Positions 1-64,000 of a DNA stretch of 64,000 nucleotides are shown piece by piece. The DNA is from Prevotella sp. (GTDB lineage Bacteria > Bacteroidota > Bacteroidia > Bacteroidales > Bacteroidaceae), in NCBI GenBank assembly GCA_017548275.1, contig JAFZAH010000037.1, positions 42,573 through 106,572 of the forward strand. The letters run 5' to 3'. The stretch's first letter is position 1. Each line of letters begins with the position of its first letter. The notes under the pieces are model-generated. The model was given only the letters and a program-made list of their open reading frames with translations. It made no database searches and had not been told where the DNA came from. The translations under genes were made by a program, and so were the position numbers.

Positions 1-1384
1 CGCCTGTCTTTGTGAAGTTTATCCAGTACTGCGACATGATGTCGAGCATGCGCTGCTCGGTGTCGGTCATCTTGCCACTGCCGAACTTATACCCGTATAT
101 GAAGGGCATCTCTGCCACATGGCTGGCTCCGCCACGCGCGCTGCGCAGGATGGTGTTCTCGGAGTTTTGGTCAAAATAATACATATAGACGCGTCCCTTG
201 CCAGTCTTGCTTTGCAGGTTGGCCCATGCATAGGTGCCCCATGCGAAACTGCCGTCACGGAAGATGTCGCTTTGGGCGAAATACACTTCCATGTCGGTGG
301 TGGCGGGATATACCTCGAGCAGACGGTCGGCCCAGTCGCCATAGATCTCCTTGACACGCTCTTTGTATTGCTCTACAGGAACAGGACGTGTAAACATCGA
401 ACCCTCGTCGGAGTTGGTGCCGATGATGACATCCACATCATTGTACTGTCCTGTCTGATAGAGTTTATACTGGTCGTCGGTGATGACATAGCCGTCGACC
501 ACGGGCCAGAACGACTCCATGCGGCAACTGTCGACCAACGTCTGGAAGGGCACTTTACGCATCTGGCGGATGTTTTTCTTGCCCAATTTGCGTTGGAAAT
601 CGAGTCCGGCCTGTTGTGCGGCTTTCTCACGGACCATCGCCGTGTTGCCGCCACGCACATCAGCCACGGGCCAGAACGAACTGCCGCTCTCGCTGATGGC
701 ACCGCGGAACAGTCCCTTGCACAAAGGCGATGCGCAGAGTATGCTGACGGAGATGCCGCCCGCTGATTCGCCAGCGATGGTGATGCGGTCGGGGTCGCCG
801 CCAAATGCCGCGATATTGTCATGTATCCATTTGAGTGCGAGAATCTGGTCCATCATTCCGTAGTTGCCCGAGATGCCGCGCTCCGACTCTTTCGCCAATT
901 CGGGATGGGGCATGAAGCCCAGCACTCCGAGACGATACTCGATGCTGCAATAGATGATGCCCTCGCGCAGAAAACTCTCCTGAGTGCCGCTGTACGAGCC
1001 CGTGGAAAATCCACCGCCATGAATCATGACAAAGACGGGCAGACGTTCGGATGCCGATTTTGCGGGTGTCTCCACACTCAGGTAGAGGCAGTCCTCGCTC
1101 ATGGGGATGTCATTGCCGCTCTGATTGGGGTCGGTGACTTGCGGTGGCCGTGCGCCCCAGTTCTCGGCCTTATATATGCCCGTCCATGGCTTTTTGGGCA
1201 CAGGGGCCTTCCATCTCAAATCGCCCACGGGCGGCTCGGCGTAGGGGATGGCCTTGTAGAGTGCAAAGCCCTCATGTTCGACACCTTCTATCTGTCCTTG
1301 CGCCACAACCGTGCGTAACAATTGGGCATCACTCGGCATTGCCATCGCAAATGCCATCATCGATAACAAAATACACTTTTTCAT
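1..1384 (-). CDS. Carboxylesterase type B, secreted (3' end outside window)
   Basis: The frame opens at 1384 with a signal peptide (MKKCILLSMMAFAMA...DAQ) and stays open for about 461 codons to the window edge, so the C-terminus is missing. It shows the carboxylesterase type B signature set: FALYKAIPYAEPPVG near residue 40, the EDCLYL block near 97-102, the oxyanion loop HGGGFSTGS near 122-130, and the nucleophile elbow GESAGG with Ser at about 207. It probably hydrolyses ester side groups or small esters in the periplasm; the substrate cannot be told from sequence. No partner gene is visible on this side. The family call is secure, the role is not. Confidence 0.9.
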   Translation of the reverse strand, partial: MKKCILLSMMAFAMAMPSDAQLLRTVVAQGQIEGVEHEGFALYKAIPYAEPPVGDLRWKAPVPKKPWTGIYKAENWGARPPQVTDPNQSGNDIPMSEDCLYLSVETPAKSASERLPVFVMIHGGGFSTGSYSGTQESFLREGIIYCSIEYRLGVLGFMPHPELAKESERGISGNYGMMDQILALKWIHDNIAAFGGDPDRITIAGESAGGISVSILCASPLCKGLFRGAISESGSSFWPVADVRGGNTAMVREKAAQQAGLDFQRKLGKKNIRQMRKVPFQTLVDSCRMESFWPVVDGYVITDDQYKLYQTGQYNDVDVIIGTNSDEGSMFTRPVPVEQYKERVKEIYGDWADRLLEVYPATTDMEVYFAQSDIFRDGSFAWGTYAWANLQSKTGKGRVYMYYFDQNSENTILRSARGGASHVAEMPFIYGYKFGSGKMTDTEQRMLDIMSQYWINFTKTG

Positions 1385-1544
1385 ATTTATTAGGTTTGAG
1401 ATTTGAGGCTTGAGATTTGAGGCTTGAGGTTTATTGAGGAGCAAGGTGCAAGGAGCAAGAGATTACTCCACTTATAGAGAACGAATGTCTAAACTCCTAC
1501 ACTTCTATACTCCTATACGCCTAAACTCCTAAACTCCTGAATAA
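1385..1544. repeat. Intergenic word-repeat cluster
   Basis: Three kinds of short-period words lie back to back: TTTGAGG/TTTGAGA, then AGGAGCAAGG, then inverted-sense ACTCCTAAACTCCT. The outer words are roughly inverted with respect to each other, and the inner border (GTCTAAACTCCT) resembles the inner border of the 41-bp terminal repeats near 54.4 and 55.8 kb. No gene is seen. Confidence 0.55.
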
Positions 1545-2012
1545 TCAATACCCCTCCACCAGTCTGTAATATTCGATAAGCGTCTCCCACTGGTCACCGC
1601 TGGTCACGGAGGCGGCACGCATCTGGTCTTGCAGTTTCCCCACTCTCGTGCGTATCTCCGAGGCAATGTCGGACATCTGTTCTTTCAGGTCTTCCTCTTC
1701 AAATTTCACAGCCTTCTGATAGGGTGCTGCCTGTTTCTTTCCAAGTTGATTGCGGAGATCACAGAACCGGTTGGTCAGGTCGTTGAGCTGTTGCTTTTGA
1801 TAGGCGTCGAGCACGACGGTTGGCGGTTGTTTCTTCTCTTCGACAGCGTTCTGTTTGTCAGTGCCTTCGTTGCCGGATTCAACACCAGTACCACCTCCCA
1901 TATCCACCTGCCACGATTCATCGGCATTACCTTTGTTGTCAGCATTTTGTCCGCTCTTGCCGCAAGCCATCATCAAGCAGCAGCACATCGCCATTAGGAG
2001 CAGTTTTTTCAT
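1545..2012 (-). CDS. Small lipoprotein with helical C-terminal region
   Basis: 155 aa. An upstream in-frame ATG exists at 2096, but the start at 2012 gives a proper lipoprotein signal (MKKLLLMAMCCCLMMACGK, lipobox MMAC) and lies just downstream of a TAATTTTG -10-like box on the minus strand at 2043-2050, so 2012 is chosen. After the lipobox comes a polar low-complexity stretch (Asn, Gly, Glu), then a charged, predicted helical region of about 90 residues ending in YYRLVEGY. No family was recognised. It is divergent from the esterase gene and shares a compact promoter region with it. Confidence 0.75.
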   Translation of the reverse strand: MKKLLLMAMCCCLMMACGKSGQNADNKGNADESWQVDMGGGTGVESGNEGTDKQNAVEEKKQPPTVVLDAYQKQQLNDLTNRFCDLRNQLGKKQAAPYQKAVKFEEEDLKEQMSDIASEIRTRVGKLQDQMRAASVTSGDQWETLIEYYRLVEGY

Positions 2013-2042
2013 CGTTTTTCGTGATTTGTCAAGTATTATGTG

Positions 2043-2050
2043 CAAAATTA
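2043..2050 (-). promoter_or_regulatory. -7 box for the lipoprotein gene
   Basis: On the minus strand this reads TAATTTTG, a match to TAnnTTTG, 30 nt before the chosen start. No clear -33 TTTG was found. Confidence 0.5.
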
Positions 2051-2060
2051 CGCATTTCAA

Positions 2061-2091
2061 TTGATATTTCCATCTTTTTTTGTTACTTTTG
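2061..2091 (+). promoter_or_regulatory. Bacteroidetes-type promoter for the esterase
   Basis: TTG, 20 nt, TACTTTTG. The transcript would carry an ~80-nt leader containing CCAAACGAC words before the ATG at 2179. Confidence 0.6.
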
Positions 2092-2101
2092 TACAATCAT
2101 T

Positions 2102-2178
2102 AAAGGTTTGAGGTTGTAGGACCAAACGACCAACCCCCTAAACGACCAAACGACTAACTCCCTAAACGACCAAACGAC
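2102..2178 (+). repeat. AAACGACC word repeat in 5' leader
   Basis: A degenerate 8-nt repeat (CAAACGAC) interrupted by CCCCCTAAA/CTCCCTAAA spacers fills the space between the promoter and the esterase start. The same word recurs at 6.76-6.82, 9.0 and 9.35 kb. Confidence 0.75.
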
Positions 2179-2985
2179 ATGAGAAAAATTGCATCTATCC
2201 TATTGCTTCTCTGCCTGACATTGACAGCGGCGACGGCGCAAACGTACAATCAGGTGAATGACATCAGTTACACGAAAAAGACGGATGCCTACGCTGTGGA
2301 GCGCCTCAAACTCGACGTGTACTACCCCGAAGGCATGAAGGACTGCCCTGTCGTGGTATGGTTCCACGGTGGCGGTCTAGAGGCTGGCAACAAGGAGATA
2401 CCTTGGCGACTGCAGCAGAAAGGATATGTGGTCGTGGGCGTGAATTACCGTTTGCTGCCACGGGTGAGAATCGACGCCCTGCTCGACGATTCCGCCGAGG
2501 CGGTGGCGTGGGTGTTCCGGCACATCGCGCAATATGGCGGCGACACGAAAAAGATTGTCGTCACGGGTCATTCTGCCGGGGGGTACATCTCCATGATGCT
2601 CTGTCTGAACAAAGCGTGGTTAGCCGCCTACGACATCAATGCCGACGACGTGATGATGTACGTGCCGTTCAGCGGGCAGGCCGTCACGCATTATAATGTT
2701 CGTAAGATGCAAGGCATCCCGCCGCTTCAAGCCACCATCGACGAATATGCGCCAATCTACTGGGTGCGCAATGACTGTCCGCCACTGGTGCTCATTTGCG
2801 GCGACAGGGAACAAGAATTGTATGGCCGTTATGACGAGAACCAATATCTGGCGCGCATGATGAAACTGGCAGGACACACCGAGACCTACCTCTACGAACT
2901 CGGCGGTCACGACCACGGCGCCATGGTGGACCCGAGTTTTCACATCTTGGAATCGCACATGAAAAAGATGTTGACGAAGGAATAG
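2179..2985 (+). CDS. Secreted alpha/beta hydrolase (esterase/lipase type)
   Basis: 268 aa with a signal peptide (first ~20 residues, ending TAATAQ). HGGG oxyanion motif at 63-66 and nucleophile elbow GHSAGG with Ser132; C-terminal GGHDH supplies the likely catalytic His. This is the layout of the BD-FAE/Aes-like acyl esterases that remove acetyl or feruloyl groups from plant polysaccharides, but a general esterase is equally possible. It stands alone behind its own promoter, close to a carboxylesterase and a GH3 glucosidase, which fits a role in polysaccharide debranching (inference). Confidence 0.85.
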   Translation: MRKIASILLLLCLTLTAATAQTYNQVNDISYTKKTDAYAVERLKLDVYYPEGMKDCPVVVWFHGGGLEAGNKEIPWRLQQKGYVVVGVNYRLLPRVRIDALLDDSAEAVAWVFRHIAQYGGDTKKIVVTGHSAGGYISMMLCLNKAWLAAYDINADDVMMYVPFSGQAVTHYNVRKMQGIPPLQATIDEYAPIYWVRNDCPPLVLICGDREQELYGRYDENQYLARMMKLAGHTETYLYELGGHDHGAMVDPSFHILESHMKKMLTKE

Positions 2986-3053
2986 TCTCACACCGCCCTA
3001 CCCTCCTGTCCCGTTTGTCGAGTCACCGCCATGACTAAAAACGCTCCCGTTTT

Positions 3054-3085
3054 TTTGGCTATTTGAAAAGTATCGTTTACCTTTA
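3054..3085 (+). promoter_or_regulatory. Promoter of the flavodoxin gene
   Basis: TTTG, 20 nt, TACCTTTA, about 40 nt before the ATG. Confidence 0.65.
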
Positions 3086-3124
3086 CACCCGAAAAAGTAT
3101 CATTATTTTATAAAATAACTCATT

Positions 3125-3931
3125 ATGAAAAAACTCTTATTATCAATGGCAATTATCGCATCAGTAGCCACAGGATGTGCGCAACAAAAAAAGACCTTGG
3201 TGCTCTACTATTCAGAGACCGGTACGACCAAGGCTGTAGCAGAGGCACTGCAAAAACAACTCAATGCCGACATCGAGAGCATCGAGGCGGTGGAACCCTA
3301 TTCCGGCGATTTCCAGGCAACGATGCAGCGCGGACAGCGCGAGATGCAAAGCGGACAGACGCCCGCCATCAAACCCCTCCAGAAGAAAATAGCCGACTAT
3401 GATGTCATCTTCCTCGGCTATCCCATTTGGTTTGGCACATATGCCATGCCCATCGCCACTCTGGTGAAGGAGAATGACTTCGCCGGCAAGACCATCGTAC
3501 CCTTCTGCACCTTCGGCAGCGGCGGTCTGAACACCTCAACCGATGCGCTGAAGAAAGCCCTGCCCAAGGCCGACATCAAGGAAGGCTACGGCGTACGCAC
3601 CGCCCGCGTGACGGCGGCAGAGAAAGAACTCGACCGATTCCTCAAAGAAAACGGATTTAAGGAGGGCACCGTAGAGAAACTGCCCGACTATTCTGCTCAG
3701 GTGCCCGTGACCGACGAGGACAAAGCCATCTTCGACGCAGCCTGCTCCAGTTATCAGTTCCCGCTCGGCACCCCCTCAACCGTAGGCAAACGCGAGACCG
3801 CTGAAAGCACCGATTACATGTTCATCGTCAAGGGCCGCGGATTCGACGGTGGCGAATCTACCTCGACCATCTACGTGACCGTAGGCAAAGAGCCCGGTGC
3901 TAAACCCGAATTCACACAAGTGGTGAGATAA
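3125..3931 (+). CDS. Lipoprotein flavodoxin
   Basis: 268 aa. The N-terminus is a lipoprotein signal (MKKLLLSMAIIASVATGCAQ, lipobox ATGC). The flavodoxin FMN phosphate loop follows at once (LYYSETGTTKAVAEAL, about 28-43), and the later flavin-binding stretches GYPIWFGTYAMP (about 100-111) and FCTFGSGG are present. After the ~165-residue flavodoxin fold there is a further ~80-residue region (from about DEDKAIFDAA) rich in Ser/Thr and Gly that was not recognised. Probably an envelope-anchored electron carrier. A second lipoprotein flavodoxin lies at 62.3 kb. Confidence 0.85.
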   Translation: MKKLLLSMAIIASVATGCAQQKKTLVLYYSETGTTKAVAEALQKQLNADIESIEAVEPYSGDFQATMQRGQREMQSGQTPAIKPLQKKIADYDVIFLGYPIWFGTYAMPIATLVKENDFAGKTIVPFCTFGSGGLNTSTDALKKALPKADIKEGYGVRTARVTAAEKELDRFLKENGFKEGTVEKLPDYSAQVPVTDEDKAIFDAACSSYQFPLGTPSTVGKRETAESTDYMFIVKGRGFDGGESTSTIYVTVGKEPGAKPEFTQVVR

Positions 3932-4208
3932 GACAGAATCCACCCGGGAGACACACTACGAATTTCACGAATCCTCCTTTTAGTGTTTTTCATGTTCTTC
4001 GCAGATATGACTACGAATTTTACGAATTCAAGGACAACTGATGTTACGGATTCAACAGATTCGAATGAGACAGGACACTAAACCCTCTACACTCAAGCCT
4101 AAACCTATTTAGGACTACGAATTTAGCGAAATATACGGATTGGCGTACTAATGTCTGAACTCCTGACTCCTGAACTCCTAAATAAAGACTACGAATTTCA
4201 CGAATTAT
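3932..4208. repeat. Gene-free stretch of ACGAATTT/ACTCCT words
   Basis: About 280 bp without a gene. It holds repeats of ACTACGAATTT(C/T)ACGAATT, then CCTAAACC words, then a run of CTGAACTCCT that has the GTCTGAACTCCTG border seen in the terminal repeats near 54.4 and 55.8 kb, but no visible inverted partner. Confidence 0.6.
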
Positions 4209-4233
4209 AAAAACGGCCGGTTGGCCGTTTTTT
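4209..4233 (+). terminator. Rho-independent terminator
   Basis: 8-bp stem AAACGGCC/GGCCGTTT with GGTT loop, ending in a T run. It is the first hairpin after the flavodoxin gene. Confidence 0.75.
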
Positions 4234-4289
4234 GTTGTCTATTGAATGAATTTCTAAAGACCGATAGCCGTTTTTGTGGTTTTTTATCG

Positions 4290-4297
4290 TACCTTTG
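4290..4297 (+). promoter_or_regulatory. -7 box of the GH3 gene (decides the start)
   Basis: TACCTTTG, followed by C. Transcription should begin near 4304, which rules out the in-frame ATG at 4274 and leaves 4313 or 4328. Confidence 0.65.
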
Positions 4298-4327
4298 CAA
4301 TCAAATAACCTAATGACATACAAAATC

Positions 4328-6688
4328 ATGTTAAAAAAATCACTCCGATTGATAGTCCTTGCACTATTCCCCATGACTATGACTGCACAGAATGCGCCCC
4401 AACTGAGGGCAGACAACATCGACGAGGTTCTCGCTGCGATGACTTTGGAAGAAAAAGCCCAACTGCTGGTGGGCGGTGCCAACAACTTCTTCAACGACGG
4501 AGCCGTAGTGGGCGGTTCGGCGGAGACCGTGCCCGGAGCAGCCGGCACCACAGCCGCCATCCCGCGACTCGGTATTCCTGAGACCATCCTGACCGACGGA
4601 CCTGCGGGCGTGCGCATCAATCCCACACGTCAAGGTGACAGCCGCACCTATTACGCCACGGGCTTCCCCATCGGCACCTGTCTGGCATCGACTTGGAACA
4701 CTGACCTTGTGCGGCAAGTGGGACAGGCTATCGGCAATGAGACTAAAGAATACAACTGCGACGTGATACTCGGGCCGGGCATGAACCTGCACCGCAACCC
4801 CCTCTGCGGCCGCAACTTCGAATACTACTCGGAAGACCCCGTGGTGACGGGCAAGATAGCCGCCGCCTATATCAATGGTGTGCAGAGCGAGGGAGCCGGT
4901 GTGAGTGCCAAGCATTTCGCCGTCAACTCTCAGGAAACCGCCCGCACCAGCGTGGACGAGCGTCTGTCTATCCGTGCCGCCCGCGAACTCTACCTCAAAG
5001 GTTTCGAGATAGCCGTCAGAGAGAGTAACCCGTGGACCTTCATGGCTGCATACAACCGCATCAACGGCGAATACGCGCAGTGCTACCACGACCTGCTGAC
5101 CAAGGTGCTGCGCGACGACTGGGGCTATAAAGGCATCGTGATGACCGACTGGATAGGCATCCGCGGCGACCTGCCCGTCATTGACGAGGTGAAAGCCGGC
5201 GACGACCTGTTGGAGCCCGGACAGCCCAAACAGGTGGAGGAGATTGTCAAAGGCGTGAAAAACGGCACGCTCGACATCGCCGATGTGGACCGCAATGTGC
5301 GCCGTATGTTGGAATACATCGTCAAGACACCGCATTTCAAGAAGTTCCGCGCCTCAAACCAACCCGACCTGCAGGCACATGCCCGCATCACCCGCGAGAG
5401 TGCCAACGAAGGTATCGTGCTACTCAAGAACAACGGAGCACTGCCTTGGAAGGGTGAAAAAGCGGTGAAGACCGTCGCCCTGTTCGGCGTGGGTTCATAC
5501 GATTTCCTGTCGGGCGGCACTGGCTCGGGCTGCGTGCATACACCTTATGTGGTCGATTTGACACAAGGATTGAGCAATGCGGGCATCGAGACCTCGAAGA
5601 CCCTGACCGATATCTACCGTAAATATGTGGAATACGCCAAAGTGAAGTTCCAAGCCGAGCGCCATCCCGCCAGATGGTATCAGATGGAGATGTTCGGACA
5701 GCAGAAATACCCTGAAATCAGCATCAGTCCCGTCTGTGTGAACAATGAGTTGAAAGGAGCCGACGCCGCCATCGTCACCATCGGACGACAGGCGGGCGAA
5801 GGTGTGGACCGCGACATGAATACGGAGTTCAACCTCATAGAAGAGGAGCGCCAACTCATCTATGACGTGTGCAACGCCTTCCACGCCGAGGGCAAACCCG
5901 TGGTGGTGGTCATCAACTCCGGTTCGGTCATCGAAACTGCCTCATGGAGCGGATATCCCGATGCCATCGTCTGCGCCTGGCAGCCCGGCGAGGAAGGCGG
6001 CAACTCCGTGGTTGATATCCTCACAGGCCGCGTCAACCCTTCGGGCAAACTGACCATGACATGGCCCATCGCAGCCGCTGACCATCCCTCCACGAAGAAT
6101 TACCCCGGCAACATCGATTTCTATTCCTACCAAACGATGAAAAGCGGCGGCAACCCCGTGTCGGGATACGACTACACCAATCATGAGGAAGACATCTATG
6201 TGGGCTACCGTTTCTTCGACACCTTCGGGCGCGACGTGGCTTATCCCTTCGGTTATGGCCTCTCCTACACCACCTTTGAATATAGCAAGCCGACGGTCAG
6301 CCAGAAAGGCGAGAACATCGAAGTGACGGTTCAGGTGAAGAACACCGGCAGCGTGGCCGGAAAAGAGGTGGTGCAAGTGTATGTGAGCGCACCGGAAGGC
6401 TCGATGGAGAAACCCGCGAAGGAACTGAAAGCCTTCGGCAAGACGGCGGAACTGAAACCCGGACAGAGCGAGACCCTGCGCATGACGCTGCAGCGCCGCG
6501 ACCTGGCATCGTTCGATGAGTCGCAGAGCGCATGGGTAGTCGATGCGGGCAACTACACCTTCCATATCGGTGCATCCGTGGCCGACATCCGTCAGAAATC
6601 CTCCCTCCGCGTTGACGCCATGACAGAGAAGACCAGTCAGGCCATGGCACCCCAACAAGCACTCAATCTGCTGAAAAGAAAGAAGTAA
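4328..6688 (+). CDS. Glycoside hydrolase family 3 beta-glucosidase, secreted
   Basis: 786 aa from the ATG at 4328, chosen because it begins a signal peptide (MLKKSLRLIVLALFPMTMTAQ) and lies after the promoter box at 4290. The GH3 N-terminal barrel contains GPGMNLHRNPLCGRNFEYYSEDP and KHFAVNSQE substrate-binding blocks; the nucleophile Asp is in VMTDW (Asp274). The C-terminal alpha/beta sandwich and a fibronectin-III-like domain (about 675 onward) follow. Family knowledge points to release of terminal beta-glucose from oligosaccharides in the periplasm. No SusCD pair is next to it, so it is an orphan in this window. Confidence 0.93.
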   Translation: MLKKSLRLIVLALFPMTMTAQNAPQLRADNIDEVLAAMTLEEKAQLLVGGANNFFNDGAVVGGSAETVPGAAGTTAAIPRLGIPETILTDGPAGVRINPTRQGDSRTYYATGFPIGTCLASTWNTDLVRQVGQAIGNETKEYNCDVILGPGMNLHRNPLCGRNFEYYSEDPVVTGKIAAAYINGVQSEGAGVSAKHFAVNSQETARTSVDERLSIRAARELYLKGFEIAVRESNPWTFMAAYNRINGEYAQCYHDLLTKVLRDDWGYKGIVMTDWIGIRGDLPVIDEVKAGDDLLEPGQPKQVEEIVKGVKNGTLDIADVDRNVRRMLEYIVKTPHFKKFRASNQPDLQAHARITRESANEGIVLLKNNGALPWKGEKAVKTVALFGVGSYDFLSGGTGSGCVHTPYVVDLTQGLSNAGIETSKTLTDIYRKYVEYAKVKFQAERHPARWYQMEMFGQQKYPEISISPVCVNNELKGADAAIVTIGRQAGEGVDRDMNTEFNLIEEERQLIYDVCNAFHAEGKPVVVVINSGSVIETASWSGYPDAIVCAWQPGEEGGNSVVDILTGRVNPSGKLTMTWPIAAADHPSTKNYPGNIDFYSYQTMKSGGNPVSGYDYTNHEEDIYVGYRFFDTFGRDVAYPFGYGLSYTTFEYSKPTVSQKGENIEVTVQVKNTGSVAGKEVVQVYVSAPEGSMEKPAKELKAFGKTAELKPGQSETLRMTLQRRDLASFDESQSAWVVDAGNYTFHIGASVADIRQKSSLRVDAMTEKTSQAMAPQQALNLLKRKK

Positions 6689-6825
6689 TTACGAATTACG
6701 AAATACGAAATTCCCAGCCCTCTCATTCTCTCCCAGAATTCCCAGCGCTCCCAATCTCCCCAAACGACCAAACGACCAATCTCCCAAACGACCAAACGAC
6801 CAATCTCCCAAACGACCAAATAAAA
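6689..6825 (+). repeat. TCCCAG and AAACGACC word repeats
   Basis: TTACGAAT words, then TCCCAG words, then three blocks of CCAAACGACC separated by AATCTC. This order (CCCAG, CAATCTCC, AAACGACC) recurs at 8.93-9.03 and 9.28-9.37 kb. Confidence 0.75.
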
Positions 6826-7977
6826 ATGTTTGACAAAAAGTATTCCAGTCTCAAATCTCTGATGTTCCTGCCATTGATGATGGCTTTCGGTTGCACAGGC
6901 AATGCGCATACCAACGGGACAACAAGTGACAACGACACAGCTCAGGCCGACACCGTGAAACATCAGGTGACACTGCTCTTCGCGGGCGACCTGATGCAGC
7001 ACGACGGGCAAATCAAGGCTGCGCGCACCAGCGACGGCAAATACGACTACGAGGACGTGTTCAAACGGGTGAAGCCCGAAATCAGCGAGGCCGACATCGC
7101 CATCGCCAACTTCGAGGTGACGCTCGGCGGACCTCCATTCCGTGGTTATCCGCAGTTCTGCGCGCCCGACGAATACCTCTACGCCTCCATCGATGCGGGA
7201 TTCGACGTGCTGCTCACCGCCAACAACCACTGTGTCGATACCCGCGACCGCGGACTGCGGCGCACCATCGACATGATGGACTCATTGGGCGTGAAGCACC
7301 TCGGTACCTATAAAAACGCAGCCGAGCGCGAGAAGTATTACCCGTTCTTCATGGAGTATGACGGCATACGCATCTGCCTGCTCAACTTCACCTACGGCAC
7401 CAACGGCATCCCCGTGCCGGCGCCCTTCGTGGTCAATATGCAGGACACCACCGAGATAGCCGCTGACCTGAAAATTGCGAAGAGTTTCAACCCCGACGTC
7501 ATCATCGCCTTCCCCCACTGGGGCATCGAGTATGTACAACAGCCCAATCGCGAACAGCGCAACCTCGTGGACTGGATGTTGCGCAACGGCGTGGACCACG
7601 TCATCGCAGGCCACCCCCACGTGATACAGCCCTTCGAGGTGGTCAACCGCGACGGCAAAGACCATCTCGTGGTCTATTCATTGGGCAATTATGTGTCGAA
7701 CATGACCAAAATCAACACCGACGGCGGAGCCATGGTGCGCATGACGCTGACCAAGCAGAACGGCAAGACCGAGATGACCGACTGCGACTACTCGCTCGTG
7801 TGGGTGTCGCGCCCCGCCACCTCAGGCCGGAAGAACTTCCGTATCTACCCCGTCACCTACCCCACCGACGAGATGAACGCCAACGAGCGCAACCTCCGCA
7901 CCCGTTTCATCAACTCCACCCGCACCCTGCTGGACAAGTACAACAAAGGTGTCAAGGAGAGGGGGAGAGAAGAATAA
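6826..7977 (+). CDS. CapA-family metallophosphoesterase-like lipoprotein
   Basis: 383 aa. The N-terminus has a hydrophobic stretch ending in a lipobox (MMAFGC). The body carries the CapA (poly-gamma-glutamate capsule protein) motif series: GDLMQHD near 61-67, NFEVTLGG near 100, NNHCVD near 134, PHWGIEY near 231, and GHPHVIQP near 263, which are the metal-binding positions of calcineurin-like phosphoesterases. Length is close to the family norm. No capB/capC are nearby, so a link to polyglutamate is not supported; many Bacteroidetes carry such orphans in the envelope. Confidence 0.88.
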   Translation: MFDKKYSSLKSLMFLPLMMAFGCTGNAHTNGTTSDNDTAQADTVKHQVTLLFAGDLMQHDGQIKAARTSDGKYDYEDVFKRVKPEISEADIAIANFEVTLGGPPFRGYPQFCAPDEYLYASIDAGFDVLLTANNHCVDTRDRGLRRTIDMMDSLGVKHLGTYKNAAEREKYYPFFMEYDGIRICLLNFTYGTNGIPVPAPFVVNMQDTTEIAADLKIAKSFNPDVIIAFPHWGIEYVQQPNREQRNLVDWMLRNGVDHVIAGHPHVIQPFEVVNRDGKDHLVVYSLGNYVSNMTKINTDGGAMVRMTLTKQNGKTEMTDCDYSLVWVSRPATSGRKNFRIYPVTYPTDEMNANERNLRTRFINSTRTLLDKYNKGVKERGREE

Positions 7978-8005
7978 TTATCTGATGTTATTTGACTGAA
8001 GTTTC

Positions 8006-8161
8006 GGGAGTTATGAGTAGGAGTTAAGAATAGGAGTTATGAGAGGGAGTTATAATGAGCCATTACTATGCTACATGCAGAAAGAACATGTTTCAGAGGC
8101 ATTCGGCTCTTCTTAACTCCTCGTTTTAACTCCAATTGATAACTCCTCATTATAACTTCCT
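8006..8161. mobile_element. 156-bp MITE-like element with word-built inverted ends
   Basis: Left end (8006-8061) is four tandem ~14-nt units starting GGAGTTA and closes with GAGCC. Right end (8105-8161) is the inverted counterpart, again four units, closing with GGCTC. The 43-bp core has no ORF. The size and the four-unit ends match the element at 54285-54439. No target duplication was identified. Confidence 0.6.
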
Positions 8162-8175
8162 AACGTTTAATCATC

Positions 8176-8742
8176 GTGAAATATATGGAGCAGGAACTAT
8201 TGAAAAAAGAGGTGGGGCGCAAGGCCGGTTTCACGCCAGAGACGTCGCACGACTTTGAGGATTTGAGCCAACTGATTCAGGCGGCCACGGGCGAATATTT
8301 GTCGCCCACCACGCTGAAACGCATCTGGGGCTACCTGCAAAACGAACAAGTGCAAACGCGCCGCCACACTTACGACGTGCTGGCCCGATACGCAGGCTAT
8401 GCCAGTTACCGTGGCTTCACCAACGAAGCAACCAAGAAACAGGGTGTGCAAAGCATGATTCTGACCGAGAACAAAGTGACGGCAAAAGACCTGTTCGTCG
8501 GTCAGCAACTGTGCATCACGTGGTTGCCCGACCGGCGTATCGTGGTAGAGCATCTGGGCGACGGACGTTTTGTGGTGAACGAGGCTGAGAACGCCAAATT
8601 GACCATCGGCGACACCTTCACCTGCCATCTGATGTTACAAAATGAGCCCCTCTACCTCGACGAGGTATCCCACCATGGCACCGTCTATCCCGCATACATA
8701 GCTGGCAAAATCGACGGAGTAAAGATATATACCTTGAATTAA
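8176..8742 (+). CDS. Bacteroidetes-specific protein, possibly regulatory
   Basis: 188 aa from GTG at 8176 (185 aa from the ATG at 8185, equally possible). The first ~90 residues contain LSPTTLKRIWGYL, a segment typical of small Bacteroidetes proteins with a helix-turn-helix-like N-terminus; the second half (GQQLCITWLPDRRIVVEHLG...) looks like a small beta domain. No signal peptide or membrane segment. No function can be assigned. It is separated from CapA by the 8006-8161 element. Confidence 0.7.
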   Translation: MKYMEQELLKKEVGRKAGFTPETSHDFEDLSQLIQAATGEYLSPTTLKRIWGYLQNEQVQTRRHTYDVLARYAGYASYRGFTNEATKKQGVQSMILTENKVTAKDLFVGQQLCITWLPDRRIVVEHLGDGRFVVNEAENAKLTIGDTFTCHLMLQNEPLYLDEVSHHGTVYPAYIAGKIDGVKIYTLN

Positions 8743-9411
8743 GGGGCAAGGGCAGGCGCAAAAGACAAAAGATTGCCCAAAACCCGCCCCGACTTTCCAA
8801 GAGATGGAGGAGAGAGGTTGGAAGCAAGAGGTTGGAGAGGAGAGGCAAGAGGTGAAAGATATGCTCACTTTTTACCTCTCTTCCTTTTTTCCCCTTTTCT
8901 TCTCCGTAAGCAGCGGTTCCACCGCTGCCGATTCCCGGTTCTCCCAGACCTCCCATTGTTCCCAGACCTCCCAGTTCTCAGAACTCCCACCCCCCAATCT
9001 CCTAAACGACCAAACAACCAAACGACCAAACGAAAAAGGACAAAAATGGACATGAAAAGGACAGCAAAGGACTTGCCAGAACGAGAAAGAAGTGCTTATT
9101 TTGCAACGTCATAACCGCTTTGCCTGTTCTTGTCCAATAGGAATCTAGGATCCATTATCTTAACAAACAAGAACGACGGAGCGGTTTTTTATACCCGCTC
9201 AGGGAACCCAACCCCCAAAAACCACCCCAACCCTCCCAAAGGGAGGGAGATGAGAGGTGAGAGTTTAGCTCGCTCCTCCTAGTATTCCCAATATTCCCAG
9301 CCCTCCCATTGTTCCCATAACTCCCAGTTCTCCCAGAACTCTCAACTCCCCAAACGACTAAACGACCAAACCTCCCCAAAATCCAAAAGGACTGAAATGG
9401 ACAAAAAAAAA
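8743..9411. repeat. Protein-free stretch with duplicated word module
   Basis: Two similar modules, about 8931-9057 and 9281-9402, share the same order: CCCATTGTTCCCA, CTCCCAGTTCTC, AAACGACC words, then AAAGGAC..AAATGGACA. Between them lie a hairpin (9113-9190) and a CCCTCCCAAAGGGAGGG palindrome (about 9222-9240). No convincing protein gene. Confidence 0.65.
9113..9190 (+). other. Nested hairpin with T-run, possibly related to the RNA downstream
   Basis: Outer helix AACCGCT/AGCGGTT and inner helix GTTCTTG/CAAGAAC, followed by T6, so it could act as a terminator or a small RNA. The left arm (GCTTTGCC..TTCTTGTCCAATAGGAATCTAGG) resembles the 5' half of the structured RNA at 9550 and 39889, which suggests a truncated relative. 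Confidence 0.45.
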
Positions 9412-9443
9412 TTTGGAGGAAATAAATTATTTTTATATATTTG
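9412..9443 (+). promoter_or_regulatory. Consensus promoter for the structured RNA
   Basis: TTTG, 20 nt, TATATTTG, followed by C. A full consensus match with no protein start for 690 nt downstream. Confidence 0.75.
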
Positions 9444-9549
9444 CAACCGAGGATGTGTTTCCCGGGTGTGGGATTTGCCCCTGTGTGGGCGCACATCTTC
9501 AACGACTTAGACTGTAACTCTTTGTCGACCAGTACTTTACCGAAATAGT

Positions 9550-9713
9550 AAGCGTTATGCTTTTCTGACAATAGAAACCTAGGAAATTTCTACTCAACAT
9601 CAGAAATCGCATGATGATTAAGCCCATATTGCGTGGCCTGTTGTCATGGCATCTTATGTTGAAGGTTTTCCTAGGACCTCTATTGGAAGATGCAGGCATA
9701 CAGTGCCACGCTT
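9550..9713 (+). ncRNA. Structured RNA, copy 1
   Basis: Closing helix AAGCG/CGCTT (9550-9554 with 9709-9713), then TATGC/GCATA (9556-9560 with 9696-9700), CAATAG/CTATTG (9569-9574 with 9680-9685), CCTAGGAAA/TTTTCCTAGG (9578-9586 with 9666-9675), CAACAT/ATGTTG (9595-9600 with 9656-9661), CATGA/TCATG (9610-9614 with 9644-9648) and an apical CCA/TGG loop: a long rod with internal loops. Copy 2 on the other strand at 39.7-39.9 kb keeps the loops and changes helix bases in pairs. It is not RNase P, tmRNA or SRP RNA by motif; the rod shape recalls 6S RNA, but I cannot name the family. The transcript could continue into the island at 10132. Confidence 0.75.
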
Positions 9714-10131
9714 CGGTATATTTATCACCCCACCAAGGAACTCATCGCGACCCAACCGATGGGAAGGGGGACGAGGGCGTGAGCCAAGATTGGGGACAAA
9801 ACGTGAGGATTTATTTCATTTTCTCCTCGGACCGAGGAGAGAAGGCCGAAAACCAGTGAAATGAAAGTACACGCAAGCCCGTCACCCGTAGAAACATGAT
9901 ATACGCCCACCGTACCACGAAAACGGTGTGTGTTCGGTCTGAGATAATCTAAACCTCTACACACCAACCATAAAATATTAACCATATAATTTGATGACCA
10001 ACCAAAACCGATATACAACAAACCGAATAGAGTCGAAACATTACATTTTGCCTTCAAACAAAAAAACGAGCTGAGGGCAAGAGTTGTATTCGTTTATATA
10101 TCTAACATTATTAACTTAACATATCATAATT
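9714..10131 (+). other. Long structured leader between RNA copy 1 and the island
   Basis: No ORF with coding character. Visible helices are TCTCCTC/GAGGAGA nested in ATTTCA/TGAAAT (9813-9862) and CACCG/CGGTG (9908-9928). The last ~60 nt are AT-rich up to the ATG at 10132. No terminator was seen, so read-through from the 9412 promoter is possible. Confidence 0.45.
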
Positions 10132-11280
10132 ATGGGACTTTTAGACAAATTATCAGATCGTATTAAAGATGCGAAAGAATTACTAGAAAATCAAATCTCT
10201 AATGCAGGAGGCACAACTAAAGATCAGGGAACGGCCAATCAAAGCCAAGAACCGCTTCAGCAGCATCCTCAGCAACAAGATTCTCAAGGGTATCCTCAGC
10301 AGCAATATCCCCAGGGGTACCCTCAGCAGCAATATCCCCAGGGGTACCCTCAACAGCAATATCCTCCCATGAATCAATTTCAGCAAGGACCCATGACCGA
10401 TTTTGGACAAAAGAAGGGCGGAATGTTTTCCCCAGAATTGGAAAATCTGATACAGGCAACCCTTGAAGATGGCGTTTTAGAGGACTATGAAAAAGCCGCA
10501 CTAGTAAAACGTGCGCAAGCCGAAGGCGTAGATCTGGCAGAATTGGAAATATACATTAATTCTATCCTACAACGCCGGCAGAAGGAACTTGAAAAAGAAA
10601 AGAACATCAAGGCTCAAAAGAAAGCACAAGAGCGTAAAGAGGCTTTGGGACGCATTTGCCCAAATTGCGGAAAACCGGTTCCTCCAATGACCTTGAAGTG
10701 TGAATGCGGGTTTGAGTTCAATTCTGCAAACCAAAACCTTTCTTCTGTACAAATGCTTTCTGATAAGATTGAGGCTATTAATAGCAGACCGTTACCAAAG
10801 AAAAATAAAAGAAGTCGAAAGGAACTAAAAGAAAGAGCACAAGAAAAGCAAGATATCATTACCATGTATGCTGTGCCAAACACAAAAGAAGACATTATAG
10901 AATTCTGCTCAATGGCAGTTTCCCTGTCTAAGCCAAAAGGAGGCATTTTAGGAACAATTCCTGGCCGTGTTAAAATACTAGTACCCGCGCTTATAATAAT
11001 AGCGTTAATTATAGGTCTTATTGCCGGTGCCGCATCAAGTAATGGGTACCATAGTTTTGGGGCGGTTATGGCTGAAACTGCATTAATGGTAGTGTTTTAT
11101 GGTGGAATAGCATTATATTTCTTTATTACTCGTTATGATTTAAGTACCGTAAGAAATAATATGGTTGCTCAGGCATGGCGAGCAAAATTAGAACAGGTAA
11201 TCCTTAAAGGGCGTAGTTTGCGTGGAGATTCTGATTTTCAACAGCAATTAGATTATTTTGAGAATATGATTAATAAATAA
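10132..11280 (+). CDS. PQ-repeat, zinc-ribbon membrane protein (island gene 1)
   Basis: 382 aa. Residues 1-25 form an amphipathic helix (MGLLDKLSDRIKDAKELL). A Gln/Pro/Tyr-rich linker follows with tandem 9-residue units YPQGYPQQQ (near 10291-10362). Next is a ~50-residue helical segment (LENLIQATLEDGVLEDYE...), then a charged coiled coil (QRRQKELEKEKNIKAQKK), and a four-cysteine zinc ribbon (CPNCGKPV...CECGFEF, about 180-200). Two hydrophobic segments (about 282-302 and 310-335) predict membrane insertion before a cytoplasmic tail. No family name was recognised as a whole. First of an AT-rich run of co-directional genes whose partners also combine small scaffolding domains and membranes. Confidence 0.8.
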   Translation: MGLLDKLSDRIKDAKELLENQISNAGGTTKDQGTANQSQEPLQQHPQQQDSQGYPQQQYPQGYPQQQYPQGYPQQQYPPMNQFQQGPMTDFGQKKGGMFSPELENLIQATLEDGVLEDYEKAALVKRAQAEGVDLAELEIYINSILQRRQKELEKEKNIKAQKKAQERKEALGRICPNCGKPVPPMTLKCECGFEFNSANQNLSSVQMLSDKIEAINSRPLPKKNKRSRKELKERAQEKQDIITMYAVPNTKEDIIEFCSMAVSLSKPKGGILGTIPGRVKILVPALIIIALIIGLIAGAASSNGYHSFGAVMAETALMVVFYGGIALYFFITRYDLSTVRNNMVAQAWRAKLEQVILKGRSLRGDSDFQQQLDYFENMINK

Positions 11281-11294
11281 TAACAGTTTTATTG

Positions 11295-11399
11295 TAACTA
11301 AGCGAGTTTAGTTGTGGTTTGTTTTTGATGAGGTTAATAATATTTGATGTAAAAAAATAACTGAAGTGTCAATAAATAATGGCTAAACTCCTTAGTTGC
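11295..11399 (+). other. Long-range inverted repeat between island genes 1 and 2
   Basis: AACTAAGCGAGTTTAG (from 11297) and CTAAACTCCTTAGTT (to 11397) pair with one bulge across an ~70-nt loop. No T-run follows, so it is more likely an RNA processing or regulatory structure than a terminator. Confidence 0.45.
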
Positions 11400-11434
11400 G
11401 AAAAAATATAATCAACAAATAATAATATTAGAAT

Positions 11435-12787
11435 ATGGCAATTTTCGGAAAAGGTAAAAGCGGTGGAATGATGAATGTCATACGCTGCGACGAACAAGAT
11501 TATATTGTGTGGAAATGGCGACCGTTGGGTCAAGAAGCTAATACTACAACAAGAGAAAACAGTATTCGCTATGGCAGTAGTCTGCGCGTGAAAGATGGAG
11601 AAGTGGCGGTGTTTGTATATAAACAGAAGGACGGCACAATGCAAGATTTCATTGAGGGTCCTTATGACGACACTATAAAAACGGCCAATTTCCCTATTTT
11701 AAGCAGTATTGTGGGACTGGCTTTTGGAGGCGAGTCACCATTCCAAGCAGAAGTTTATTATATAAATCTGGCAGGCAATAACCAATTGCGTTTTTCCGTC
11801 CCTTATTTTGATGTGTTCGATCCCAGGTTGCCAGACCATGGGGTTCCCATGGCAGTAAGAGGAACCATCACATTCAACATTACCGACTATCGTGGCTTTA
11901 TAAAATTGAATAGGCTCATTAATTTTGACCATCAACGTTTAATGGAACAAATTAGGGGCGCCCTTACCAAATATGTAAAGGCTGTGGTGATGAATGTGCC
12001 GCAAGAAATGGGTATCCCGGTTGTCCAGATGGAACGACAAATCATGAACATCAATGAAAAAGTGGAGAACTATTTAAAGCCCCGTATAGAAAAAGATTTT
12101 GGCGTGAATCTTAAAGGGTTGGACATCTCTTCTTTTGAAATTGACAAGGAAAGCGAATATTATGAGGAATTACGACAACTCACCGCAGGAAATACGGCAA
12201 AGACGATGAATGCGCAAACGGACTTGAGCATAAAAAATATGCAGGAAACTCAACGTATAAGTCTGGCAAATATGGAAGAGACCATGCGTATCCAACGTGA
12301 AGAGGCACAAAGGGCGCAGCGCCTGCAAACCGAGACCAACTTCCTTGGAGCACATGCGCTTAACCAACAAGCTGATGTGCTTAAGACCGGTGCACAAAGT
12401 CTTGGGCAGATGGGAAACATGAATATGGGTTCTGGCGGTGGTCTGAACCCTGCTGGTATGATGACAGGTATGATGATGGGAGGAGCCATGGGACAACAGA
12501 TGGCAGGTATGATGCAGAATATGGGCCAAAACATGCAACAAACCATGAACACACCACCGCCCACTCCTAATGTACAATATTTTGTGTCTGCAAATGGCAC
12601 ACAGGCGGGACCGTTCAATATACCTCAATTGCAACAGATGGTTCAAACGGGACAGCTGACCCCACAATCATATGTATGGAAACAAGGAATGGCTAATTGG
12701 GAGTTTGCCGGACAAGTTCAAGAACTTGCGTCACTCTTCGCTCCTCCTTCACCGGGAGCTATGCCTCCTCCCCCCCCTATGCCATAA
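11435..12787 (+). CDS. SPFH/Band 7 protein with C-terminal GYF_2 domain
   Basis: 450 aa. Residues 1-280 are an SPFH (Band_7_1, YdjI/virion-core-protein-like) domain: VIRCDEQDYIVWKW, GSSLRVKDGEVAVFV, FDPRLPDHGVPMAVRGTITF and a long coiled coil (QTDLSIKNMQETQRISL...). A Met/Gly/Gln-rich linker (GMMTGMMMGGAMGQQMAGMM) follows, then a GYF_2 domain (YFVSANGTQAGPFNI...WKQGMANWEFA, about 385-435) and a Pro-rich tail. SPFH proteins oligomerise on membranes as scaffolds, and GYF domains bind proline-rich peptides, so this protein could gather the PQ-rich and GYF partners of the island (inference). No signal peptide. Confidence 0.9.
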   Translation: MAIFGKGKSGGMMNVIRCDEQDYIVWKWRPLGQEANTTTRENSIRYGSSLRVKDGEVAVFVYKQKDGTMQDFIEGPYDDTIKTANFPILSSIVGLAFGGESPFQAEVYYINLAGNNQLRFSVPYFDVFDPRLPDHGVPMAVRGTITFNITDYRGFIKLNRLINFDHQRLMEQIRGALTKYVKAVVMNVPQEMGIPVVQMERQIMNINEKVENYLKPRIEKDFGVNLKGLDISSFEIDKESEYYEELRQLTAGNTAKTMNAQTDLSIKNMQETQRISLANMEETMRIQREEAQRAQRLQTETNFLGAHALNQQADVLKTGAQSLGQMGNMNMGSGGGLNPAGMMTGMMMGGAMGQQMAGMMQNMGQNMQQTMNTPPPTPNVQYFVSANGTQAGPFNIPQLQQMVQTGQLTPQSYVWKQGMANWEFAGQVQELASLFAPPSPGAMPPPPPMP

Positions 12788-12818
12788 AGACATTTGTTGA
12801 ATATATATATAAGAGAAT

Positions 12819-12844
12819 GCCGAAACGCTTAAAAGGGAGTAGGC
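12819..12844 (+). promoter_or_regulatory. Shared leader motif, copy A
   Basis: GCCGAAA...CTTAAAAGGGAGTAGGC, 24 nt before the ATG at 12868. GCC and GGC can pair, with a CTTAAAAG core. The same motif precedes 15666 and 17796 at the same spacing. Confidence 0.6.
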
Positions 12845-12867
12845 TTTACTTTTAAATAATTAATATC

Positions 12868-13044
12868 ATGGGATTATTTGATTTAGAAGACATCGTTGAT
12901 TATGCCGCAGATAAAGCAAAAGAAAAAGCTCAAGATAAGGCGACAGATCAAGCTGAAAAATTAGCGAAAAAATCTGTTAAGGGAAAAAAGAAAAAGGGTT
13001 GCATTGGTGGACTCTTTTCTATATTCAGAATTTTTGGTAATTAA
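12868..13044 (+). CDS. 58-aa Lys/Ala-rich helical peptide
   Basis: A short gene with no overlap and tight packing: 12 nt separate its stop from the next ATG. Residues 1-35 form an alternating Ala/Lys/Asp helix (DYAADKAKEKAQDKATDQAEK), followed by a lysine cluster (KGKKKKG), then a short hydrophobic end (CIGGLFSIFRIFGN) that could dip into a membrane. It begins MGLFDLED, like the MGLLDKLSD of the first island gene. It has its own leader motif, which supports real translation. Function unknown. Confidence 0.65.
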   Translation: MGLFDLEDIVDYAADKAKEKAQDKATDQAEKLAKKSVKGKKKKGCIGGLFSIFRIFGN

Positions 13045-13056
13045 ATTTTATAAACT

Positions 13057-13842
13057 ATGAAAAAAATCTTTATCGTATCAAGTTTTTTAGTCTTGATTAT
13101 TGCTTTTTCAGCTTGTAAAAAGGAACAACCGCAACCATCAGAATCTGTTCCTCAATCCAAAGAAGTTGACCAGACAGCCCAATTAACTGGTCTTATCAAT
13201 GGGAAATACAGGGTGACAATGTCTTTGAAATGTGAAGGAGAGAGAGTGACGGGTACTTACTATTATCATAGTCAGGGGTCACACAACACTCTCAATCTTA
13301 ATGGTGTGCTTGATGGAAACGGTAATATGGAAATACATGAGACGAACAATCAAGGACAACCAACGGGTCATTTCGATGGTGTATACGGAAAAAGTCACGG
13401 TTATCAAGGAACCTTTGTAAATTATAAAGGACAGCAAATGTCATTTAAAATTGATGTCGAGAATGTGCAGGACGCTGCAGGTGATGGTGAAGGCAGAGGC
13501 TTTCTGTATGACTATGTAGGTGAGCGGGCAATCCCGACGCCACAGGTGTCAAATGCATCTAGTTATGGTGGTTCTGTATCTGGATCGAGTTCTTCACGTG
13601 GTTCTTCTGATGTAGATGCTATGTTGGATTCTTACGACAGATATGTCACAAATTATATCTCATATGCAAGAAAAGCTGCCGATGGCGACATGACGGCAAT
13701 TGCTGAATATACGAAATTGGCTCGGGAGGCAGAAGAACTGTCTAGACGCATTGAGGCTTGTGAAGGGGATATGTCATCTGCACAATTAGCAAGGTATCAG
13801 AGAATAACAATGCGGATGGCTCAGGCCGCTCAAGATTATTAA
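13057..13842 (+). CDS. Lipoprotein, unknown function (island)
   Basis: 261 aa. Lipoprotein signal MKKIFIVSSFLVLIIAFSACKK, with lipobox FSAC. Residues ~45-145 are a beta-rich domain (GLINGKYRVTMSLKCEGERVTGTYYYHS...) with the look of a small lipocalin-like or calycin-like barrel. Residues ~165-190 are a Ser/Gly linker, and the C-terminal ~75 residues are a predicted helical bundle (YDRYVTNYISYARKAADGD...). No enzyme motif. It lies in the middle of the island, 14 nt before the next gene, so the system has an envelope component. Confidence 0.75.
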   Translation: MKKIFIVSSFLVLIIAFSACKKEQPQPSESVPQSKEVDQTAQLTGLINGKYRVTMSLKCEGERVTGTYYYHSQGSHNTLNLNGVLDGNGNMEIHETNNQGQPTGHFDGVYGKSHGYQGTFVNYKGQQMSFKIDVENVQDAAGDGEGRGFLYDYVGERAIPTPQVSNASSYGGSVSGSSSSRGSSDVDAMLDSYDRYVTNYISYARKAADGDMTAIAEYTKLAREAEELSRRIEACEGDMSSAQLARYQRITMRMAQAAQDY

Positions 13843-13854
13843 TCAAATAATATT

Positions 13855-14202
13855 ATGGACAATAGCAATTTCTTTTCCGTTGACCGGCTTGTAGAGTTTG
13901 GTTTGGGAATGGGAATGGCACAACAAATGGTTGGAATGATGAACCAGTACATGCAGTCTATGTATGTACCTGGTTCCATCCAATCGATGCCACAGCCCAT
14001 GCCTCATATTTTTTATGTTGTGATTGAAGGCCAACAGGTTGGGCCGTTGAATGAAAGCGAGGTGTCTAAATTAATCGGTCAACAACGCATCAATAAAGAC
14101 ACGCTTGCATGGGTGCCTGGAATGGCGGCATGGCAACCGATAGCACAGATTCCCGCCATTTTGAAGATTGTAGCATTAACACCTCCCCCATTAAACGTAT
14201 GA
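13855..14202 (+). CDS. Stand-alone GYF_2 domain protein
   Basis: 115 aa. The N-terminal third (GMGMAQQMVGMMNQYMQSM) copies the Met/Gln-rich linker of the SPFH protein, and residues ~50-105 are a GYF_2 domain (FYVVIEGQQVGPLNESEV...WVPGMAAWQPI). The whole gene looks like a duplicated C-terminal third of the SPFH gene. Its TGA overlaps the ATG of the next gene (ATGA), implying translational coupling. A membrane signal is lacking, so it is probably cytoplasmic. Confidence 0.82.
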   Translation: MDNSNFFSVDRLVEFGLGMGMAQQMVGMMNQYMQSMYVPGSIQSMPQPMPHIFYVVIEGQQVGPLNESEVSKLIGQQRINKDTLAWVPGMAAWQPIAQIPAILKIVALTPPPLNV

Positions 14203-14555
14203 GAATTTCATTTTTCCCTGCTCTTATTTGTATTATTGCGGCTGGGTTTATTGCCTATTTGGCATTTTATTTCGCCCAATTACATTTTGACGCCAATGAC
14301 ATTATTGTTGCAGTTGGTACCTTTCTGTCCATTTTTTTGACATTAGGCAGTTTAATAGCTTTAAGATTAGAAAACGAACGGACGGGAATCAATATGAAGG
14401 CATGGAGTTCTGTCGCTTTTATGTTGACTATATGTATCAATTTGGGCTTTGCAATTTGGGGAGTTTTGATGCCTTTATATGTCATCGTATTGGGATTGTT
14501 CCTGCTCATTCACTTATGGATAGTATGGAAAATGGCTTCCATGAAAGATGTGTAG
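14199..14555 (+). CDS. Four-helix membrane protein (island)
   Basis: 118 aa. The start at 14199 is chosen because it overlaps the stop of the GYF_2 gene and begins the first hydrophobic helix; an upstream in-frame codon at 14109 would lie inside the previous gene. Four hydrophobic segments (about 3-25, 34-53, 66-86, 88-110) with a short charged loop (RLENERTGINMK). No family was recognised. Confidence 0.7.
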   Translation: MRISFFPALICIIAAGFIAYLAFYFAQLHFDANDIIVAVGTFLSIFLTLGSLIALRLENERTGINMKAWSSVAFMLTICINLGFAIWGVLMPLYVIVLGLFLLIHLWIVWKMASMKDV

Positions 14556-14589
14556 ATAATCCTTTTTTTCGGAAGAATGTTGGGCTTGT

Positions 14590-14614
14590 CAATCGTTTTT
14601 CTTAAAAACGATTG
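14590..14614 (+). other. Perfect 11-bp hairpin before the channel gene
   Basis: CAATCGTTTTT and AAAAACGATTG around a CTT loop. It lies only 15-35 nt before the candidate starts, so it could act as a terminator, attenuator or translation block. Confidence 0.55.
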
Positions 14615-14629
14615 ATATGGCTCAGCATG

Positions 14630-15487
14630 ATGAAAACTGTTGAAATTATGTTTGAGAAGATAAAGTCATTTTGTCAATCTCTGACCACAAATCGATGGTT
14701 TGAACATTTTATTACGTTTATTATCGTTTTAAATTGTTTTTTGATTGGTGTAGAAACATACCATACCAATGAGACCATCACATTCGTACAAAACACCATC
14801 CTGGGTATTTTTACTATAGAGATATTGTTACGTTTTATTGCAGCAGACGGAATAAAGGCTTTTTTTTCTAATGGTTGGAATGTTTTCGACTTGTCATTAG
14901 TGCTTGTTTGTTTTATCCCTGAAAGTGCCGTTAGTAATGGTACGACACTAATGGCATTGCGAGTGCTTAGAGTTTTTCGTGTACTAAGGTTACTAAGAAG
15001 CGCAAAAGAGATTAAGCTCATAGTTACGGTTTTAATCAAATCGTTGAGCGCACTGTTTTATAACGTTATCTTCTTTTTCATTTTTATTTATTTGTTTGCT
15101 ATTGTTGGAGTCAGCCTGTTTCGATTGCCAACTCCAGAGCAGATGACAGAAGAACAGAGAGTGAAATACGAAGAATTTATGAAAGTTGCACCTAATGCGC
15201 CAAGCAACAGCCCGGATCCTTTTGGCTCCTTGGACGAATCATTTTTCACATTATTCCGAGAATTAACAGGAGAAGATTGGACTGATGTAAGATATAATCT
15301 CATAACGGCTTCGGAATACGGGCTTATAAAGGTGAATTCGACTATTGTCACTTCTTATCATGTTATATGGTTTATTGTATCTGCTTTTTTGCTTCTGAAC
15401 CTTGTTGTAGGTGCCATAGTAAACAACTATCAAGTAGTTATGGAACAAAGTAAGAAAGAAAAGGAGAGAAATAATAAGGTAAGTTGA
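14630..15487 (+). CDS. Voltage-gated ion channel, single 6-TM subunit
   Basis: 285 aa from ATG 14630 (14627 or 14648 are alternatives). Six-helix layout of the Ion_trans family: S1-S3, then an S4 sensor with Arg at every third position (ALRVLRVFRVLRLLRSAKEIK), S5, a ~70-residue extracellular turret and pore, S6 (VIWFIVSAFLLLNLVVGAIVNNY) and a charged C-terminal tail. The pore reads LFRELTGEDWTDVRY. TGEDW is the filter motif known from domain II of eukaryotic voltage-gated calcium channels, whereas bacterial NaChBac-type channels have TLESW. Four subunits would put an Asp/Glu ring in the pore. Calcium selectivity is an inference. Confidence 0.88.
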   Translation: MKTVEIMFEKIKSFCQSLTTNRWFEHFITFIIVLNCFLIGVETYHTNETITFVQNTILGIFTIEILLRFIAADGIKAFFSNGWNVFDLSLVLVCFIPESAVSNGTTLMALRVLRVFRVLRLLRSAKEIKLIVTVLIKSLSALFYNVIFFFIFIYLFAIVGVSLFRLPTPEQMTEEQRVKYEEFMKVAPNAPSNSPDPFGSLDESFFTLFRELTGEDWTDVRYNLITASEYGLIKVNSTIVTSYHVIWFIVSAFLLLNLVVGAIVNNYQVVMEQSKKEKERNNKVS

Positions 15488-15619
15488 ATATGGCAGAATA
15501 TAAAAATGACAAAATCACAGAATGCTTGTGGAACAAAGTATCGTGAGACATTTCTCTTTTCAAAAAAGATATAACAAAACCACAATCCATTTCAAGTAAT
15601 AAAAAGAATAAAGGAGTAT

Positions 15620-15644
15620 GCCGAAAATCCTTTAAAGAGTAGGC
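15620..15644 (+). promoter_or_regulatory. Shared leader motif, copy B
   Basis: GCCGAAAATCC...TTTAAAGAGTAGGC, 21 nt before the ATG at 15666. Confidence 0.6.
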
Positions 15645-15665
15645 AAAACTAATTAATAATCTATT

Positions 15666-16355
15666 ATGGAATATTTTATTGCACAAGGGAGTGAGAATCT
15701 GGGGCCGTTTACAATTGACCAATTGCGCGAACGGGGTATTAGCCCAGACACAGAAGTATGGACTGATGGTATGGAAGAATGGCAACCGGCATATAAAGTA
15801 ACTGAGTTGCAGACACTTTTTGAAGGAATAGACACCTCTGTTTATGCTGCAGAAGCTATAGCGGCAGACGAAGACAGCAATTCTTTGGGCTCTTCATTTC
15901 TTCCTGCTCTTGGACATGCATTTTACACAATCATTTACTTATTATTTGTTTTACCCTTTGACTTATGGCGTAAAGCTATTATTAGACTGGCCAAACAAAA
16001 GAGAGACCGTTCTTTACGAATTATGGGTATTAAAACAGAATGGCCTCTTCTTTCGTTTATTAAACGGTATATCTTCGAATTCCTTTTCGATTTCGTGATT
16101 TTCTTGTCTTATTTTGTGGGATTGATTATTGCAATTATATCATATACAAAATGGATTTCCGACATTCCCGAATATTTACAACCCAATTTCTTTGACTATA
16201 TAAAGGCATTGTTGTTTATTTTGCTGCCTTTTTATAATTTACCTGTTTTCATCAGTCTTTTTCGAGATATCTGCCAAATATCACTTTTACCAATCCGAAA
16301 ACTTATCAGTTGGTTCCGCAAGCCAGCCCAGTACTATGATTTGAAAGTGAAATAA
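15666..16355 (+). CDS. GYF_2 domain fused to membrane helices
   Basis: 229 aa. Residues 1-55 are a GYF_2 domain (MEYFIAQGSENLGPFTIDQL...VWTDGMEEWQPA). Residues ~75-215 hold about four hydrophobic segments (FYTIIYLLFVLPFDLW; FVIFLSYFVGLIIAIISY; IKALLFILLPFYNLPVFISLF) with basic loops. The arrangement puts a proline-peptide-binding module at the cytoplasmic face of a membrane protein, like RDD-GYF proteins, though the RDD motif itself was not confirmed. Third GYF_2 protein of the island, following the channel gene. Confidence 0.82.
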   Translation: MEYFIAQGSENLGPFTIDQLRERGISPDTEVWTDGMEEWQPAYKVTELQTLFEGIDTSVYAAEAIAADEDSNSLGSSFLPALGHAFYTIIYLLFVLPFDLWRKAIIRLAKQKRDRSLRIMGIKTEWPLLSFIKRYIFEFLFDFVIFLSYFVGLIIAIISYTKWISDIPEYLQPNFFDYIKALLFILLPFYNLPVFISLFRDICQISLLPIRKLISWFRKPAQYYDLKVK

Positions 16356-16390
16356 TTATTATATTATAACCTTAACAAACAGTATTTATC

Positions 16391-17395
16391 ATGGTTAATA
16401 ACAAACATGTGCCCCCCCCTCGAGGGGGTGTTCCTCCATCTCGGAAAAAGAAAGAACTAACAGGAAGAGAGAAATTGCATTCCCTTTTTCTCGATAAAAA
16501 AGAGGAAGAAATAGTGACGCCTTCTTCTCCTGTAACGAACGAGGAAACTGCCTCAGGGCCTTCTCCCTCATTGAAGAACGAGGTTGTGACAAAAGTACCA
16601 TTCGAGCAAGAGAAAAAAGAAGATGAAATGGTGTCGACAGTATCATCTCCTGCGACAAAAAGTATCCTTGGCATCGATAAGAGGAAAGTTCTTATAGGTG
16701 CGATTTGCTTAGCAGGTGTTTTGTTGTGTATTATTTTAGTGACAACACCATTTGGGAAGAGTTTATCACCCAAAGATGTAGTTGATACTTATATGAAATG
16801 CTATATTGATAATAATCACAAGGAGGGAATAACTAAATGTTGTTTAGATGAGACTTCAGCTGAAGCTGCTTATACACAGGCAATCAATCAAGACATGTTG
16901 ATTAATGTTACGGAATACGAGATTGCTAAAGAAGATTTGCAGGGCGACGATAATGCTGTGGTGGATGTAAAATGCAAGCAGAATGATGACATGGATTATG
17001 TCTTTAAGTTTTTCATGGTGAAGAACAAGAATGGAGATTGGAAAATTAAAAATTCTCAGGCACTCTTTTTATCGCCCAAAAGTGCTGTTGATTTCGCGAT
17101 GAAATGTCTTGTAATACAAGATTATGCTACTTATGCCCAATTCTTATATGTTGACGAGGACAAACCTGAATATGAACAAACGTCAGAAATCAACATGGCT
17201 GCTAATACTACCCAAAAGATGTACTCGGAGAATCCTGTGACCGAATATGAGATACTTAATGTGGATGATCAAGGCGATGGCAAGACCGTAGTGGAAGTGA
17301 AGATAAAGCAGAAAGACGGTAAAGAGTCAATCTCGAAGATGAACATGGTAAAGAACAGAAATGGAGAGTGGAAAATCAAGGCTAGCGATGGATAA
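16391..17395 (+). CDS. Membrane-anchored protein with two DUF4878-like domains
   Basis: 334 aa. N-terminal ~95 residues are cytoplasmic, Pro-rich at the start (PPPRGGVPPSRKKKE, a possible GYF ligand), then Ser/Thr/Glu rich. One membrane helix (VLIGAICLAGVLLCIILVT, about 98-116). Outside are two tandem NTF2-like repeats, each with SPK(D/S)(V/A)VD(T/F)..MKC at the start and NGDWKI/NGEWKI at the end, the pattern of DUF4878/lumazine-binding-like domains. The direct N-terminal proline run next to three GYF proteins is suggestive (inference). Confidence 0.8.
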   Translation: MVNNKHVPPPRGGVPPSRKKKELTGREKLHSLFLDKKEEEIVTPSSPVTNEETASGPSPSLKNEVVTKVPFEQEKKEDEMVSTVSSPATKSILGIDKRKVLIGAICLAGVLLCIILVTTPFGKSLSPKDVVDTYMKCYIDNNHKEGITKCCLDETSAEAAYTQAINQDMLINVTEYEIAKEDLQGDDNAVVDVKCKQNDDMDYVFKFFMVKNKNGDWKIKNSQALFLSPKSAVDFAMKCLVIQDYATYAQFLYVDEDKPEYEQTSEINMAANTTQKMYSENPVTEYEILNVDDQGDGKTVVEVKIKQKDGKESISKMNMVKNRNGEWKIKASDG

Positions 17396-17402
17396 GTGTT
17401 GA

Positions 17403-17723
17403 CAAAACAAAGACCCGTTTGTGTTCAATGACTATTTCCTTTATTGTCTTTGTAAACAGGTACGCTTTGTCAACCTGCGTTATCTTGACCGTGGTAGTAT
17501 TATCTTGTTTGGCTCAACGATTTCCGCAAAGAAAGGCAGTCCCGATTTCGTGGTTGATACCGTGTTCGTTGTTGACGAGTGGAGAGAATACCATCCAGGA
17601 AAAGCTAGGTCAGAATTAAGAAGTTTTATTCCAAAGTATTATGATGATATCATGTTGTTTGCTTATACTGGATACATAGCTACAGAAGGAAGGACATATA
17701 ATGCAACTCTTCATTTCCTATAA
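17403..17723 (+). pseudogene. Probable 5'-truncated gene remnant
   Basis: The frame is open from just after a TGA at 17400 to 17723 with protein-like sequence throughout (KDPFVFNDYFLYCLCKQV, LRYLDRGSIILFGS, FVVDTVFVVDEWREY). The only in-frame initiators are internal (GTG at 17421), and the sequence before it already looks coding, so the N-terminus seems lost. The family was not recognised. It could instead be a short live gene starting at GTG. Confidence 0.45.
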
Positions 17724-17749
17724 ACTAAATGACAATGTAATAGGTACAA

Positions 17750-17774
17750 GCCGAAAAACCTTAAAAGAGTAGGC
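17750..17774 (+). promoter_or_regulatory. Shared leader motif, copy C
   Basis: GCCGAAAAACC...TTAAAAGAGTAGGC, 21 nt before the ATG at 17796. Confidence 0.6.
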
Positions 17775-17795
17775 GTATAATTATATTTGACTAAT

Positions 17796-18311
17796 ATGAA
17801 AAAAACATTTATTGTAGTAATCTTTGCTTTATTAGCAGGATGCATGTTATCCGTTTCCTGTGGTGGAAATAGTAATAATTCTAAGAGTAATAGTAGTGCT
17901 TTTGAATCAGGATCAAATGACGAGAACGATAACGTCAGCAGTAAAGATGTGTCTGAGTCTGCAGCACTGACATCTTCAGATGAGTCTGTGTCTGAAGACG
18001 CAGATAACGCCTCATCTGTAAACGACATGGTGGATGAAGCCAACAGGACTGTGGACGAGATGGTGGATGAGGCCAACAAGACTGTGGACAAAATGGTAGA
18101 TGAGGCCAACAAGACTGTGGATAAGATGGTAGAGGACGCTGGGGGTGTCGCAGGAAAAATGATGAACAATAGCGGTGCTGTTAGAGAGATGCGTCAGGCT
18201 CAAAAGGAGGCTGCCGCCGAAATGCGTCAAGCCCAAAAGGAGGCTGCCGCCGAGATGCGTCAAGCCCAAAAGGAGGCTGCCGATGAAATGAGGAAGGCCA
18301 TGGGGTTCTAA
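17796..18311 (+). CDS. Lipoprotein with two arrays of 11-residue coiled-coil repeats
   Basis: 171 aa from ATG 17796 (an upstream TTG is in frame but would give a poorer signal). Lipoprotein signal MKKTFIVVIFALLAGCMLSVSCGG with possible lipidated Cys at 16 or 22. A Ser/Asn/Glu-rich stalk follows. Then three-plus copies of MVDEANKTVDK (DNA unit 33 bp, 18027-18125), a Gly-containing break, and three copies of MRQAQKEAAAE (33 bp, 18189-18287). Eleven-residue periodicity is the hendecad pattern of right-handed coiled coils, so the protein is probably an extended rod on the membrane, reminiscent of Lpp-like spacers. Last gene of the island. Confidence 0.8.
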   Translation: MKKTFIVVIFALLAGCMLSVSCGGNSNNSKSNSSAFESGSNDENDNVSSKDVSESAALTSSDESVSEDADNASSVNDMVDEANRTVDEMVDEANKTVDKMVDEANKTVDKMVEDAGGVAGKMMNNSGAVREMRQAQKEAAAEMRQAQKEAAAEMRQAQKEAADEMRKAMGF

Positions 18312-18377
18312 ACCATTATTTGTCCTGAAAGAAATAAATTAGGCTAATTATACTTTTATACGATTTATGGCAATTGC

Positions 18378-18415
18378 CCGGCGGTCATCCTGAACAGGAC
18401 GGTCGCCGGTTTTTT
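18378..18415 (+). terminator. Terminator at the island's 3' end
   Basis: CCGGCG/CGCCGG outer stem, with a partly paired interior (TCCT/AGGA), then T6. It closes the 10.1-18.3 kb run. Confidence 0.8.
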
Positions 18416-18474
18416 GATGATTCAGGAGAAAGATGGAGCCGTATGCTTGGGTTAAGCGAATAAAGTCATTCTTT

Positions 18475-18506
18475 TTTGCCTGTATAGATAACATTTGTTA
18501 TCTTTG
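18475..18506 (+). promoter_or_regulatory. Consensus promoter for the BspA-like gene
   Basis: TTTG, 20 nt, TATCTTTG. It places the transcript start near 18513, so the ATG at 18495 cannot be used and 18528 is the start. Confidence 0.75.
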
Positions 18507-18527
18507 TGGGCAGAAACAATAATAGGT

Positions 18528-19136
18528 ATGAAAAGGTGGGTCATAAGTATCATCATGACATGTTGTCTCCTCACTGCACAGGCACAGGTGCGTGAGGAGG
18601 GCAATTATTTGTTTGTGATGATTGACAGCGTGCGGAAATTGGAACTGTGCATTGCTCGTGACCCATTGGGCACTGAGGCTGGCGTGGGCATCTCACAATA
18701 CCATCATCCGGCGGTTCCTGTAACCACCACGGGCCGTATCGTCATCCCCTCGTCAGTGGTTGACTGCCGCGGAAAAAGATATGATGTGAGGGGAGTGACA
18801 AGAGCCGGGCTGCAAGGGTGCGCCGAACTGACAGAGGTGGTGCTTCCCGACAGTTGCGAAGGTTTCGGCGACCAAGCCTTTCAGGGGTGTGCCAAGTTGG
18901 AGAGTATCACCTTCCCGCCAACGATGAAAGTCATCTATGCCAAGGCGATGAGCGGCTGCTCATCGCTGCGCAGGGTGACGGTGTTGGGCGCGACTCCGCC
19001 ATGGTGCGATGAGAATGTGTTTGACGAACAAACCTACCAAAAGGCTACGCTTGTGGTGCCGGCAGGGAGCGAGGATGCTTACCGCCGCGCTCCGGCATGG
19101 AGGAGGTTTAAGTTTAGAATGACAAAATATGAATGA
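18528..19136 (+). CDS. Small secreted BspA-like leucine-rich repeat protein
   Basis: 202 aa. Signal peptide (MKRWVISIIMTCCLLTAQAQ). Residues ~75-150 are LRR_5-type repeats (LTEVVLPDSCEGFGDQAFQGCAKLESITFPPTMKVI). The C-terminus carries TPPWCDENVFDEQTYQKATLVVP, AYRRAPAWRRFKFRM, the capping segment common to Bacteroidetes BspA-like proteins. Probably extracellular or outer surface. The next gene repeats this layout twice. Confidence 0.85.
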   Translation: MKRWVISIIMTCCLLTAQAQVREEGNYLFVMIDSVRKLELCIARDPLGTEAGVGISQYHHPAVPVTTTGRIVIPSSVVDCRGKRYDVRGVTRAGLQGCAELTEVVLPDSCEGFGDQAFQGCAKLESITFPPTMKVIYAKAMSGCSSLRRVTVLGATPPWCDENVFDEQTYQKATLVVPAGSEDAYRRAPAWRRFKFRMTKYE

Positions 19137-19379
19137 GGTATTAGGGAAGCGGTATCAATCCGTGAAATTCATTGTCTTTATGGTTTAGGGTAGAGGGTTC
19201 AGGGCATATCTCTTGCTCCTTGCCCCTTGCTCCTTGCCCCTCTTTATCAGTGTTTAGGGTTTAGTGTTCTACCGCTATTTCGAATCCGTAGTATTTGTGT
19301 AATTCGTAGTCGAAGTGATTGAAGAAATCCGTATAATTTGTTAAATCCATTGTTTAAGAAATAATTCGTAGTCTGGTAA
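19137..19379 (+). repeat. TTGCTCCTTGCCCC and CGTAGT word repeats
   Basis: A run of TTGCTCCTTGCCCCTTGC (19208-19241), preceded by GGCATATCTC. The same block, reverse-complemented, appears inside the NRPS gene at 27775-27812. ATTCGTAGT/AATCCGTA words follow up to the next start. Confidence 0.65.
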
Positions 19380-20630
19380 ATGGTAAAACGAGTATTGTTG
19401 ATGTTGATTTGTGTGTGGGGCGCGTGGGGCGCTCAGGCACAAATCGTTTACTCAAAGGTGATGGCGGGCGACTCCGTCACCAACATCTTGTTACAGATTC
19501 AAAGATTACCACAAGGCATCATTACTCATGTCGGACCGCTTCGCCGTGGCCACGCCTGCATCGACTGGTCGCTGCGGGGCGCGTTGACCGTGCCCCCCTC
19601 GGTTACTGACTTTGACGGAACGCCCTATCCGTTGTTAGCAGTTGGTTTCCATGCTTTTTATAAATGTGTGGGACTGACCGAGGTGACGCTACCGACTACG
19701 ATCCGCCTGCTGTGCTACGAGGCTTTTTACGGATGCGGCGCACTTACCGAGATTTATTTATCAGACAGTCTGTTGGTGGTTGGTGAACGCTCGTTCAGCG
19801 GATGCACGTCGCTCAAGCGCATCAACTTGCCGTGTGCTGTGCCACCACGATGCGATGCCGACGCCTTCGATACCACTACCTATCAAGAGGCACAAATTAT
19901 CGTGCCGAAGGGGTGCCGCGAGGCCTATTTGGCCACAGAGCCATGGAACCGCTTTGTGCAGATAGAAGAAGGGGATGAGACGGCAGCGCCAACGTCTAAT
20001 GCCGACTATGGCTATTGGCTGCGCGCGAAAGAAGCCTTAGAGACAACCTATGCCGAGGAACAATGGCGTATTCCGCAGCGTGTGGAAGAAGACGAGATGT
20101 GGACGGTCATGTTGGCGACAGACCGAGGGGCTCAACAAATGGTGTTCTCTACGCGTCGTGCGTTTGGTATGGCTGTGGTGGGGAGCGGCTTGGCTGATGA
20201 GTGCTGCATCGACACGACTTTCGCAGGAACGCTGGCACTGCCCGACAGCGTGACGGCACCCGACGGGCGTCGTTATATGGTGGGTGGCGTGGCTAAGAAT
20301 GCTTTCGCGGGATGCAGACGATTACAGCGGATAGATTTGCCCACACATCTGGAGTTTATCGACAATCTGGCTTTTTACGACTGCAAGTCGCTGAATCAAG
20401 TGGTCATTCCCGCCAATATGAAAGAAATCATGTCGTCTGCCTTCGCGGGGTGTGGCGGTTTGAACAGAGTGGAAACCTTGGCGCAGACACCGCCCGACCT
20501 CTTTGTTGATGCCTTCGACGACCGCACGTTCAACACGGCCACACTGGTCTTACCGGAAGGTGCGAGCGAAGCATATATGGCCACGGACGCATGGCCACTG
20601 TTCAAGTTTAGAATGTTGAATGTTGAATGA
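19380..20630 (+). CDS. Secreted BspA-like protein with duplicated module
   Basis: 416 aa. Signal peptide (MVKRVLLMLICVWGAWGAQAQ). Two copies of the module seen in the previous gene: LRR_5 repeats (LTEVTLPTTIRLLCYEAFYGCGALTEI; LQRIDLPTHLEFIDNLAFYDCKSLNQVVIP), each followed by the (T/V)PP...AFD..T(Y/F)..A.(I/L)(I/V)(V/L)P(K/E)G cap. The C-terminus FKFRM is followed by LNVE encoded by GTTGAATGTTGAA words, so an intergenic repeat supplies the last codons and the stop. Confidence 0.85.
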   Translation: MVKRVLLMLICVWGAWGAQAQIVYSKVMAGDSVTNILLQIQRLPQGIITHVGPLRRGHACIDWSLRGALTVPPSVTDFDGTPYPLLAVGFHAFYKCVGLTEVTLPTTIRLLCYEAFYGCGALTEIYLSDSLLVVGERSFSGCTSLKRINLPCAVPPRCDADAFDTTTYQEAQIIVPKGCREAYLATEPWNRFVQIEEGDETAAPTSNADYGYWLRAKEALETTYAEEQWRIPQRVEEDEMWTVMLATDRGAQQMVFSTRRAFGMAVVGSGLADECCIDTTFAGTLALPDSVTAPDGRRYMVGGVAKNAFAGCRRLQRIDLPTHLEFIDNLAFYDCKSLNQVVIPANMKEIMSSAFAGCGGLNRVETLAQTPPDLFVDAFDDRTFNTATLVLPEGASEAYMATDAWPLFKFRMLNVE

Positions 20631-20714
20631 TGAATTGAGAATTCGTTATTCAAAAATTCAACACTCAACATTCAACACTCAACATTCAACATTCAACACT
20701 CAACATTCAACACT
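20613..20714 (+). repeat. GTTGAAT/ATTCAACA inverted word repeat
   Basis: AATGTTGAATGTTGAATG on the left (inside the end of the LRR gene) faces a ~65-nt run of CATTCAACACTCAA on the right, with GAGAATTCG between. Inverted ends built of 8-nt words, no ORF inside. Confidence 0.65.
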
Positions 20715-20716
20715 CC

Positions 20717-22048
20717 TTACCCCCGCTCTTTGCTTCTAAGGGTTTTGATGCGTTTCTCCACATCGCTGTTCCACTCCTGCCAATGCTCAAGCAATGCCTC
20801 GCGCACCTTGTCACGGTCGCTGGCGGAAAAACGTGAGTCGAGGGCATCCACATAATCATATACAAAACGGTTCATCTCCTGAATGCGCTGATTGAGGTCG
20901 GCATGCCGCCAAGACCAGTGACGCAAGGTGTCCAACTCACGGGTGACACCCGACTTCGCGGCAGCCCTGTCAAAGGCTTGCAAGGCCTGAGTTTTGGCGG
21001 TGGACACGCGGTTGAGTTCCTCCTGCAACCGCTGGCTCTCAGCATGTAATTGTGCTATGCTGTCACGCATAGTACCCATTCTCGTGGCCATCTGAGCCTC
21101 CATCTCGGCTTGGGTGGCCGCATTCTCTTCTTGCTGACGTGCCAGCACCTCGCGAAGAGAGTCGGTGGCATGACGGTCAACGATGGTACGTGTAACCGGT
21201 TCGCTGACTGTCTGTGCTGGACGGAAAAGCCATACGGCGAGGGCTCCCAACGCAGCCAAGCACAATGCTCCAACACTGGCAATTGCCCATTGACGGCGAC
21301 GGCGACGACTGGCAAGGGTACTGTCGATGGCATTACACAACTCATTGATATTGGCATAACGCTGGTCTATGGGACGCAGACACCGTTCGATAATCTGTCG
21401 GTAGGGTTTGCCCGGATTGATGTCTTGCATAATAAGCCCGAGGCTGTAAATGTCATTGCGCACATCTGGTGTGTATGCGGTGGTCTGCTCCGGAGCCATA
21501 TAGCGCAGCGTGCCGGCGGGTTGTTTGAGGGTAGTGTGGCTGTCGGTGTCGGCCATACCGAAATCTATCACCTTCACCTGTAAGCCGTTGTGGGCTATCA
21601 TGATGTTCTCGGGCTTCAGGTCGCGGTGGATGATGCCCTTGGAATGAAGATACCCAACAGCCGAGATAAGGTCATCGATAATTTGCCGACGCTGCTCTTC
21701 CGAAAGCGTATCACGCCGCTCGCCTTCGATATAATCGGTAAGCGTGGTACCATCGATATATTCCATCACGATGCACTGCCCCACTCCATCCACCGTTTCC
21801 AGGCCGAACGCTTGAACGATGCCAGGATGCTGCAGTTGCATCATGATTTCCAACTCTTTGCGCAACATCTCCCGGTACATGGATTGACGCAGAGACTGGG
21901 GCGTGAGCGACTTCAACACGAAAAGACGACCAAATCGCGTTGCACGGTAGAGCCGGCTGACTCCAGACTCGCAAAGCATCTGGATATCAGTGAATTTGCG
22001 GCTGATGCCTTCGAAACTGTCAGTGAAGAATTCGGATGAGTCGTTCAT
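20717..22048 (-). CDS. Membrane Ser/Thr protein kinase
   Basis: 443 aa. Eukaryotic-type kinase domain (about 15-260): lysine in LFVLKSL, catalytic loop HRDLKPEN, DFGMAD, and APEQ in the activation segment. One membrane helix (WAIASVGALCLAALGALAVWLF, about 255-277). The outside part is a long coiled coil (AQTVSEPVTRTIVDRHATDSL... to the end) instead of PASTA domains, so the signal sensed is unknown. The gene follows the TPR-AraC regulator by 25 nt on the same strand, and the pair is probably co-transcribed. Confidence 0.92.
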   Translation of the reverse strand: MNDSSEFFTDSFEGISRKFTDIQMLCESGVSRLYRATRFGRLFVLKSLTPQSLRQSMYREMLRKELEIMMQLQHPGIVQAFGLETVDGVGQCIVMEYIDGTTLTDYIEGERRDTLSEEQRRQIIDDLISAVGYLHSKGIIHRDLKPENIMIAHNGLQVKVIDFGMADTDSHTTLKQPAGTLRYMAPEQTTAYTPDVRNDIYSLGLIMQDINPGKPYRQIIERCLRPIDQRYANINELCNAIDSTLASRRRRRQWAIASVGALCLAALGALAVWLFRPAQTVSEPVTRTIVDRHATDSLREVLARQQEENAATQAEMEAQMATRMGTMRDSIAQLHAESQRLQEELNRVSTAKTQALQAFDRAAAKSGVTRELDTLRHWSWRHADLNQRIQEMNRFVYDYVDALDSRFSASDRDKVREALLEHWQEWNSDVEKRIKTLRSKERG

Positions 22049-22073
22049 TGTTGATTGGTCTATGGGTTGAAAA

Positions 22074-23834
22074 TCACTCTTCCTCCTGGCTCAGGTCGAG
22101 GAATTGTTTGCGATAGACGGAGGGGGTGATGCCCACCGCTTGCTGGAAAAGTTTGTAGAAGGTGGCGGGTGAATTGAAACCGAGGTCGCTCCAAATTTTC
22201 TTGAGAGGGTAATCGGTCTTTTCGGGGTCGGAAAGGATGCGGATGGCCTCGTTGATGCGGTAGGAGTTGACGAACTGCAAGTAACTCATGCCGCTCTTCT
22301 CTTTGATAATGGCAGAGAGATATGTGCGGTTGGTGCCTAACAATTCCGCCAGATGCTCACGGTTGAGTTGCGGGTCGGCATAGAGTCGCTCATGCTCCAT
22401 GAGATGGCAGGCGCGGTCGTAGAGTTCCTGCACCTTCGCCTCATTGGGCATATTGGGCTCACTGGGGGAATTCGGTTCATTAGCTGCATCGGGCGTATTG
22501 GGCTGATTCGCCTGATTGGCCTCTTGTGCGCTCTCTAAGTGGTCGATACGTTGTTGCAGTTCTTTCTGCCGCGCCACCGACTTGGCATTCTGCCTGACGA
22601 TGTTTTTATAGAGGACGTTTCGTTTGCGGTAGAGCCATGCGATGACCGACAACAGCGCCAACAGCAAGGCGACGGCAGCCACCAAGAAGAGGTTCATCCT
22701 CCGCTGGTCGGCCATCTGTTGTTTGCGCACCTGTGCCTCCTGCTCTTTTTTCTGGATGTCGAGCATGATGGTGCGCTCGTGGTTGAGTCGGTCCATGTTC
22801 ACGCGCGTGAGCGTGTCCATCATCAGGTTGGCACGCTCCAGACAATCCATGGCTTTGGAGTTTTGCCCCAACCGCTCACAATTTCTCGCCATCAGCCGCA
22901 GACAAGCCACCACCTTGGTCTTTCCCGATGCCTCCTGAGCGGCATCGAGCGCTTTCTGCGCCATATCGTTCGAGAGAGCGTAATTGCCCTTGCGGTTCAA
23001 CACCTCGGCGTATTGCAGATAGGTATCGGGCAACAGGAACGGCTGGTGCAGACTGTCGGCAAGGATAACAGCCCGTCTGGCAAACTGCTCGGCCGATGCG
23101 ATATCGCCCATGTCCAACTTCACTTTTGAATACAGCGTATAGACCGAAGCCACATCGTCGTAGGGATAGACCTGATACATGTCCAACGCTTCTTTAAGAA
23201 AAGCCTCTGCCCGTTGATTATCGCCTATGAGATTGTAATAATTGGCCTGATAATACGCGCCCATGAACGTCTGCTCATAGTCGTCGTTTTTCTTTCCGTA
23301 GTCATAGATACGGCGGGCGTTTGTTATGCCCGCAGTGTCGGTGGCGGAATGGGTCAACGTGAGCAGATTGCCATAGACACGGCCCTTGAGTTGTTCGTAT
23401 TGCGCCTTTTCGGCATAATCGAGACTGCGGAAGAAAAACTGCTGCGCCACAAAACTGTTGTTCTCGGTCATGGCGTGATAGATGCCCATCGCATTCGTGA
23501 CGAGCGCCATCACCGAGTCGTTCTCAATATCCTCGGCCAAATCGCGCGCGCTGTTGAGCAGAAGAAGCGATGATTTGCCCTGCCCCGAGAAAAGTTGCGA
23601 CAATCCCTGATAAAACAAAGCGTAAGCCTCGCCGCGGCGGTCATCCTGTCGTTTCGATACCGACAACAACTGTGCGGCATAGACCGTCAGCGAGTCATAG
23701 CGGCATAGGCTGCGTGCATTTTCACAACGCTGCCACAAGTCGCCTTGACTGACGGTCTGGGCGGTCACCGGATGTGCCAACCCTGTCAAAATGATAAGAC
23801 AAATACTATAAATATAACACGAAAAGTGTTTCAT
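22074..23834 (-). CDS. TPR-transmembrane-AraC hybrid regulator
   Basis: 586 aa. Signal peptide (MKHFSCYIYSICLIILTGLAHPVTAQ), ~330 residues of TPR-like helical repeats, a membrane helix (MNLFLVAAVALLLALLSVIAWLY, about 379-401), a coiled coil, an Asn/Pro/Glu-rich linker (NQPNTPDAANEPNSP), and a C-terminal AraC-type double HTH (LAELLGTNRTYLSAIIKEKSGMSYLQFVNSYRI... to VGITPSVYRKQF). Such Bacteroidetes proteins sense in the periplasm and bind DNA in the cytoplasm. The linker's repeated NxPN units have tandem DNA behind them. Confidence 0.9.
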   Translation of the reverse strand: MKHFSCYIYSICLIILTGLAHPVTAQTVSQGDLWQRCENARSLCRYDSLTVYAAQLLSVSKRQDDRRGEAYALFYQGLSQLFSGQGKSSLLLLNSARDLAEDIENDSVMALVTNAMGIYHAMTENNSFVAQQFFFRSLDYAEKAQYEQLKGRVYGNLLTLTHSATDTAGITNARRIYDYGKKNDDYEQTFMGAYYQANYYNLIGDNQRAEAFLKEALDMYQVYPYDDVASVYTLYSKVKLDMGDIASAEQFARRAVILADSLHQPFLLPDTYLQYAEVLNRKGNYALSNDMAQKALDAAQEASGKTKVVACLRLMARNCERLGQNSKAMDCLERANLMMDTLTRVNMDRLNHERTIMLDIQKKEQEAQVRKQQMADQRRMNLFLVAAVALLLALLSVIAWLYRKRNVLYKNIVRQNAKSVARQKELQQRIDHLESAQEANQANQPNTPDAANEPNSPSEPNMPNEAKVQELYDRACHLMEHERLYADPQLNREHLAELLGTNRTYLSAIIKEKSGMSYLQFVNSYRINEAIRILSDPEKTDYPLKKIWSDLGFNSPATFYKLFQQAVGITPSVYRKQFLDLSQEEE

Positions 23835-23868
23835 CCGACTATTTACAAGATTGCTAAAAATGTGACTA

Positions 23869-23899
23869 CAAAATTAACCGATTTCCGTAAAAGAGCAAA
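23869..23899 (-). promoter_or_regulatory. Promoter of the regulator-kinase operon
   Basis: On the minus strand TTTG, 19 nt, TAATTTTG; 35 nt before the start at 23834. Confidence 0.7.
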
Positions 23900-23965
23900 A
23901 AAACGAGTTGAAAAAGTGGTTTTTTAGTTCAAAAATAGCAATTTGCCGTAAATGAAAAAGAATGA

Positions 23966-23998
23966 TTGCCCGTATATGTCCAAAAAAACATATCTTTG
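23966..23998 (+). promoter_or_regulatory. Promoter of the 24.1-kb secreted protein gene
   Basis: TTG, 22 nt, TATCTTTG. The leader is ~85 nt. The 256-nt divergent region holds this and the regulator promoter, nothing else visible. Confidence 0.55.
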
Positions 23999-24090
23999 CA
24001 ACAATAAATAACATGCGGAAGCACAATAAAAAAATAACGACCAACCTTCTTTTAGTAAACCTTACTATCATAGTTAATTAAAAACTTGAA

Positions 24091-25512
24091 ATGAAGAAAA
24101 TCTACTTTGCAACATTGATGGCTCTGTTGTTCTGTATTCCAATGGGAGCACAAGTGAAACTCAAGGGCGTGGCGGAGAACAACCGTTACGACGGCACCGA
24201 CGGCATCCATGAGAAAGGCGACCAGATGGAAAGCGAATATGTGGGATGGAACTCTGAAATCGGAAAAGCCATCTTCATCGTAGAGAACGGCATCTACACC
24301 TTCAATGTGGGGGAAAACTCCGTGTCAAAACCTGTGAAGGAACCGGCAGTGAACAAAGCCGACTTCTACAGCGGCGGCAAATACACCGATAATGACAAAG
24401 CCATCTGGGCCAATAACTTCAACCTGATGGTAGGCAATTCCGGCGCAGCCTACATCGACGGAATTATCACAACGGTTTTATCGCGCGACTATCAATCGAC
24501 TCCTGACGAGGAACTGTTTGCCGTGCGAAAGTGGGATGCCGTGACGGGCGATTTGCTGACAGGAGAAAGAGATTATTTCCATGTCAACACCAACCTCGAA
24601 TCGGCAGGCATGGCCTACAACCCTGCTGACGGCAAGGTATATGGACTGTTTTATCTGACCGAGCAAGCGCTTGGCAGCGACATCACCAACGACCCCGACT
24701 TCTTCGTTGACCAGGACGGTGACGCCACCGCTACGGATGCCGGATATGCCATCTGCACCATCGACCTGCAAACCATGAAGATTACGCCCGTGACACCGGG
24801 ACTCTATTATCGCAATTTTATCACGTTTGCCATCAACGCTGAAGGCCGGGCGTTCGCATTGACCAGCGGCGGAAGCAACGGCGTGATTAACGCCGACGGC
24901 AAGATGGAAGACATCAACGGCAAACTGGCTGGCGCAGAACTGTGCGAGTTTGACCTGACCACCGGCCTGACACTCACAACTCCCGTGGAGGCCACAGACC
25001 CCGAAACCGGCGAAACCTATACGGAATATGAAAATATCTATCCCCGCATGGGTTATGCCTCACAATACCGCCGTCAAAGCGCATGTTTCGCACAGAGTAA
25101 CCCCAACATCATGTATTGGAACGGCTATGTGAACAGCGGTAAGGGCATCAACGAGTGGGGTTCATGGAGTTCGCTTTCTGACAAGGAGTGGGTTACCAAC
25201 GAGAAATACGATACCGCCATCTACGAGATAGACATCACCACAGGTTTATGCCGCCGTGTGGCCAAAGTGCCCAACCGCTGGACATTCTCCTGCATGTGGG
25301 TCGATGGTGACGATGCTTCAGACGGTTGCGGACTGCGCGACTACATCAGCAATACCGTCATCACAGGTATCGAGGATGTGAAGACAAACACTGCTGTCAA
25401 CGCTTCGCGTCAAATCTTCAACGCAGCCGGACAGCAGGTGAACGATATGAATCAGAGAGGTCTGTACATCATCAAAGAAGGAACAAGAACTAATAAAATA
25501 CTAGTGAAATAA
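24091..25512 (+). CDS. Secreted protein with C-terminal sorting-like tail
   Basis: 473 aa. Signal peptide (MKKIYFATLMALLFCIPMGAQ). The body is beta-rich with recurrent short units (YEIDITTGLCRRVAKVP; ICTIDLQTMKITPVTPG; AGAELCEFDLTTGLTL) that look like propeller blades. The last ~30 residues (IFNAAGQQVNDMNQRGLYIIKEG...KILVK) match the pattern of short Bacteroidetes C-terminal secretion or anchoring tails related to type IX signals. No enzyme motif. Confidence 0.78.
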   Translation: MKKIYFATLMALLFCIPMGAQVKLKGVAENNRYDGTDGIHEKGDQMESEYVGWNSEIGKAIFIVENGIYTFNVGENSVSKPVKEPAVNKADFYSGGKYTDNDKAIWANNFNLMVGNSGAAYIDGIITTVLSRDYQSTPDEELFAVRKWDAVTGDLLTGERDYFHVNTNLESAGMAYNPADGKVYGLFYLTEQALGSDITNDPDFFVDQDGDATATDAGYAICTIDLQTMKITPVTPGLYYRNFITFAINAEGRAFALTSGGSNGVINADGKMEDINGKLAGAELCEFDLTTGLTLTTPVEATDPETGETYTEYENIYPRMGYASQYRRQSACFAQSNPNIMYWNGYVNSGKGINEWGSWSSLSDKEWVTNEKYDTAIYEIDITTGLCRRVAKVPNRWTFSCMWVDGDDASDGCGLRDYISNTVITGIEDVKTNTAVNASRQIFNAAGQQVNDMNQRGLYIIKEGTRTNKILVK

Positions 25513-25543
25513 TACAGAACAGACAGAACTGCTATTGATTGAA

Positions 25544-25580
25544 AAATCCTGCCAATGTGATATTGGCAGGATTTCTTTAT
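25544..25580 (+). terminator. Terminator
   Basis: 13-bp stem AAATCCTGCCAAT/ATTGGCAGGATTT with a 5-nt loop, then CTTTAT. Lies between convergent genes and may serve both. Confidence 0.8.
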
Positions 25581-25637
25581 ATAGAGCGATAAATAAGTCT
25601 TATAACCTCACGACCTTACGACCTTTGAATCCCCCTT

Positions 25638-27092
25638 TCATCCCGCCAAGACATGCAGCAGGACGATGAGAACCCGCCAAATGTCATTGATGGTGGAGAG
25701 TTCCACGCGCTCGTTGACGGAATGGGGTTCCACGATGCGCGGTCCGATGCTTGCTATCTCGATGCCGGGATATTTCTGCACGAAATAACCTGCCTCCAAC
25801 ACAAAGTGCATCGCCACGGGACGGGGACGCCAACCCAGCACATCCTCAAAGACATCGGATGTGAGACGCAGGAAGTCAGAGTTCTGGTTCTCCTGCCATG
25901 CCGGTGCCGACATCACCAGTTCGGAAGTCGCACCTTGCGACGCAAACACATCACGGATTTCTTTACCCAATGCCACCATATCGTCGTCGATGAAACTGCG
26001 CGTATGGGTAGAGATGAGCAGATGATTGTCTTCGGTCACGATACGTCCCACGTTATTGGAGGTCTCCACCGTGCCTTCCATCTGTTCGCTCATCTTCACC
26101 ACGCCCTGCGGTATCTGCTCCAAAGCCGTGAGCAGCGCTTCCATGGCCTTGCGGTTCATGATTCTCTCACGGGGTTCGGTTTTCTCAATATGGCACCGCA
26201 CGTTCGGGTCTGTCGCGCCATATTCATTTGCAATCCATTCGTTTAGCGACTGTTCCTGCGATTTGACAAACTCTGCCGCCTCGCCCGAAGGCACACAAAT
26301 GACCATCTCTGCCGACGAAGCGATAGAGGCATTGGCTTCGCCCACACGGATAGAAGCCAGGTCGAAATCATATTCGTTGTAAATGGCCGCGAGAACTGCC
26401 CACGAGAGCACGACTGCCGAAGCGCGCCCTTTGTTGATATCCACGCCGGAGTGACCGCCGTGGCCGCCCGTGATGCTGATACGATACCAGCGGTATTTGC
26501 CTTTGGGAGCCGGTTGCCACGTCACGGGGAGCCGATGCAATTGCAAATATGCGCCTGCCGCACCTGTCGTGATGGTGTCATAATCCTCCGAGTCGAGGTT
26601 GATGACCTTTCGTCCGCACAGGAAGTCTTCTGACAGGTTGGCTGCACCCGACATACCGTCCTCCTCATTCGTGGTGGTCATCACCTCCAGCGGTCCGTGC
26701 ACGATTCTGTCATCAGCCAACACCGCCAGCGCCATCGACAGTCCGATGCCGTTGTCTGCGCCCAACGACGTGCCACGCGCCTTCATCCACCCGTCTTCGG
26801 TATAAGCCTCGATGGGATCGTTCAGCGGGTCGTTCATGCCCACGCACACCATATCCATGTGATTGAGCAGCACAATAGGCGTGCAACGCTCATAACCGGG
26901 AGTAGCCGGTTTGCGTATCACCACACAGTTGTGGTCGTCACGGTCATATTCCAACCCCAACCGCTCTGCATATTTGCAAAGGAAGTCTGCCACGCGCTCC
27001 TCATGATGCGAGGGACGGGGTATCTGGTTCAACTGTTTGAAAATCTCGAACACCACATCAGCCTGTGGTATGGCAATAGCATGATTTCCCAT
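25638..27092 (-). CDS. pepD: Aminoacyl-histidine dipeptidase (Xaa-His peptidase)
   Basis: 484 aa from the start at 27092 (MGNHAIAIPQ); the longer frame to 27131 would begin upstream of the promoter box. M20 metallopeptidase with HMDMVCVG, GADNGIG, TTNEEDGMSG, and SHTRSF-type blocks providing the two-zinc site, then the dimerisation domain. Length fits PepD (about 485). Cytosolic cleavage of Xaa-His and other dipeptides. Flanks: convergent to the secreted protein; the NRPS starts upstream on the same strand, 56 nt away. Confidence 0.93.
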   Translation of the reverse strand: MGNHAIAIPQADVVFEIFKQLNQIPRPSHHEERVADFLCKYAERLGLEYDRDDHNCVVIRKPATPGYERCTPIVLLNHMDMVCVGMNDPLNDPIEAYTEDGWMKARGTSLGADNGIGLSMALAVLADDRIVHGPLEVMTTTNEEDGMSGAANLSEDFLCGRKVINLDSEDYDTITTGAAGAYLQLHRLPVTWQPAPKGKYRWYRISITGGHGGHSGVDINKGRASAVVLSWAVLAAIYNEYDFDLASIRVGEANASIASSAEMVICVPSGEAAEFVKSQEQSLNEWIANEYGATDPNVRCHIEKTEPRERIMNRKAMEALLTALEQIPQGVVKMSEQMEGTVETSNNVGRIVTEDNHLLISTHTRSFIDDDMVALGKEIRDVFASQGATSELVMSAPAWQENQNSDFLRLTSDVFEDVLGWRPRPVAMHFVLEAGYFVQKYPGIEIASIGPRIVEPHSVNERVELSTINDIWRVLIVLLHVLAG

Positions 27093-27118
27093 GATAATAT
27101 GATTTGGTTTGTTTGTTG

Positions 27119-27126
27119 CAAAAATA
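27119..27126 (-). promoter_or_regulatory. -7 box of pepD (decides the start)
   Basis: TATTTTTG on the minus strand, 27 nt before the start at 27092. Confidence 0.6.
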
Positions 27127-27147
27127 CACAATTTCAGTCAAAAGGCA

Positions 27148-30100
27148 TCAAGAATTCGCTTTTTTATATGTTTCCAACCACCATGAAAGCATGAATCGCT
27201 GTAGGTCGGAGAGTTGTGTGACAGCCATCTTCCGTTCCATCTCGTCGATACTCACCGGTTGGAGACCATCTTCTTGGGCGATGGCACCGAGAGTGCTTTT
27301 TTCGAGGCATGACACATCCGTCACCAGTCCGTCGGAAGCGGAGAAAACAGCATCGACCACCGCCTTTGCCGAGTCATCGACGGGCGAAAGGTCTATCAGC
27401 ATGTCTGCCAGCGGTTCGGGATAACATCCTAATGACCGCAATGCGGCGGTCAATACCATGAAGGCATTTTCTTCCGCTTTACGTTGGCATACACCATCAC
27501 TGTGCCGTGCAGTGAGGTTGCCCACACGCAGGATGCGGGCATCGAGCGCTTGTTGGCTGACAGCATCTTCAATGAGTTGTTCTGCAGCGGCCTTGGAACG
27601 GATATAAGGGGTATCGACACCATGATTACCAACTGAAATGGTGGAAATATGGATTAGGCGTTGGTGAAGATTCGCACATAGACGGACTACATTACGGGTG
27701 CCCTCCACATTGGTCTGATAGAGTTGGTCGCCAACGGCAAACTGGCGCACATCAGCAGCACAGTGAATGAATACCGAGGGGCAGGGGGAAGGAGGCAAAG
27801 GGCAAGAGATATGATTGTGAAGAACGGTTCGGATCCACTCTTCCGTACCGAAATCAGGGTCGGTGAGGTCGGCGGCGATAACAATAAGGTTGGAGGTTTG
27901 AGTATTGAGGTTTGAGGTGTTAAAATACCACTGCCACGTTTCCTCAAGCCGGGCACGGGCAGCAACATCATCCGCGCCCCTCACCAGACAAATGACCTGA
28001 CATCCCCGTGACAGCAACTCATGCAACACATGGATACCCAAAAAACCCGTGGCACCAGTAAGGATACATGGAACGTGGGACGTGGAACGTTGAACGTGGA
28101 ACATGGAACGTTGAACGTTGAACGTTGAACATGGAACGTTGAACGTTGAACATGGATTGTTATGGTTATTATTGCTGTCTGAAGGATTCTCATGTTTTTC
28201 CTCTACACGGAACTTCTCCCTCCTTTCGGGAGGGTCGGGGTGGGTATTGGGATGGAGGCCTAAGCGGGTATCGGGGAGGGTATTTTCTTGCTCCTTGCTC
28301 CTTGGCCCCAGCCCCTCTACAGAACATATCTCCCTCACCGTGGGATGCTCGAATATCTGCTCGTAAGTGAGATGGAGCCCCTGTTCGGCGGCTGCGGCGA
28401 GGAGATGGACCGCTGTGAGTGACGTGCCGCCACGGGCAAAGAAATCGTCAGTCACGCCGACGCGCTCCACATTCAGCACCTGTGCGAAGATGTCACACCA
28501 ACGACGTTCGTCCTCGGTCATCGGAGCCACATAATCTGTCTCAGACTCGGCTTCGAACACCTCCGGCAAACGGTCATAATCGATTTTGTCTTGACACGTC
28601 ATGGGCAACATGTCCATCTGCAGATATGCCACAGGTATCATATAGGGAGGCAGAGTGGCGCTCAAAGACCGTCTCATTTCCTCAATGGCGATAGTTCTAT
28701 CGGCGGAATAATACGCGCAAAGATGGTCTTGACCGCCCACCGTACGCACCGCCACCGCTACTTGGCGCACACCCTCAACACGGGCGATGGCAGCCTCCAC
28801 CTCACCCGGCTCGATACGGTAACCGCGCAACTTTACCTGACGATCGATGCGGCCAATATATTCCAACAACCCGTCGCTGTTCCACCTGACGAGGTCGCCT
28901 GTATGATAAACACGCCCCTCTGCAAAACGGCAAGAGGTGAATTTCTGTGCCGTCAACGCCTCGTCGCCCCAATAACCTTCAGCCATCTGCGGTCCAGCCA
29001 ACCACAACTCACCCGGAGTGCCTTGCGGCAACAGATGCCCATCCGCATCGACCACGTAGGCCGACAGATCAGGCAACGGGCGTCCGATGGGTATCGTCTT
29101 GTATTGTTTGCCGGGCTCAAGTTCATAATACGTGGCATCAACGGTCATCTCCGTAGGGCCATAGGTATTATACACCCTGCCACGGCAACGGGGATTGACG
29201 GTCAACCGCTCCCCGCCGAGACAGAGATATTCGACTGGCAAATCATACCGCTGCGCCATCAGCACTCCCCATTGTGTGGTGTAACAACCTCCTGTAATCT
29301 GGTTGTCAACAATATAATGGTAAAGCCGTTCGGGGTCGCGACGAATCTCCTCGGGCACGATAAATAATTGCCCGCCCACCGTGAGCACCGGGTAGAGGTC
29401 TTCCACCGACGCGTCGAATGACACGGAAGAATGACAGGCAATGCGGCTCTTGTCGTTCAACCCCCACCATCGCACGATGAAATGAATGAGGTGAGTCAAC
29501 GCCCGCTGTGGTATCATCACCCCCTTGGACTCGCCCGTGGAGCCGGAGGTGAAGAGGATATAAGCGGTATTACGTTGAACGTTGAGCGTGGAACGTGGAA
29601 CATTGAACGTGGAACGTGGAGCGTTGTGGTTGCTGTCTCCGTCGAGATTATTATCTATATCCCGGCCATTTGTTTGAAGCCACTCCCTCCCTTTTTGGGG
29701 GACGGAGCGGGCAGCACTATATCCCGCCCCAATGCGCCAAACGGCTATTACGTCTATCAGGAACTCCTTTGTCTGACGGGCCTCCACGGGGATGATGTCG
29801 CCCTTGCCGTAGCCTTGCCGCAATAATCTCTCAGCGCAAAGGGCCGACCGGTGAGCCAACTCCGCATAAGTGAGACTGCCCGTAGCGTCGGTCACAGCCA
29901 CGGCATCAGGTGTCTTTTCCGCTTGACGGAGAAATAACGCGAGGAAGGTGTCTTGCTCATCATACGCCATCGGCTCGCCCTGAGAAAGTGCAATTATCCG
30001 CTCTTGCTCCTCACGACTGATGAGCGGGATGTCGGCAACGAGTGATTCCGGATGCGCCATCATGTTCTCTGCGGTCCATTTCACTGCATTTGCCACGGTC

Positions 30101-31254
30101 TGCAAAGTAAATGGGTCATTCAGGGCATCACTTGACTCCATACGCACCTCATAATGCTCATCAGAGAGATAAACCATGCAACTGAGGTCGTTACGGGTCA
30201 TGGGCGGCGGCAACTGTCTGCCTAAAACGGTGATATCGCCGAGGGTGACGGTCTCTTGGATGGCTGCGCTCTGAAAACCGAAAGCCACATCGGGTGTCAC
30301 TCCCATGTCACGGCAGAAATGGGTGAAAGGATAAACAGCATGGCGCACGGTGGAGGTGAGTTCGCCACGCATCGAGCGGATATAGTCGATGACGGTCTTA
30401 GCCTCCGTATCGGCCAGCACAGGCGCTGACTTTACAAACATGCCGTAAGCATCGGCATATTGACGTCGCCGACCGTGGTTGATGACGGTGAAGGCGATAC
30501 GCGCCTGACGGCACCAACGACTCAAGACCAATCCGAATGCCGCCATCAACAACAGATTAGGAGCCAATCCGTGTTTCTCGCACCAGGCATCCACCGCCTG
30601 TCGTGACAACAATGATGAACGGCGCAAGGTCTTTCCCCATGGGGCAGCCACCTCGGCAGACAAACGGGCAAACGACACCCCGGCAAAACGCTGCCGCTGA
30701 TGGTCTGAAGAAAGTTGATAGGCTTCGGTATGGCACGCCCTTTCTTCCTCTGCTGCCACATCATAAAGCGTGACGGCAAATGGCAGCAACGGCTCACCCA
30801 GATAAGCACGAGGCAGGTCTTCACCCAACAGGCTATGCACAATGCTCAGTCCGTCGGCGATGATATGGTGAATATCTATCAACAGATAATGGTGTTGAGG
30901 GGTCTGCAATACCTCAAAACGAGCCAACGGTTCACTGCCGTCAGTGGCAAAGGGTCGCACAAAGCCGTTTGCGATATACGCTTGCGCCTCCGTCTCGCTC
31001 ATCCGCCTGCGCTCCACCTTCACAGGCATGGACATGTCAGCATATTGACAGGGACGACCGTTTTCGTCGGTGACTATCCGGGTATGAAGCGTTTCTCTTG
31101 TATCGGCTATCCGCTGCATGGCCTCCGTCAGCCGGGCGGCATTCACCGAACAAGGAAACGGCACTACTGCCGGCAGGTTATAACCCGTCGTCTGCGGATA
31201 AGCCGCCCATCCGGCGTACACACCCATCTGTGATGATAACAAGGGAAACATCAT
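27148..31254 (-). CDS. One-module NRPS ending in a thioester reductase (C-A-PCP-R)
   Basis: 1368 aa from 31254 (MMFPLLSSQMG); the frame runs on to 31293 but that stretch is TTTGAGG word repeat. Condensation-type domain with HHIIADG (about 129-135); adenylation domain with YILFTSGSTGE, YNTYGPTE, YHTGDL and KLRGYRIEPGE; carrier domain with GGTSLTAVHL; and a reductase with the NAD(P) loop TGATGFLG, typical of release as an aldehyde. Mapping onto GrsA gives specificity positions D,A,E,C,C,G,T,V,D: two acidic residues, suggesting a basic amino acid (inference). Word repeats lie in frame at residues ~507-561 (between A2 and A3), ~973-1063 (carrier-reductase linker), ~1109-1122 and ~1148-1160. No phosphopantetheinyl transferase or exporter nearby. 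Confidence 0.9.
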   Translation of the reverse strand: MMFPLLSSQMGVYAGWAAYPQTTGYNLPAVVPFPCSVNAARLTEAMQRIADTRETLHTRIVTDENGRPCQYADMSMPVKVERRRMSETEAQAYIANGFVRPFATDGSEPLARFEVLQTPQHHYLLIDIHHIIADGLSIVHSLLGEDLPRAYLGEPLLPFAVTLYDVAAEEERACHTEAYQLSSDHQRQRFAGVSFARLSAEVAAPWGKTLRRSSLLSRQAVDAWCEKHGLAPNLLLMAAFGLVLSRWCRQARIAFTVINHGRRRQYADAYGMFVKSAPVLADTEAKTVIDYIRSMRGELTSTVRHAVYPFTHFCRDMGVTPDVAFGFQSAAIQETVTLGDITVLGRQLPPPMTRNDLSCMVYLSDEHYEVRMESSDALNDPFTLQTVANAVKWTAENMMAHPESLVADIPLISREEQERIIALSQGEPMAYDEQDTFLALFLRQAEKTPDAVAVTDATGSLTYAELAHRSALCAERLLRQGYGKGDIIPVEARQTKEFLIDVIAVWRIGAGYSAARSVPQKGREWLQTNGRDIDNNLDGDSNHNAPRSTFNVPRSTLNVQRNTAYILFTSGSTGESKGVMIPQRALTHLIHFIVRWWGLNDKSRIACHSSVSFDASVEDLYPVLTVGGQLFIVPEEIRRDPERLYHYIVDNQITGGCYTTQWGVLMAQRYDLPVEYLCLGGERLTVNPRCRGRVYNTYGPTEMTVDATYYELEPGKQYKTIPIGRPLPDLSAYVVDADGHLLPQGTPGELWLAGPQMAEGYWGDEALTAQKFTSCRFAEGRVYHTGDLVRWNSDGLLEYIGRIDRQVKLRGYRIEPGEVEAAIARVEGVRQVAVAVRTVGGQDHLCAYYSADRTIAIEEMRRSLSATLPPYMIPVAYLQMDMLPMTCQDKIDYDRLPEVFEAESETDYVAPMTEDERRWCDIFAQVLNVERVGVTDDFFARGGTSLTAVHLLAAAAEQGLHLTYEQIFEHPTVREICSVEGLGPRSKEQENTLPDTRLGLHPNTHPDPPERREKFRVEEKHENPSDSNNNHNNPCSTFNVPCSTFNVQRSMFHVQRSTSHVPCILTGATGFLGIHVLHELLSRGCQVICLVRGADDVAARARLEETWQWYFNTSNLNTQTSNLIVIAADLTDPDFGTEEWIRTVLHNHISCPLPPSPCPSVFIHCAADVRQFAVGDQLYQTNVEGTRNVVRLCANLHQRLIHISTISVGNHGVDTPYIRSKAAAEQLIEDAVSQQALDARILRVGNLTARHSDGVCQRKAEENAFMVLTAALRSLGCYPEPLADMLIDLSPVDDSAKAVVDAVFSASDGLVTDVSCLEKSTLGAIAQEDGLQPVSIDEMERKMAVTQLSDLQRFMLSWWLETYKKANS
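27775..27812 (-). repeat. GGGGCAAGGAG words inside the NRPS reductase
   Basis: Encodes SCPLPPSPCPS in the reductase domain. The DNA block, including the AGAGATATG border, matches the intergenic block at 19205-19241 in reverse complement. Confidence 0.65.
27890..27928 (-). repeat. CTCAAACCTC words inside the NRPS reductase
   Basis: Encodes NTSNLNTQTSNL; the same word makes intergenic runs at 1.39, 31.26 and 47.47 kb. Confidence 0.6.
28068..28337 (-). repeat. Compound word-repeat block in the NRPS carrier-reductase linker
   Basis: Three word families in series: AGGAGCAAGG (28293-28330), the CCCTCCC..GGGAGGG palindrome module (about 28205-28255) and a 90-nt GTTGAACG/GTGGAACG run (28069-28155). 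All in frame, giving the odd peptide repeats STFNVP/STFNVQ. Confidence 0.75.
29572..29735 (-). repeat. Word-repeat block inside the adenylation domain
   Basis: A GTTGAACG/GTGGAACG run followed by a core (GTTGTGGTTGCTGTC) and a GGGAGGG-type palindrome. It sits between the A2 region and the A3 phosphate loop and stays in frame. Confidence 0.7.
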
Positions 31255-31388
31255 TATGGTTTGAGATTTGAGGTTTGAGGTCTGGAAACCCACCCTAACC
31301 CTCCCAAAGGGAGGGAATGGATTAGCGAACTATCGGCTTTAACTACTTTAACTACCTTAACTACTTTAACTACCTTAACTACTAAAAT
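31255..31388. repeat. Repeat module A (CCCTCCC palindrome plus TTAACTAC run)
   Basis: TTTGAGG words, then from 31288 CCCACCCTAACCCTCCC, AAAGGGAGGG, GATTAGCG, TATCG, and a 12-nt-period TTTAACTACC run ending in AAAATA. Two more copies start at 36132 and 40172. Confidence 0.8.
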
Positions 31389-31392
31389 ATCT

Positions 31393-32586
31393 TCACTCCT
31401 GAACCTCTGAGTCACTATACAACTCGAAAGTGGCGGGCAGATGTGACAGTTCCACCTCGTAAGCCCGTTGTTCGTCGGTATTGTATTTTAGTATCCACGA
31501 GCGGGGCAGTGACATCCACCGAGTGCTGTCGTCGGGCGCCATATCGGTATGTCGGAGCGTGACCGTCGATTCCATATTGGAGAACCCGCCACCCGTCTGC
31601 CTTGAAAACTCCTGCGACTGTTCATCAGTGTCATTGGGGTCTTCTGCCTTGAAATAGAATTTATAAGCGATGTCGGCGGGATGCCATGACCCTGCTGTCT
31701 CTTCGTATGTGACGCGGTAATCGACCATCCATTCATGTATTTTGTAGCCTGTCACGATACGCGCCATACTCAACATAAAATCCGATACCCGCAACAGTTT
31801 GTTGGTTTTCAGGCCGATATGCCGCTGTGCCGACTTGATGACACAGCGCGCCGTGTCGATGACGAAATGGCCGCGGTCGTCACCATGTTTCTTGTCTCGG
31901 AATATCAGCGAGACTTCGTTTTTGCCGCCCTCATAGTCATAGTCAATATAGAAGCGGTGACCGCTGATGAATTTCTTGTCCATCTCATCGACAAAGTCTT
32001 CATAGAGCATCCTCCGCAGATTGGCCACATCGGTCAGAGTGGTGCTGTCAACGGCTGTGATATGCCCCGAAAACTGGTGGAAGCCATACCCTTTCTTTTC
32101 GGGCGACGGTATCTGCATCCACCCTTGTGACTGATATTGGTAATACTGTCTGCCCGAGATGCTTTGCGACGTATAGTCATAATGAAGCACTTCAGGACGT
32201 GTGTGATAGCGTGTGGCCTTTTCCTTGACAAACCGCTTCAGGGTCTTGCGTATCCACGCCGGCTCACCGCTATACACCGTCACCTCATTTACCATCCGCA
32301 CCAACGGTTTCATCCACACGGTGTCAGGTACCCGCGTGAGCACTTGTTTCTCATAATTGAGGTGCGACACCGTGAGCCGCCGAAACGGGAAGTTCACCAC
32401 AGCCCGTCCCTCGTCATCGGCCACGACAGAGTGAAACGCTCCGCCCTCTTTCGCATAGAGACTGGCATGCTCCACTGGCTGCCGAGTCACAGCATCCGCC
32501 ACCACTGTCTTCTGCGCCTGCGCTCCCATCCATGCCGTCATCAGGCACAGGAGCGTAAATATATAACTTTTTGTTGTCATGAGCAT
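31393..32586 (-). CDS. Secreted carboxypeptidase-regulatory-like protein
   Basis: 397 aa; start 32586, or 32580 with the same signal peptide (MTTKSYIFTLLCLMTAWMGAQAQ). Residues ~25-90 are a CarboxypepD_reg-like beta sandwich (VVADAVTRQPVEHASLYAKEGGAFHSVVADDEGRAVV). The rest, including YYQYQSQGWMQIPSPEKK and YIDYDYEGGKNEVSLIF, is a beta-rich domain commonly joined to it in Bacteroidetes and of unknown function. Probably periplasmic or outer-membrane associated. Confidence 0.8.
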   Translation of the reverse strand: MLMTTKSYIFTLLCLMTAWMGAQAQKTVVADAVTRQPVEHASLYAKEGGAFHSVVADDEGRAVVNFPFRRLTVSHLNYEKQVLTRVPDTVWMKPLVRMVNEVTVYSGEPAWIRKTLKRFVKEKATRYHTRPEVLHYDYTSQSISGRQYYQYQSQGWMQIPSPEKKGYGFHQFSGHITAVDSTTLTDVANLRRMLYEDFVDEMDKKFISGHRFYIDYDYEGGKNEVSLIFRDKKHGDDRGHFVIDTARCVIKSAQRHIGLKTNKLLRVSDFMLSMARIVTGYKIHEWMVDYRVTYEETAGSWHPADIAYKFYFKAEDPNDTDEQSQEFSRQTGGGFSNMESTVTLRHTDMAPDDSTRWMSLPRSWILKYNTDEQRAYEVELSHLPATFELYSDSEVQE

Positions 32587-32610
32587 TGGGAATAAAGATG
32601 ATGTAATTAT

Positions 32611-33747
32611 TTATCTTCTGGTTCTCAACCATAATGCCAAGAGAGGGTCGGCGACAGAATAACTGCCTTCAGACCTTGTCAGGACGTCATACTCCAAGAG
32701 TTTTTTGGCGGCGGCTTGCACTGAACTGGCGGATTTCAAGCGATGCCGCTTCATGAACTTCGCAGAAGTAATCCCAGCCACAGGAGTTCCCTCCTCAAAG
32801 ACGGCATAAAGTAATTCCTTTTGTGTTTCAGAGATAAATGCCAACTGTTCGCGGAACCTGGTATCGCACTCTTGGATATAATCCGACATCAGTTCTTTCA
32901 CGGTTTCCACGCCGCATTGCTCACCCGTAGGGGTAATATTAAACGCATCTTTCATGATACGTTGCAGATAAAGAGTTACCCCCCCTAACGCATCATACAC
33001 TGCAACGACAGCATCAGGGGCAATCGATTTATCAAAGTCCTTGAACTGCCGTATAGCAAAACTCTGATAATCTTCTCTCGAAATGGGCTCCAACACAATA
33101 GAGCGGGCGCTCATATAGAAAGGACGTTTCTCTGAAAAAAACATCGACTCCATTAACCGCCGCTGACTTCCGCAAAATACAAAATTCACATTATTCAAGT
33201 GTTGTATATGCGAGCGCAATAACGCCTCGGCATTCTTCTCAGGGTATTTGGCCACCTGTTGAAACTCATCTATGACAATGATGCAACGCTTATCAGCATT
33301 CTCCACCACGTCAAAGATTTCTTTAAGCGTATAATCAGGAGCGGAAATATCACCAAGTTTGATGTCAAATGTCGGTGTGTTTTGCACTGGATCATAACCA
33401 AAACAACAACTTAACGAGCGCAGCGTGGAAGTGAACAATTTCATCATCTTTGCACTCCGTTTGGCTATGGTATCATACACCACATTGCCCAATTGCTGAA
33501 CAAATTCACGGAATGTGGTTGTATGGAGTATATCAATAGCCAAAGTGATATAATTCTTTTGAATATCCGCATTCTCAAAGCAATGCTCTATCAGTTTTGT
33601 CTTACCCATGCGCCGCTGCGACATCAACAGCACATGCTCCTGACTGGCAATATGACGCAAAATCCATTGGGTCTCTTTATCCCTGTCACAAAAGTATTTC
33701 TCAGGTATATAACCCGATACGATAAAGGGATTGGTGATTGTTTTCAT
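32611..33747 (-). CDS. AAA ATPase with C-terminal winged helix
   Basis: 378 aa. Walker A QRRMGKTKLIEH (about 45-56), Walker B CIIVIDEFQQV (about 156-166), sensor-like FVFCGSQRR. This is the STAND/MNS-type 'ATPase domain 2' family (PF01637-like) widespread in Archaea and Bacteroidetes. The C-terminal ~80 residues form a winged helix (GITSAKFMKRHRLKSASSVQAAAKKLLEYDVL), so it likely binds DNA. Role unknown; not next to a restriction or toxin gene here. Divergent from metG. Confidence 0.87.
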   Translation of the reverse strand: MKTITNPFIVSGYIPEKYFCDRDKETQWILRHIASQEHVLLMSQRRMGKTKLIEHCFENADIQKNYITLAIDILHTTTFREFVQQLGNVVYDTIAKRSAKMMKLFTSTLRSLSCCFGYDPVQNTPTFDIKLGDISAPDYTLKEIFDVVENADKRCIIVIDEFQQVAKYPEKNAEALLRSHIQHLNNVNFVFCGSQRRLMESMFFSEKRPFYMSARSIVLEPISREDYQSFAIRQFKDFDKSIAPDAVVAVYDALGGVTLYLQRIMKDAFNITPTGEQCGVETVKELMSDYIQECDTRFREQLAFISETQKELLYAVFEEGTPVAGITSAKFMKRHRLKSASSVQAAAKKLLEYDVLTRSEGSYSVADPLLALWLRTRR

Positions 33748-33773
33748 GCAATAATATGATTGGTTAGCCGATG

Positions 33774-33781
33774 CAAATATA
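33774..33781 (-). promoter_or_regulatory. -7 box of the AAA ATPase gene
   Basis: TATATTTG on the minus strand, 27 nt before the start. No good -33 element at 19-20 nt. Confidence 0.5.
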
Positions 33782-33798
33782 CAAAAAAATCTTTATTC

Positions 33799-33831
33799 AA
33801 ATAGAATTATTCAAAAAAAATAATTCTATTT
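33799..33831. promoter_or_regulatory. Perfect 13-bp palindrome upstream of the ATPase promoter
   Basis: AAATAGAATTATT and its exact inverse around CAAAAAA. It sits 18 nt upstream of the ATPase -7 box, an operator-like place. Confidence 0.55.
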
Positions 33832-33970
33832 ACATAAAATTTGAGCAAACGGACATATCCGCCGTCTCGAAACCTGTGTCCGCTATTCATAAAGCGGGGA
33901 AAGTATCGTGTGCATGAACCGATTACGCAATAATTTCGGATTTCGTAATTCGTAATTCGGATTTATTTCC

Positions 33971-33978
33971 TACCTTTG
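33971..33978 (+). promoter_or_regulatory. -7 box of metG
   Basis: TACCTTTG, followed by C, 26 nt before the ATG. Confidence 0.65.
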
Positions 33979-34003
33979 CACCCAAATTAAAAAACAACTA
34001 AAA

Positions 34004-36127
34004 ATGGAAAAGAAAAACTATAAACGGACTACCGTGACCTCTGCCCTGCCCTACGCCAACGGCGGGGTGCATATCGGTCACTTGGCAGGCGTGTATGTGC
34101 CGGCCGACATCTATGTGCGATACCTGCGACTGAAGAAACAGGAAGTGATGTTCATCGGCGGCAGCGACGAGCATGGTGTGCCCATCACTATCCGCGCGCG
34201 CAAGGAGGGCATCACGCCGCAAGACGTGGTCGACCGCTACCATGAGATGATAAAAAAGAGTTTCGAGGAGTTCGGCATCTCGTTCGACATCTACAGCCGC
34301 ACCACCTCTGAGACGCATCATAAGTTCGCCGCAGAGTGGTTCCGCAAACTCTACGACGAGGGCAAACTGACCGAGGAGACAACCACACAACTCTATGACG
34401 AGGAGGCCAAGCAGTTCCTCGCCGACCGTTATGTGACGGGTGAGTGTCCCCATTGCCACAACGAGAACGCATACGGCGACCAGTGCGAGAAATGCGGACG
34501 CGACCTCTCCCCCACCGAACTCATCAACCCCAAATCGACCATCAGCGGCAGCACACCCGTGCTGAAAGAGACAAAAAACTGGTATCTGCCCCTGAACGAG
34601 TATCAGGAATGGCTGAAACAGTGGATTCTGGAGGAGCACAAAGAGTGGCGTCCCAATGTATATGGGCAGTGCAAATCATGGCTTGACATGGACCTCCAGC
34701 CCCGCGCCATGACACGCGACCTCGACTGGGGTATCCCCGTGCCCGTGGAAGGTGCCGACGGCAAGGTGCTCTACGTGTGGTTCGACGCACCCATCGGTTA
34801 TGTGAGCAACACCAAGGAACTGTGCGAGAGCAATCCCGAGCGCTGGGGCTCCTGGCAGAAATGGTGGCAGGATGAGGACACCCGTCTGGTGCATTTCATC
34901 GGCAAGGACAACATCGTCTTCCACTGCATCATCTTCCCCGTCATGATGAAGGCTCACGGCCAATACATCATGCCTGACAATGTGCCCGCCAACGAGTTCC
35001 TCAACCTCGAGGACGACAAGATTTCCACCTCACGCAACTGGGCGGTGTGGCTGCACGAATACCTGATCGATTTCCCCGGCAAGCAGGATGTGCTGCGCTA
35101 TGTGCTCACAGCCAATGCCCCGGAGACCAAGGACAACAACTTCACGTGGAAAGACTTCCAAGATCGCAACAACAATGAGTTGGTGGCTGTCTATGGCAAC
35201 TTCGTTAACCGTGCGCTGCAACTGACCAAGAAATATTGGGGCGGCATCGTGCCCCAGTGCGGCGAATTGACCGACATCGACCGTAATGCCATCAATGAGT
35301 TCAAGGATGTGAAAGAGAAAGTGGAGCATCTGCTCGACCTCTTCAAATTCCGCGAGGCACAGTTTGAGGCAATGAACCTGGCACGTATCGGCAATAAATA
35401 CATCACCGACTGCGAGCCTTGGAAGGTGTGGAAGACCGACCCGAAGCGCTGCGAGACCATCCTCAACATCTGCTTGCAGTTGACCGCCAACCTGGCCATC
35501 GCCTTCGAGCCGTTCCTGCCTTTCTCATCGAAGAAACTGCGTGAGATGCTCAATATCGACCATTTCGAGTGGGAACAACTGGGCAACACCGACCTGCTCA
35601 AACCCGGTCATCAGATGGCCGAGCCCGCCCTGCTCTTCGAGAAGATTGAAGACGAGACGATTCAGGCGCAACTCGACAAACTGGAAGCCACGAAGAAAGC
35701 CAATGAGGCAGCCATACAGGAGCAAGGAGCAAGGAGCAAGGAGCAAGAGAGCACTTCTCCTGCCCCCTGCCCCCTGCCCCCTGCTCCTATTAAGGACACC
35801 GTTGCCTTCGAGGACTTCGAGAAACTCGACATCCGCGTGGGTCTGGTGAAGGACTGCCAGAAGGTGAAGAAATCGAAGAAACTGCTTCAGTTCACCATCG
35901 ACGACGGCAGCGGCACCGACCGCACCATACTCTCCGGCATCGCCGCCTTCTACGAGAATCCCGAGGAGTTGATTGGCCGCCGCATCTTGTTCGTGGCTAA
36001 CTTCGCTCCGCGTAAGATGATGGGCATCGAGAGTCAGGGCATGATTCTCTCCGCCGTCGATTTCGACGACACCCTCAGCGTCGTCACCACTACCAAAGAC
36101 GTGAAACCCGGTAGCCAAGTGGGGTAA
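34004..36127 (+). CDS. metG: Methionyl-tRNA synthetase
   Basis: 707 aa, the long two-part type. HIGH motif as HIGHLAGVY (about 22-30), a CxxC..CxxC zinc knuckle (CPHCHN...CEKCG, about 149-166), the KMSKS loop as KISTS, anticodon-binding helices, and a C-terminal OB-fold tRNA-binding domain (from about [12 protein letters not shown]). The linker between them, residues 572-595 ([23 protein letters not shown]), is encoded by an inverted pair of 8-nt word runs also found between genes. This does not touch catalytic residues. Single gene with its own promoter. Confidence 0.96.
35718..35788 (+). mobile_element. 71-bp inverted-repeat insert in metG
   Basis: Left 31 nt are four AGGAGCAA words; right 31 nt are the inverted form TGCCCCC/GCTCCT. 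The ends match at 24 of 31 positions, all differences being A-to-G type. The 9-nt centre has nothing else. The reading frame is kept. Confidence 0.6.
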
Positions 36128-36131
36128 GATA

Positions 36132-36404
36132 CCCACCCTAACCCTCCCAAAGGGAGGGAATAGATTAGCGGAGTATCGTCTTTAACTTCTCTGACTTCCT
36201 TAACTTCTTTAACTTCATAAAATAAACAACGGATTGCACTGATTTTACGGATTTTTTATTCTTCCGTTAAATTCGTGCAATCCGTTGTTTTATAATCCCT
36301 TGAGTATATTCTCCAAGATATCCTACTCTCCGTAGAATATTAACTTTTGACTCTACGGAGTATTGGGAGGAAAGGATAGAAGCACTCTGCCCTTCATGCG
36401 TTAC
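36132..36404. repeat. Repeat module B and long 3'-flank duplicate
   Basis: Same start as module A (CCCACCCTAACCCTCCC...TTTAACTTC...AAAATA, to 36224), then two inverted repeats (36227-36291; 36328-36360). The whole ~275-bp stretch is repeated nearly base for base at 40172-40430, each time just after the stop codon of a BspA/dockerin gene. Confidence 0.85.
36227..36291. terminator. Terminator between metG and the BspA-like gene
   Basis: 13-bp perfect outer stem CAACGGATTGCAC/GTGCAATCCGTTG with an inner ACGGA/TCCGT stem, then GTTTTATA. Serves convergent transcripts. Confidence 0.6.
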
Positions 36405-39400
36405 TTATTCGCCGGTGGACGTGTTGCCATGGAGGATGATGTTGGCGATGCCGGTCAGGTCGGCGATATCGATTTCACCGTCGGGACCGCCAGTTTCGCT
36501 GCCTGCCACGTCAGCCGCCACGGGGTTGAACCCTACGGGTGATTTCCCGAGCAGGTAGTTGGCCAACACGGTGAAGTCGGCCACATCCACCTCATGGTCA
36601 CCGTTCACGTCGCCCGCACTGGCTTCCATCTCGATGATTTCATAGAAGTCCTGCCAACAGACGGCACTTTCGTATGCCGCCTTGCAGCCGCTGGGCACAT
36701 ACAGCGTGGCATTGACATGATTGGCAAATACGACGTGTCTTATGCTCGGTGGCGTTTCCATATAACAAGTCACGCTCGTCAGGCCGGGGCAGTTAAAGAA
36801 CGCCCCCCAACCGATGTTCGTCACACATGAGGGGATGGTCACGCTCGTCAGGTCCGAGCAACCATAGAACGCATATGAGCCGATACTCGTTACACTTGAG
36901 GGGATAACAGAATTTTGGCAGCCTTTTATCAACGTATTCGTGGCGGTTTCAATAATGGCATTGCAATTATCCCTTGAATCATAGATGGTGTTACCATTTG
37001 ACACTGAGATGCCCGTCAAGCCGGAGCAGCCAAAGAATGCATCATCGCCGAGGCTCGCCACGCTAGAGGGAATGGTTACGCCCGTCAGGCCGATGCAGCC
37101 ATAGAACGCCTCATTGCCGATGCTTGTCACGCCCTCGGGGATAGTCACGCCCGTCAAGCCGGAGCAGCCAGAGAACGCATAACTGCCTATGCTCGTTACG
37201 CCCTCAGGGATGGTCAGGTCAGTAATCTCCGTATTCTCGTCACTATAGAGATGGTGGGCATAAGACAAGGGATTTGCACCAGAACAAGCGAAACCAATAC
37301 CACACCAAGCGGCTATATCGGGTACGATTACCTTTATCAGGTTAGTGCAATTATGGAACGCATATTCTCCGATGCTCGTCACACTCGAGGGGATGGTCAC
37401 GCTCGTCAGGCCAGAGCAGTTACGGAACGCATAATTGCCGAGGCTCGCCACGCCCTCTTCGATGGTCACGCTCGTCAGGTCCGAGCAGCCATCAAACGCA
37501 TAATTGCCGAGGCTCGCCACACTAGAGGGGATGGTCACACTTGTCAGGCCGGAGCAGCCAGAGAACGCAGAAGAGCCAATGCTCGACACACTCTCGGGGA
37601 TGGTCACACTCGTCAGGCTGGAGCAGCCAGAGAACGCGGAAGAGCCGATGCTCGACACAGTTTCAGGTATATTGATATCTGTTATATTTTTACATTTGCA
37701 GAATGCATTGTCTCCTATTGCAATCACAGTATAATTTATCCCTCCTAATCGGAATTGCTCTGACAGCCAAAACTCATCAGATGTTTTATCATACACACCA
37801 GCCACTTTTGCTGTATGGTTATTTTTGTCAAGTTGATAATATACATCATTATAAACGTATAATTCATTTACTTCATATATGGCATATGATGTACCTAATT
37901 TTGTTTGATAATACTTTTTTGTTCCTTGGGGAACGTATATTAAAACAGTGGTAGGTATTCCACAACTTGATAAAATAGAAGACACTTCGCCTTCAAAAGT
38001 CACGCTCATCAGGCCGGAGCAGCCATCAAACACTTTAACTCCGACGCTCGTCACACTGGAGGGGATAGTTACGCTCGTTAGGCTGGAGCAGTAACTGAAC
38101 GCACCATCGCGGATGCTCGTCACACTGGAGGGGATAGTCACACTCGTCAGGCTGGAGCAGTAACTGAACGCACCATCGCGGATGCTCGTCACACTGGAGG
38201 GGATAGTAACACTCGCCAGACCGGAGCAACCGGAGAACGCATAAATGCCGATGCTTGTCACGCTAGAAGGAATGGTCACGCTCGTCAGGCTGGAGCAGTT
38301 ACAAAACGCACCTTCACCGACGCCCGTCACACTTGAGGGGATAACAGAATTTTTGCAGCCTTTTATCAACGTATTCGTGGCGGTTTCAATAATGGCATTG
38401 CAATTATCCCTTGAATCATAGATGGTGTTGCCACTTGACACTGAGATGCTCGTCAGGCCGGAGCAGCCAGAGAACGCATAAGCACCGATGCTCGTTACGC
38501 TCGAGGGGATGGAAACACTCGTCAGGCCGGAGCAACCAGAGAACGCCCAATTGTCGATGCTCGTCACGCTCTCAGGAATGGTCACGCTCGATAGGCCGGA
38601 GCAATTATAGAAAGCATAAACTCCGATATTCGTCACACCCTCGGGGATGATCACGCTCGTCAGGACGGAGCAGTTATAGAATGCCCTATCGCCGATGTTC
38701 GTCACACCCTCGGGGATGGTCACGCTCGTCAGGCTGGAGCAGTTATAGAACACAGCACTGCCGATGTTCGTCACGCTAGAGGGAATGGTCACGCTCGATA
38801 GGCCGGAACAGTTATAGAACGCCCAATCGCCGATGCTCGTCACGCTTTCAGGAATGGTCACGCTCGATAGGCTGGAGCAACCAGAGAACGCATAAACTCC
38901 GATGCTCGTCACACTTGAGGGGATGGTCACGCTCGTCAGGCCGGAGCAACCAGAGAACGCAGAAGAACCGATACTCGTCACAGTCAATTCCTTTGAACCA
39001 TCATACACTTTCTCTGGGATTACAACCACCTCAGGGACTACTACTTTCTCTGCCTCATAATAAACAGCGTTGAAAGTCATAGAGCCACTATACAGCATGA
39101 GGTTAAGGTCATGGCCGTAACCACCCTTGGCACACTCTAAAGCCATTGTCTCAGTGATCTGAAGTTTATTCAAGCCATCCACCCACTTAACATGATCATA
39201 ATAGGTATTAGTCCACCAACCATTCATGACCTTCATATCAAAATCAGAAGAAACATCTGATACGTCAAAGATCAAAGTCTTAAGATTAAAGTAAACTTCG
39301 TCAGAAATCGTGGGCAGATGTTGACCTTCATTAGAATTGAAACGCATAGCAGATGCATCCCAAGCAGCAGGTTGGAATGGTTTTTCTGACCAACTATTAG

Positions 39401-39569
39401 GATCACCATAGAGATAAATCTTCTCGCAATTACCATAAGGCTTGATATCCGTTGCCTCCGTTCCGTTGACCGAAAAGGACCATGTAATACCATTACTGTC
39501 TGTCCAAGTGTCAGCCCATATCTGCATGAATCCGCAAAGCAAAAGGGCTAATAGTAATAGTTTTTTCAT
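36405..39569 (-). CDS. Large BspA-like LRR surface protein with dockerin-like tail
   Basis: 1054 aa. Signal peptide (MKKLLLLALLLCGFMQIWA). Residues ~195-960 are some 25-30 LRR_5 repeats of 23 residues (consensus SGCSGLTSVTIPSSVTSIG.YAF), broken once near 565-630 by a non-LRR stretch (YVYNDVYYQLDKNNHTAKV). The last ~75 residues hold two calcium-loop repeats (DVNGDHEVDVADF; GEIDIADLTGIANIIL) of the type I dockerin pattern. Two adjacent repeat units are identical over 69 bp (near 38110-38215), and a ~140-bp block occurs twice (36.90 and 38.33 kb), so repeat number probably changes by recombination. BspA-like proteins bind host or plant surface ligands; here that is inference. Confidence 0.9.
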   Translation of the reverse strand: MKKLLLLALLLCGFMQIWADTWTDSNGITWSFSVNGTEATDIKPYGNCEKIYLYGDPNSWSEKPFQPAAWDASAMRFNSNEGQHLPTISDEVYFNLKTLIFDVSDVSSDFDMKVMNGWWTNTYYDHVKWVDGLNKLQITETMALECAKGGYGHDLNLMLYSGSMTFNAVYYEAEKVVVPEVVVIPEKVYDGSKELTVTSIGSSAFSGCSGLTSVTIPSSVTSIGVYAFSGCSSLSSVTIPESVTSIGDWAFYNCSGLSSVTIPSSVTNIGSAVFYNCSSLTSVTIPEGVTNIGDRAFYNCSVLTSVIIPEGVTNIGVYAFYNCSGLSSVTIPESVTSIDNWAFSGCSGLTSVSIPSSVTSIGAYAFSGCSGLTSISVSSGNTIYDSRDNCNAIIETATNTLIKGCKNSVIPSSVTGVGEGAFCNCSSLTSVTIPSSVTSIGIYAFSGCSGLASVTIPSSVTSIRDGAFSYCSSLTSVTIPSSVTSIRDGAFSYCSSLTSVTIPSSVTSVGVKVFDGCSGLMSVTFEGEVSSILSSCGIPTTVLIYVPQGTKKYYQTKLGTSYAIYEVNELYVYNDVYYQLDKNNHTAKVAGVYDKTSDEFWLSEQFRLGGINYTVIAIGDNAFCKCKNITDINIPETVSSIGSSAFSGCSSLTSVTIPESVSSIGSSAFSGCSGLTSVTIPSSVASLGNYAFDGCSDLTSVTIEEGVASLGNYAFRNCSGLTSVTIPSSVTSIGEYAFHNCTNLIKVIVPDIAAWCGIGFACSGANPLSYAHHLYSDENTEITDLTIPEGVTSIGSYAFSGCSGLTGVTIPEGVTSIGNEAFYGCIGLTGVTIPSSVASLGDDAFFGCSGLTGISVSNGNTIYDSRDNCNAIIETATNTLIKGCQNSVIPSSVTSIGSYAFYGCSDLTSVTIPSCVTNIGWGAFFNCPGLTSVTCYMETPPSIRHVVFANHVNATLYVPSGCKAAYESAVCWQDFYEIIEMEASAGDVNGDHEVDVADFTVLANYLLGKSPVGFNPVAADVAGSETGGPDGEIDIADLTGIANIILHGNTSTGE

Positions 39570-39721
39570 AAATTGTTGAGTTTTTATGTTTTAATGATTG
39601 TTTGTTGTTGAAGGTAGAGGGTTCTAACGGAGGGTTTAGAGTTCTAGGCTTATCTCTTACTTTTAGTTGAGAAGTGAGGTTCATATTCTCCCGTTCGGGG
39701 GAATTAGTAGGGCGATACGAA
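39570..39721 (-). other. Leader between RNA copy 2 and the BspA-like start
   Basis: 152 nt with CCCCCGAACGGGAG and GTTCTAA/AACCCTC words, no terminator seen. Read-through from the RNA into the gene appears possible. Confidence 0.4.
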
Positions 39722-39889
39722 AAGCGTGGCACTGTATGCCCACATCTTCTATCTGAGGTCCTAGCAAAACCCGAAGAACTAGATGCAATGACAGCAGCCC
39801 CACGCATATGCGTGAGAGCCATCATGCCCTCTCTTGTTCGTCATTAGAAATTTGCTAGGTTTCAGATAGACAAGAAAAGCATAACGCTT
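39722..39889 (-). ncRNA. Structured RNA, copy 2
   Basis: Minus-strand counterpart of 9550-9713. Closing AAGCG/CGCTT, TATGC/GCATA, CTATCTGA/TCAGATAG, CCTAGCAAA/TTTTGCTAGG, GCATGA/TCATTGC, and an apical CACGCATATGCGTG hairpin. Unpaired blocks (GAAACC, TTTCTA, AGGACCTC, ACAGTGCCA) are the same as in copy 1 while helix bases differ in pairs, which is evidence of selection on structure. It lies 152 nt before the BspA-like start and 110 nt after a consensus promoter. Confidence 0.75.
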
Positions 39890-39999
39890 CACATTTCCAC
39901 AAAAGTATTCGGCAAACGCCGCCTTCTGACAACGGTCTGCCTATGAGACAGGACTCTTATCACACGGCTTCGCCAGCCGAAAGAGACACTATCTCGCCA

Positions 40000-40031
40000 C
40001 AAAAATAGTGAAAAACGTTGATATTCACAAA
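40000..40031 (-). promoter_or_regulatory. Consensus promoter for RNA copy 2
   Basis: On the minus strand TTTG, 20 nt, TATTTTTG. A second -7-like box (TACTTTTG, 39900-39907) lies right before the RNA. Confidence 0.75.
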
Positions 40032-40171
40032 CTTTCCTCATTTTTTTGACACGAAATCATCAAAAAACATGATGTGTGCGGACACAAAAAAGGAGCCTCC
40101 CCCTTTTGAAGATTTTCCGCTTAAGGACTAAATCGCCTCCGAAGGAAGGGGAAACCAGATATATGGGGATA

Positions 40172-40430
40172 CCCACCCTAACCCTCCCCGAGGGGAGGGA
40201 ATGATTAGCAAAGTATCGTCTTTAACTTCTCTGACTTCCTTAACTTCTTTAACTTCATAAAATATACAACGGATTGCACTGATTTTACGGATTTTAATTC
40301 ATCCGTCTAATTCGTGCAATCCGTTGTTTTTATATTTTCCAAAATCTCCTACTCTCCGTAGAATATTAACTTTTGACTCTACGGAGTTTTGGGAGGGAAG
40401 GATAGAAGCACTCTGTCCTTCATGCGTTAC
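40172..40430. repeat. Repeat module C and long 3'-flank duplicate
   Basis: Duplicate of 36132-36404: palindrome module to 40264, inverted repeats 40267-40326 and 40354-40386, then the same GGAAGGATAGAAGCACTCTG stretch running up to a BspA/dockerin stop codon. Confidence 0.85.
40267..40331. terminator. Terminator in module C
   Basis: CAACGGATTGCAC/GTGCAATCCGTTG stem followed by T5 on the plus strand; the opposite-strand hairpin CTCCGTAGA/TCTACGGAG (40354-40386) follows the BspA stop. Confidence 0.6.
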
Positions 40431-42188
40431 TTATTCGCCGGAGGATGAGGTGCCATGCAGGATGATATTGGCGATGCCGGTCAGGTCGGCAATATCGATA
40501 TCACCGTCATAGGTGCCGGTAGAGCTGCCGGCCACGTCTGCCAAGGGAGCATGGAAGTCTGCGGGCGTCTGGCCGAGGAGGAAACTGGCCGTCAGGGTGA
40601 AATCGGCCACATCCACTTCATGGTCTATGTTCACATCGCCTCTGATGACACCAACGATATTAAAATCCTTCCACACGTCAGCACCCTGATAATCGCTTGT
40701 GTATTCTTCCAACACATAGAGTGTGGGGGAATAATTCGTGAAGGTTTTTTCTCCGATGGCTTGGGGTGTCGCGCAGAAGTTATAGACCTCCGTCAGACTG
40801 TTGCATTTACGGAACGCCAGACTCCCGATGGTTGTCACATGCTCAGGAATCACAACGCTCGTCAAGGCGGAGCATCCGTAAAAAGCCTCGTTGCCGATGC
40901 TGGTCAGCCCCAATGGTAAGGAGACGCTCGTCAGACTGGTGCAACTGTCAAACGTGTTTTGTTCGATGCCGGTCACGCCTGCGGGAATGGTTACAGCGGT
41001 CAGGCTGGAGCACTCACAAAATGCTTGTTCGCCAATGCTCGTCACCGTCGAAGGAATGTTCACCGTCGTCAAAGCAGAGCACTCATTGAAGGCCCGCGGT
41101 CCGATGCTCTCCAAACCCTCGGGGAGGGTCACGGTCGTCAAATCTTCACACCTTGTGAACAGGCTGCTTGCGATGGCCGTCACACTTGCCGGGATAGTCA
41201 CTTCCGTCAGACCGGAGTCCATGAACGCATAATCGCCGATGGTCGTCACGCTCTCGGGGATGGTGATGCCTGTCAGACCGGTACAACATTGAAACGCCCG
41301 TTGACTGATGGTCGTCACGCTCTCGGGGATGGTCACGCTTGTCAGGTTGGTACAGAAACTGAGGGCTGACGGCGCGATGGTCACCGTACCCTGACGGATA
41401 TCTATCGACGTGTTGGCGGGCATATCGCCATTATATTTGTAGGCCACACCGCCCAGATAGACCAAACCTGTTTGGTTATCGAAGAAGGGAGTATCCTTAA
41501 ACGCATCCTCATCTACGGCAATCACACTTGTCGGGATAGATGCGTTAGTAAGGCTGGTGCAACCGGAGAACGCCATTTCGCCGATGGTTGTCACGCCCGA
41601 GGGGATAGATACACTCGTCAGACCCGTGCAGTCTTGAAAAGCATAAGCACTGATGCTCGTCACGCCTGAAGGTATTGTCAGATTGGTGATTTCGGTATTC
41701 TCATTGATATAGAGATGATGGGCATAAATCAGAGGATTGGCTTTCTCTCCGTTAAAATTGATGTTGCACCATGCCGCGATATCACTGATTATCACTTTCG
41801 TCAAAGCGTAATTGCAATAGAACGCATCATAGCCGATGCTTGTCACACTTGCGGGAATGGTAATACTGCCCATGAAGGGACAGCCGTAGAAAGCGCCCGA
41901 ACTGATTTCCGTCACTCCCTCAGAGATAATCACGCCATACAAAGTCGTGTTGCTGGCGAAGGCCGAAGGGGCGATGTTGGTTACAGAAAATTCTGCACCC
42001 CACATATAAACCTTTGCGGGAATGACCACGGTGCCTGATACATTATCATTATCGGTCGGTCTGAGATTCGTCGCATTCGAACCGTCGATATCAAAAGTCC
42101 AAGACCTGCCATAGCCGTCGGTCCACTCATACGCCATCGCATGCATAAATACGCAAAGCAAAAAAGCAAAAGTAAAAAATCTTTTCAT
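40431..42188 (-). CDS. BspA-like LRR surface protein with dockerin-like tail
   Basis: 585 aa from 42188 (signal peptide MKRFFTFAFLLCVFMHAMA); the frame extends to 42290 but the consensus promoter lies inside that part. About 14 LRR_5 repeats (CTGLTSVSIPSGVTTIGEMAFSG) are interrupted by IAAWCNINFNGEKANPLIYAHHLYINENTEI, a stretch also present in the larger paralogue, and by a short YLGGVAYKYNGDMP insert. The tail again has the dockerin-like pair (DVNIDHEVDVADF; GDIDIADLTGIANIIL). Shared tail and 3' flank mark it as a tandem duplicate of the previous gene. Confidence 0.9.
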   Translation of the reverse strand: MKRFFTFAFLLCVFMHAMAYEWTDGYGRSWTFDIDGSNATNLRPTDNDNVSGTVVIPAKVYMWGAEFSVTNIAPSAFASNTTLYGVIISEGVTEISSGAFYGCPFMGSITIPASVTSIGYDAFYCNYALTKVIISDIAAWCNINFNGEKANPLIYAHHLYINENTEITNLTIPSGVTSISAYAFQDCTGLTSVSIPSGVTTIGEMAFSGCTSLTNASIPTSVIAVDEDAFKDTPFFDNQTGLVYLGGVAYKYNGDMPANTSIDIRQGTVTIAPSALSFCTNLTSVTIPESVTTISQRAFQCCTGLTGITIPESVTTIGDYAFMDSGLTEVTIPASVTAIASSLFTRCEDLTTVTLPEGLESIGPRAFNECSALTTVNIPSTVTSIGEQAFCECSSLTAVTIPAGVTGIEQNTFDSCTSLTSVSLPLGLTSIGNEAFYGCSALTSVVIPEHVTTIGSLAFRKCNSLTEVYNFCATPQAIGEKTFTNYSPTLYVLEEYTSDYQGADVWKDFNIVGVIRGDVNIDHEVDVADFTLTASFLLGQTPADFHAPLADVAGSSTGTYDGDIDIADLTGIANIILHGTSSSGE

Positions 42189-42249
42189 TTGAATATAGTA
42201 ATTAGTTTTACGACTAACACATCTTAGGGCTTTATGTGTTAATACGTGG

Positions 42250-42281
42250 CAAAAGTATTCAAAAAAAATGGAACAGCCAAA
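42250..42281 (-). promoter_or_regulatory. Consensus promoter of the second BspA/dockerin gene
   Basis: Minus strand TTTG, 20 nt, TACTTTTG; sets the start to 42188. Confidence 0.75.
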
Positions 42282-42450
42282 CATTTTCACAGACAGAAGG
42301 ACATATTTTTAGACAAAAGAACAGAAGGACAGAAAGACAAAAAAAAGAATCACAAAAAATACATAGAGATGCCTGGAGAAACATGGAAAAAATGAGAGAA
42401 ACATAAGAAAAACCTATAGAAACCACAAAAACCATTAAAATCCAAATATA
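42282..42450. other. Divergent intergenic region
   Basis: AT-rich; holds AGAAGGACA/AGACAAAAGAACAGAAGGACAG words (period ~10) similar in reverse complement to words at 56.83-56.93 kb. No gene. Confidence 0.5.
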
Positions 42451-42482
42451 TTTGGTTTTTCTCCCGACTTAAACTATCTTTG
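42451..42482 (+). promoter_or_regulatory. Consensus promoter of the GH3/PA14 gene
   Basis: TTTG, 20 nt, TATCTTTG. The short leader means the ATG at 42504, not 42480, is used. Confidence 0.78.
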
Positions 42483-42503
42483 CAAAAACAAACGAAAAAA
42501 CCA

Positions 42504-45074
42504 ATGAAAAAGCATTCTATCACCCTATTGATTGGCGTTATTTTCACACTGACCGCAAACGCCCAAGATTATCCGTACCAGAACCCGAACCTATCGGCGG
42601 CTGAGCGTGCTGCCGACCTCTGTTCCCGACTCACGCTTGAAGAGAAAACGCAACTCATGCGAAACGCATCGCCCGCCATTCCGCGACTCGGCATACCGCA
42701 GTTTGAATGGTGGAGCGAGGCTCTGCACGGCGTGGGGCGCAACGGTTTCGCCACCGTCTTCCCCATCACCATGGGCATGGCTGCCTCGTTCGATGACGCG
42801 CTGCTCGAACGTGTTTATACGGCTGTGAGCGACGAGGCGCGCGCCAAAAACAATCAGGCCCGGCAGTTGGGTTTTTACAAGCGATACCAAGGCATATCGT
42901 TTTGGACTCCTAATATCAACATTTTCCGTGACCCGCGCTGGGGACGGGGACAGGAGACCTACGGCGAAGACCCCTACCTCACCTCAAGAATGGGACTGGC
43001 TGTGGTGCGCGGACTGCAAGGACCTGCCGACAGCCGCTACCGCAAACTCGATGCCTGTGCCAAGCACTATGCCGTGCACAGCGGACCGGAATGGAACCGA
43101 CACACATTCAACGTTGAAGACCTGCCCGAGCGCGACCTCTGGGAGACTTATCTGCCGGCATTCAAGGCGTTGGTGCAGGAGGGCAACGTGGCTCAAATTA
43201 TGTGCGCCTACCAACGTATTGACGGTGACCCTTGCTGCGGTAATACCCGTTACCTGCAACAGATACTGCGCCAGGATTGGCATTTCCCTGGGGTGGTGGT
43301 AAGCGACTGCGGCGCTGTCAGCGACTTCTACCGCAAGGGGCATCACGAGGTGGTGAATACGCGCATGGAGGCATCGTCGAAAGCCGTGCTGTCGGGCACT
43401 GACGTGGAATGCGGCAGCGAATACCGCTCACTGCCGGAAGCCGTCAAGGCGGGACTCATCAGCGAGGAGCAAATTGACGTGAGTGTGCGCCGGTTGCTGC
43501 AACACCGTTTCGAACTAGGCGATTTCGACGACGAGTCGCTGGTACCGTGGAAACGCATCGGTCCGGAGGTCATCGCCTCTGCCGAACACAAACAACTGGC
43601 GCTCGACATAGCACGTGAGTCTATCGTATTGCTGCAAAACCGAAACAACCTGCTGCCGCTGAAGAAAGACATGCACATCGCCGTGATGGGACCCAACGCC
43701 AACGACTCGGTCATGATGTGGGGCAACTACTATGGATATCCCACCGCCACCATCACGCTGCTGAAAGGCATACAGGCGAAAGCGAAAGACGTGACCTACG
43801 TCAGAGGCTGCGGCTACACCCGCAACGAGGCTCTCGAAAGCCGTTTTCAGGAGATAACGGGCGATGACGGCACTCCCGGTATGAAAGCCACCTATTGGAA
43901 CAACATGGATATGGAGGGCACACCCGTGGCCACCATGCAGATGCGAGAACCCATCAGCCTGAGCAACGGCGGTGCCACCGTGTTCGCCCCTGGTGTGGAA
44001 CTGGAGAGATTCTCTGCACGATATACCGGCACGTTTCGCCCCACACGCGATGAGAAAGTGGTATTCTCAGTAGGCTCTGACGATAAAGCGCGTGTCATCG
44101 TCAACGGCGACACCATCATCAACAATTGGCAGGGCCGAGAACGGGTGGTCATCGCCAACAAAGAATACAAAGTGAAGGCCGGGGGGGTGTACGACATCGT
44201 CTTGGAATATGTGCAGGAAACGGGGGCAGCCCAACTCAAATTCGATGTGGGATGCGTGGTCAAAGCCCAAGAGCAGGACATCCTCCGTCAGGTGGCTGAT
44301 GCCGACGTGGTGGTGTTCGTAGGAGGTATCTCGCCCGCGCTTGAGGGTGAGGAGATGAAGGTGAATGAGCCGGGATTCAAGGGCGGTGACCGCACCGACA
44401 TCGAACTGCCTCAGGCACAGCGCGACATCATCGCCCTGCTGCACCACGCTGGCAAGCGTGTGGTGTTTATCAACTGCTCGGGCGGTGCCATCGCCATGGT
44501 GCCCGAGACGGAGAATGCCGAGGCCATCATTCAGGCATGGTATGGAGGCGAACACGGCGGCACGGCTGTGGCGGAAGTGCTCTTCGGCGATTACAACCCG
44601 TCGGGAAAACTGCCCGTCACGTTCTACCGCAGCACCGACGACCTGCCCGACTTCCTCGACTATACGATGAACAACCGCACATACCGTTATTTCAAAGGCA
44701 AACCGCTGTTCCCCTTCGGTCACGGGCTGAGTTACACCACCTTCGCCTACGGCAAACCGACCTACAAGAACGGCCGGCTGACCTTCACCCTGACAAATAC
44801 GGGCCAACGAGAGGGCACCGAAACCGTGCAAGTCTATATCCGCCGCATTGCCGACATCACCGGACCCCAGAAATCGCTCCGCGCCTTCAGCCGAGTGACT
44901 CTGAAAGCCGGCGAGCGCCGCACCGTCAGCATCGACCTGCCCCGTGAGCGTTTCGAGTCATGGGACGCACAGACCAATACCATGCGCGTCATCCCCGGAC
45001 AATACGACATCATGACAGGCGGCACCTCTGACGCAAGCGGACAAGTGACGGTGAAAGCGAACATCAAACCTTAA
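42504..45074 (+). CDS. Glycoside hydrolase family 3 with PA14 domain (beta-xylosidase/glucosidase)
   Basis: 856 aa with a signal peptide (MKKHSITLLIGVIFTLTANAQ). GH3 N-domain: FPITMGMAASFD, FRDPRWGRGQETYGEDP, KHYAVHSGPE and nucleophile VVSDCGAV with Asp268. A PA14 domain is inserted in the C-domain (about 455-600, GMKATYWNNMDMEGTP...FSVGSDDKARVIVNGDTII), followed by the rest of the alpha/beta sandwich and a fibronectin-III-like end. RWGRGQETYGEDP and the PA14 insert are the hallmark of the Xyl3A type that acts on xylo-oligosaccharides; the exact sugar is inferred. Confidence 0.94.
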   Translation: MKKHSITLLIGVIFTLTANAQDYPYQNPNLSAAERAADLCSRLTLEEKTQLMRNASPAIPRLGIPQFEWWSEALHGVGRNGFATVFPITMGMAASFDDALLERVYTAVSDEARAKNNQARQLGFYKRYQGISFWTPNINIFRDPRWGRGQETYGEDPYLTSRMGLAVVRGLQGPADSRYRKLDACAKHYAVHSGPEWNRHTFNVEDLPERDLWETYLPAFKALVQEGNVAQIMCAYQRIDGDPCCGNTRYLQQILRQDWHFPGVVVSDCGAVSDFYRKGHHEVVNTRMEASSKAVLSGTDVECGSEYRSLPEAVKAGLISEEQIDVSVRRLLQHRFELGDFDDESLVPWKRIGPEVIASAEHKQLALDIARESIVLLQNRNNLLPLKKDMHIAVMGPNANDSVMMWGNYYGYPTATITLLKGIQAKAKDVTYVRGCGYTRNEALESRFQEITGDDGTPGMKATYWNNMDMEGTPVATMQMREPISLSNGGATVFAPGVELERFSARYTGTFRPTRDEKVVFSVGSDDKARVIVNGDTIINNWQGRERVVIANKEYKVKAGGVYDIVLEYVQETGAAQLKFDVGCVVKAQEQDILRQVADADVVVFVGGISPALEGEEMKVNEPGFKGGDRTDIELPQAQRDIIALLHHAGKRVVFINCSGGAIAMVPETENAEAIIQAWYGGEHGGTAVAEVLFGDYNPSGKLPVTFYRSTDDLPDFLDYTMNNRTYRYFKGKPLFPFGHGLSYTTFAYGKPTYKNGRLTFTLTNTGQREGTETVQVYIRRIADITGPQKSLRAFSRVTLKAGERRTVSIDLPRERFESWDAQTNTMRVIPGQYDIMTGGTSDASGQVTVKANIKP

Positions 45075-45138
45075 CTGTAGGCGCTACACTAGGTCAGCGA
45101 CCACACCAAAGAGCACTGTTTCCTCCTTTACTTCGGTC

Positions 45139-46155
45139 ATGAGTTCTAAGATTATCATATATGGTAAGTGGATATTATTATGGGTTGCCATCTTTTGTTG
45201 TTCTGATGTAGCAGCCCAAAGCTGTGCACGAAGGATGTGGACGAAGGTGGACAGTGTGCTCACTGTCCGTTATTATCGTTATGGCAGTATCGACACGGCT
45301 TATATCGAACGGCCGAAGACCAAATGGACTATCAAGGCGCGACTGAATGTTTCAGGCGCGAAGATAGAGTCCGAAGGGGTGGAAGATGACTACCAGTTTA
45401 ACTCACAAATGACAGCCGACTACAAATCAACCGTCAGCATCGGTGTGAATTACTTGGGTTTCTCACTCAACGCCTCGCTCAATCCCGCCAAACTGATGGG
45501 CAAATACAGCGACTATGAGTTGAACTTCATGTCCTACGGCAAGCGTTTCGGCTTCGACTTCACCTATCAGAATGCCAAAAACTTCACCGGTTGGCATGAA
45601 GGATATTACAAATCCGCCCCATCAGAGGTGGAACATATCGACCTGCCCGCCGACATGCTGTCGGTCAAGACGCTGAACGTGAATGCTTATTACATTTTCA
45701 ACAGCCGCAGGTTCTCCTACCCTGCCGCCTTCTCGCAGAGTTATATCCAACGGCGCTCTGCCGGCAGTTTTATGCTGGCAGCATCGGGCATGAGGCAGCA
45801 CGCCAAACTCAAATGGGAAGATGAGATACATTTGAAAATGATGAACATCGGCATCGGTGCGGGCTATGGCTATAATTACGTGCCGTCGCAAGGCTGGTTG
45901 CTGCATATATCAGCACTCCCCACGTTCATCGTCTATAGCAACACGTCGATGACCTTCGGGGATATGAACGTCCCCCTTCACTACCACTTCCCCGAGGTCA
46001 TCATCACGGGGCGCGGGGCGGTGGTACACCAATGGAAAAACAAGTTCTTGGGACTGTCGATGCTGTTTAACTTCACCAACATCGGCAATGAAGACAACTT
46101 CACCGTGCATAACATCAAATGGCGTACCCAAACATTCTTCGGTTTCAGATTTTGA
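45139..46155 (+). CDS. DUF4421 outer-membrane beta-barrel protein
   Basis: 338 aa. A hydrophobic leader (IIIYGKWILLWVAIFCCSDVAAQ) serves as signal peptide. Alternating hydrophobic strands with aromatic girdles (WTIKARLNVSGAKIES; STVSIGVNYLGFSLNASL; LLHISALPTFIVYSN) and a terminal Phe (WRTQTFFGFRF) indicate a beta barrel. The segment sequence fits DUF4421. Function unknown. 64 nt after the GH3 gene, same strand, without a clear promoter, so possibly co-transcribed. Confidence 0.82.
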   Translation: MSSKIIIYGKWILLWVAIFCCSDVAAQSCARRMWTKVDSVLTVRYYRYGSIDTAYIERPKTKWTIKARLNVSGAKIESEGVEDDYQFNSQMTADYKSTVSIGVNYLGFSLNASLNPAKLMGKYSDYELNFMSYGKRFGFDFTYQNAKNFTGWHEGYYKSAPSEVEHIDLPADMLSVKTLNVNAYYIFNSRRFSYPAAFSQSYIQRRSAGSFMLAASGMRQHAKLKWEDEIHLKMMNIGIGAGYGYNYVPSQGWLLHISALPTFIVYSNTSMTFGDMNVPLHYHFPEVIITGRGAVVHQWKNKFLGLSMLFNFTNIGNEDNFTVHNIKWRTQTFFGFRF

Positions 46156-46182
46156 CACGACAAGTGCTGGTTGTAAAATACA

Positions 46183-46222
46183 TGCTCCCCCATTAGCGAC
46201 GACTAACGGGGGAGCAGTATTT
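46183..46222. terminator. Terminator between convergent genes
   Basis: 14-bp stem TGCTCCCCCATTAG/CTAACGGGGGAGCA (one mismatch) with a 6-nt loop, then GTATTTTG. Confidence 0.78.
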
Positions 46223-46238
46223 TGTTTTCCATCCAAAC

Positions 46239-47342
46239 CTACATCGCCACAATATCGGCGAACATACCTTGGCAGAGGGCGCGGTAAGTATCCACGGCTT
46301 CGGCGGGCACATGAAGGGTTATCTTACTGAGGTCAACGAAACGGAAACAGTCTTTGCCCATGTTGATGGAAAGGGGCTCAAGGACCTTGCAATACGCGTC
46401 ATGCACTTTGTCGCATAGCATGAACGCCTCATCACCCAGTTCGCGGATAGTGGACGGAAGCGTTACAGTCTCCAAATAACTGCACGAGAAGGCTCCCTCG
46501 CCGATGACCTCGACACCTTCATCAATGACCACCTGCTTCAATTGTTTGCATTGCCCAAGGACATTTTTCGGCAAGGTCTTTAGACTGCCCGGAATGTTGA
46601 CCTGCGTGATACTGCTGTCATAAAAAGCACTCTTTCCGATGGAGACGACACCTTCAGGCAACGTGACCCTACCGATGTTCGTCGCGCGGTTAAACGCATC
46701 CTCATACACCACTTTGACCGTGGCGGGCAACGTGACATCGCCACGATGTGCCTGCGGACAAACCCAGAGCGTGTCCTGCTGCTTGGAATAGAGCAGTCCG
46801 TCGCGGCTGCTGTAACGGGGATTGCTCTTGGCCACCGTCACCGCCTCCCATTTGTCATCATATCCGCGGAAAAGACCAGGATATACATGCTTCATCGATG
46901 CGGGTATGTTGATACGCTTGGCGGGTATGCCGCTCATGGCGAAAGGATCGATATCGACGATGCCTTCGGGCAGCACAATCTCCTCAAGAGCAGGAAAATC
47001 ATTGAAAGCATGGCTGCTAACGCCCGTCACCCTGAAGAGTGGCGGTTCTCCTTCAAAGAAGACGATGCCAGTGTGGTCGTTCTTTGACGGGCGCACAGTA
47101 GCGGGAATACGGAGCACCTTGAGGTTCTCAAATCGTTTATTCCCCTCAGGGTCTCTGTCGGACAGCCCCCAAAAGATGACCTCATCGTCATGCCCCTCTA
47201 ACCGATGGCCATTGATATCGTCGCGATAAAATTTATACATCCATCCGTTGTCGTCGCTGAAATCAGGAATGTCGGGTATCCGTGCGAAAAGCAACAGACA
47301 ATTGACGGCAGACAGGAATAAAATGACAGATAGTCGTTTCAT
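46239..47342 (-). CDS. BspA-like leucine-rich repeat protein, secreted
   Basis: 367 aa. Signal peptide (MKRLSVILFLSAVNCLLLFA). LRR_5 repeats from about residue 110 (FPALEEIVLPEGIVDIDPFAMSG; IGRVTLPEGVVSIGKSAFYDSS; LKQVVIDEGVEVIGEGAFS), ending in HVPAEAVDTYRALCQGMF, the usual cap. No dockerin tail, unlike the two at 36-42 kb. A TATATTTG box lies at 47372-47379 on the minus strand. Confidence 0.87.
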   Translation of the reverse strand: MKRLSVILFLSAVNCLLLFARIPDIPDFSDDNGWMYKFYRDDINGHRLEGHDDEVIFWGLSDRDPEGNKRFENLKVLRIPATVRPSKNDHTGIVFFEGEPPLFRVTGVSSHAFNDFPALEEIVLPEGIVDIDPFAMSGIPAKRINIPASMKHVYPGLFRGYDDKWEAVTVAKSNPRYSSRDGLLYSKQQDTLWVCPQAHRGDVTLPATVKVVYEDAFNRATNIGRVTLPEGVVSIGKSAFYDSSITQVNIPGSLKTLPKNVLGQCKQLKQVVIDEGVEVIGEGAFSCSYLETVTLPSTIRELGDEAFMLCDKVHDAYCKVLEPLSINMGKDCFRFVDLSKITLHVPAEAVDTYRALCQGMFADIVAM

Positions 47343-47417
47343 GATGATGATTGTTTAGGGTTATTCTGTTGCAAATATATCATTTTATTATGAAACAACC
47401 ACGAAAAGCGATTAAAA

Positions 47418-47449
47418 TTTGCTATTTACCATGTTTATTCGTACCTTTG
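47418..47449 (+). promoter_or_regulatory. Consensus promoter of tRNA-Arg
   Basis: TTTG, 20 nt, TACCTTTG, about 50 nt before the tRNA. Confidence 0.75.
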
Positions 47450-47467
47450 CAGAAAGAATGAGGAATG

Positions 47468-47500
47468 CTTGAAACCTCAAATCTCAAACCTCAAACCTAA
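47468..47500 (+). repeat. CTCAAACC word run in the tRNA leader
   Basis: Four AACCTCAAA/TCTCAAA words between the promoter and the mature tRNA 5' end. Confidence 0.7.
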
Positions 47501-47503
47501 TCT

Positions 47504-47578
47504 GGTCTCATAGTTCAATGGATAGAACAAGTCTCTCCTAAAGATTAGATCCGGGTTCGATTCCCGGTGAGACTACCA
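47504..47578 (+). tRNA. tRNA-Arg (anticodon CCT), CCA encoded
   Basis: Cloverleaf drawn by hand: acceptor GGTCTCA/TGAGACT, D stem GTTC/GAAC, anticodon stem AGTCT/AGATT with loop CTCCTAA (anticodon CCT, reading AGG), T arm CCGGG-TTCGATT-CCCGG, discriminator A and encoded CCA (47576-47578). Confidence 0.93.
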
Positions 47579-47643
47579 AGAAAAATAGATGTGTTCATAA
47601 ACACACCTCAAACACTGACAAACCATCTAATACCTTTTTGACT

Positions 47644-48441
47644 ATGTTAGGAGCAATTATTGGCGATATTATCGGCTCACGGTTCGAATTCTCGGCACCA
47701 CCGAAACAAGGATTCGAACTCTTTACCCCTGAATGTGACTATACCGACGACACCATCTGCACTGTGGCGGTGGCCGACGCGATCTTGCATCAGAAAGACT
47801 ATAAGCAGACGATGCTGGAATGGTGTCGCCGTTATCCCGACCCCATGGGCGGCTACGGCACCCGTTTCTACCACTGGCTTAACAGCGACGACCCGCAACC
47901 CGTGAACAGTTTCGGCAACGGCTCGGCTATGCGTGTGAGCAGTGTGGGATGGCTCTTCAATGACTATGATGATATTATGGAGGAGGCCAAACGAACTGCG
48001 GAGTTCACGCACAACCATCCCGAGGGCATCAAGGGCGCACAATGTGTGGCCGCACTCATCTACTGGCTGCGTACCTGCCGCATCACGAAAGAGGAGACAG
48101 AGCGGTCGGTAAGACGCTCGTTCGGATATGAGATTATGCCGTTGAAGGACATCTTCCGTATCGGCAGCACGGGACATTTCGACGGCACCTGCCAAGAGAC
48201 CGTTCCCATGGCCATACGTTGCTTCATCGACGGAACAGACTTCGAGGATGTGGTGCGCAAGGCCATCCTTTGCGACGGCGACACCGACACGAAGGGCGAC
48301 ATCGCTGGCGCCATCGCCGAGGCTTATTACGAGATCCCTGACGATTTCATCCGCAAAGCCTGCTCATACCTGCCTCATGACATGCTCGACATCATCAGCG
48401 AATTCACCGAGGCCGTCGGAAATCACGTAACGGAAGGATAA
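47644..48441 (+). CDS. ADP-ribosylglycohydrolase family protein
   Basis: 265 aa from ATG 47644 (a TTG two codons earlier is in frame). N-terminal LGAIIGDIIGSRFE, then the metal motif YTDDT (about 34-38) and the C-terminal DGDTDTKGDIAGAIAEAYY, together the two-metal site of DraG-type hydrolases. These remove ADP-ribose from proteins or cleave ADP-ribosyl ligands. A small hairpin (GTGT/ACAC) lies in the leader. No ADP-ribosyltransferase is in the window. Confidence 0.93.
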   Translation: MLGAIIGDIIGSRFEFSAPPKQGFELFTPECDYTDDTICTVAVADAILHQKDYKQTMLEWCRRYPDPMGGYGTRFYHWLNSDDPQPVNSFGNGSAMRVSSVGWLFNDYDDIMEEAKRTAEFTHNHPEGIKGAQCVAALIYWLRTCRITKEETERSVRRSFGYEIMPLKDIFRIGSTGHFDGTCQETVPMAIRCFIDGTDFEDVVRKAILCDGDTDTKGDIAGAIAEAYYEIPDDFIRKACSYLPHDMLDIISEFTEAVGNHVTEG

Positions 48442-48495
48442 ACCCATAAGGTAAATACTGACTTACAACCTCATAACCTGTAATCTTATAAAAAA

Positions 48496-48532
48496 CTTCG
48501 GGCTGCAAGCGATGCTTGCAGCCCGAGTTTTA
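48496..48532. terminator. Bidirectional terminator
   Basis: GGGCTGCAAGC/GCTTGCAGCCC stem with GAT loop; T runs on both strands. Separates the hydrolase gene from convergent secDF. Confidence 0.82.
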
Positions 48533-48549
48533 TACGGAACTATCTGTCC

Positions 48550-51492
48550 TTACTTTTTAGCCTTTGTATCAACAGCCTTCTCTTCTTCTTCCATCTTGTT
48601 GCCCATGGTCAGGTAAGCCACAGGAGCAGCGATGAAGATAGACGACAATGTACCGAAGATGACACCGAGAATCATGGCGAATGCGAAACTACGGATGCTC
48701 ACACCACCGAAGATGAAGATACACAGCAACACGATCAATGTAGAAACAGAGGTGTTGATGGTACGTGCCAATGTCTGGTTCAGTGAGTTGTTGAACAAGG
48801 TGCGTTTGTCACGTTTCTTGTACAGACGCATATTCTCACGGATACGGTCGAAGACCACCACCTTATCGTTGATGGAATAACCCACCACGGTCAGGATAGC
48901 ACCGATGAACGTCTGGTCAACCTCGAGCGAGAACGGCAGGATGCCCCACAATGCTGAGAAGAAGCCCACAACGATAAGTGTATCGAGTGCCAGAGCCACG
49001 ATAGAACCGATAGAGAACGCCACATTGCGGAAACGCAACAGGATGTAGAGGAAGATAGCGATCAGAGCGATAATCACACTGATGATAGCCTTGTTGGTCA
49101 CATCGCTCGCGATGCTCGGACCCACCTTGGTGCTGCTGATGATTGAACCGCCCTCATGCAAATCCGGGTCTTTGAATGCCTCGACGTCTTTCTGTGTCAC
49201 CAGACCGGCTTTTGACAAAGCCTCGAAGAGTTTGGTCTCAGCCTGGTCATCGATGGTAGCGTCGCTCGACTCAATCTCCCAGTTGGTGGAAACGCGCACA
49301 TTGCCTTCCTCACCGAATGCAATCACCTGGGTATTTGCCTCCTGACCCTGCTTCTCGCCGTTGTCATAGACGAAGGTGCCAGCCAAAGCCTTACGCACAT
49401 CCTCCACGGGAACGGGTTTAGCCAGTTTCACCACATAGTTACGACCACCGGTGAAATCGATACTGCGGCTCAGACCGCGGATAGCGAAGAATCCGATAAA
49501 GATAAGAGCGATAACCGCCCAGATGGTGAAACTCTTCTTGTACATACCCATGAAGTTGAAGTGGGTATTCTGCAAGAGGTTCTTTGACAGCGGAGTGGTG
49601 AAAGTGAGGTTGAGCCACTTGTCGCGCTTCATGCGGTTCTCATAAACCAGACGGGTCAGGAACACTGCGGTGAAGAACGAGCAGCAGATACCGATGATCA
49701 AGGTGATAGCGAAACCGCGCACCGGACCCATACCGACCACTGCCAGAATGATACCTGTGATGATAGATGTCAAGTTGGAGTCGAAGATAGCGGAGAAGGC
49801 GTTGCTGTAACCGGCGGCAAGTGCCTGACGCACATTCTTGCCCGCTCGCATCTCCTCCTTCGTACGCTCATAGATAAGCACGTTGGCGTCAACAGCCATA
49901 CCGAGGGTCAACACGATACCGGCGATACCCGGCATGGTGAGCGCCGCCTGGAACGAGGCCATGATACCCATCGTGAAGAACAGGTTGAGCAACAGAGCGG
50001 TGTTGGCCACCATACCCGGAATGAATCCGTACATGAGCACCATGTAAATCATCAACAGCACGAAGGCGATGACGAACGAGATGATACCCTGTTTGATGGA
50101 CTGGGCACCAAGAGACGGACCCACCACCTCAGACTGCACGATTTTCACGGGAGCCTTCATACGACCTGATTTCAGGGTAGAAGCCAACTCCTTGGTATCT
50201 TGCAGTGTGAAATTACCGGTGATTTGTGAACGACCGCCGGTGATTTCTTGGTTCACATTAGGTGCACTGTACACGAGGTTGTCGAGCACGATAGCCACGG
50301 GACGGCCGATGTTCTTCTTGGTCAGGTTGGCCCAAGCACGGGCGCCTTCCTCGTTCATCTCCATCGATACCTCGGGGCTGTTCTTGAACTGGTCGAAACC
50401 GTCCTTAGCGTCGGTCACCACGTCACCTTCCATGGCGGGTTTCAGACCGCGCAGGCAGTACAACTCATAGATATGCTTGCTATTGACACCGTCGGCGGGT
50501 TTGGCACCCCAGAACAATTTCACGTCGGCACCCAGTTGGCGCAATGCTGCGGGCGAGAAGATGATGGAGTCAATGGCTGCGGTGTCCACGGCGTTGGCAT
50601 AACCCACCACGCAGTAGTCATCGCTACGCATTTGCAGCATCTCCTGGAATTTCTTCTTACCGTCCTTCTTGGCAGCGATGGCAGCCATACTGTTGGCTTT
50701 CGTCGTGTCGGTGGCAAGTGTGTCGACCTCAGCCTTTTCGCCACTGTCGCCTGCGTCGTATTGTTGGCCGATTTGTGCCAGCACGGGAGCAATCTCTTTC
50801 GAGGAATAAACCTCCCAGAACTCCAGATTGGCACTGCTCTCCAACAGTTTACGCATACGGTTCACGTCTTTCACACCCGGCATCTCGACCATGATACGTC
50901 CCTGTCCGCCTTCCAGTTGCTGGATATTGGGCTGTACGACACCGAACTGGTCGATACGGTTGGCGATGACGTTTCGTGAGTCGGCAACGGTCTCCTCCAG
51001 ATTGGTACGAATCATTGCCTCCACTTCCTCATCGCTGCTATTACTTTTCACATCGGGCAATTTGGATGTGGCAAATACTGCGGCCAGACTACGGTCGGGG
51101 GCTATTTCCTTGTAATTCTTGATAAACAGGTCGATAAAGTCACCCTGTGTCTTCTTCTCTTCTTCCCGAGCGGCTTTCATCGCTTTGATGAACGTCTCGT
51201 CCTTGGTGTTACCCAGATTCTCCAAGAGGTCGGGTACAGACACCTCCAGCACCACGTTCATACCGCCTTTCAGGTCAAGACCCAGACCCACCTGTGTCTC
51301 CAGACAGTCGCGATACGACTTGCCGAAGTACTTTACGGAATCCAGATAATCTTGCTTGGCGATAGGATCTGCGATTTTGGCAGCCTCGCTCTCGAAATGA
51401 CTCGTCGCCACGGTGAACGACAAGTAGAAGATGCAGACGAGCGTCAATAAGACCGCTACAGTACTGACAATTACTTTTTCAAAAGTTTGCAT
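48550..51492 (-). CDS. secDF: Protein translocase SecD-SecF fusion
   Basis: 980 aa. SecD half: first membrane helix, DLKGGMNVVLEVSV, periplasmic P1 domain with GVVQPNIQQLEGGQGRIMVEMPGV, then helices with GIAGIVLTLGMAVDANVLIYERTKEE. SecF half from about 640: IDFTGGRNYVVK, the second helix bundle with GAILTVVGYSINDKVVVFDRIREN. The fused form is normal for Bacteroidetes. It uses the proton gradient to help pull exported proteins through SecYEG. P1 has a longer insert than usual (residues ~230-330). Confidence 0.97.
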   Translation of the reverse strand: MQTFEKVIVSTVAVLLTLVCIFYLSFTVATSHFESEAAKIADPIAKQDYLDSVKYFGKSYRDCLETQVGLGLDLKGGMNVVLEVSVPDLLENLGNTKDETFIKAMKAAREEEKKTQGDFIDLFIKNYKEIAPDRSLAAVFATSKLPDVKSNSSDEEVEAMIRTNLEETVADSRNVIANRIDQFGVVQPNIQQLEGGQGRIMVEMPGVKDVNRMRKLLESSANLEFWEVYSSKEIAPVLAQIGQQYDAGDSGEKAEVDTLATDTTKANSMAAIAAKKDGKKKFQEMLQMRSDDYCVVGYANAVDTAAIDSIIFSPAALRQLGADVKLFWGAKPADGVNSKHIYELYCLRGLKPAMEGDVVTDAKDGFDQFKNSPEVSMEMNEEGARAWANLTKKNIGRPVAIVLDNLVYSAPNVNQEITGGRSQITGNFTLQDTKELASTLKSGRMKAPVKIVQSEVVGPSLGAQSIKQGIISFVIAFVLLMIYMVLMYGFIPGMVANTALLLNLFFTMGIMASFQAALTMPGIAGIVLTLGMAVDANVLIYERTKEEMRAGKNVRQALAAGYSNAFSAIFDSNLTSIITGIILAVVGMGPVRGFAITLIIGICCSFFTAVFLTRLVYENRMKRDKWLNLTFTTPLSKNLLQNTHFNFMGMYKKSFTIWAVIALIFIGFFAIRGLSRSIDFTGGRNYVVKLAKPVPVEDVRKALAGTFVYDNGEKQGQEANTQVIAFGEEGNVRVSTNWEIESSDATIDDQAETKLFEALSKAGLVTQKDVEAFKDPDLHEGGSIISSTKVGPSIASDVTNKAIISVIIALIAIFLYILLRFRNVAFSIGSIVALALDTLIVVGFFSALWGILPFSLEVDQTFIGAILTVVGYSINDKVVVFDRIRENMRLYKKRDKRTLFNNSLNQTLARTINTSVSTLIVLLCIFIFGGVSIRSFAFAMILGVIFGTLSSIFIAAPVAYLTMGNKMEEEEKAVDTKAKK

Positions 51493-51550
51493 TTTAGTTA
51501 AATGATGATTATTTAATTATTTGTTATTTGCCCATTTACGAAATAGCGTG

Positions 51551-51558
51551 CAAAGTTA
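51551..51558 (-). promoter_or_regulatory. -7 box of secDF
   Basis: TAACTTTG on the minus strand, about 59 nt before the start. Confidence 0.55.
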
Positions 51559-51606
51559 GTGATTTTTTCACACTCTGAAAAATTTTACCGCTTAAATATT
51601 CATTTT

Positions 51607-52809
51607 TTAGCGATTTAGGCGCTTTTTGAGCGTGCAAATGACCGGATAATGGTCAGAGAGTGACACATTTCGGTCAACTTGACAAGTATAGCAACGCCAG
51701 TCTTTCGAGCAGAAAATATGGTCGATACGGAAGTACATCCAGTTGTGGTCGTAAGTGAAACCGGGACCATTTCCGCCTGCCACGAAACAGTCGGTCAAAC
51801 CCTTTCCAATGGTGTGATGGGCATACGACAGGGGATGGTCGTTGAAATCACCGCACACGATGACGCTCTTCACACCGCTGCGACGGATATAGTCGGCCAC
51901 AGCATCAGCCTGAGGGGCGCGCAAGCGGTCGGCACGCTCCACAGCGGCCAGAAACTCCCAACGGGTCTTCCTTTTTTTCTTCTTTTTCTTGCTGCTTTTA
52001 TTTTTCTTTTTGCTGTTGTTCTTTTTATCTTTTTGGTCTTTCTTTACAGCCTTGTCACTCTTTTCCTTTATGTCGTTTGCTACATTTTCCGTACCCTCCT
52101 TTGTCTGCTCTTTTCCCGTTACGATTTCGCCAAAATCCAATTTGTCGTCGGACGAGAGGCCGTATGTCTCCAAATGGTTGTTCACCACCAGCACCGTGTC
52201 GCCATTGATAAGCACCAGCGAGGCGTCGCTCACATTGCCCGCAGAAGGATACTCAATGCGCTCGGTCGAAAGGATGGGCCATTTGCTGTATAGCGCAACG
52301 CCATTGCTCTGGTTCATCGTGCGCGACACGTAGGGATAACGCTTGGCCATGAGTTCATCCACTTTGATGTTGCGCACCTCCGACAACCCCGCCTCTTGCA
52401 GACAGATGATGTCGGCGTCGGCGTCGAGCAGATAATTCACTGTAGGATTGTCGCGACGGGTATGAAACCGCCAACCCTCAAACAAATGGACGTTGAAGGA
52501 GATGACCTTGATGGAACCTTCGGGAGGCTCGGACACCAAATTTAAGGGTATATATGTGCGCACGGGCGCAATACAAAAGACGATGCCCAACAGGGGGATA
52601 AGCAGATAACGGCGGCGCAGAATCAGCCAGACGGGAATAAACACGACATTGGCGGCAAGCACCAAAGGGAACGCCAGCCCCGATGCTGCCCATAAAGCAT
52701 GGTCAACGGGACTGACATATCCGGAATAACCCGTCAGCAACATCAAGACCACCACCAAAATATTCGCGGCAGCCAAGATGCGGCAAAGCCATTTCTTGAT
52801 TATCGTCAT
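51607..52809 (-). CDS. Membrane endonuclease/exonuclease/phosphatase-fold protein
   Basis: 400 aa. Three N-terminal membrane helices (about 12-95), then an EEP domain: ISFNVHLFEGW, DIICLQEAG, VNNHLETYG, VCGDFNDHPLSYAHH, SDHYPVICTLKK, with all catalytic positions present. Between LETYGLSSDDKLDFG and WEFLAAVERADRLR a ~55-residue Lys-rich low-complexity insert (KKNNSKKKNKSSKKKKKKRK) interrupts the fold. Substrate unknown (nucleic acid or phospholipid). Its ATG overlaps the rhomboid stop (ATGA), so the two are coupled. Confidence 0.87.
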   Translation of the reverse strand: MTIIKKWLCRILAAANILVVVLMLLTGYSGYVSPVDHALWAASGLAFPLVLAANVVFIPVWLILRRRYLLIPLLGIVFCIAPVRTYIPLNLVSEPPEGSIKVISFNVHLFEGWRFHTRRDNPTVNYLLDADADIICLQEAGLSEVRNIKVDELMAKRYPYVSRTMNQSNGVALYSKWPILSTERIEYPSAGNVSDASLVLINGDTVLVVNNHLETYGLSSDDKLDFGEIVTGKEQTKEGTENVANDIKEKSDKAVKKDQKDKKNNSKKKNKSSKKKKKKRKTRWEFLAAVERADRLRAPQADAVADYIRRSGVKSVIVCGDFNDHPLSYAHHTIGKGLTDCFVAGGNGPGFTYDHNWMYFRIDHIFCSKDWRCYTCQVDRNVSLSDHYPVICTLKKRLNR

Positions 52810-53744
52810 CGTTTGTTTTTGCTGGCATCAAAGAGGGTCTTCTTCTCCTCTTGTGTCAGGCTGTCATAGCCGCTTTTGCGTATCTTGTCCAAAATCACAT
52901 CTATCTCGTCCTGTTCTCGTTTCTTGCGCGCATTATATTGCTGGTCGGTCTCCCGCCGGGGCTGTTGTGGTTGCTGTTGCGACGAAGTGCGCCCGTTGTC
53001 GGCCGGTCGGTGACTGCGCTGTTCCCATGAGTTGCGCATACGGTCGAAGAACTGCTGTCCACGGTTGCGACCGTAACCGCTGCCCACCTCGGGATGGCGA
53101 CGCCAATAACGGATAAGGATGAAGCCGAAGAGCATACCGCCCAAATGCGCGAAATGCGCCACATTGTCATTACCGCCGGAACCTAAGGCCGAGAACAGTT
53201 CGATGGCCACATAGAACATCACGAACCATTTCGCCTTGATAGGGATAGGCAGGGGGAAGATGAAGATGCGCTCTTCGGGGAAAATCATACCAAACGCCAA
53301 CAAGATGGCATAGATGGCACCCGAGGCGCCCACAGTAGTCCAACCGTTGAGGGCAACAGCCAACTCTTCTTTCATGGAAAAAACATCGGAGAGGCTGAGA
53401 TGATAACCTATGCACAACGAGGTCAACTGTGCAATCTCCTGTATCAGACCAGCACCGACACCACACAAAATGTAATAAAAAAGGAATTTTTTAGGACCCC
53501 AGACATTCTCCACCACACAACCGAACATCCACAGGGCAAACATATTGAAGAAAATATGCTCGATACCGCCATGCATGAACATGTAAGTGAAGAACTGATA
53601 AAGATGGAAATCGGATGCCATGAAAAAGTGCAATCCGAAGATATTGTTCAAATCTATACCCTTGCCTTTCAACACCAGATAAGCGATGAAGGCAATCGCA
53701 TTGATAATGAGCAGGTTTTTGGTGACTGTTGGTATCTTGCGCAT
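52806..53744 (-). CDS. Rhomboid family intramembrane serine protease
   Basis: 312 aa. Six or seven helices; MHGGIEHIFFNMFALWMFG, the active serine in GASGAIYA (Ser141) and the active histidine in AHLGG (His200). The C-terminal ~90 residues are a cytosolic Arg/Gln-rich tail (RGQQFFDRMRNSWEQRSHRP...QQQPQQPRRE). Cleaves membrane-protein substrates within the bilayer; substrate unknown. First gene of a two-gene unit with the EEP-fold protein. Confidence 0.93.
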   Translation of the reverse strand: MRKIPTVTKNLLIINAIAFIAYLVLKGKGIDLNNIFGLHFFMASDFHLYQFFTYMFMHGGIEHIFFNMFALWMFGCVVENVWGPKKFLFYYILCGVGAGLIQEIAQLTSLCIGYHLSLSDVFSMKEELAVALNGWTTVGASGAIYAILLAFGMIFPEERIFIFPLPIPIKAKWFVMFYVAIELFSALGSGGNDNVAHFAHLGGMLFGFILIRYWRRHPEVGSGYGRNRGQQFFDRMRNSWEQRSHRPADNGRTSSQQQPQQPRRETDQQYNARKKREQDEIDVILDKIRKSGYDSLTQEEKKTLFDASKNKR

Positions 53745-53867
53745 AGTCGTTACAATGGTTTAGTCCGTTTATGGGCGCAAAAATACGAAAAATATCTGTT
53801 ATGCGGCACAAAATCAGCCTTATAGACACTTTTTTTCATTATTTTCTTCACTTTTTTTTATTTTTTG

Positions 53868-53898
53868 TTTGATTTATCAAATGATTAACCTATATTTG
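53868..53898 (+). promoter_or_regulatory. Consensus promoter of the HU gene
   Basis: TTTG, 19 nt, TATATTTG, 53 nt before the ATG. Confidence 0.78.
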
Positions 53899-53951
53899 TC
53901 GCAAATTTTGAAACTTATTTCACATTTTTGTTAAATTTATCATAGAAAATT

Positions 53952-54221
53952 ATGAACAAGACACAATTAATCGACAAAATCGCCGCTGGTGCAGGACTCA
54001 CCAAGGTGGATGCAAAAAAGGCTCTTGAGGCTACAGTTAACGCTATCAAAGACGCTCTGAAAGAGGGCGACAAAGTGCAACTCATTGGCTTCGGCACATT
54101 CAGCGTGAACGAGCGTCCCGCTCGCGAGGGCATCAATCCCCGCTCAAAGGAGAAGATCACCATCGCTGCTAAGAAAGTGGCTAAATTTAAGGCCGGCGCA
54201 GAACTGGAGAAGGCTCTCTAA
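53952..54221 (+). CDS. hup: HU family DNA-binding protein
   Basis: 89 aa. MNKTQLIDKIAAGAGLTKVDAKKALEA opening helices, GFGTFSVNERPAREGINPRSKEKI with the DNA-intercalating Pro in the beta arm, and the C-terminal FKAGAELEKAL helix. Histone-like dimer that bends DNA. Single gene with promoter and terminator tightly around it. Confidence 0.97.
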   Translation: MNKTQLIDKIAAGAGLTKVDAKKALEATVNAIKDALKEGDKVQLIGFGTFSVNERPAREGINPRSKEKITIAAKKVAKFKAGAELEKAL

Positions 54222-54244
54222 TTGATTTTGTAAGAAAATTTCAT

Positions 54245-54280
54245 AAAACGGCATCCTTTCGAGGATGCCGTTATTTTATT
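54245..54280 (+). terminator. Terminator of the HU gene
   Basis: AACGGCATCC/GGATGCCGTT stem, TTTCGA loop, then ATTTTATT. Confidence 0.83.
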
Positions 54281-54284
54281 ATTT

Positions 54285-54439
54285 GGAGTGCAGGAGTTTA
54301 GGAGTTTCAGGACTTCAGACATATGCCCGCCTCTTGGGAAAGACCATCAATGAATTATTATCTGAACCCCTAATCAATTCGTTCCGTGAGTTACATAACT
54401 ATTGTCTGAACTCCTGAAACTCCTAAACTCCCGAACTCC
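54285..54439. mobile_element. 155-bp ORF-less element with 41-bp inverted ends
   Basis: Ends 54285-54325 and 54399-54439 are inverted repeats matching at 35 of 41 positions, each made of four GGAGTT(T/C)(C)A words closing in CAGACA. The inner ~25 nt before the right end (GTTCCGTGAGTTACATAAC) match the S23-encoding element at the same place, so this looks like its internally deleted form. Lies just after the kduD stop. Confidence 0.75.
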
Positions 54440-54445
54440 TAAACT

Positions 54446-55237
54446 TCATGGCTGTTTCCCAATATACGCCAGGATGCCGCCATCTACATAGAGGATGTGA
54501 CCGTTGACCGCATCGGAGGCATGTGAGGCGAGGAACACGGCGGGACCGCCCAACTCCTCGGGATTGAGCCAACGGCCGGCAGGGGTCTTGGCACAGATAA
54601 ACGAGTCGAACGGATGACGGCTGCCGTCGGGTTGACGCTCGCGCAGGGGTGCCGTCTGGGGAGTGGCGATATAACCAGGACCTATGGCATTGCACTGGAT
54701 GTTATACCCGCCATACTCCGAGCAGATATTACGCGTGAGCATCTTCAACCCGCCCTTGGCGGCGGCGTAGGCGCTGACGGTCTCGCGGCCCAGTTCGCTC
54801 ATCATCGAACAGATATTGATGATTTTGCCCTCGCGACGCTCCATCATCTCGGGGATGACGGCCTTGGTCATGATAAACGGCCCCACCAGGTCGATGTCTA
54901 TCACCTGCTGAAACTCCTCACGCTTCATCTCGTGCATGGGGATGCGTTTGATGATGCCGGCGTTGTTAACGAGGATGTCGATATGTCCCAGTTGTTGGCG
55001 GATGTCGTCCACCATCTTCTGCACCTCGGTCTCATTGGTCACGTCGCACAAATAACCGTGAGCCTCGATGCCTAAGGAACGATAGTCGGCTAACGCCTTG
55101 TCCATGTGTTCCTGTCCGCGACAGTTAAAAGCAATCTTCGCACCGGCCTTTGCCAGTGCCTCTGCGATGGCGAAGCCGATGCCATAAGCCGCACCCGTCA
55201 CTAACGCCACTTTACCTTCTAATGAAAAGATGTTCAT
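54446..55237 (-). CDS. kduD: SDR oxidoreductase, probable 2-deoxy-D-gluconate 3-dehydrogenase
   Basis: 263 aa. Rossmann loop TGAAYGIGFAIAEAL (about 14-28), NNAGI near 93, and the YAAAK catalytic pair near 158. The classical SDR length and its place downstream of kduI on the same strand support KduD (3-deoxy-D-glycero-2,5-hexodiulosonate reduction in uronate breakdown); a gluconate 5-dehydrogenase (IdnO-like) is the main alternative. A 549-bp inverted-repeat element separates it from kduI. Confidence 0.85.
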   Translation of the reverse strand: MNIFSLEGKVALVTGAAYGIGFAIAEALAKAGAKIAFNCRGQEHMDKALADYRSLGIEAHGYLCDVTNETEVQKMVDDIRQQLGHIDILVNNAGIIKRIPMHEMKREEFQQVIDIDLVGPFIMTKAVIPEMMERREGKIINICSMMSELGRETVSAYAAAKGGLKMLTRNICSEYGGYNIQCNAIGPGYIATPQTAPLRERQPDGSRHPFDSFICAKTPAGRWLNPEELGGPAVFLASHASDAVNGHILYVDGGILAYIGKQP

Positions 55238-55253
55238 GTTCTTTGTTTTTGGG

Positions 55254-55802
55254 GGAGTTCAGGAGTTCAGTAGTTTCAGTAGTTCAGACAATAGCCCCGT
55301 TTTAGTTTAATTAGTCTTGAATACCTGTATTATTTATGATACCTCTGCTGTATGCTGTTAACAACTTGCTTGTTTCTTCCAAAAGTATATATAACGAAGT
55401 ATATTGCGATTCCGTAATAAACAGCAAATCCTTAGAGAGAATGATATAATTACGACATTCCGCCAAACTACCTTCAGAAATATTAAAGAAGCGGAGTTTA
55501 TCTGCTTTACTCAGTTTTTTGTATCCTTCGGCTATATTGGCTTCTAATGATATTGCTGCTCTACGAAATTGGGAAGTCAGCCCAAAACGTTCTTCTTCGG
55601 GAAAGGTCTTGGTCATATTGTAAACCATTATTGTAAACTCATGGGCCTTCTGCCAAGCAATTATTTTTTCAAAAGAAAAAGTTGGTGTCATAAAAGTTGT
55701 CTTAACTCCTAAATCAATACATGTCTTAACTCCTAATCTATTAGTTTCGTGAGTTACATAACTATTGTCTGAACTCCTGAAACTACTGAACTACCGAACT
55801 CC
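55254..55802 (-). mobile_element. 549-bp element with 41-bp inverted ends carrying an S23-like gene
   Basis: Left end 55254-55294 and right end 55762-55802 are inverted repeats matching at 38 of 41 positions, each of four 8-9-nt GGAGTTCA/GTAGTTCA words closing in GACAATAG. One ORF (55311-55691) fills the middle. It starts 17 nt from the kduD ATG and ends 7 nt from the kduI stop. No target duplication and no transposase were found. Confidence 0.78.
55311..55691 (-). CDS. Four-helix-bundle protein (S23/23S-rRNA-intervening-sequence type)
   Basis: 126 aa. SFEKIIAWQKAHEFTIMVYNMTKTFPEEERFGLTSQFRRAAISLEANIAEGYKK is the signature of the S23 family, and the rest (GSLAECRNYIILSKDLLFI...LLEETSKLLTAYSR) completes four helices. 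In Leptospira and others this family is encoded in intervening sequences of 23S rRNA that have inverted-repeat ends; the Avd protein of diversity-generating retroelements has the same fold. Here the gene sits inside inverted repeats between kduI and kduD. Biochemical role unknown; nucleic-acid binding is the usual suggestion. Confidence 0.9.
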   Translation of the reverse strand: MTPTFSFEKIIAWQKAHEFTIMVYNMTKTFPEEERFGLTSQFRRAAISLEANIAEGYKKLSKADKLRFFNISEGSLAECRNYIILSKDLLFITESQYTSLYILLEETSKLLTAYSRGIINNTGIQD

Positions 55803-55809
55803 TATATTT

Positions 55810-56652
55810 CTATCTCAAATCCGTAATCTTTGAAAAATCCTGGTCTCCGTAATCGAGGTTTTCGCCGCCCATACCCCAGATAAAGGTGTAGTTATGGGTA
55901 GCGGCGGCGCTGTGGATGCTCCATTCGGGAGAGAGCACAGCCTGATCGCCACGCATCCAGATGTGGCGCGTCTCATTGACCTCGCCCATGAAATGACAGA
56001 CGGCCTGCTCTTCAGGCACCTCGAAATAGAAATATGCCTCCATGCGACGACTGTGCACGTGGGCGGGCATCGTGTTCCACACCGAACCGGGAGCCAGTTC
56101 CGTCATACCCATCTGTAACTGGCATGTAGGCAACACCTGATTGACCAGCATCTTGTTGATGTCGCGCTCGTTGCTCATCTCCAGACTGCCCATGTGTGCC
56201 ACCACGGCATCCTTCTTCGTCACCTTCTTACAGGGGTATTCTTTATGGGCTGTGGTGCTGTTGAAATAGAACTTGGCGGGATTCTTCGCATCCTTGGTCT
56301 CAAAAACCACATCGCGGTCGCCACGACTGATATAAAGAGCCTCTTTGTAACCGAGCGCGAACACCTCATCGCCGACGCGTACGATACCCTCGCCGCCCAC
56401 ATTGAAGATGCCCACCTCGCGACGTGTTGTGAAGAACGGTGCGCGCAGCGGGTCGATGGCTTCAAGTGTCAATGCCTCTTTCATGGGCATGGCGCCACCC
56501 ACCACCATACGGTCATACATCGAATACACCATGTTCACCTCATCGGCGGCAAACACTTTCTCAATCAGGAAATCACGGCGGATACGGGCCGTGTCATACT
56601 GCTTCGCATCCTCGGGGTGCGCAGCATAACGTACTTCATAATTAGTCTTCAT
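55810..56652 (-). CDS. kduI: 5-dehydro-4-deoxy-D-glucuronate isomerase
   Basis: 280 aa from 56652 (MKTNYEVRYAAHPEDAKQYDTARIR); the frame runs to 56757 but passes the promoter box. Two cupin halves; the zinc site is HVHSRRMEAYFYFE (about 195-210) with a later His. TAHKEYPCKK and GLGDQ-like GDQAVLSPEWSIHSAAATHNYTFIWGMGGEN at the end are family marks. Isomerises the unsaturated-uronate product to DKII in pectin, hyaluronan or heparin breakdown. First gene of the kduI-(S23 element)-kduD unit. Confidence 0.96.
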   Translation of the reverse strand: MKTNYEVRYAAHPEDAKQYDTARIRRDFLIEKVFAADEVNMVYSMYDRMVVGGAMPMKEALTLEAIDPLRAPFFTTRREVGIFNVGGEGIVRVGDEVFALGYKEALYISRGDRDVVFETKDAKNPAKFYFNSTTAHKEYPCKKVTKKDAVVAHMGSLEMSNERDINKMLVNQVLPTCQLQMGMTELAPGSVWNTMPAHVHSRRMEAYFYFEVPEEQAVCHFMGEVNETRHIWMRGDQAVLSPEWSIHSAAATHNYTFIWGMGGENLDYGDQDFSKITDLR

Positions 56653-56698
56653 ACGTGTGTTTTTTCTTTTTGATTTGTTGTTCTGTGATTTGTTTGTG

Positions 56699-56706
56699 CA
56701 AAAGTA
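56699..56706 (-). promoter_or_regulatory. -7 box of kduI (decides the start)
   Basis: TACTTTTG on the minus strand, 47 nt before the start at 56652. Confidence 0.55.
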
Positions 56707-56956
56707 CATAATTTTGGAGAGAATGGACATCTTTTTTACCAAAAAGTCTTTTCGCAAACTTTAGAAATTGTTAAACAGGCCAAACCCTTTGGGCAAAATC
56801 GATATGTTATTAGCAGCAAACACACACTTGCGCCAAACAATATATCCTATGTTCTTATGTACTTATGTCTAAAACACATATCCTTTGTTCTTATGTCGAA
56901 AATACATGTACTTTTGTCCTTATGACGAAAAATTTTCTTTTTCCCTGTAGTTTTTG

Positions 56957-56964
56957 TAACTTTG
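56957..56964 (+). promoter_or_regulatory. -7 box of the ECF sigma gene
   Basis: TAACTTTG followed by C, 40 nt before the ATG. Confidence 0.6.
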
Positions 56965-57003
56965 CTGCGTCTAAAGTGTGAAAATCAATCGGAATAGACA
57001 ACA

Positions 57004-57483
57004 ATGACAACTTTGGAAAAACAGTTTGCGCAAACTATTGCAGAACACAAAAGCACCATCTACACGGTGTGCTACATGTTCTCGAAAGATGCCGACGAGG
57101 TGAACGACCTCTTCCAGGAGGTGCTGGTCAACATCTGGAAAGGATATGACGACTTCGAGCATCGCAGTGACATCAAGACGTGGATCTACCGCATCGCACT
57201 CAACACCTGCATCTCTATCGACAGGAAGAAACGGCGGCACGCCACCACACGGCTGTCCATGGACATCAACCTCTTTGAAGACCGCGACGAAGACACGCGA
57301 CAAGTGGACATGCTCCACAAGCGCATCTCACGTCTGCAACCTTTCGACAGGGCTATCGTCCTGCTGTGGCTCGAAAACCTCTCGTACGATGAAATCGGAC
57401 AAATAGTCGGTATCTCTACCAAAAACGTCAGCGTGCGTCTGTTCCGTATCAGAGAACAACTCAAACAAATGTCAAACGATTAA
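57004..57483 (+). CDS. ECF-type RNA polymerase sigma factor
   Basis: 159 aa. Region 2 (TVCYMFSKDADEVNDLFQEVLVNIWKGYDDFE...WIYRIALNTCISIDRKK) and region 4 HTH (LSYDEIGQIVGISTKNVSVRLFRIREQLK). The typical ECF length. Followed after 12 nt by a membrane protein that probably controls it. Confidence 0.95.
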   Translation: MTTLEKQFAQTIAEHKSTIYTVCYMFSKDADEVNDLFQEVLVNIWKGYDDFEHRSDIKTWIYRIALNTCISIDRKKRRHATTRLSMDINLFEDRDEDTRQVDMLHKRISRLQPFDRAIVLLWLENLSYDEIGQIVGISTKNVSVRLFRIREQLKQMSND

Positions 57484-57495
57484 ACTTCACACATT

Positions 57496-58095
57496 ATGAA
57501 TAACAACGATTTTGAACTGGAGAATATGCGCGAGCAAATGGCCGCGCTAAAAAAGAAACTGGATAAGCAGGAGATTGTCAACGACCACATTATCCGCCAG
57601 TCGATGACGAAAGCGGCCGGCAGCATCAACCGCACATACTTCTGGGTAATCATTCTCGGCATACTTATGATTCCCTATGGCTATTGGGTCTTCGTTATGT
57701 TAGCGGGCTTCTCCATCGCCTTCTGGATTGGTACAAGCATCTTTATGCTGGTATGTGCAGGTGCCACCTATTACAACAAGAGGAATCTCAATGACGCGAA
57801 CCTGATGTCTAACAACCTCGTAGAGACACGTCGCCGCATTGCACGCGCCAAGAAGTTCGACAACGACTGGCTTCTCTTCGGCATCCCCGCCCTCCTGGTC
57901 TGGCTGGCCTGGTTCTTCTACGAGATTTACAAACTCAACCACGATTTGTTCTACCAACCCATGTTCTGGGGCGGCTGTGTCGGAGGTGTCATCGGTGCTG
58001 TCATCGGGCTCTCCATCCATTTCAAAAACCAACGTCAGTACAAGGAAATCATCGACCAGATAGACGACATGACGGAAAACGAACTGACAGAATAA
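57496..58095 (+). CDS. Four-helix membrane protein partnered with the sigma factor
   Basis: 199 aa. N-terminal coiled coil (ELENMREQMAALKKKLDKQ), then two pairs of membrane helices (about 54-95 and 128-175), and an acidic C-terminus. No zinc-binding anti-sigma motif or FecR domain, but the position right after an ECF sigma gene is where Bacteroidetes encode membrane regulators. Anti-sigma function is an inference. Confidence 0.75.
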   Translation: MNNNDFELENMREQMAALKKKLDKQEIVNDHIIRQSMTKAAGSINRTYFWVIILGILMIPYGYWVFVMLAGFSIAFWIGTSIFMLVCAGATYYNKRNLNDANLMSNNLVETRRRIARAKKFDNDWLLFGIPALLVWLAWFFYEIYKLNHDLFYQPMFWGGCVGGVIGAVIGLSIHFKNQRQYKEIIDQIDDMTENELTE

Positions 58096-58170
58096 TGGCA
58101 CCCAAAAACCGAGTTTTATCTATTTTTTTGCATCGCTTTGCACCACTAATCCCCTATATTATCACAAAAG

Positions 58171-58206
58171 ATTCCTCCATATCGTGCTGATATGGAGGAT
58201 TTTTTG
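58171..58206 (+). terminator. Terminator of the sigma operon
   Basis: TCCTCCATAT/ATATGGAGGA stem, then T6. A TAACTTTA box for the next gene begins at 58207. Confidence 0.8.
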
Positions 58207-58222
58207 TAACTTTACAACCGAA

Positions 58223-59473
58223 ATGAAAAATAATAATACTTATCTCGAATCGAAACCGCGTTACGAGATTCTCGACGGGTTGCGCGGTGTGGCTGCCATA
58301 CTCGTTGTAGCCTACCACCTGTTTGAAACTTACTTTCACGGAGGTCCCGGCCAGCCGATAAACCACGGTTATCTGGCTGTTGATTTCTTTTTCGTGCTTT
58401 CGGGTTTTGTCATCGGCTATGCCTACGACGACCGCTGGGACAAAATGTCAACGTGGAGTTTCTTTAAGCGCCGTCTCATCCGTCTGCACCCGATGGTTAT
58501 CTTCGGCACGCTGTTTGGAGCATTGATATTCTATTTCGGCAGTTGTGACGAGTTCCCGCTAATTAACGACACGCCATGGTGGATGGTGCTGCTGGTGATG
58601 TTTTGGTGTTTCACGATGATTCCCCTGCCTAATACGATGGACATCCGAGGCTGGGCTGAGACCAATCCGCTGAACGGCCCTGCTTGGTCGCTGCAATGGG
58701 AGTATATCGCCAACATTCTCTATGCTCTCGTTATTCGCAGGTTTTCGAAGGTGGCATTGAGTGTTTGTGTAGTCGTTTTCGCCGTGCTGACCATTATACT
58801 CTGCTTGAACATCGATGTGACCGGATTCCTTGAAGAGCGCAACTGGGCATCATATACCGTTGTGGGCGGTTGGAGCACCACCCCCGACCAGTTACAGGTG
58901 GGACTCACCCGTCTGCTCTATCCCTTCTTCTGCGGACTGCTTATCTCGCGAATGGGTAAACTCATTAAGATGAAGGCAGGCTTTTGGTGGTGTTCGCTGA
59001 TGATCATTGTGCTGTTCTGCATGCCATGGATGGGACTTGGCACCGAAGGCGACAGCCGCTGGACAAACGGACTCTACGAAGCCATTTGTATCCTCGTCTT
59101 CTTCCCGCTGATTGTAGTGATAGGCGCTGGCAGCAGCGTCATAGGTTCGAAGTCATCGGCCATCAACAAATTCCTCGGCGAGATTAGTTATCCCATCTAT
59201 ATCACCCACTATCCGCTCATTTACATGCAGATGTCATGGGCTGACAGCCATAAAGAAGCCCCACTCGGCACCCACATCTTCGTATCCGTCTGCATCTTCA
59301 TGCTTGCCATCCTTCTGGCTTACGGAGCCTACAAACTCTATGACCTGCCTGTTCGTGAGTGGCTGAAACATAAACTCTTCAAGCCGGCGATTAAGCGAGA
59401 GGAGAGTGATGCGCGCATCAGTTCTTCAGAGCGTGAGCAGGCTCGACCAGAAGTCAAACCTTCCGCAAAATGA
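58223..59473 (+). CDS. Acyltransferase family 3 membrane protein
   Basis: 416 aa from 58223; the longer frame begins inside the terminator. DGLRGVAAILVVAYHLFE is the hallmark N-terminal helix with the catalytic-type His, and FFFVLSGFVIGY, PAWSLQWEY and FLGEISYPIYITHYPLI are the other Acyl_transf_3 blocks, over about ten membrane helices. O-acetylates cell-surface sugars or other periplasmic targets; substrate unknown. Stop overlaps the next start (ATGA). Confidence 0.92.
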   Translation: MKNNNTYLESKPRYEILDGLRGVAAILVVAYHLFETYFHGGPGQPINHGYLAVDFFFVLSGFVIGYAYDDRWDKMSTWSFFKRRLIRLHPMVIFGTLFGALIFYFGSCDEFPLINDTPWWMVLLVMFWCFTMIPLPNTMDIRGWAETNPLNGPAWSLQWEYIANILYALVIRRFSKVALSVCVVVFAVLTIILCLNIDVTGFLEERNWASYTVVGGWSTTPDQLQVGLTRLLYPFFCGLLISRMGKLIKMKAGFWWCSLMIIVLFCMPWMGLGTEGDSRWTNGLYEAICILVFFPLIVVIGAGSSVIGSKSSAINKFLGEISYPIYITHYPLIYMQMSWADSHKEAPLGTHIFVSVCIFMLAILLAYGAYKLYDLPVREWLKHKLFKPAIKREESDARISSSEREQARPEVKPSAK

Positions 59474-59856
59474 GAATAGACCACATAGCACTATATTGCA
59501 TGGATTTGGAAGGGATGAAGGAGTTCTTCATCCGCTATTTCCATGGCGTATCGAATGAAATGTATCACAATCCCAAGACCGGGCTGAAAACATATATCCT
59601 GAGTTTTGTGGATTCTGGTGCAAGGCTGGAACTGATGACAAGGCCAGAAGTAGTGGATGAGAAAGCGAACATCTATCGTCAGGGCTTCATTCACTTGTCC
59701 TTTGCCGTCGGATCTAAAGAAAAGGTTGACTGCCTTACAAAACTTCTGAATGAAGATGGCTATCAAGTGTTAAGCGGTCCACGCATCACTGGCGACGGCT
59801 ATTACGAAAGTTGCATCCTCGGCCCCGAGGGGATTCTGATAGAGTTGACGGTATAA
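59470..59856 (+). CDS. Glyoxalase/VOC superfamily protein
   Basis: 128 aa. MRIDHIALYCMDLEGMKEFFIRYF opens the first beta-alpha-beta-beta-beta unit; FIHLSFAVGSKEKVDCLTKLL opens the second, and GPEGILIELTV ends it. Candidate metal ligands are His5, Glu55 (ARLELM), His in HLSF, Glu in IELTV. Coupled to the acyltransferase by a 4-nt overlap. Lyase, dioxygenase or resistance role cannot be separated. Confidence 0.9.
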   Translation: MRIDHIALYCMDLEGMKEFFIRYFHGVSNEMYHNPKTGLKTYILSFVDSGARLELMTRPEVVDEKANIYRQGFIHLSFAVGSKEKVDCLTKLLNEDGYQVLSGPRITGDGYYESCILGPEGILIELTV

Positions 59857-59884
59857 CATATCTATGCGTTATGGGATTTTTTTA

Positions 59885-59892
59885 TAACTTTG
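59885..59892 (+). promoter_or_regulatory. -7 box before the DUF1593 gene
   Basis: TAACTTTG followed by C, 28 nt before the ATG at 59921. Confidence 0.55.
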
Positions 59893-59920
59893 CGGCAACA
59901 AACTACAAAGACATGGATTG

Positions 59921-61207
59921 ATGAAACAAAAATGGACAATCATATCACTGTTGCTTGGGGTATTTACGATGATGGCGAATGCGCAGGAAACAGCAAAACA
60001 AAAACCAAGAGTACTGATTAGTACAGACATTGGCGGTACTGACCCCGACGACAACCAGTCGGTGGCGCATCTGCTGATGTATAGCAATGAGTTTGACCTC
60101 GAAGGACTGGTGTCCTCACCATCGTTTGGCGACGGGAATACCAGCGAGATTTTCCGCATGATAGATGTCTATGAGCAGGACCTGCCTGCGTTGAGACGCC
60201 ACATCAAAGGACTGATGAAACCCAAGGCGCTGAGAAAACTGGTAAAGCAGGGACGCATGAGCGAGGCTCCCGCCTGCGGCTATGGCGAGCCTACGGAAGG
60301 TTCACGGTGGATTGTCCGTCAGGCGCGTAAAAAGGATGCCCGTCCGCTGTATGTTTTGGTATGGGGTTGTTTGGAGGATGTGGCACAGGCGTTGCACGAT
60401 GCGCCCGATATCGCTCCCAGGTTGCGCGTCCACTGGATTGGCGGTCCCAACAAGAAATGGGGCGTCAATGCCTACTGTTATATCATCGAGCACTTCCCCG
60501 ACCTGTGGATGATAGAGAACAACACCACCTATCGCGGCTTCATCTACGACTCGAAGAACAAGGACGAATGGAATGCGGGCTATTTTGACACACACATCAA
60601 GGATGCAGGTCATCTGGGGCGCGACTTCGCAGCCTACTACAAAGGCAATCCCAAGTTGGGCGACACGCCCTCGCTGCTCTACGTGATGAGAGGCAACCCT
60701 GCGAACCCGGAGCAACTGTCGTGGGCAGGTCGTTTCGTCCGTTGCAGCCGTACACCCCGCACTGTCTTTTATGGTGCCACTACTTCGAAAGACACGGCAC
60801 AGATATGCGGCATCATCGAGTGGCAACTGAGAGGTCCCAAGCGTGATGACATCGCCGTCGACTCTGCATGCATCACACTTGACATCCGCAAGCAGCAGTG
60901 GAAAGGTTATTACAAGGGTAACGGTCTCTATGTATTGCGCCACTCCACCTACTACACAGGCACGTTACCCTATACCATCACATCGACCATCGAAGGATTC
61001 ACACCAATCGACGGTGAGATAACCATCCAAAACACATGGGAAGTAAAACCACACGACACTGACTACAAAGTGGGGGCACATTGGTGGACGGACAGTTATG
61101 CATCTGCCGATTATTGGCACGATTGTGCCGGTGCTGATACCCAATACAAGGTCCGTCAGGAAATCATGAGAGACTGGGCCCGCCGCTGGGCGTATTTGAG
61201 AAAATGA
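59921..61207 (+). CDS. Secreted DUF1593 nucleoside-hydrolase-like protein
   Basis: 428 aa from ATG 59921 (TTG one codon earlier also possible). Signal peptide (MKQKWTIISLLLGVFTMMANAQ). VLISTDIGGTDPDDNQSVAHLL is the DUF1593 N-terminal Asp cluster, similar to the calcium site of inosine-uridine nucleoside hydrolases; VWGCLEDVAQAL and HWIGGPNKKWG follow, and a ~90-residue C-terminal beta domain (from about ITLDIRKQQWKG) completes it. Proposed substrate: glycosides; unproven. Confidence 0.88.
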   Translation: MKQKWTIISLLLGVFTMMANAQETAKQKPRVLISTDIGGTDPDDNQSVAHLLMYSNEFDLEGLVSSPSFGDGNTSEIFRMIDVYEQDLPALRRHIKGLMKPKALRKLVKQGRMSEAPACGYGEPTEGSRWIVRQARKKDARPLYVLVWGCLEDVAQALHDAPDIAPRLRVHWIGGPNKKWGVNAYCYIIEHFPDLWMIENNTTYRGFIYDSKNKDEWNAGYFDTHIKDAGHLGRDFAAYYKGNPKLGDTPSLLYVMRGNPANPEQLSWAGRFVRCSRTPRTVFYGATTSKDTAQICGIIEWQLRGPKRDDIAVDSACITLDIRKQQWKGYYKGNGLYVLRHSTYYTGTLPYTITSTIEGFTPIDGEITIQNTWEVKPHDTDYKVGAHWWTDSYASADYWHDCAGADTQYKVRQEIMRDWARRWAYLRK

Positions 61208-61260
61208 AAATCCTCATCATAACTTCCGAAAATCAAATTATTTCTAAAAATAATTAAATT

Positions 61261-61776
61261 ATGAACATCTTGATTTTACAAGGCTCTCCGAGAGTCAAAG
61301 GAAATACCGCTTGGATGGCGGAAGAGTACAAGAAGGCTGCCGAGGCAGCAGGTCATCAGGTCACGCTGGTCAACGTTTCTAAGAAGAAGATTGCAGGCTG
61401 TCTGGCTTGCGAGTATTGCCATAACAAGGGCAATGGCGCATGCATTCAAAAGGATGACATGCAGGAACTCTATCCGCTGATGGCCGAGGCGGAGGTGCTG
61501 GTGCTGGCTGCACCCATCTATTATTTCACGCTCTCAGCACAGATTCAACTTCCCATACAACGCATGTATTGTGTGAACAAACCCGCCAAGGTGAAGAAAA
61601 TCGCCCTGCTGATGTCGTCTTATTCGCCAAACGTCTATGATGGTGCTATCGCTGAAGTGCGCGACATCTGCAACTACTGGAACGTGGAGAACATGGGCTA
61701 TGTCAGTGCCAAGATAGACGAACAGAAAACCGATGCCACCCTGAGCAAAATAAAGGCGCTGGTCGAGAAGTTGTAG
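61261..61776 (+). CDS. NADPH-dependent FMN reductase-type flavoprotein
   Basis: 171 aa. ILQGSPRVKGNTAWMAEEY is the FMN phosphate loop (about 5-23), with APIYYF near 84-89. The cysteine group CLACEYCHNKGNGAC (about 47-61) is the pattern of the iron-sulfur or multimeric flavodoxin-like NAD(P)H oxidoreductases. First of a four-gene run, all in the same direction, of redox and small-molecule enzymes. Confidence 0.9.
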   Translation: MNILILQGSPRVKGNTAWMAEEYKKAAEAAGHQVTLVNVSKKKIAGCLACEYCHNKGNGACIQKDDMQELYPLMAEAEVLVLAAPIYYFTLSAQIQLPIQRMYCVNKPAKVKKIALLMSSYSPNVYDGAIAEVRDICNYWNVENMGYVSAKIDEQKTDATLSKIKALVEKL

Positions 61777-61779
61777 TGT

Positions 61780-62181
61780 ATGAAACAGTTTATATTGACA
61801 ATCTTCGCCATATTGTTTCTTGTAGGATGCAGCGGAGATAAACAGGAAAAAAGTATGTCTATCACTGTGAATCTGAGGTACACCGGCACTAACGGGAATG
61901 CCAGGAAGTTCGCTGAGGAGATGATTTCCAGCGGCACAGTCGACGCCATCAGGGCCGAGGAAGGCAACTTGCGTTATGAATACTACCAGTCGCTCGACGA
62001 TCCCGAGACCATCTTGCTTATCGACAGTTGGGCCAATCAGGAAGCCATCGATAAGCATCACGCTACGCCCATGATGGACACCATTGCAAGGCTTCGCGAG
62101 AAGTACGACCTCCACATGACGGTGGAGCGCTATACTGCTGCCGAAACGCCGGAAACGGAGAGCCGGTTTATCAGGAAATAG
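61780..62181 (+). CDS. Lipoprotein antibiotic-biosynthesis-monooxygenase-like protein
   Basis: 133 aa, starting 3 nt after the previous stop. Lipoprotein signal (MKQFILTIFAILFLVGCSGD, lipobox LVGC), then the ~90-residue ABM ferredoxin-like fold (GNARKFAEEM; RYEYYQSLDDPETILLIDSWANQEAIDKHHAT). Members include quinol monooxygenases; anchoring to the envelope is less usual. Confidence 0.85.
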   Translation: MKQFILTIFAILFLVGCSGDKQEKSMSITVNLRYTGTNGNARKFAEEMISSGTVDAIRAEEGNLRYEYYQSLDDPETILLIDSWANQEAIDKHHATPMMDTIARLREKYDLHMTVERYTAAETPETESRFIRK

Positions 62182-62268
62182 TGCCAGGCGAGCGGTATAA
62201 GTATTAGAAACCGCAATAATGGTAGTTCTTTCCAAAATCTGTATAATATCTATAATATAGAAAAGGTG

Positions 62269-62276
62269 TAACTTTG
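62269..62276 (+). promoter_or_regulatory. -7 box before the flavodoxin-cyclophilin gene
   Basis: TAACTTTG followed by C. Suggests that this part of the cluster has its own promoter. Confidence 0.55.
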
Positions 62277-62301
62277 CTGCCGAATACAAATGATAGTGAA
62301 T

Positions 62302-63408
62302 ATGAGACAGATTATGATGTTATTGGCAGCGATGCTGTTTACCTGTTGTTCATCAGACAGCGAGGTAAAGGCAGAACCTGCTTCTGTACAGAACGCGGGA
62401 AGTACGCTGATAGTTTATTACAGCTACACGGGAAACTGTCGCGAGATTGTGAATTCGTTGACGGCACAAATTGAGGCAGACGTACTTGAAATTCAGCCTG
62501 CAGAGAAGGGGCTGCGATATGAGGCAAACAACTATGCGCTGGGTACGCAGCTGCTGAATACCATCAAGGCTAACCCCAATGATGCGAGCAGTTATCCCGC
62601 TATTGACCCCGTGAATGTTAGTCTCAGCGACTACCAGAACATTATCATCGTGACTCCGCTTTGGTGGAGCCAGATGGCGGCTATCATGCAGACGTACCTT
62701 TTCAATAATAGTGTGCAGATGGCAGAAAAGACGGTGTCAATGATAGTGTCAAGCCATTCAAGCGGCATCAGCGGTGTGGTGGCAGATGCCCAGCGATTGC
62801 TCCCTAACGTGACCTGGGCAGGCGATGCCTTGTGGATCAACAATGCAAACCATTCCAATCGTGCTTCATTGATTCAGAATTGGCTGCCAACACAGAACTT
62901 TCAAATTTCCAGCGATATGACACAGAAACTCTTCCTCACCATCGGTGATGTGACCAAGACGGCGACGCTGGTCAGCAACTCTTCTACCAAGGCTTTGGTA
63001 GCTCAGCTACAGCAGGGAAATATTACCTACGAGGCGCACGACTACGGCAATTTCGAGAAGGTGGGTGCATTGAGCTATACATTCCCCGAAAACAATGAGC
63101 AGATTAACACCGTTCCTGGTGATCTGATTCTCTATCAGGGCTCGAATCTCTGCATCTACTACGACACGAACTCGTGGAACTTCACCCGCATCGGCAAACT
63201 CGATAACATGACGCAGGCAGACATCAAGACATGGGTGAATGCAGGTGGCGGCCATGTCAGCGTGACGCTCTCCATCTCTGAACCGACAGGCATTAGTCGA
63301 ATAAAGGCTGATGATGTTAAGTCAAAAGCCTACACACTCCAAGGTACATTGGCTCAGGCTGGACAAAAGGGAATTGTAATTCAAAACGGTAAAAAGATAA
63401 CAAGATGA
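62302..63408 (+). CDS. Lipoprotein flavodoxin fused to a cyclophilin-like domain
   Basis: 368 aa from 62302 (62290 also possible). Lipoprotein signal MRQIMMLLAAMLFTCCSSD. Flavodoxin domain: VYYSYTGNCREIVNSL loop, TPLWWSQMAAIMQTYL. The second domain (about 215-330; LFLTIGDVTKTATLVSNSSTKALVAQLQQ to YYDTNSWNFTRIGKL) is the small cyclophilin-like fold found after flavodoxins in Bacteroidetes and Firmicutes. The C-terminus (IKADDVKSKAYTLQG...IVIQNGKKITR) resembles a short sorting tail. Stop overlaps the next ATG (ATGA). Confidence 0.9.
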   Translation: MRQIMMLLAAMLFTCCSSDSEVKAEPASVQNAGSTLIVYYSYTGNCREIVNSLTAQIEADVLEIQPAEKGLRYEANNYALGTQLLNTIKANPNDASSYPAIDPVNVSLSDYQNIIIVTPLWWSQMAAIMQTYLFNNSVQMAEKTVSMIVSSHSSGISGVVADAQRLLPNVTWAGDALWINNANHSNRASLIQNWLPTQNFQISSDMTQKLFLTIGDVTKTATLVSNSSTKALVAQLQQGNITYEAHDYGNFEKVGALSYTFPENNEQINTVPGDLILYQGSNLCIYYDTNSWNFTRIGKLDNMTQADIKTWVNAGGGHVSVTLSISEPTGISRIKADDVKSKAYTLQGTLAQAGQKGIVIQNGKKITR

Positions 63409-64000
63409 AAAAGATATTATTAGCAATGCTTGCAGTGGGAATGCTAACAGCATGTAACAGTAACAAACAAACTACAGACAAGGATATGAAACAGGAACTG
63501 ACATTGACACAGGAGTGGGACAAGGTGTTCCCGCAGAGCGAGAAAGTGAACCACCAGAAAGTGACGTTCGAGACACAGTATGGTCTGACGTTGGCGGCTG
63601 ACCTCTACACGCCTAAAGATGCACAAGGAAAACTGGCGGCCATTGCCGTTAGCGGCCCATTCGGAGCCACTAAGGAGCAGTCGAGCGGACTCTACGCCAT
63701 GCGGATGGCAGAGCGTGGATTCGTGACATTGGCTTTCGACCCGTCGTACACAGGCGAGAGCAGTGGTGAGCCCCGTCGCACGGCTTCGCCCGACATCAAT
63801 ACTGAAGACTTCATGGCTGCCGTTGATTATCTCTCGCAGTTGGAGAACGTCGATGCTGAGAAGATTGGCATCATCGGCATCTGCGGATGGGGAGGCATCG
63901 CCCTGAATGCTGCCGCTGCCGACACCCGCATCAAGGCTACCGTAGCCAGTACGATGTACGACATGACCCGCGTCGCCGGCAACGGCTACTACGATAGCGA
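63405..64000 (+). CDS. Alpha/beta hydrolase lipoprotein (cut by window end)
   Basis: 198 codons are inside the window. Lipoprotein signal MKKILLAMLAVGMLTACNSN. The hydrolase core reads AIAVSGPFGATKEQ, AFDPSYTGESSGEPR and nucleophile elbow IGICGWGG, with Cys in place of Ser as in dienelactone-hydrolase-type relatives. The C-terminal His is outside. Translationally coupled to the flavodoxin-cyclophilin gene. Confidence 0.88.
   Translation, partial: MKKILLAMLAVGMLTACNSNKQTTDKDMKQELTLTQEWDKVFPQSEKVNHQKVTFETQYGLTLAADLYTPKDAQGKLAAIAVSGPFGATKEQSSGLYAMRMAERGFVTLAFDPSYTGESSGEPRRTASPDINTEDFMAAVDYLSQLENVDAEKIGIIGICGWGGIALNAAAADTRIKATVASTMYDMTRVAGNGYYDS

Follow-up and report, generated by a model that had tools for sequence, protein, structure and literature searches.

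An S23 gene between word-built inverted repeats at a Prevotella kduI-kduD junction: a possible operon-dwelling relative of rRNA intervening sequences

What is a gene of the S23 (23S_rRNA_IVP) four-helix-bundle family, the family carried by intervening sequences (IVSs) of ribosomal RNA, doing between the protein genes kduI and kduD, and what are the long inverted repeats that enclose it? In the 64,000-nt stretch of Prevotella DNA analysed here (the window, whose positions are used throughout), the gene is intact, lies on the reverse strand at 55311..55691 and encodes 126 aa that match PF05635 (23S_rRNA_IVP) at 122.6 bits (cut-off 33.8) and TIGR02436 at 113.9 bits (cut-off 24). Its two 41-nt arms, at 55254-55294 and 55762-55802, are 467 nt apart and complementary at 38 of 41 positions (93%). 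Read in gene sense, the 5′ arm (55762..55802, reverse strand) is GGAGTTCG-GTAGTTCA-GTAGTTTCA-GGAGTTCA-GACAATAG, that is, four words of 8-9 nt followed by the 8-nt tail GACAATAG, and the 3′ arm (55254..55294, reverse strand) is its reverse complement, predicted to form the other side of an RNA stalk. The element splits a pair of cistrons. Upstream, the stop codon of kduI (55810..56655, reverse strand; NF002091, 417.9 bits) is separated from the element by 7 nt, and downstream, 16 nt separate the element from the ATG of a kduD-like SDR dehydrogenase gene (54446..55237, reverse strand), which adjoins kduI in 29 of 30 kduI loci; its top NCBIfam match is NF005488 (gluconate 5-dehydrogenase) and it scores under the cut-off of the kduD model. 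An earlier note, made from the sequence of this locus, had described 41-bp inverted repeats, each of four tandem 8-9-nt words, around an intact S23 gene with gaps of 7 and 17 nt on its two sides, and all of this is borne out apart from the second gap.

The same note had proposed that a transcript of the element would fold into a 41-bp stalk, and the predicted fold agrees: the stalk is present in the centroid, and the element as RNA reaches -155.1 kcal/mol against -115.5 ± 5.4 kcal/mol for 100 shuffles (z -7.4), none of which is as low. Among the 49 ORFs of the window, flank pairing scores of at least 14 are found for S23 and kduD only, the latter sitting between the S23 element and a second element. 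Inverted repeats matching at 21 of 24 positions number four in the window and 13 in the 138-kb contig, not all of them word-built, and none is found in letter-shuffled versions of either sequence. The second element, a gene-less sister absent from the earlier note, lies downstream of kduD at 54282..54442 (reverse strand). It is built of the same word, and its arms (54282-54321 and 54403-54442) pair at 36 of 40 positions. Over 87 nt it is 89% identical to the S23 element's 5′ end, and it looks like an internal-deletion copy of that element. Two other gene-less inverted repeats are present in the window, one built of the word GAATGTT (20605..20714; 26 of 30 positions paired, also recovered in the 21-of-24 scan) and one of GGAGTTA-like words (8009..8157; 24 of 30, under the 21-of-24 threshold). 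A AACAACGGATTGCACTGATTTTACGG-like inverted repeat at 36224-36290 (21 of 24) is not of the 7-8-nt word type.

Unlike an rRNA IVS, the element lies between protein genes, kduI and kduD, and is not inserted in an rRNA gene; an Rfam scan of window positions 50001-60000 gave no match at gathering score. The same kind of scan over 20 of 80 wider S23 loci, mostly those with odd or missing neighbours, gave one match, a tRNA (in L168). S23 genes are co-oriented with both of their neighbours in 62 of 72 genus loci, 28 of 30 phylum loci and 52 of 70 all-phyla loci, neighbours being taken as the longest ORFs and loci without readable neighbours (3 of 75 and 10 of 80) being left out, and the corresponding figure for ORFs of the window is 23 of 48. 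Such co-orientation is what would be expected of an element that acts at the RNA level or depends on transcription.

The window's genome (3.22 Mb, 87% complete) contains six TIGR02436 matches, and all six of these S23 genes are enclosed by inverted arms of tandem 7-10-nt words, with own pairing scores of 15 to 33.5. The words differ among the six copies, being of GGAGTTCA, GGTCGTTT, GAATTTG/GAATTAC, GAAGATAAA, GGAGCAAG and GGTTTGA types, which rules out a transposon or cassette whose ends would share a single sequence. Across 75 genus loci, of which 35 came from S23 searches and 40 were hand-picked among the matches listed, own-flank pairing reached 14 in 60 and 18 in 51, compared with 71 and 37 of 1104 mismatched locus pairs. 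At a score of at least 14, own arms paired in 12 of 30 loci of a phylum sample against 13 of 584 mismatched pairs, and in 41 of 75 loci of an all-phyla sample (80 named loci from many phyla, five dropped for short flanks) against 26 of 1475. Mismatched loci thus attain this score in 2-6% of cases overall, a proportion raised by the inclusion of some same-word pairs. The best word period is mostly 7 or 8, and there are clear paired-arm cases in Planctomycetota (L167), Chloroflexota (L157), Verrucomicrobiota (L182) and Cyanobacteria (L197). The expectation that S23 genes elsewhere would carry such repeats is therefore often right, in the genus above all, but not general: pairing at this score is absent from 15 of 75 genus, 18 of 30 phylum and 34 of 75 all-phyla loci. 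In these sets L024 was dropped as a second copy of L001, the L073 region, which has two S23 genes, contributed the first of them, and L132 and L203, which have identical S23 proteins, are possibly one locus counted twice.

The arms have a polarity that is tied to the direction of the gene. Among arms scoring at least 16, G exceeds C in the 5′ arm in 48 of 54 cases in the genus, 9 of 10 in the phylum and 33 of 34 in the all-phyla set. Moreover, the S23 clade tracks the word: over 95 elements, protein identity correlates with word similarity on the sense strand with r 0.50 (maximum 0.08 in 500 permutations), compared with -0.09 on the antisense strand. No related flanking gene is found in 73 of the 110 pairs in which both protein and word are similar (each at least 0.5), so the same combination of gene and word also occurs at unrelated sites. 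The order of the words along the arms gave a weaker signal, the true order being better than the permutation mean in 52 of 77 cases, worse in 14 and equal in 11, in a comparison biased by the arms having been cut by the same alignment; in the same weak and biased test the true order was strictly best in 32 cases, with at most 25 expected, and some permutation was strictly better in 20. Enrichment of an inner tail motif is seen in the genus (29 of 108 tail windows, 9.5 expected); the phylum (3 of 20, 1.9 expected) and all-phyla sets (8 of 68, 7.4 expected) show none, and the motif was dropped as a family-wide feature.

Copies of the arm unit are scattered through the host genome. The element's 5′ end, taken as a query of 123 nt, is matched 48 times there, and 46 of the matches end by query position 62, within one arm unit or shortly beyond it. 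At least 37 places hold an arm unit besides the element and its sister (rows within 300 nt merged by eye), a lower bound, the scoring having covered 40 of 68 first-look candidates. Of the 28 loci inspected, one is the window itself and the other 27 represent 24 distinct arms, mostly solo, with an inverted partner scoring at least 12 within 320 nt downstream in one of the 24. GGAGTTNNGGAGTTNNG, with at most one mismatch, is matched 233 times in the genome, compared with 15 times for the pattern reversed. In a wider census, gene-less clusters of a genome's own S23 words occur at 12.9 per Mb, compared with 4.7 per Mb in three other genomes and 2.4 per Mb for the reversed words (16 words; rank test p 2.5e-4), where words and genomes are not independent and 4 of 20 elements, having no usable word, were dropped. 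These figures come from automatic word cores; hand-written cores had contaminated the reversed control, since GGAGTT read in reverse lies within the TTTGAGG word of this genome. GGAGTT itself is common in each of the four census genomes, and the automatic cores of L002, L003 and L004, three of the six words of their genome, gave 0-1 clusters in it.

Arrays of period 7 or 8 are likewise more frequent in the sampled genomes that are rich in S23. Four such genomes contain 195 arrays (77, 42, 38 and 38) in 1.60 Mb, or 95-167 per Mb, whereas six genomes with no S23 among the genus matches listed contain three in 0.30 Mb, one in each of three genomes; both groups are small and hand-picked, and each genome was sampled in part. 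Shuffled sequence yields no arrays at periods 7 and 8, and arrays of periods 10, 11 and 13 are much rarer than those of period 7/8. When sdhB loci were binned by S23 count, all three bins contained 0 arrays and were thus uninformative. A large CRISPR survey lists 23S rRNA IVP among its domains (PMC10910872), and our guess is that word arrays beside S23 genes may be mistaken for CRISPR-like arrays.

Is the element a newcomer at its site? The best 30 kduI loci of a genus search provide 29 kduI-kduD junctions, own genome included, L045 being left out as it lacks kduD. Four of the junctions, the window's among them, carry S23, in 15 the gap is at most 51 nt, and the remaining 10 have wider gaps but no S23; in 7 of these 10 a hairpin scores above all 60 shuffles. 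The gaps of L046 and L048 contain gene-less G+C-rich repeats (CCCACCCCAACC... and GGGCCAATCGGGCCGACC...) that are unlike the GGAGTT family, and both fold as hairpins above all shuffles. At the sdhA-sdhB junction, the 30 sdhB loci of a phylum sample include one with S23, in the window's own genome, and 29 without, of which 26 have gaps of at most 72 nt and three are longer; one of the 30 junctions (L244) has an odd 922-nt gap. Empty sites in relatives, the comparison that the earlier note had put forward, are thus found at both junctions. The filled and empty junctions compared here are strongly diverged from one another, beyond the level at which the target-site duplication of a MITE or IS would stand out. 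S23 adjoins sdhB in 16 of 75 genus loci and in 4 of 80 named loci (three Flavobacteriia and one Bacteroidales). In a tree of 178 S23 proteins (7 of 185 loci left out, including L153 and the short L010), two changes suffice for the 19 sdh-sited rows and likewise two for the 6 kdu-sited rows, with 16 sdh rows in one clade at 89% SH-aLRT, a value that is not starred and comes from a short alignment and a quick search. Because the S23 genes of each junction form nearly one clade, the junction copies seem to have been mostly inherited in place, and often lost, rather than newly inserted. Of the proposal that this is an IVS-like mobile unit in a protein operon, the likeness to an IVS is retained, and "mobile" appears too simple for copies that mostly descend in place.

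Different matched words nevertheless occupy one and the same site. The 20 sdh-sited elements were sorted by eye into five word classes, and own pairing reaches 12 in 19 of them (the exception is L190), compared with 5 of 304 different-class pairs; in 18 of the 20, own pairing beats every different-class cross pair. If the sdh copies descend from one insertion, both arms would have changed their word together, in place.

The S23 protein itself is under purifying selection, as judged from coding sequences: pN/pS is below 0.5 in 61 of 62 S23 pairs with more than 70% identity, and the remaining pair is identical. Its solved relatives, found by sequence only, are PDB 2gsc and 2rld, with five chains each. 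The net charge is 0 for the window S23 and has medians of 0, 1 and 3 in the genus, phylum and all-phyla sets; given the values for the window and the genus, nucleic-acid binding is not obvious from charge. One sdh-sited copy, L010, has an internal stop, up to which its sequence was used, and several extra word blocks upstream, the appearance of a decaying copy with expanding arrays. Viral carriage of S23 was considered and dropped, a scan of viral contigs with the window S23 having returned four pattern matches, none of them a relative.

The account that we favour, to which as a whole we assign a probability of roughly 0.55, is that the element is an operon-dwelling relative of the rRNA IVS, organised like a REP/RAYT system with S23 in the place of the transposase. 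Two inverted copies of a genome-specific unit, four words of ~8 nt plus GACAATAG, bracket the S23 gene, and the element would be co-transcribed with kduI and kduD. The two units would pair in the mRNA as the 41-bp stalk with S23 in the loop, and RNase III, as in rRNA IVSs, would cut this stalk, so that the S23 message would be released and the cistrons would come apart. We infer that S23 most likely binds the word unit, either as RNA in the stalk or as a hairpin of DNA, and it may help the unit to be kept, corrected between the arms and copied elsewhere as solo units. Because related bacteria show the same arrangement with other matching words, the S23 protein and the short repeats appear to form one system. 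New here is a word that each copy has for itself, that agrees between the two arms, that varies among lineages at a single site and that has multiplied in the host genome.

Several of these observations could be read differently. The word arrays might be self-propagating slippage products and S23 a passenger between two of them, with template switching at a replication hairpin carrying changes over from arm to arm and so maintaining complementarity; this would fit arms that vary among lineages at a single site while still matching each other, gene-less arm copies that far outnumber gene-bearing ones and arrays that vary in word number (L018, L010 and L186). Against this reading, which we regard as unlikely, stand the purifying selection on S23, the agreement of S23 clade with word, the tie of arm polarity to the direction of the gene and the rarity of arrays in S23-less samples. 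An unmodified IVS descendant, in which selection concerns only a stalk that shields or excises and S23 has no relation to the words or solo copies, would account for the co-orientation and operon position and for the strong predicted stalk, and RNase III excision of an rRNA IVS has been published (PMC4990558). It leaves unexplained the arm units present at no fewer than 37 further places and the link, at the level of genomes, of S23 with word arrays, and we judge it distinctly unlikely.

Movement in trans of a MITE- or REP-like element, by a RAYT (Y1 transposase) or another transposase and with S23 as cargo, has in its favour the likeness of the solo copies and inverted pairs to REPs and REPINs and the presence in the genome of one Y1_Tnp (RAYT-like) gene, its sole match (contig C36:118993-119499, L383). 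That gene, however, has an inverted GCCCTGAAAGGGCAAAAGC repeat on its two sides, a palindrome of its own (GCCCTGAAAGGGC) that is unlike the words, and the six S23 copies carry different words where a shared transposon end would be expected, so that this origin is improbable. Short inverted pairs like GCCCTGAAAGGGCAAAAGC also occur at C23:137835 and C36:122450 and are REPIN-like. An ordinary operon gene accompanied by attenuator or mRNA-stabilising hairpins would fit an intergenic hairpin in an apparent operon, but hardly the patchy presence at the same junction, the arms on both sides of the gene or the copy-specific words. The S23-less junctions already weigh against this explanation, to which we give very little credence.

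The favoured account, an operon-dwelling IVS relative organised like REP/RAYT, can be set against several known systems. Our literature search, which lay largely outside subscription papers and preprints, found no paper tying operon S23 genes to word-built repeats. The STRR of cyanobacteria are heptameric tandem repeats. Heptameric repeats have been described as GGGAATC/GGGGATT in Xanthomonas and Nostoc and as TAACTGA in Beggiatoaceae, two Xanthomonas being reported to have 70 and 75 inverted pairs (PMC4692102), and the main text of PMC4692102 and of PMC4679880 contains neither "S23" nor "four helix". Such heptamers resemble the present repeats as mostly intergenic 7-nt tandem arrays, S23-rich genomes having arrays of period 7/8, and differ in that the window element's own word is of 8 nt. 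In RAYT/REP/REPIN systems, a gene is framed by inverted short repeats of which solo or paired gene-less copies are dispersed in the same genome; RAYT is a Y1 HuH transposase and its repeat a short tagged palindrome. The S23 gene is similarly framed by inverted copies of a genome-dispersed repeat (48 matches), but the protein between the arms is an S23 four-helix protein rather than a Y1 HuH transposase, and the unit is four tandem words and a tail rather than a tagged palindrome. The window S23 also has a weak match to bAvd (PF22296, 35.1 bits, under the 40-bit cut-off), and PF05635 is described as resembling Avd of diversity-generating retroelements (PMC10053308). Unlike those elements, however, the window contig (C37) has no reverse transcriptase, the sole RVT_1 match of the genome being on another contig (C12:11049-11531, L384).

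The closest parallel remains the rRNA IVS, and the comparison drawn in the earlier note is a strong one. The IVS of Coxiella has a 28-bp terminal inverted repeat and tandem heptamers ahead of S23p, the first of which has an RNase III site at its start (PMC4990558), and it seems to share the word-built 5′ end; 23S_rRNA_IVP is also reported in 16S and 23S rRNA insertions of CPR bacteria (PMC11270868). Common to the rRNA IVS and the present element are the S23p/IVP family, terminal inverted repeats as a stem, heptamers at the 5′ end in Coxiella, and sporadic presence with empty sites. They differ in that the ORF here is under purifying selection, whereas that of Coxiella is described as decaying (PMC4990558), and in that the word units here also occur as solo copies. 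More tentatively, and as a proposal that we think will rather prove wrong than right, S23 (IVP) may be the missing partner of bacterial short-word repeats, a protein that keeps and spreads its own 7-9-nt array, corrects both arms and can change the word. The tie between gene and word, which rests on a copy-specific word with matched arms, variable among lineages at an orthologous site and amplified in S23 genomes, joins the question of S23/IVP function to that of the origin of heptameric bacterial repeats. If the proposal is true, these would be products of a repeat-propagating system without a transposase or reverse transcriptase, and the rRNA IVSs would be a special case of it.
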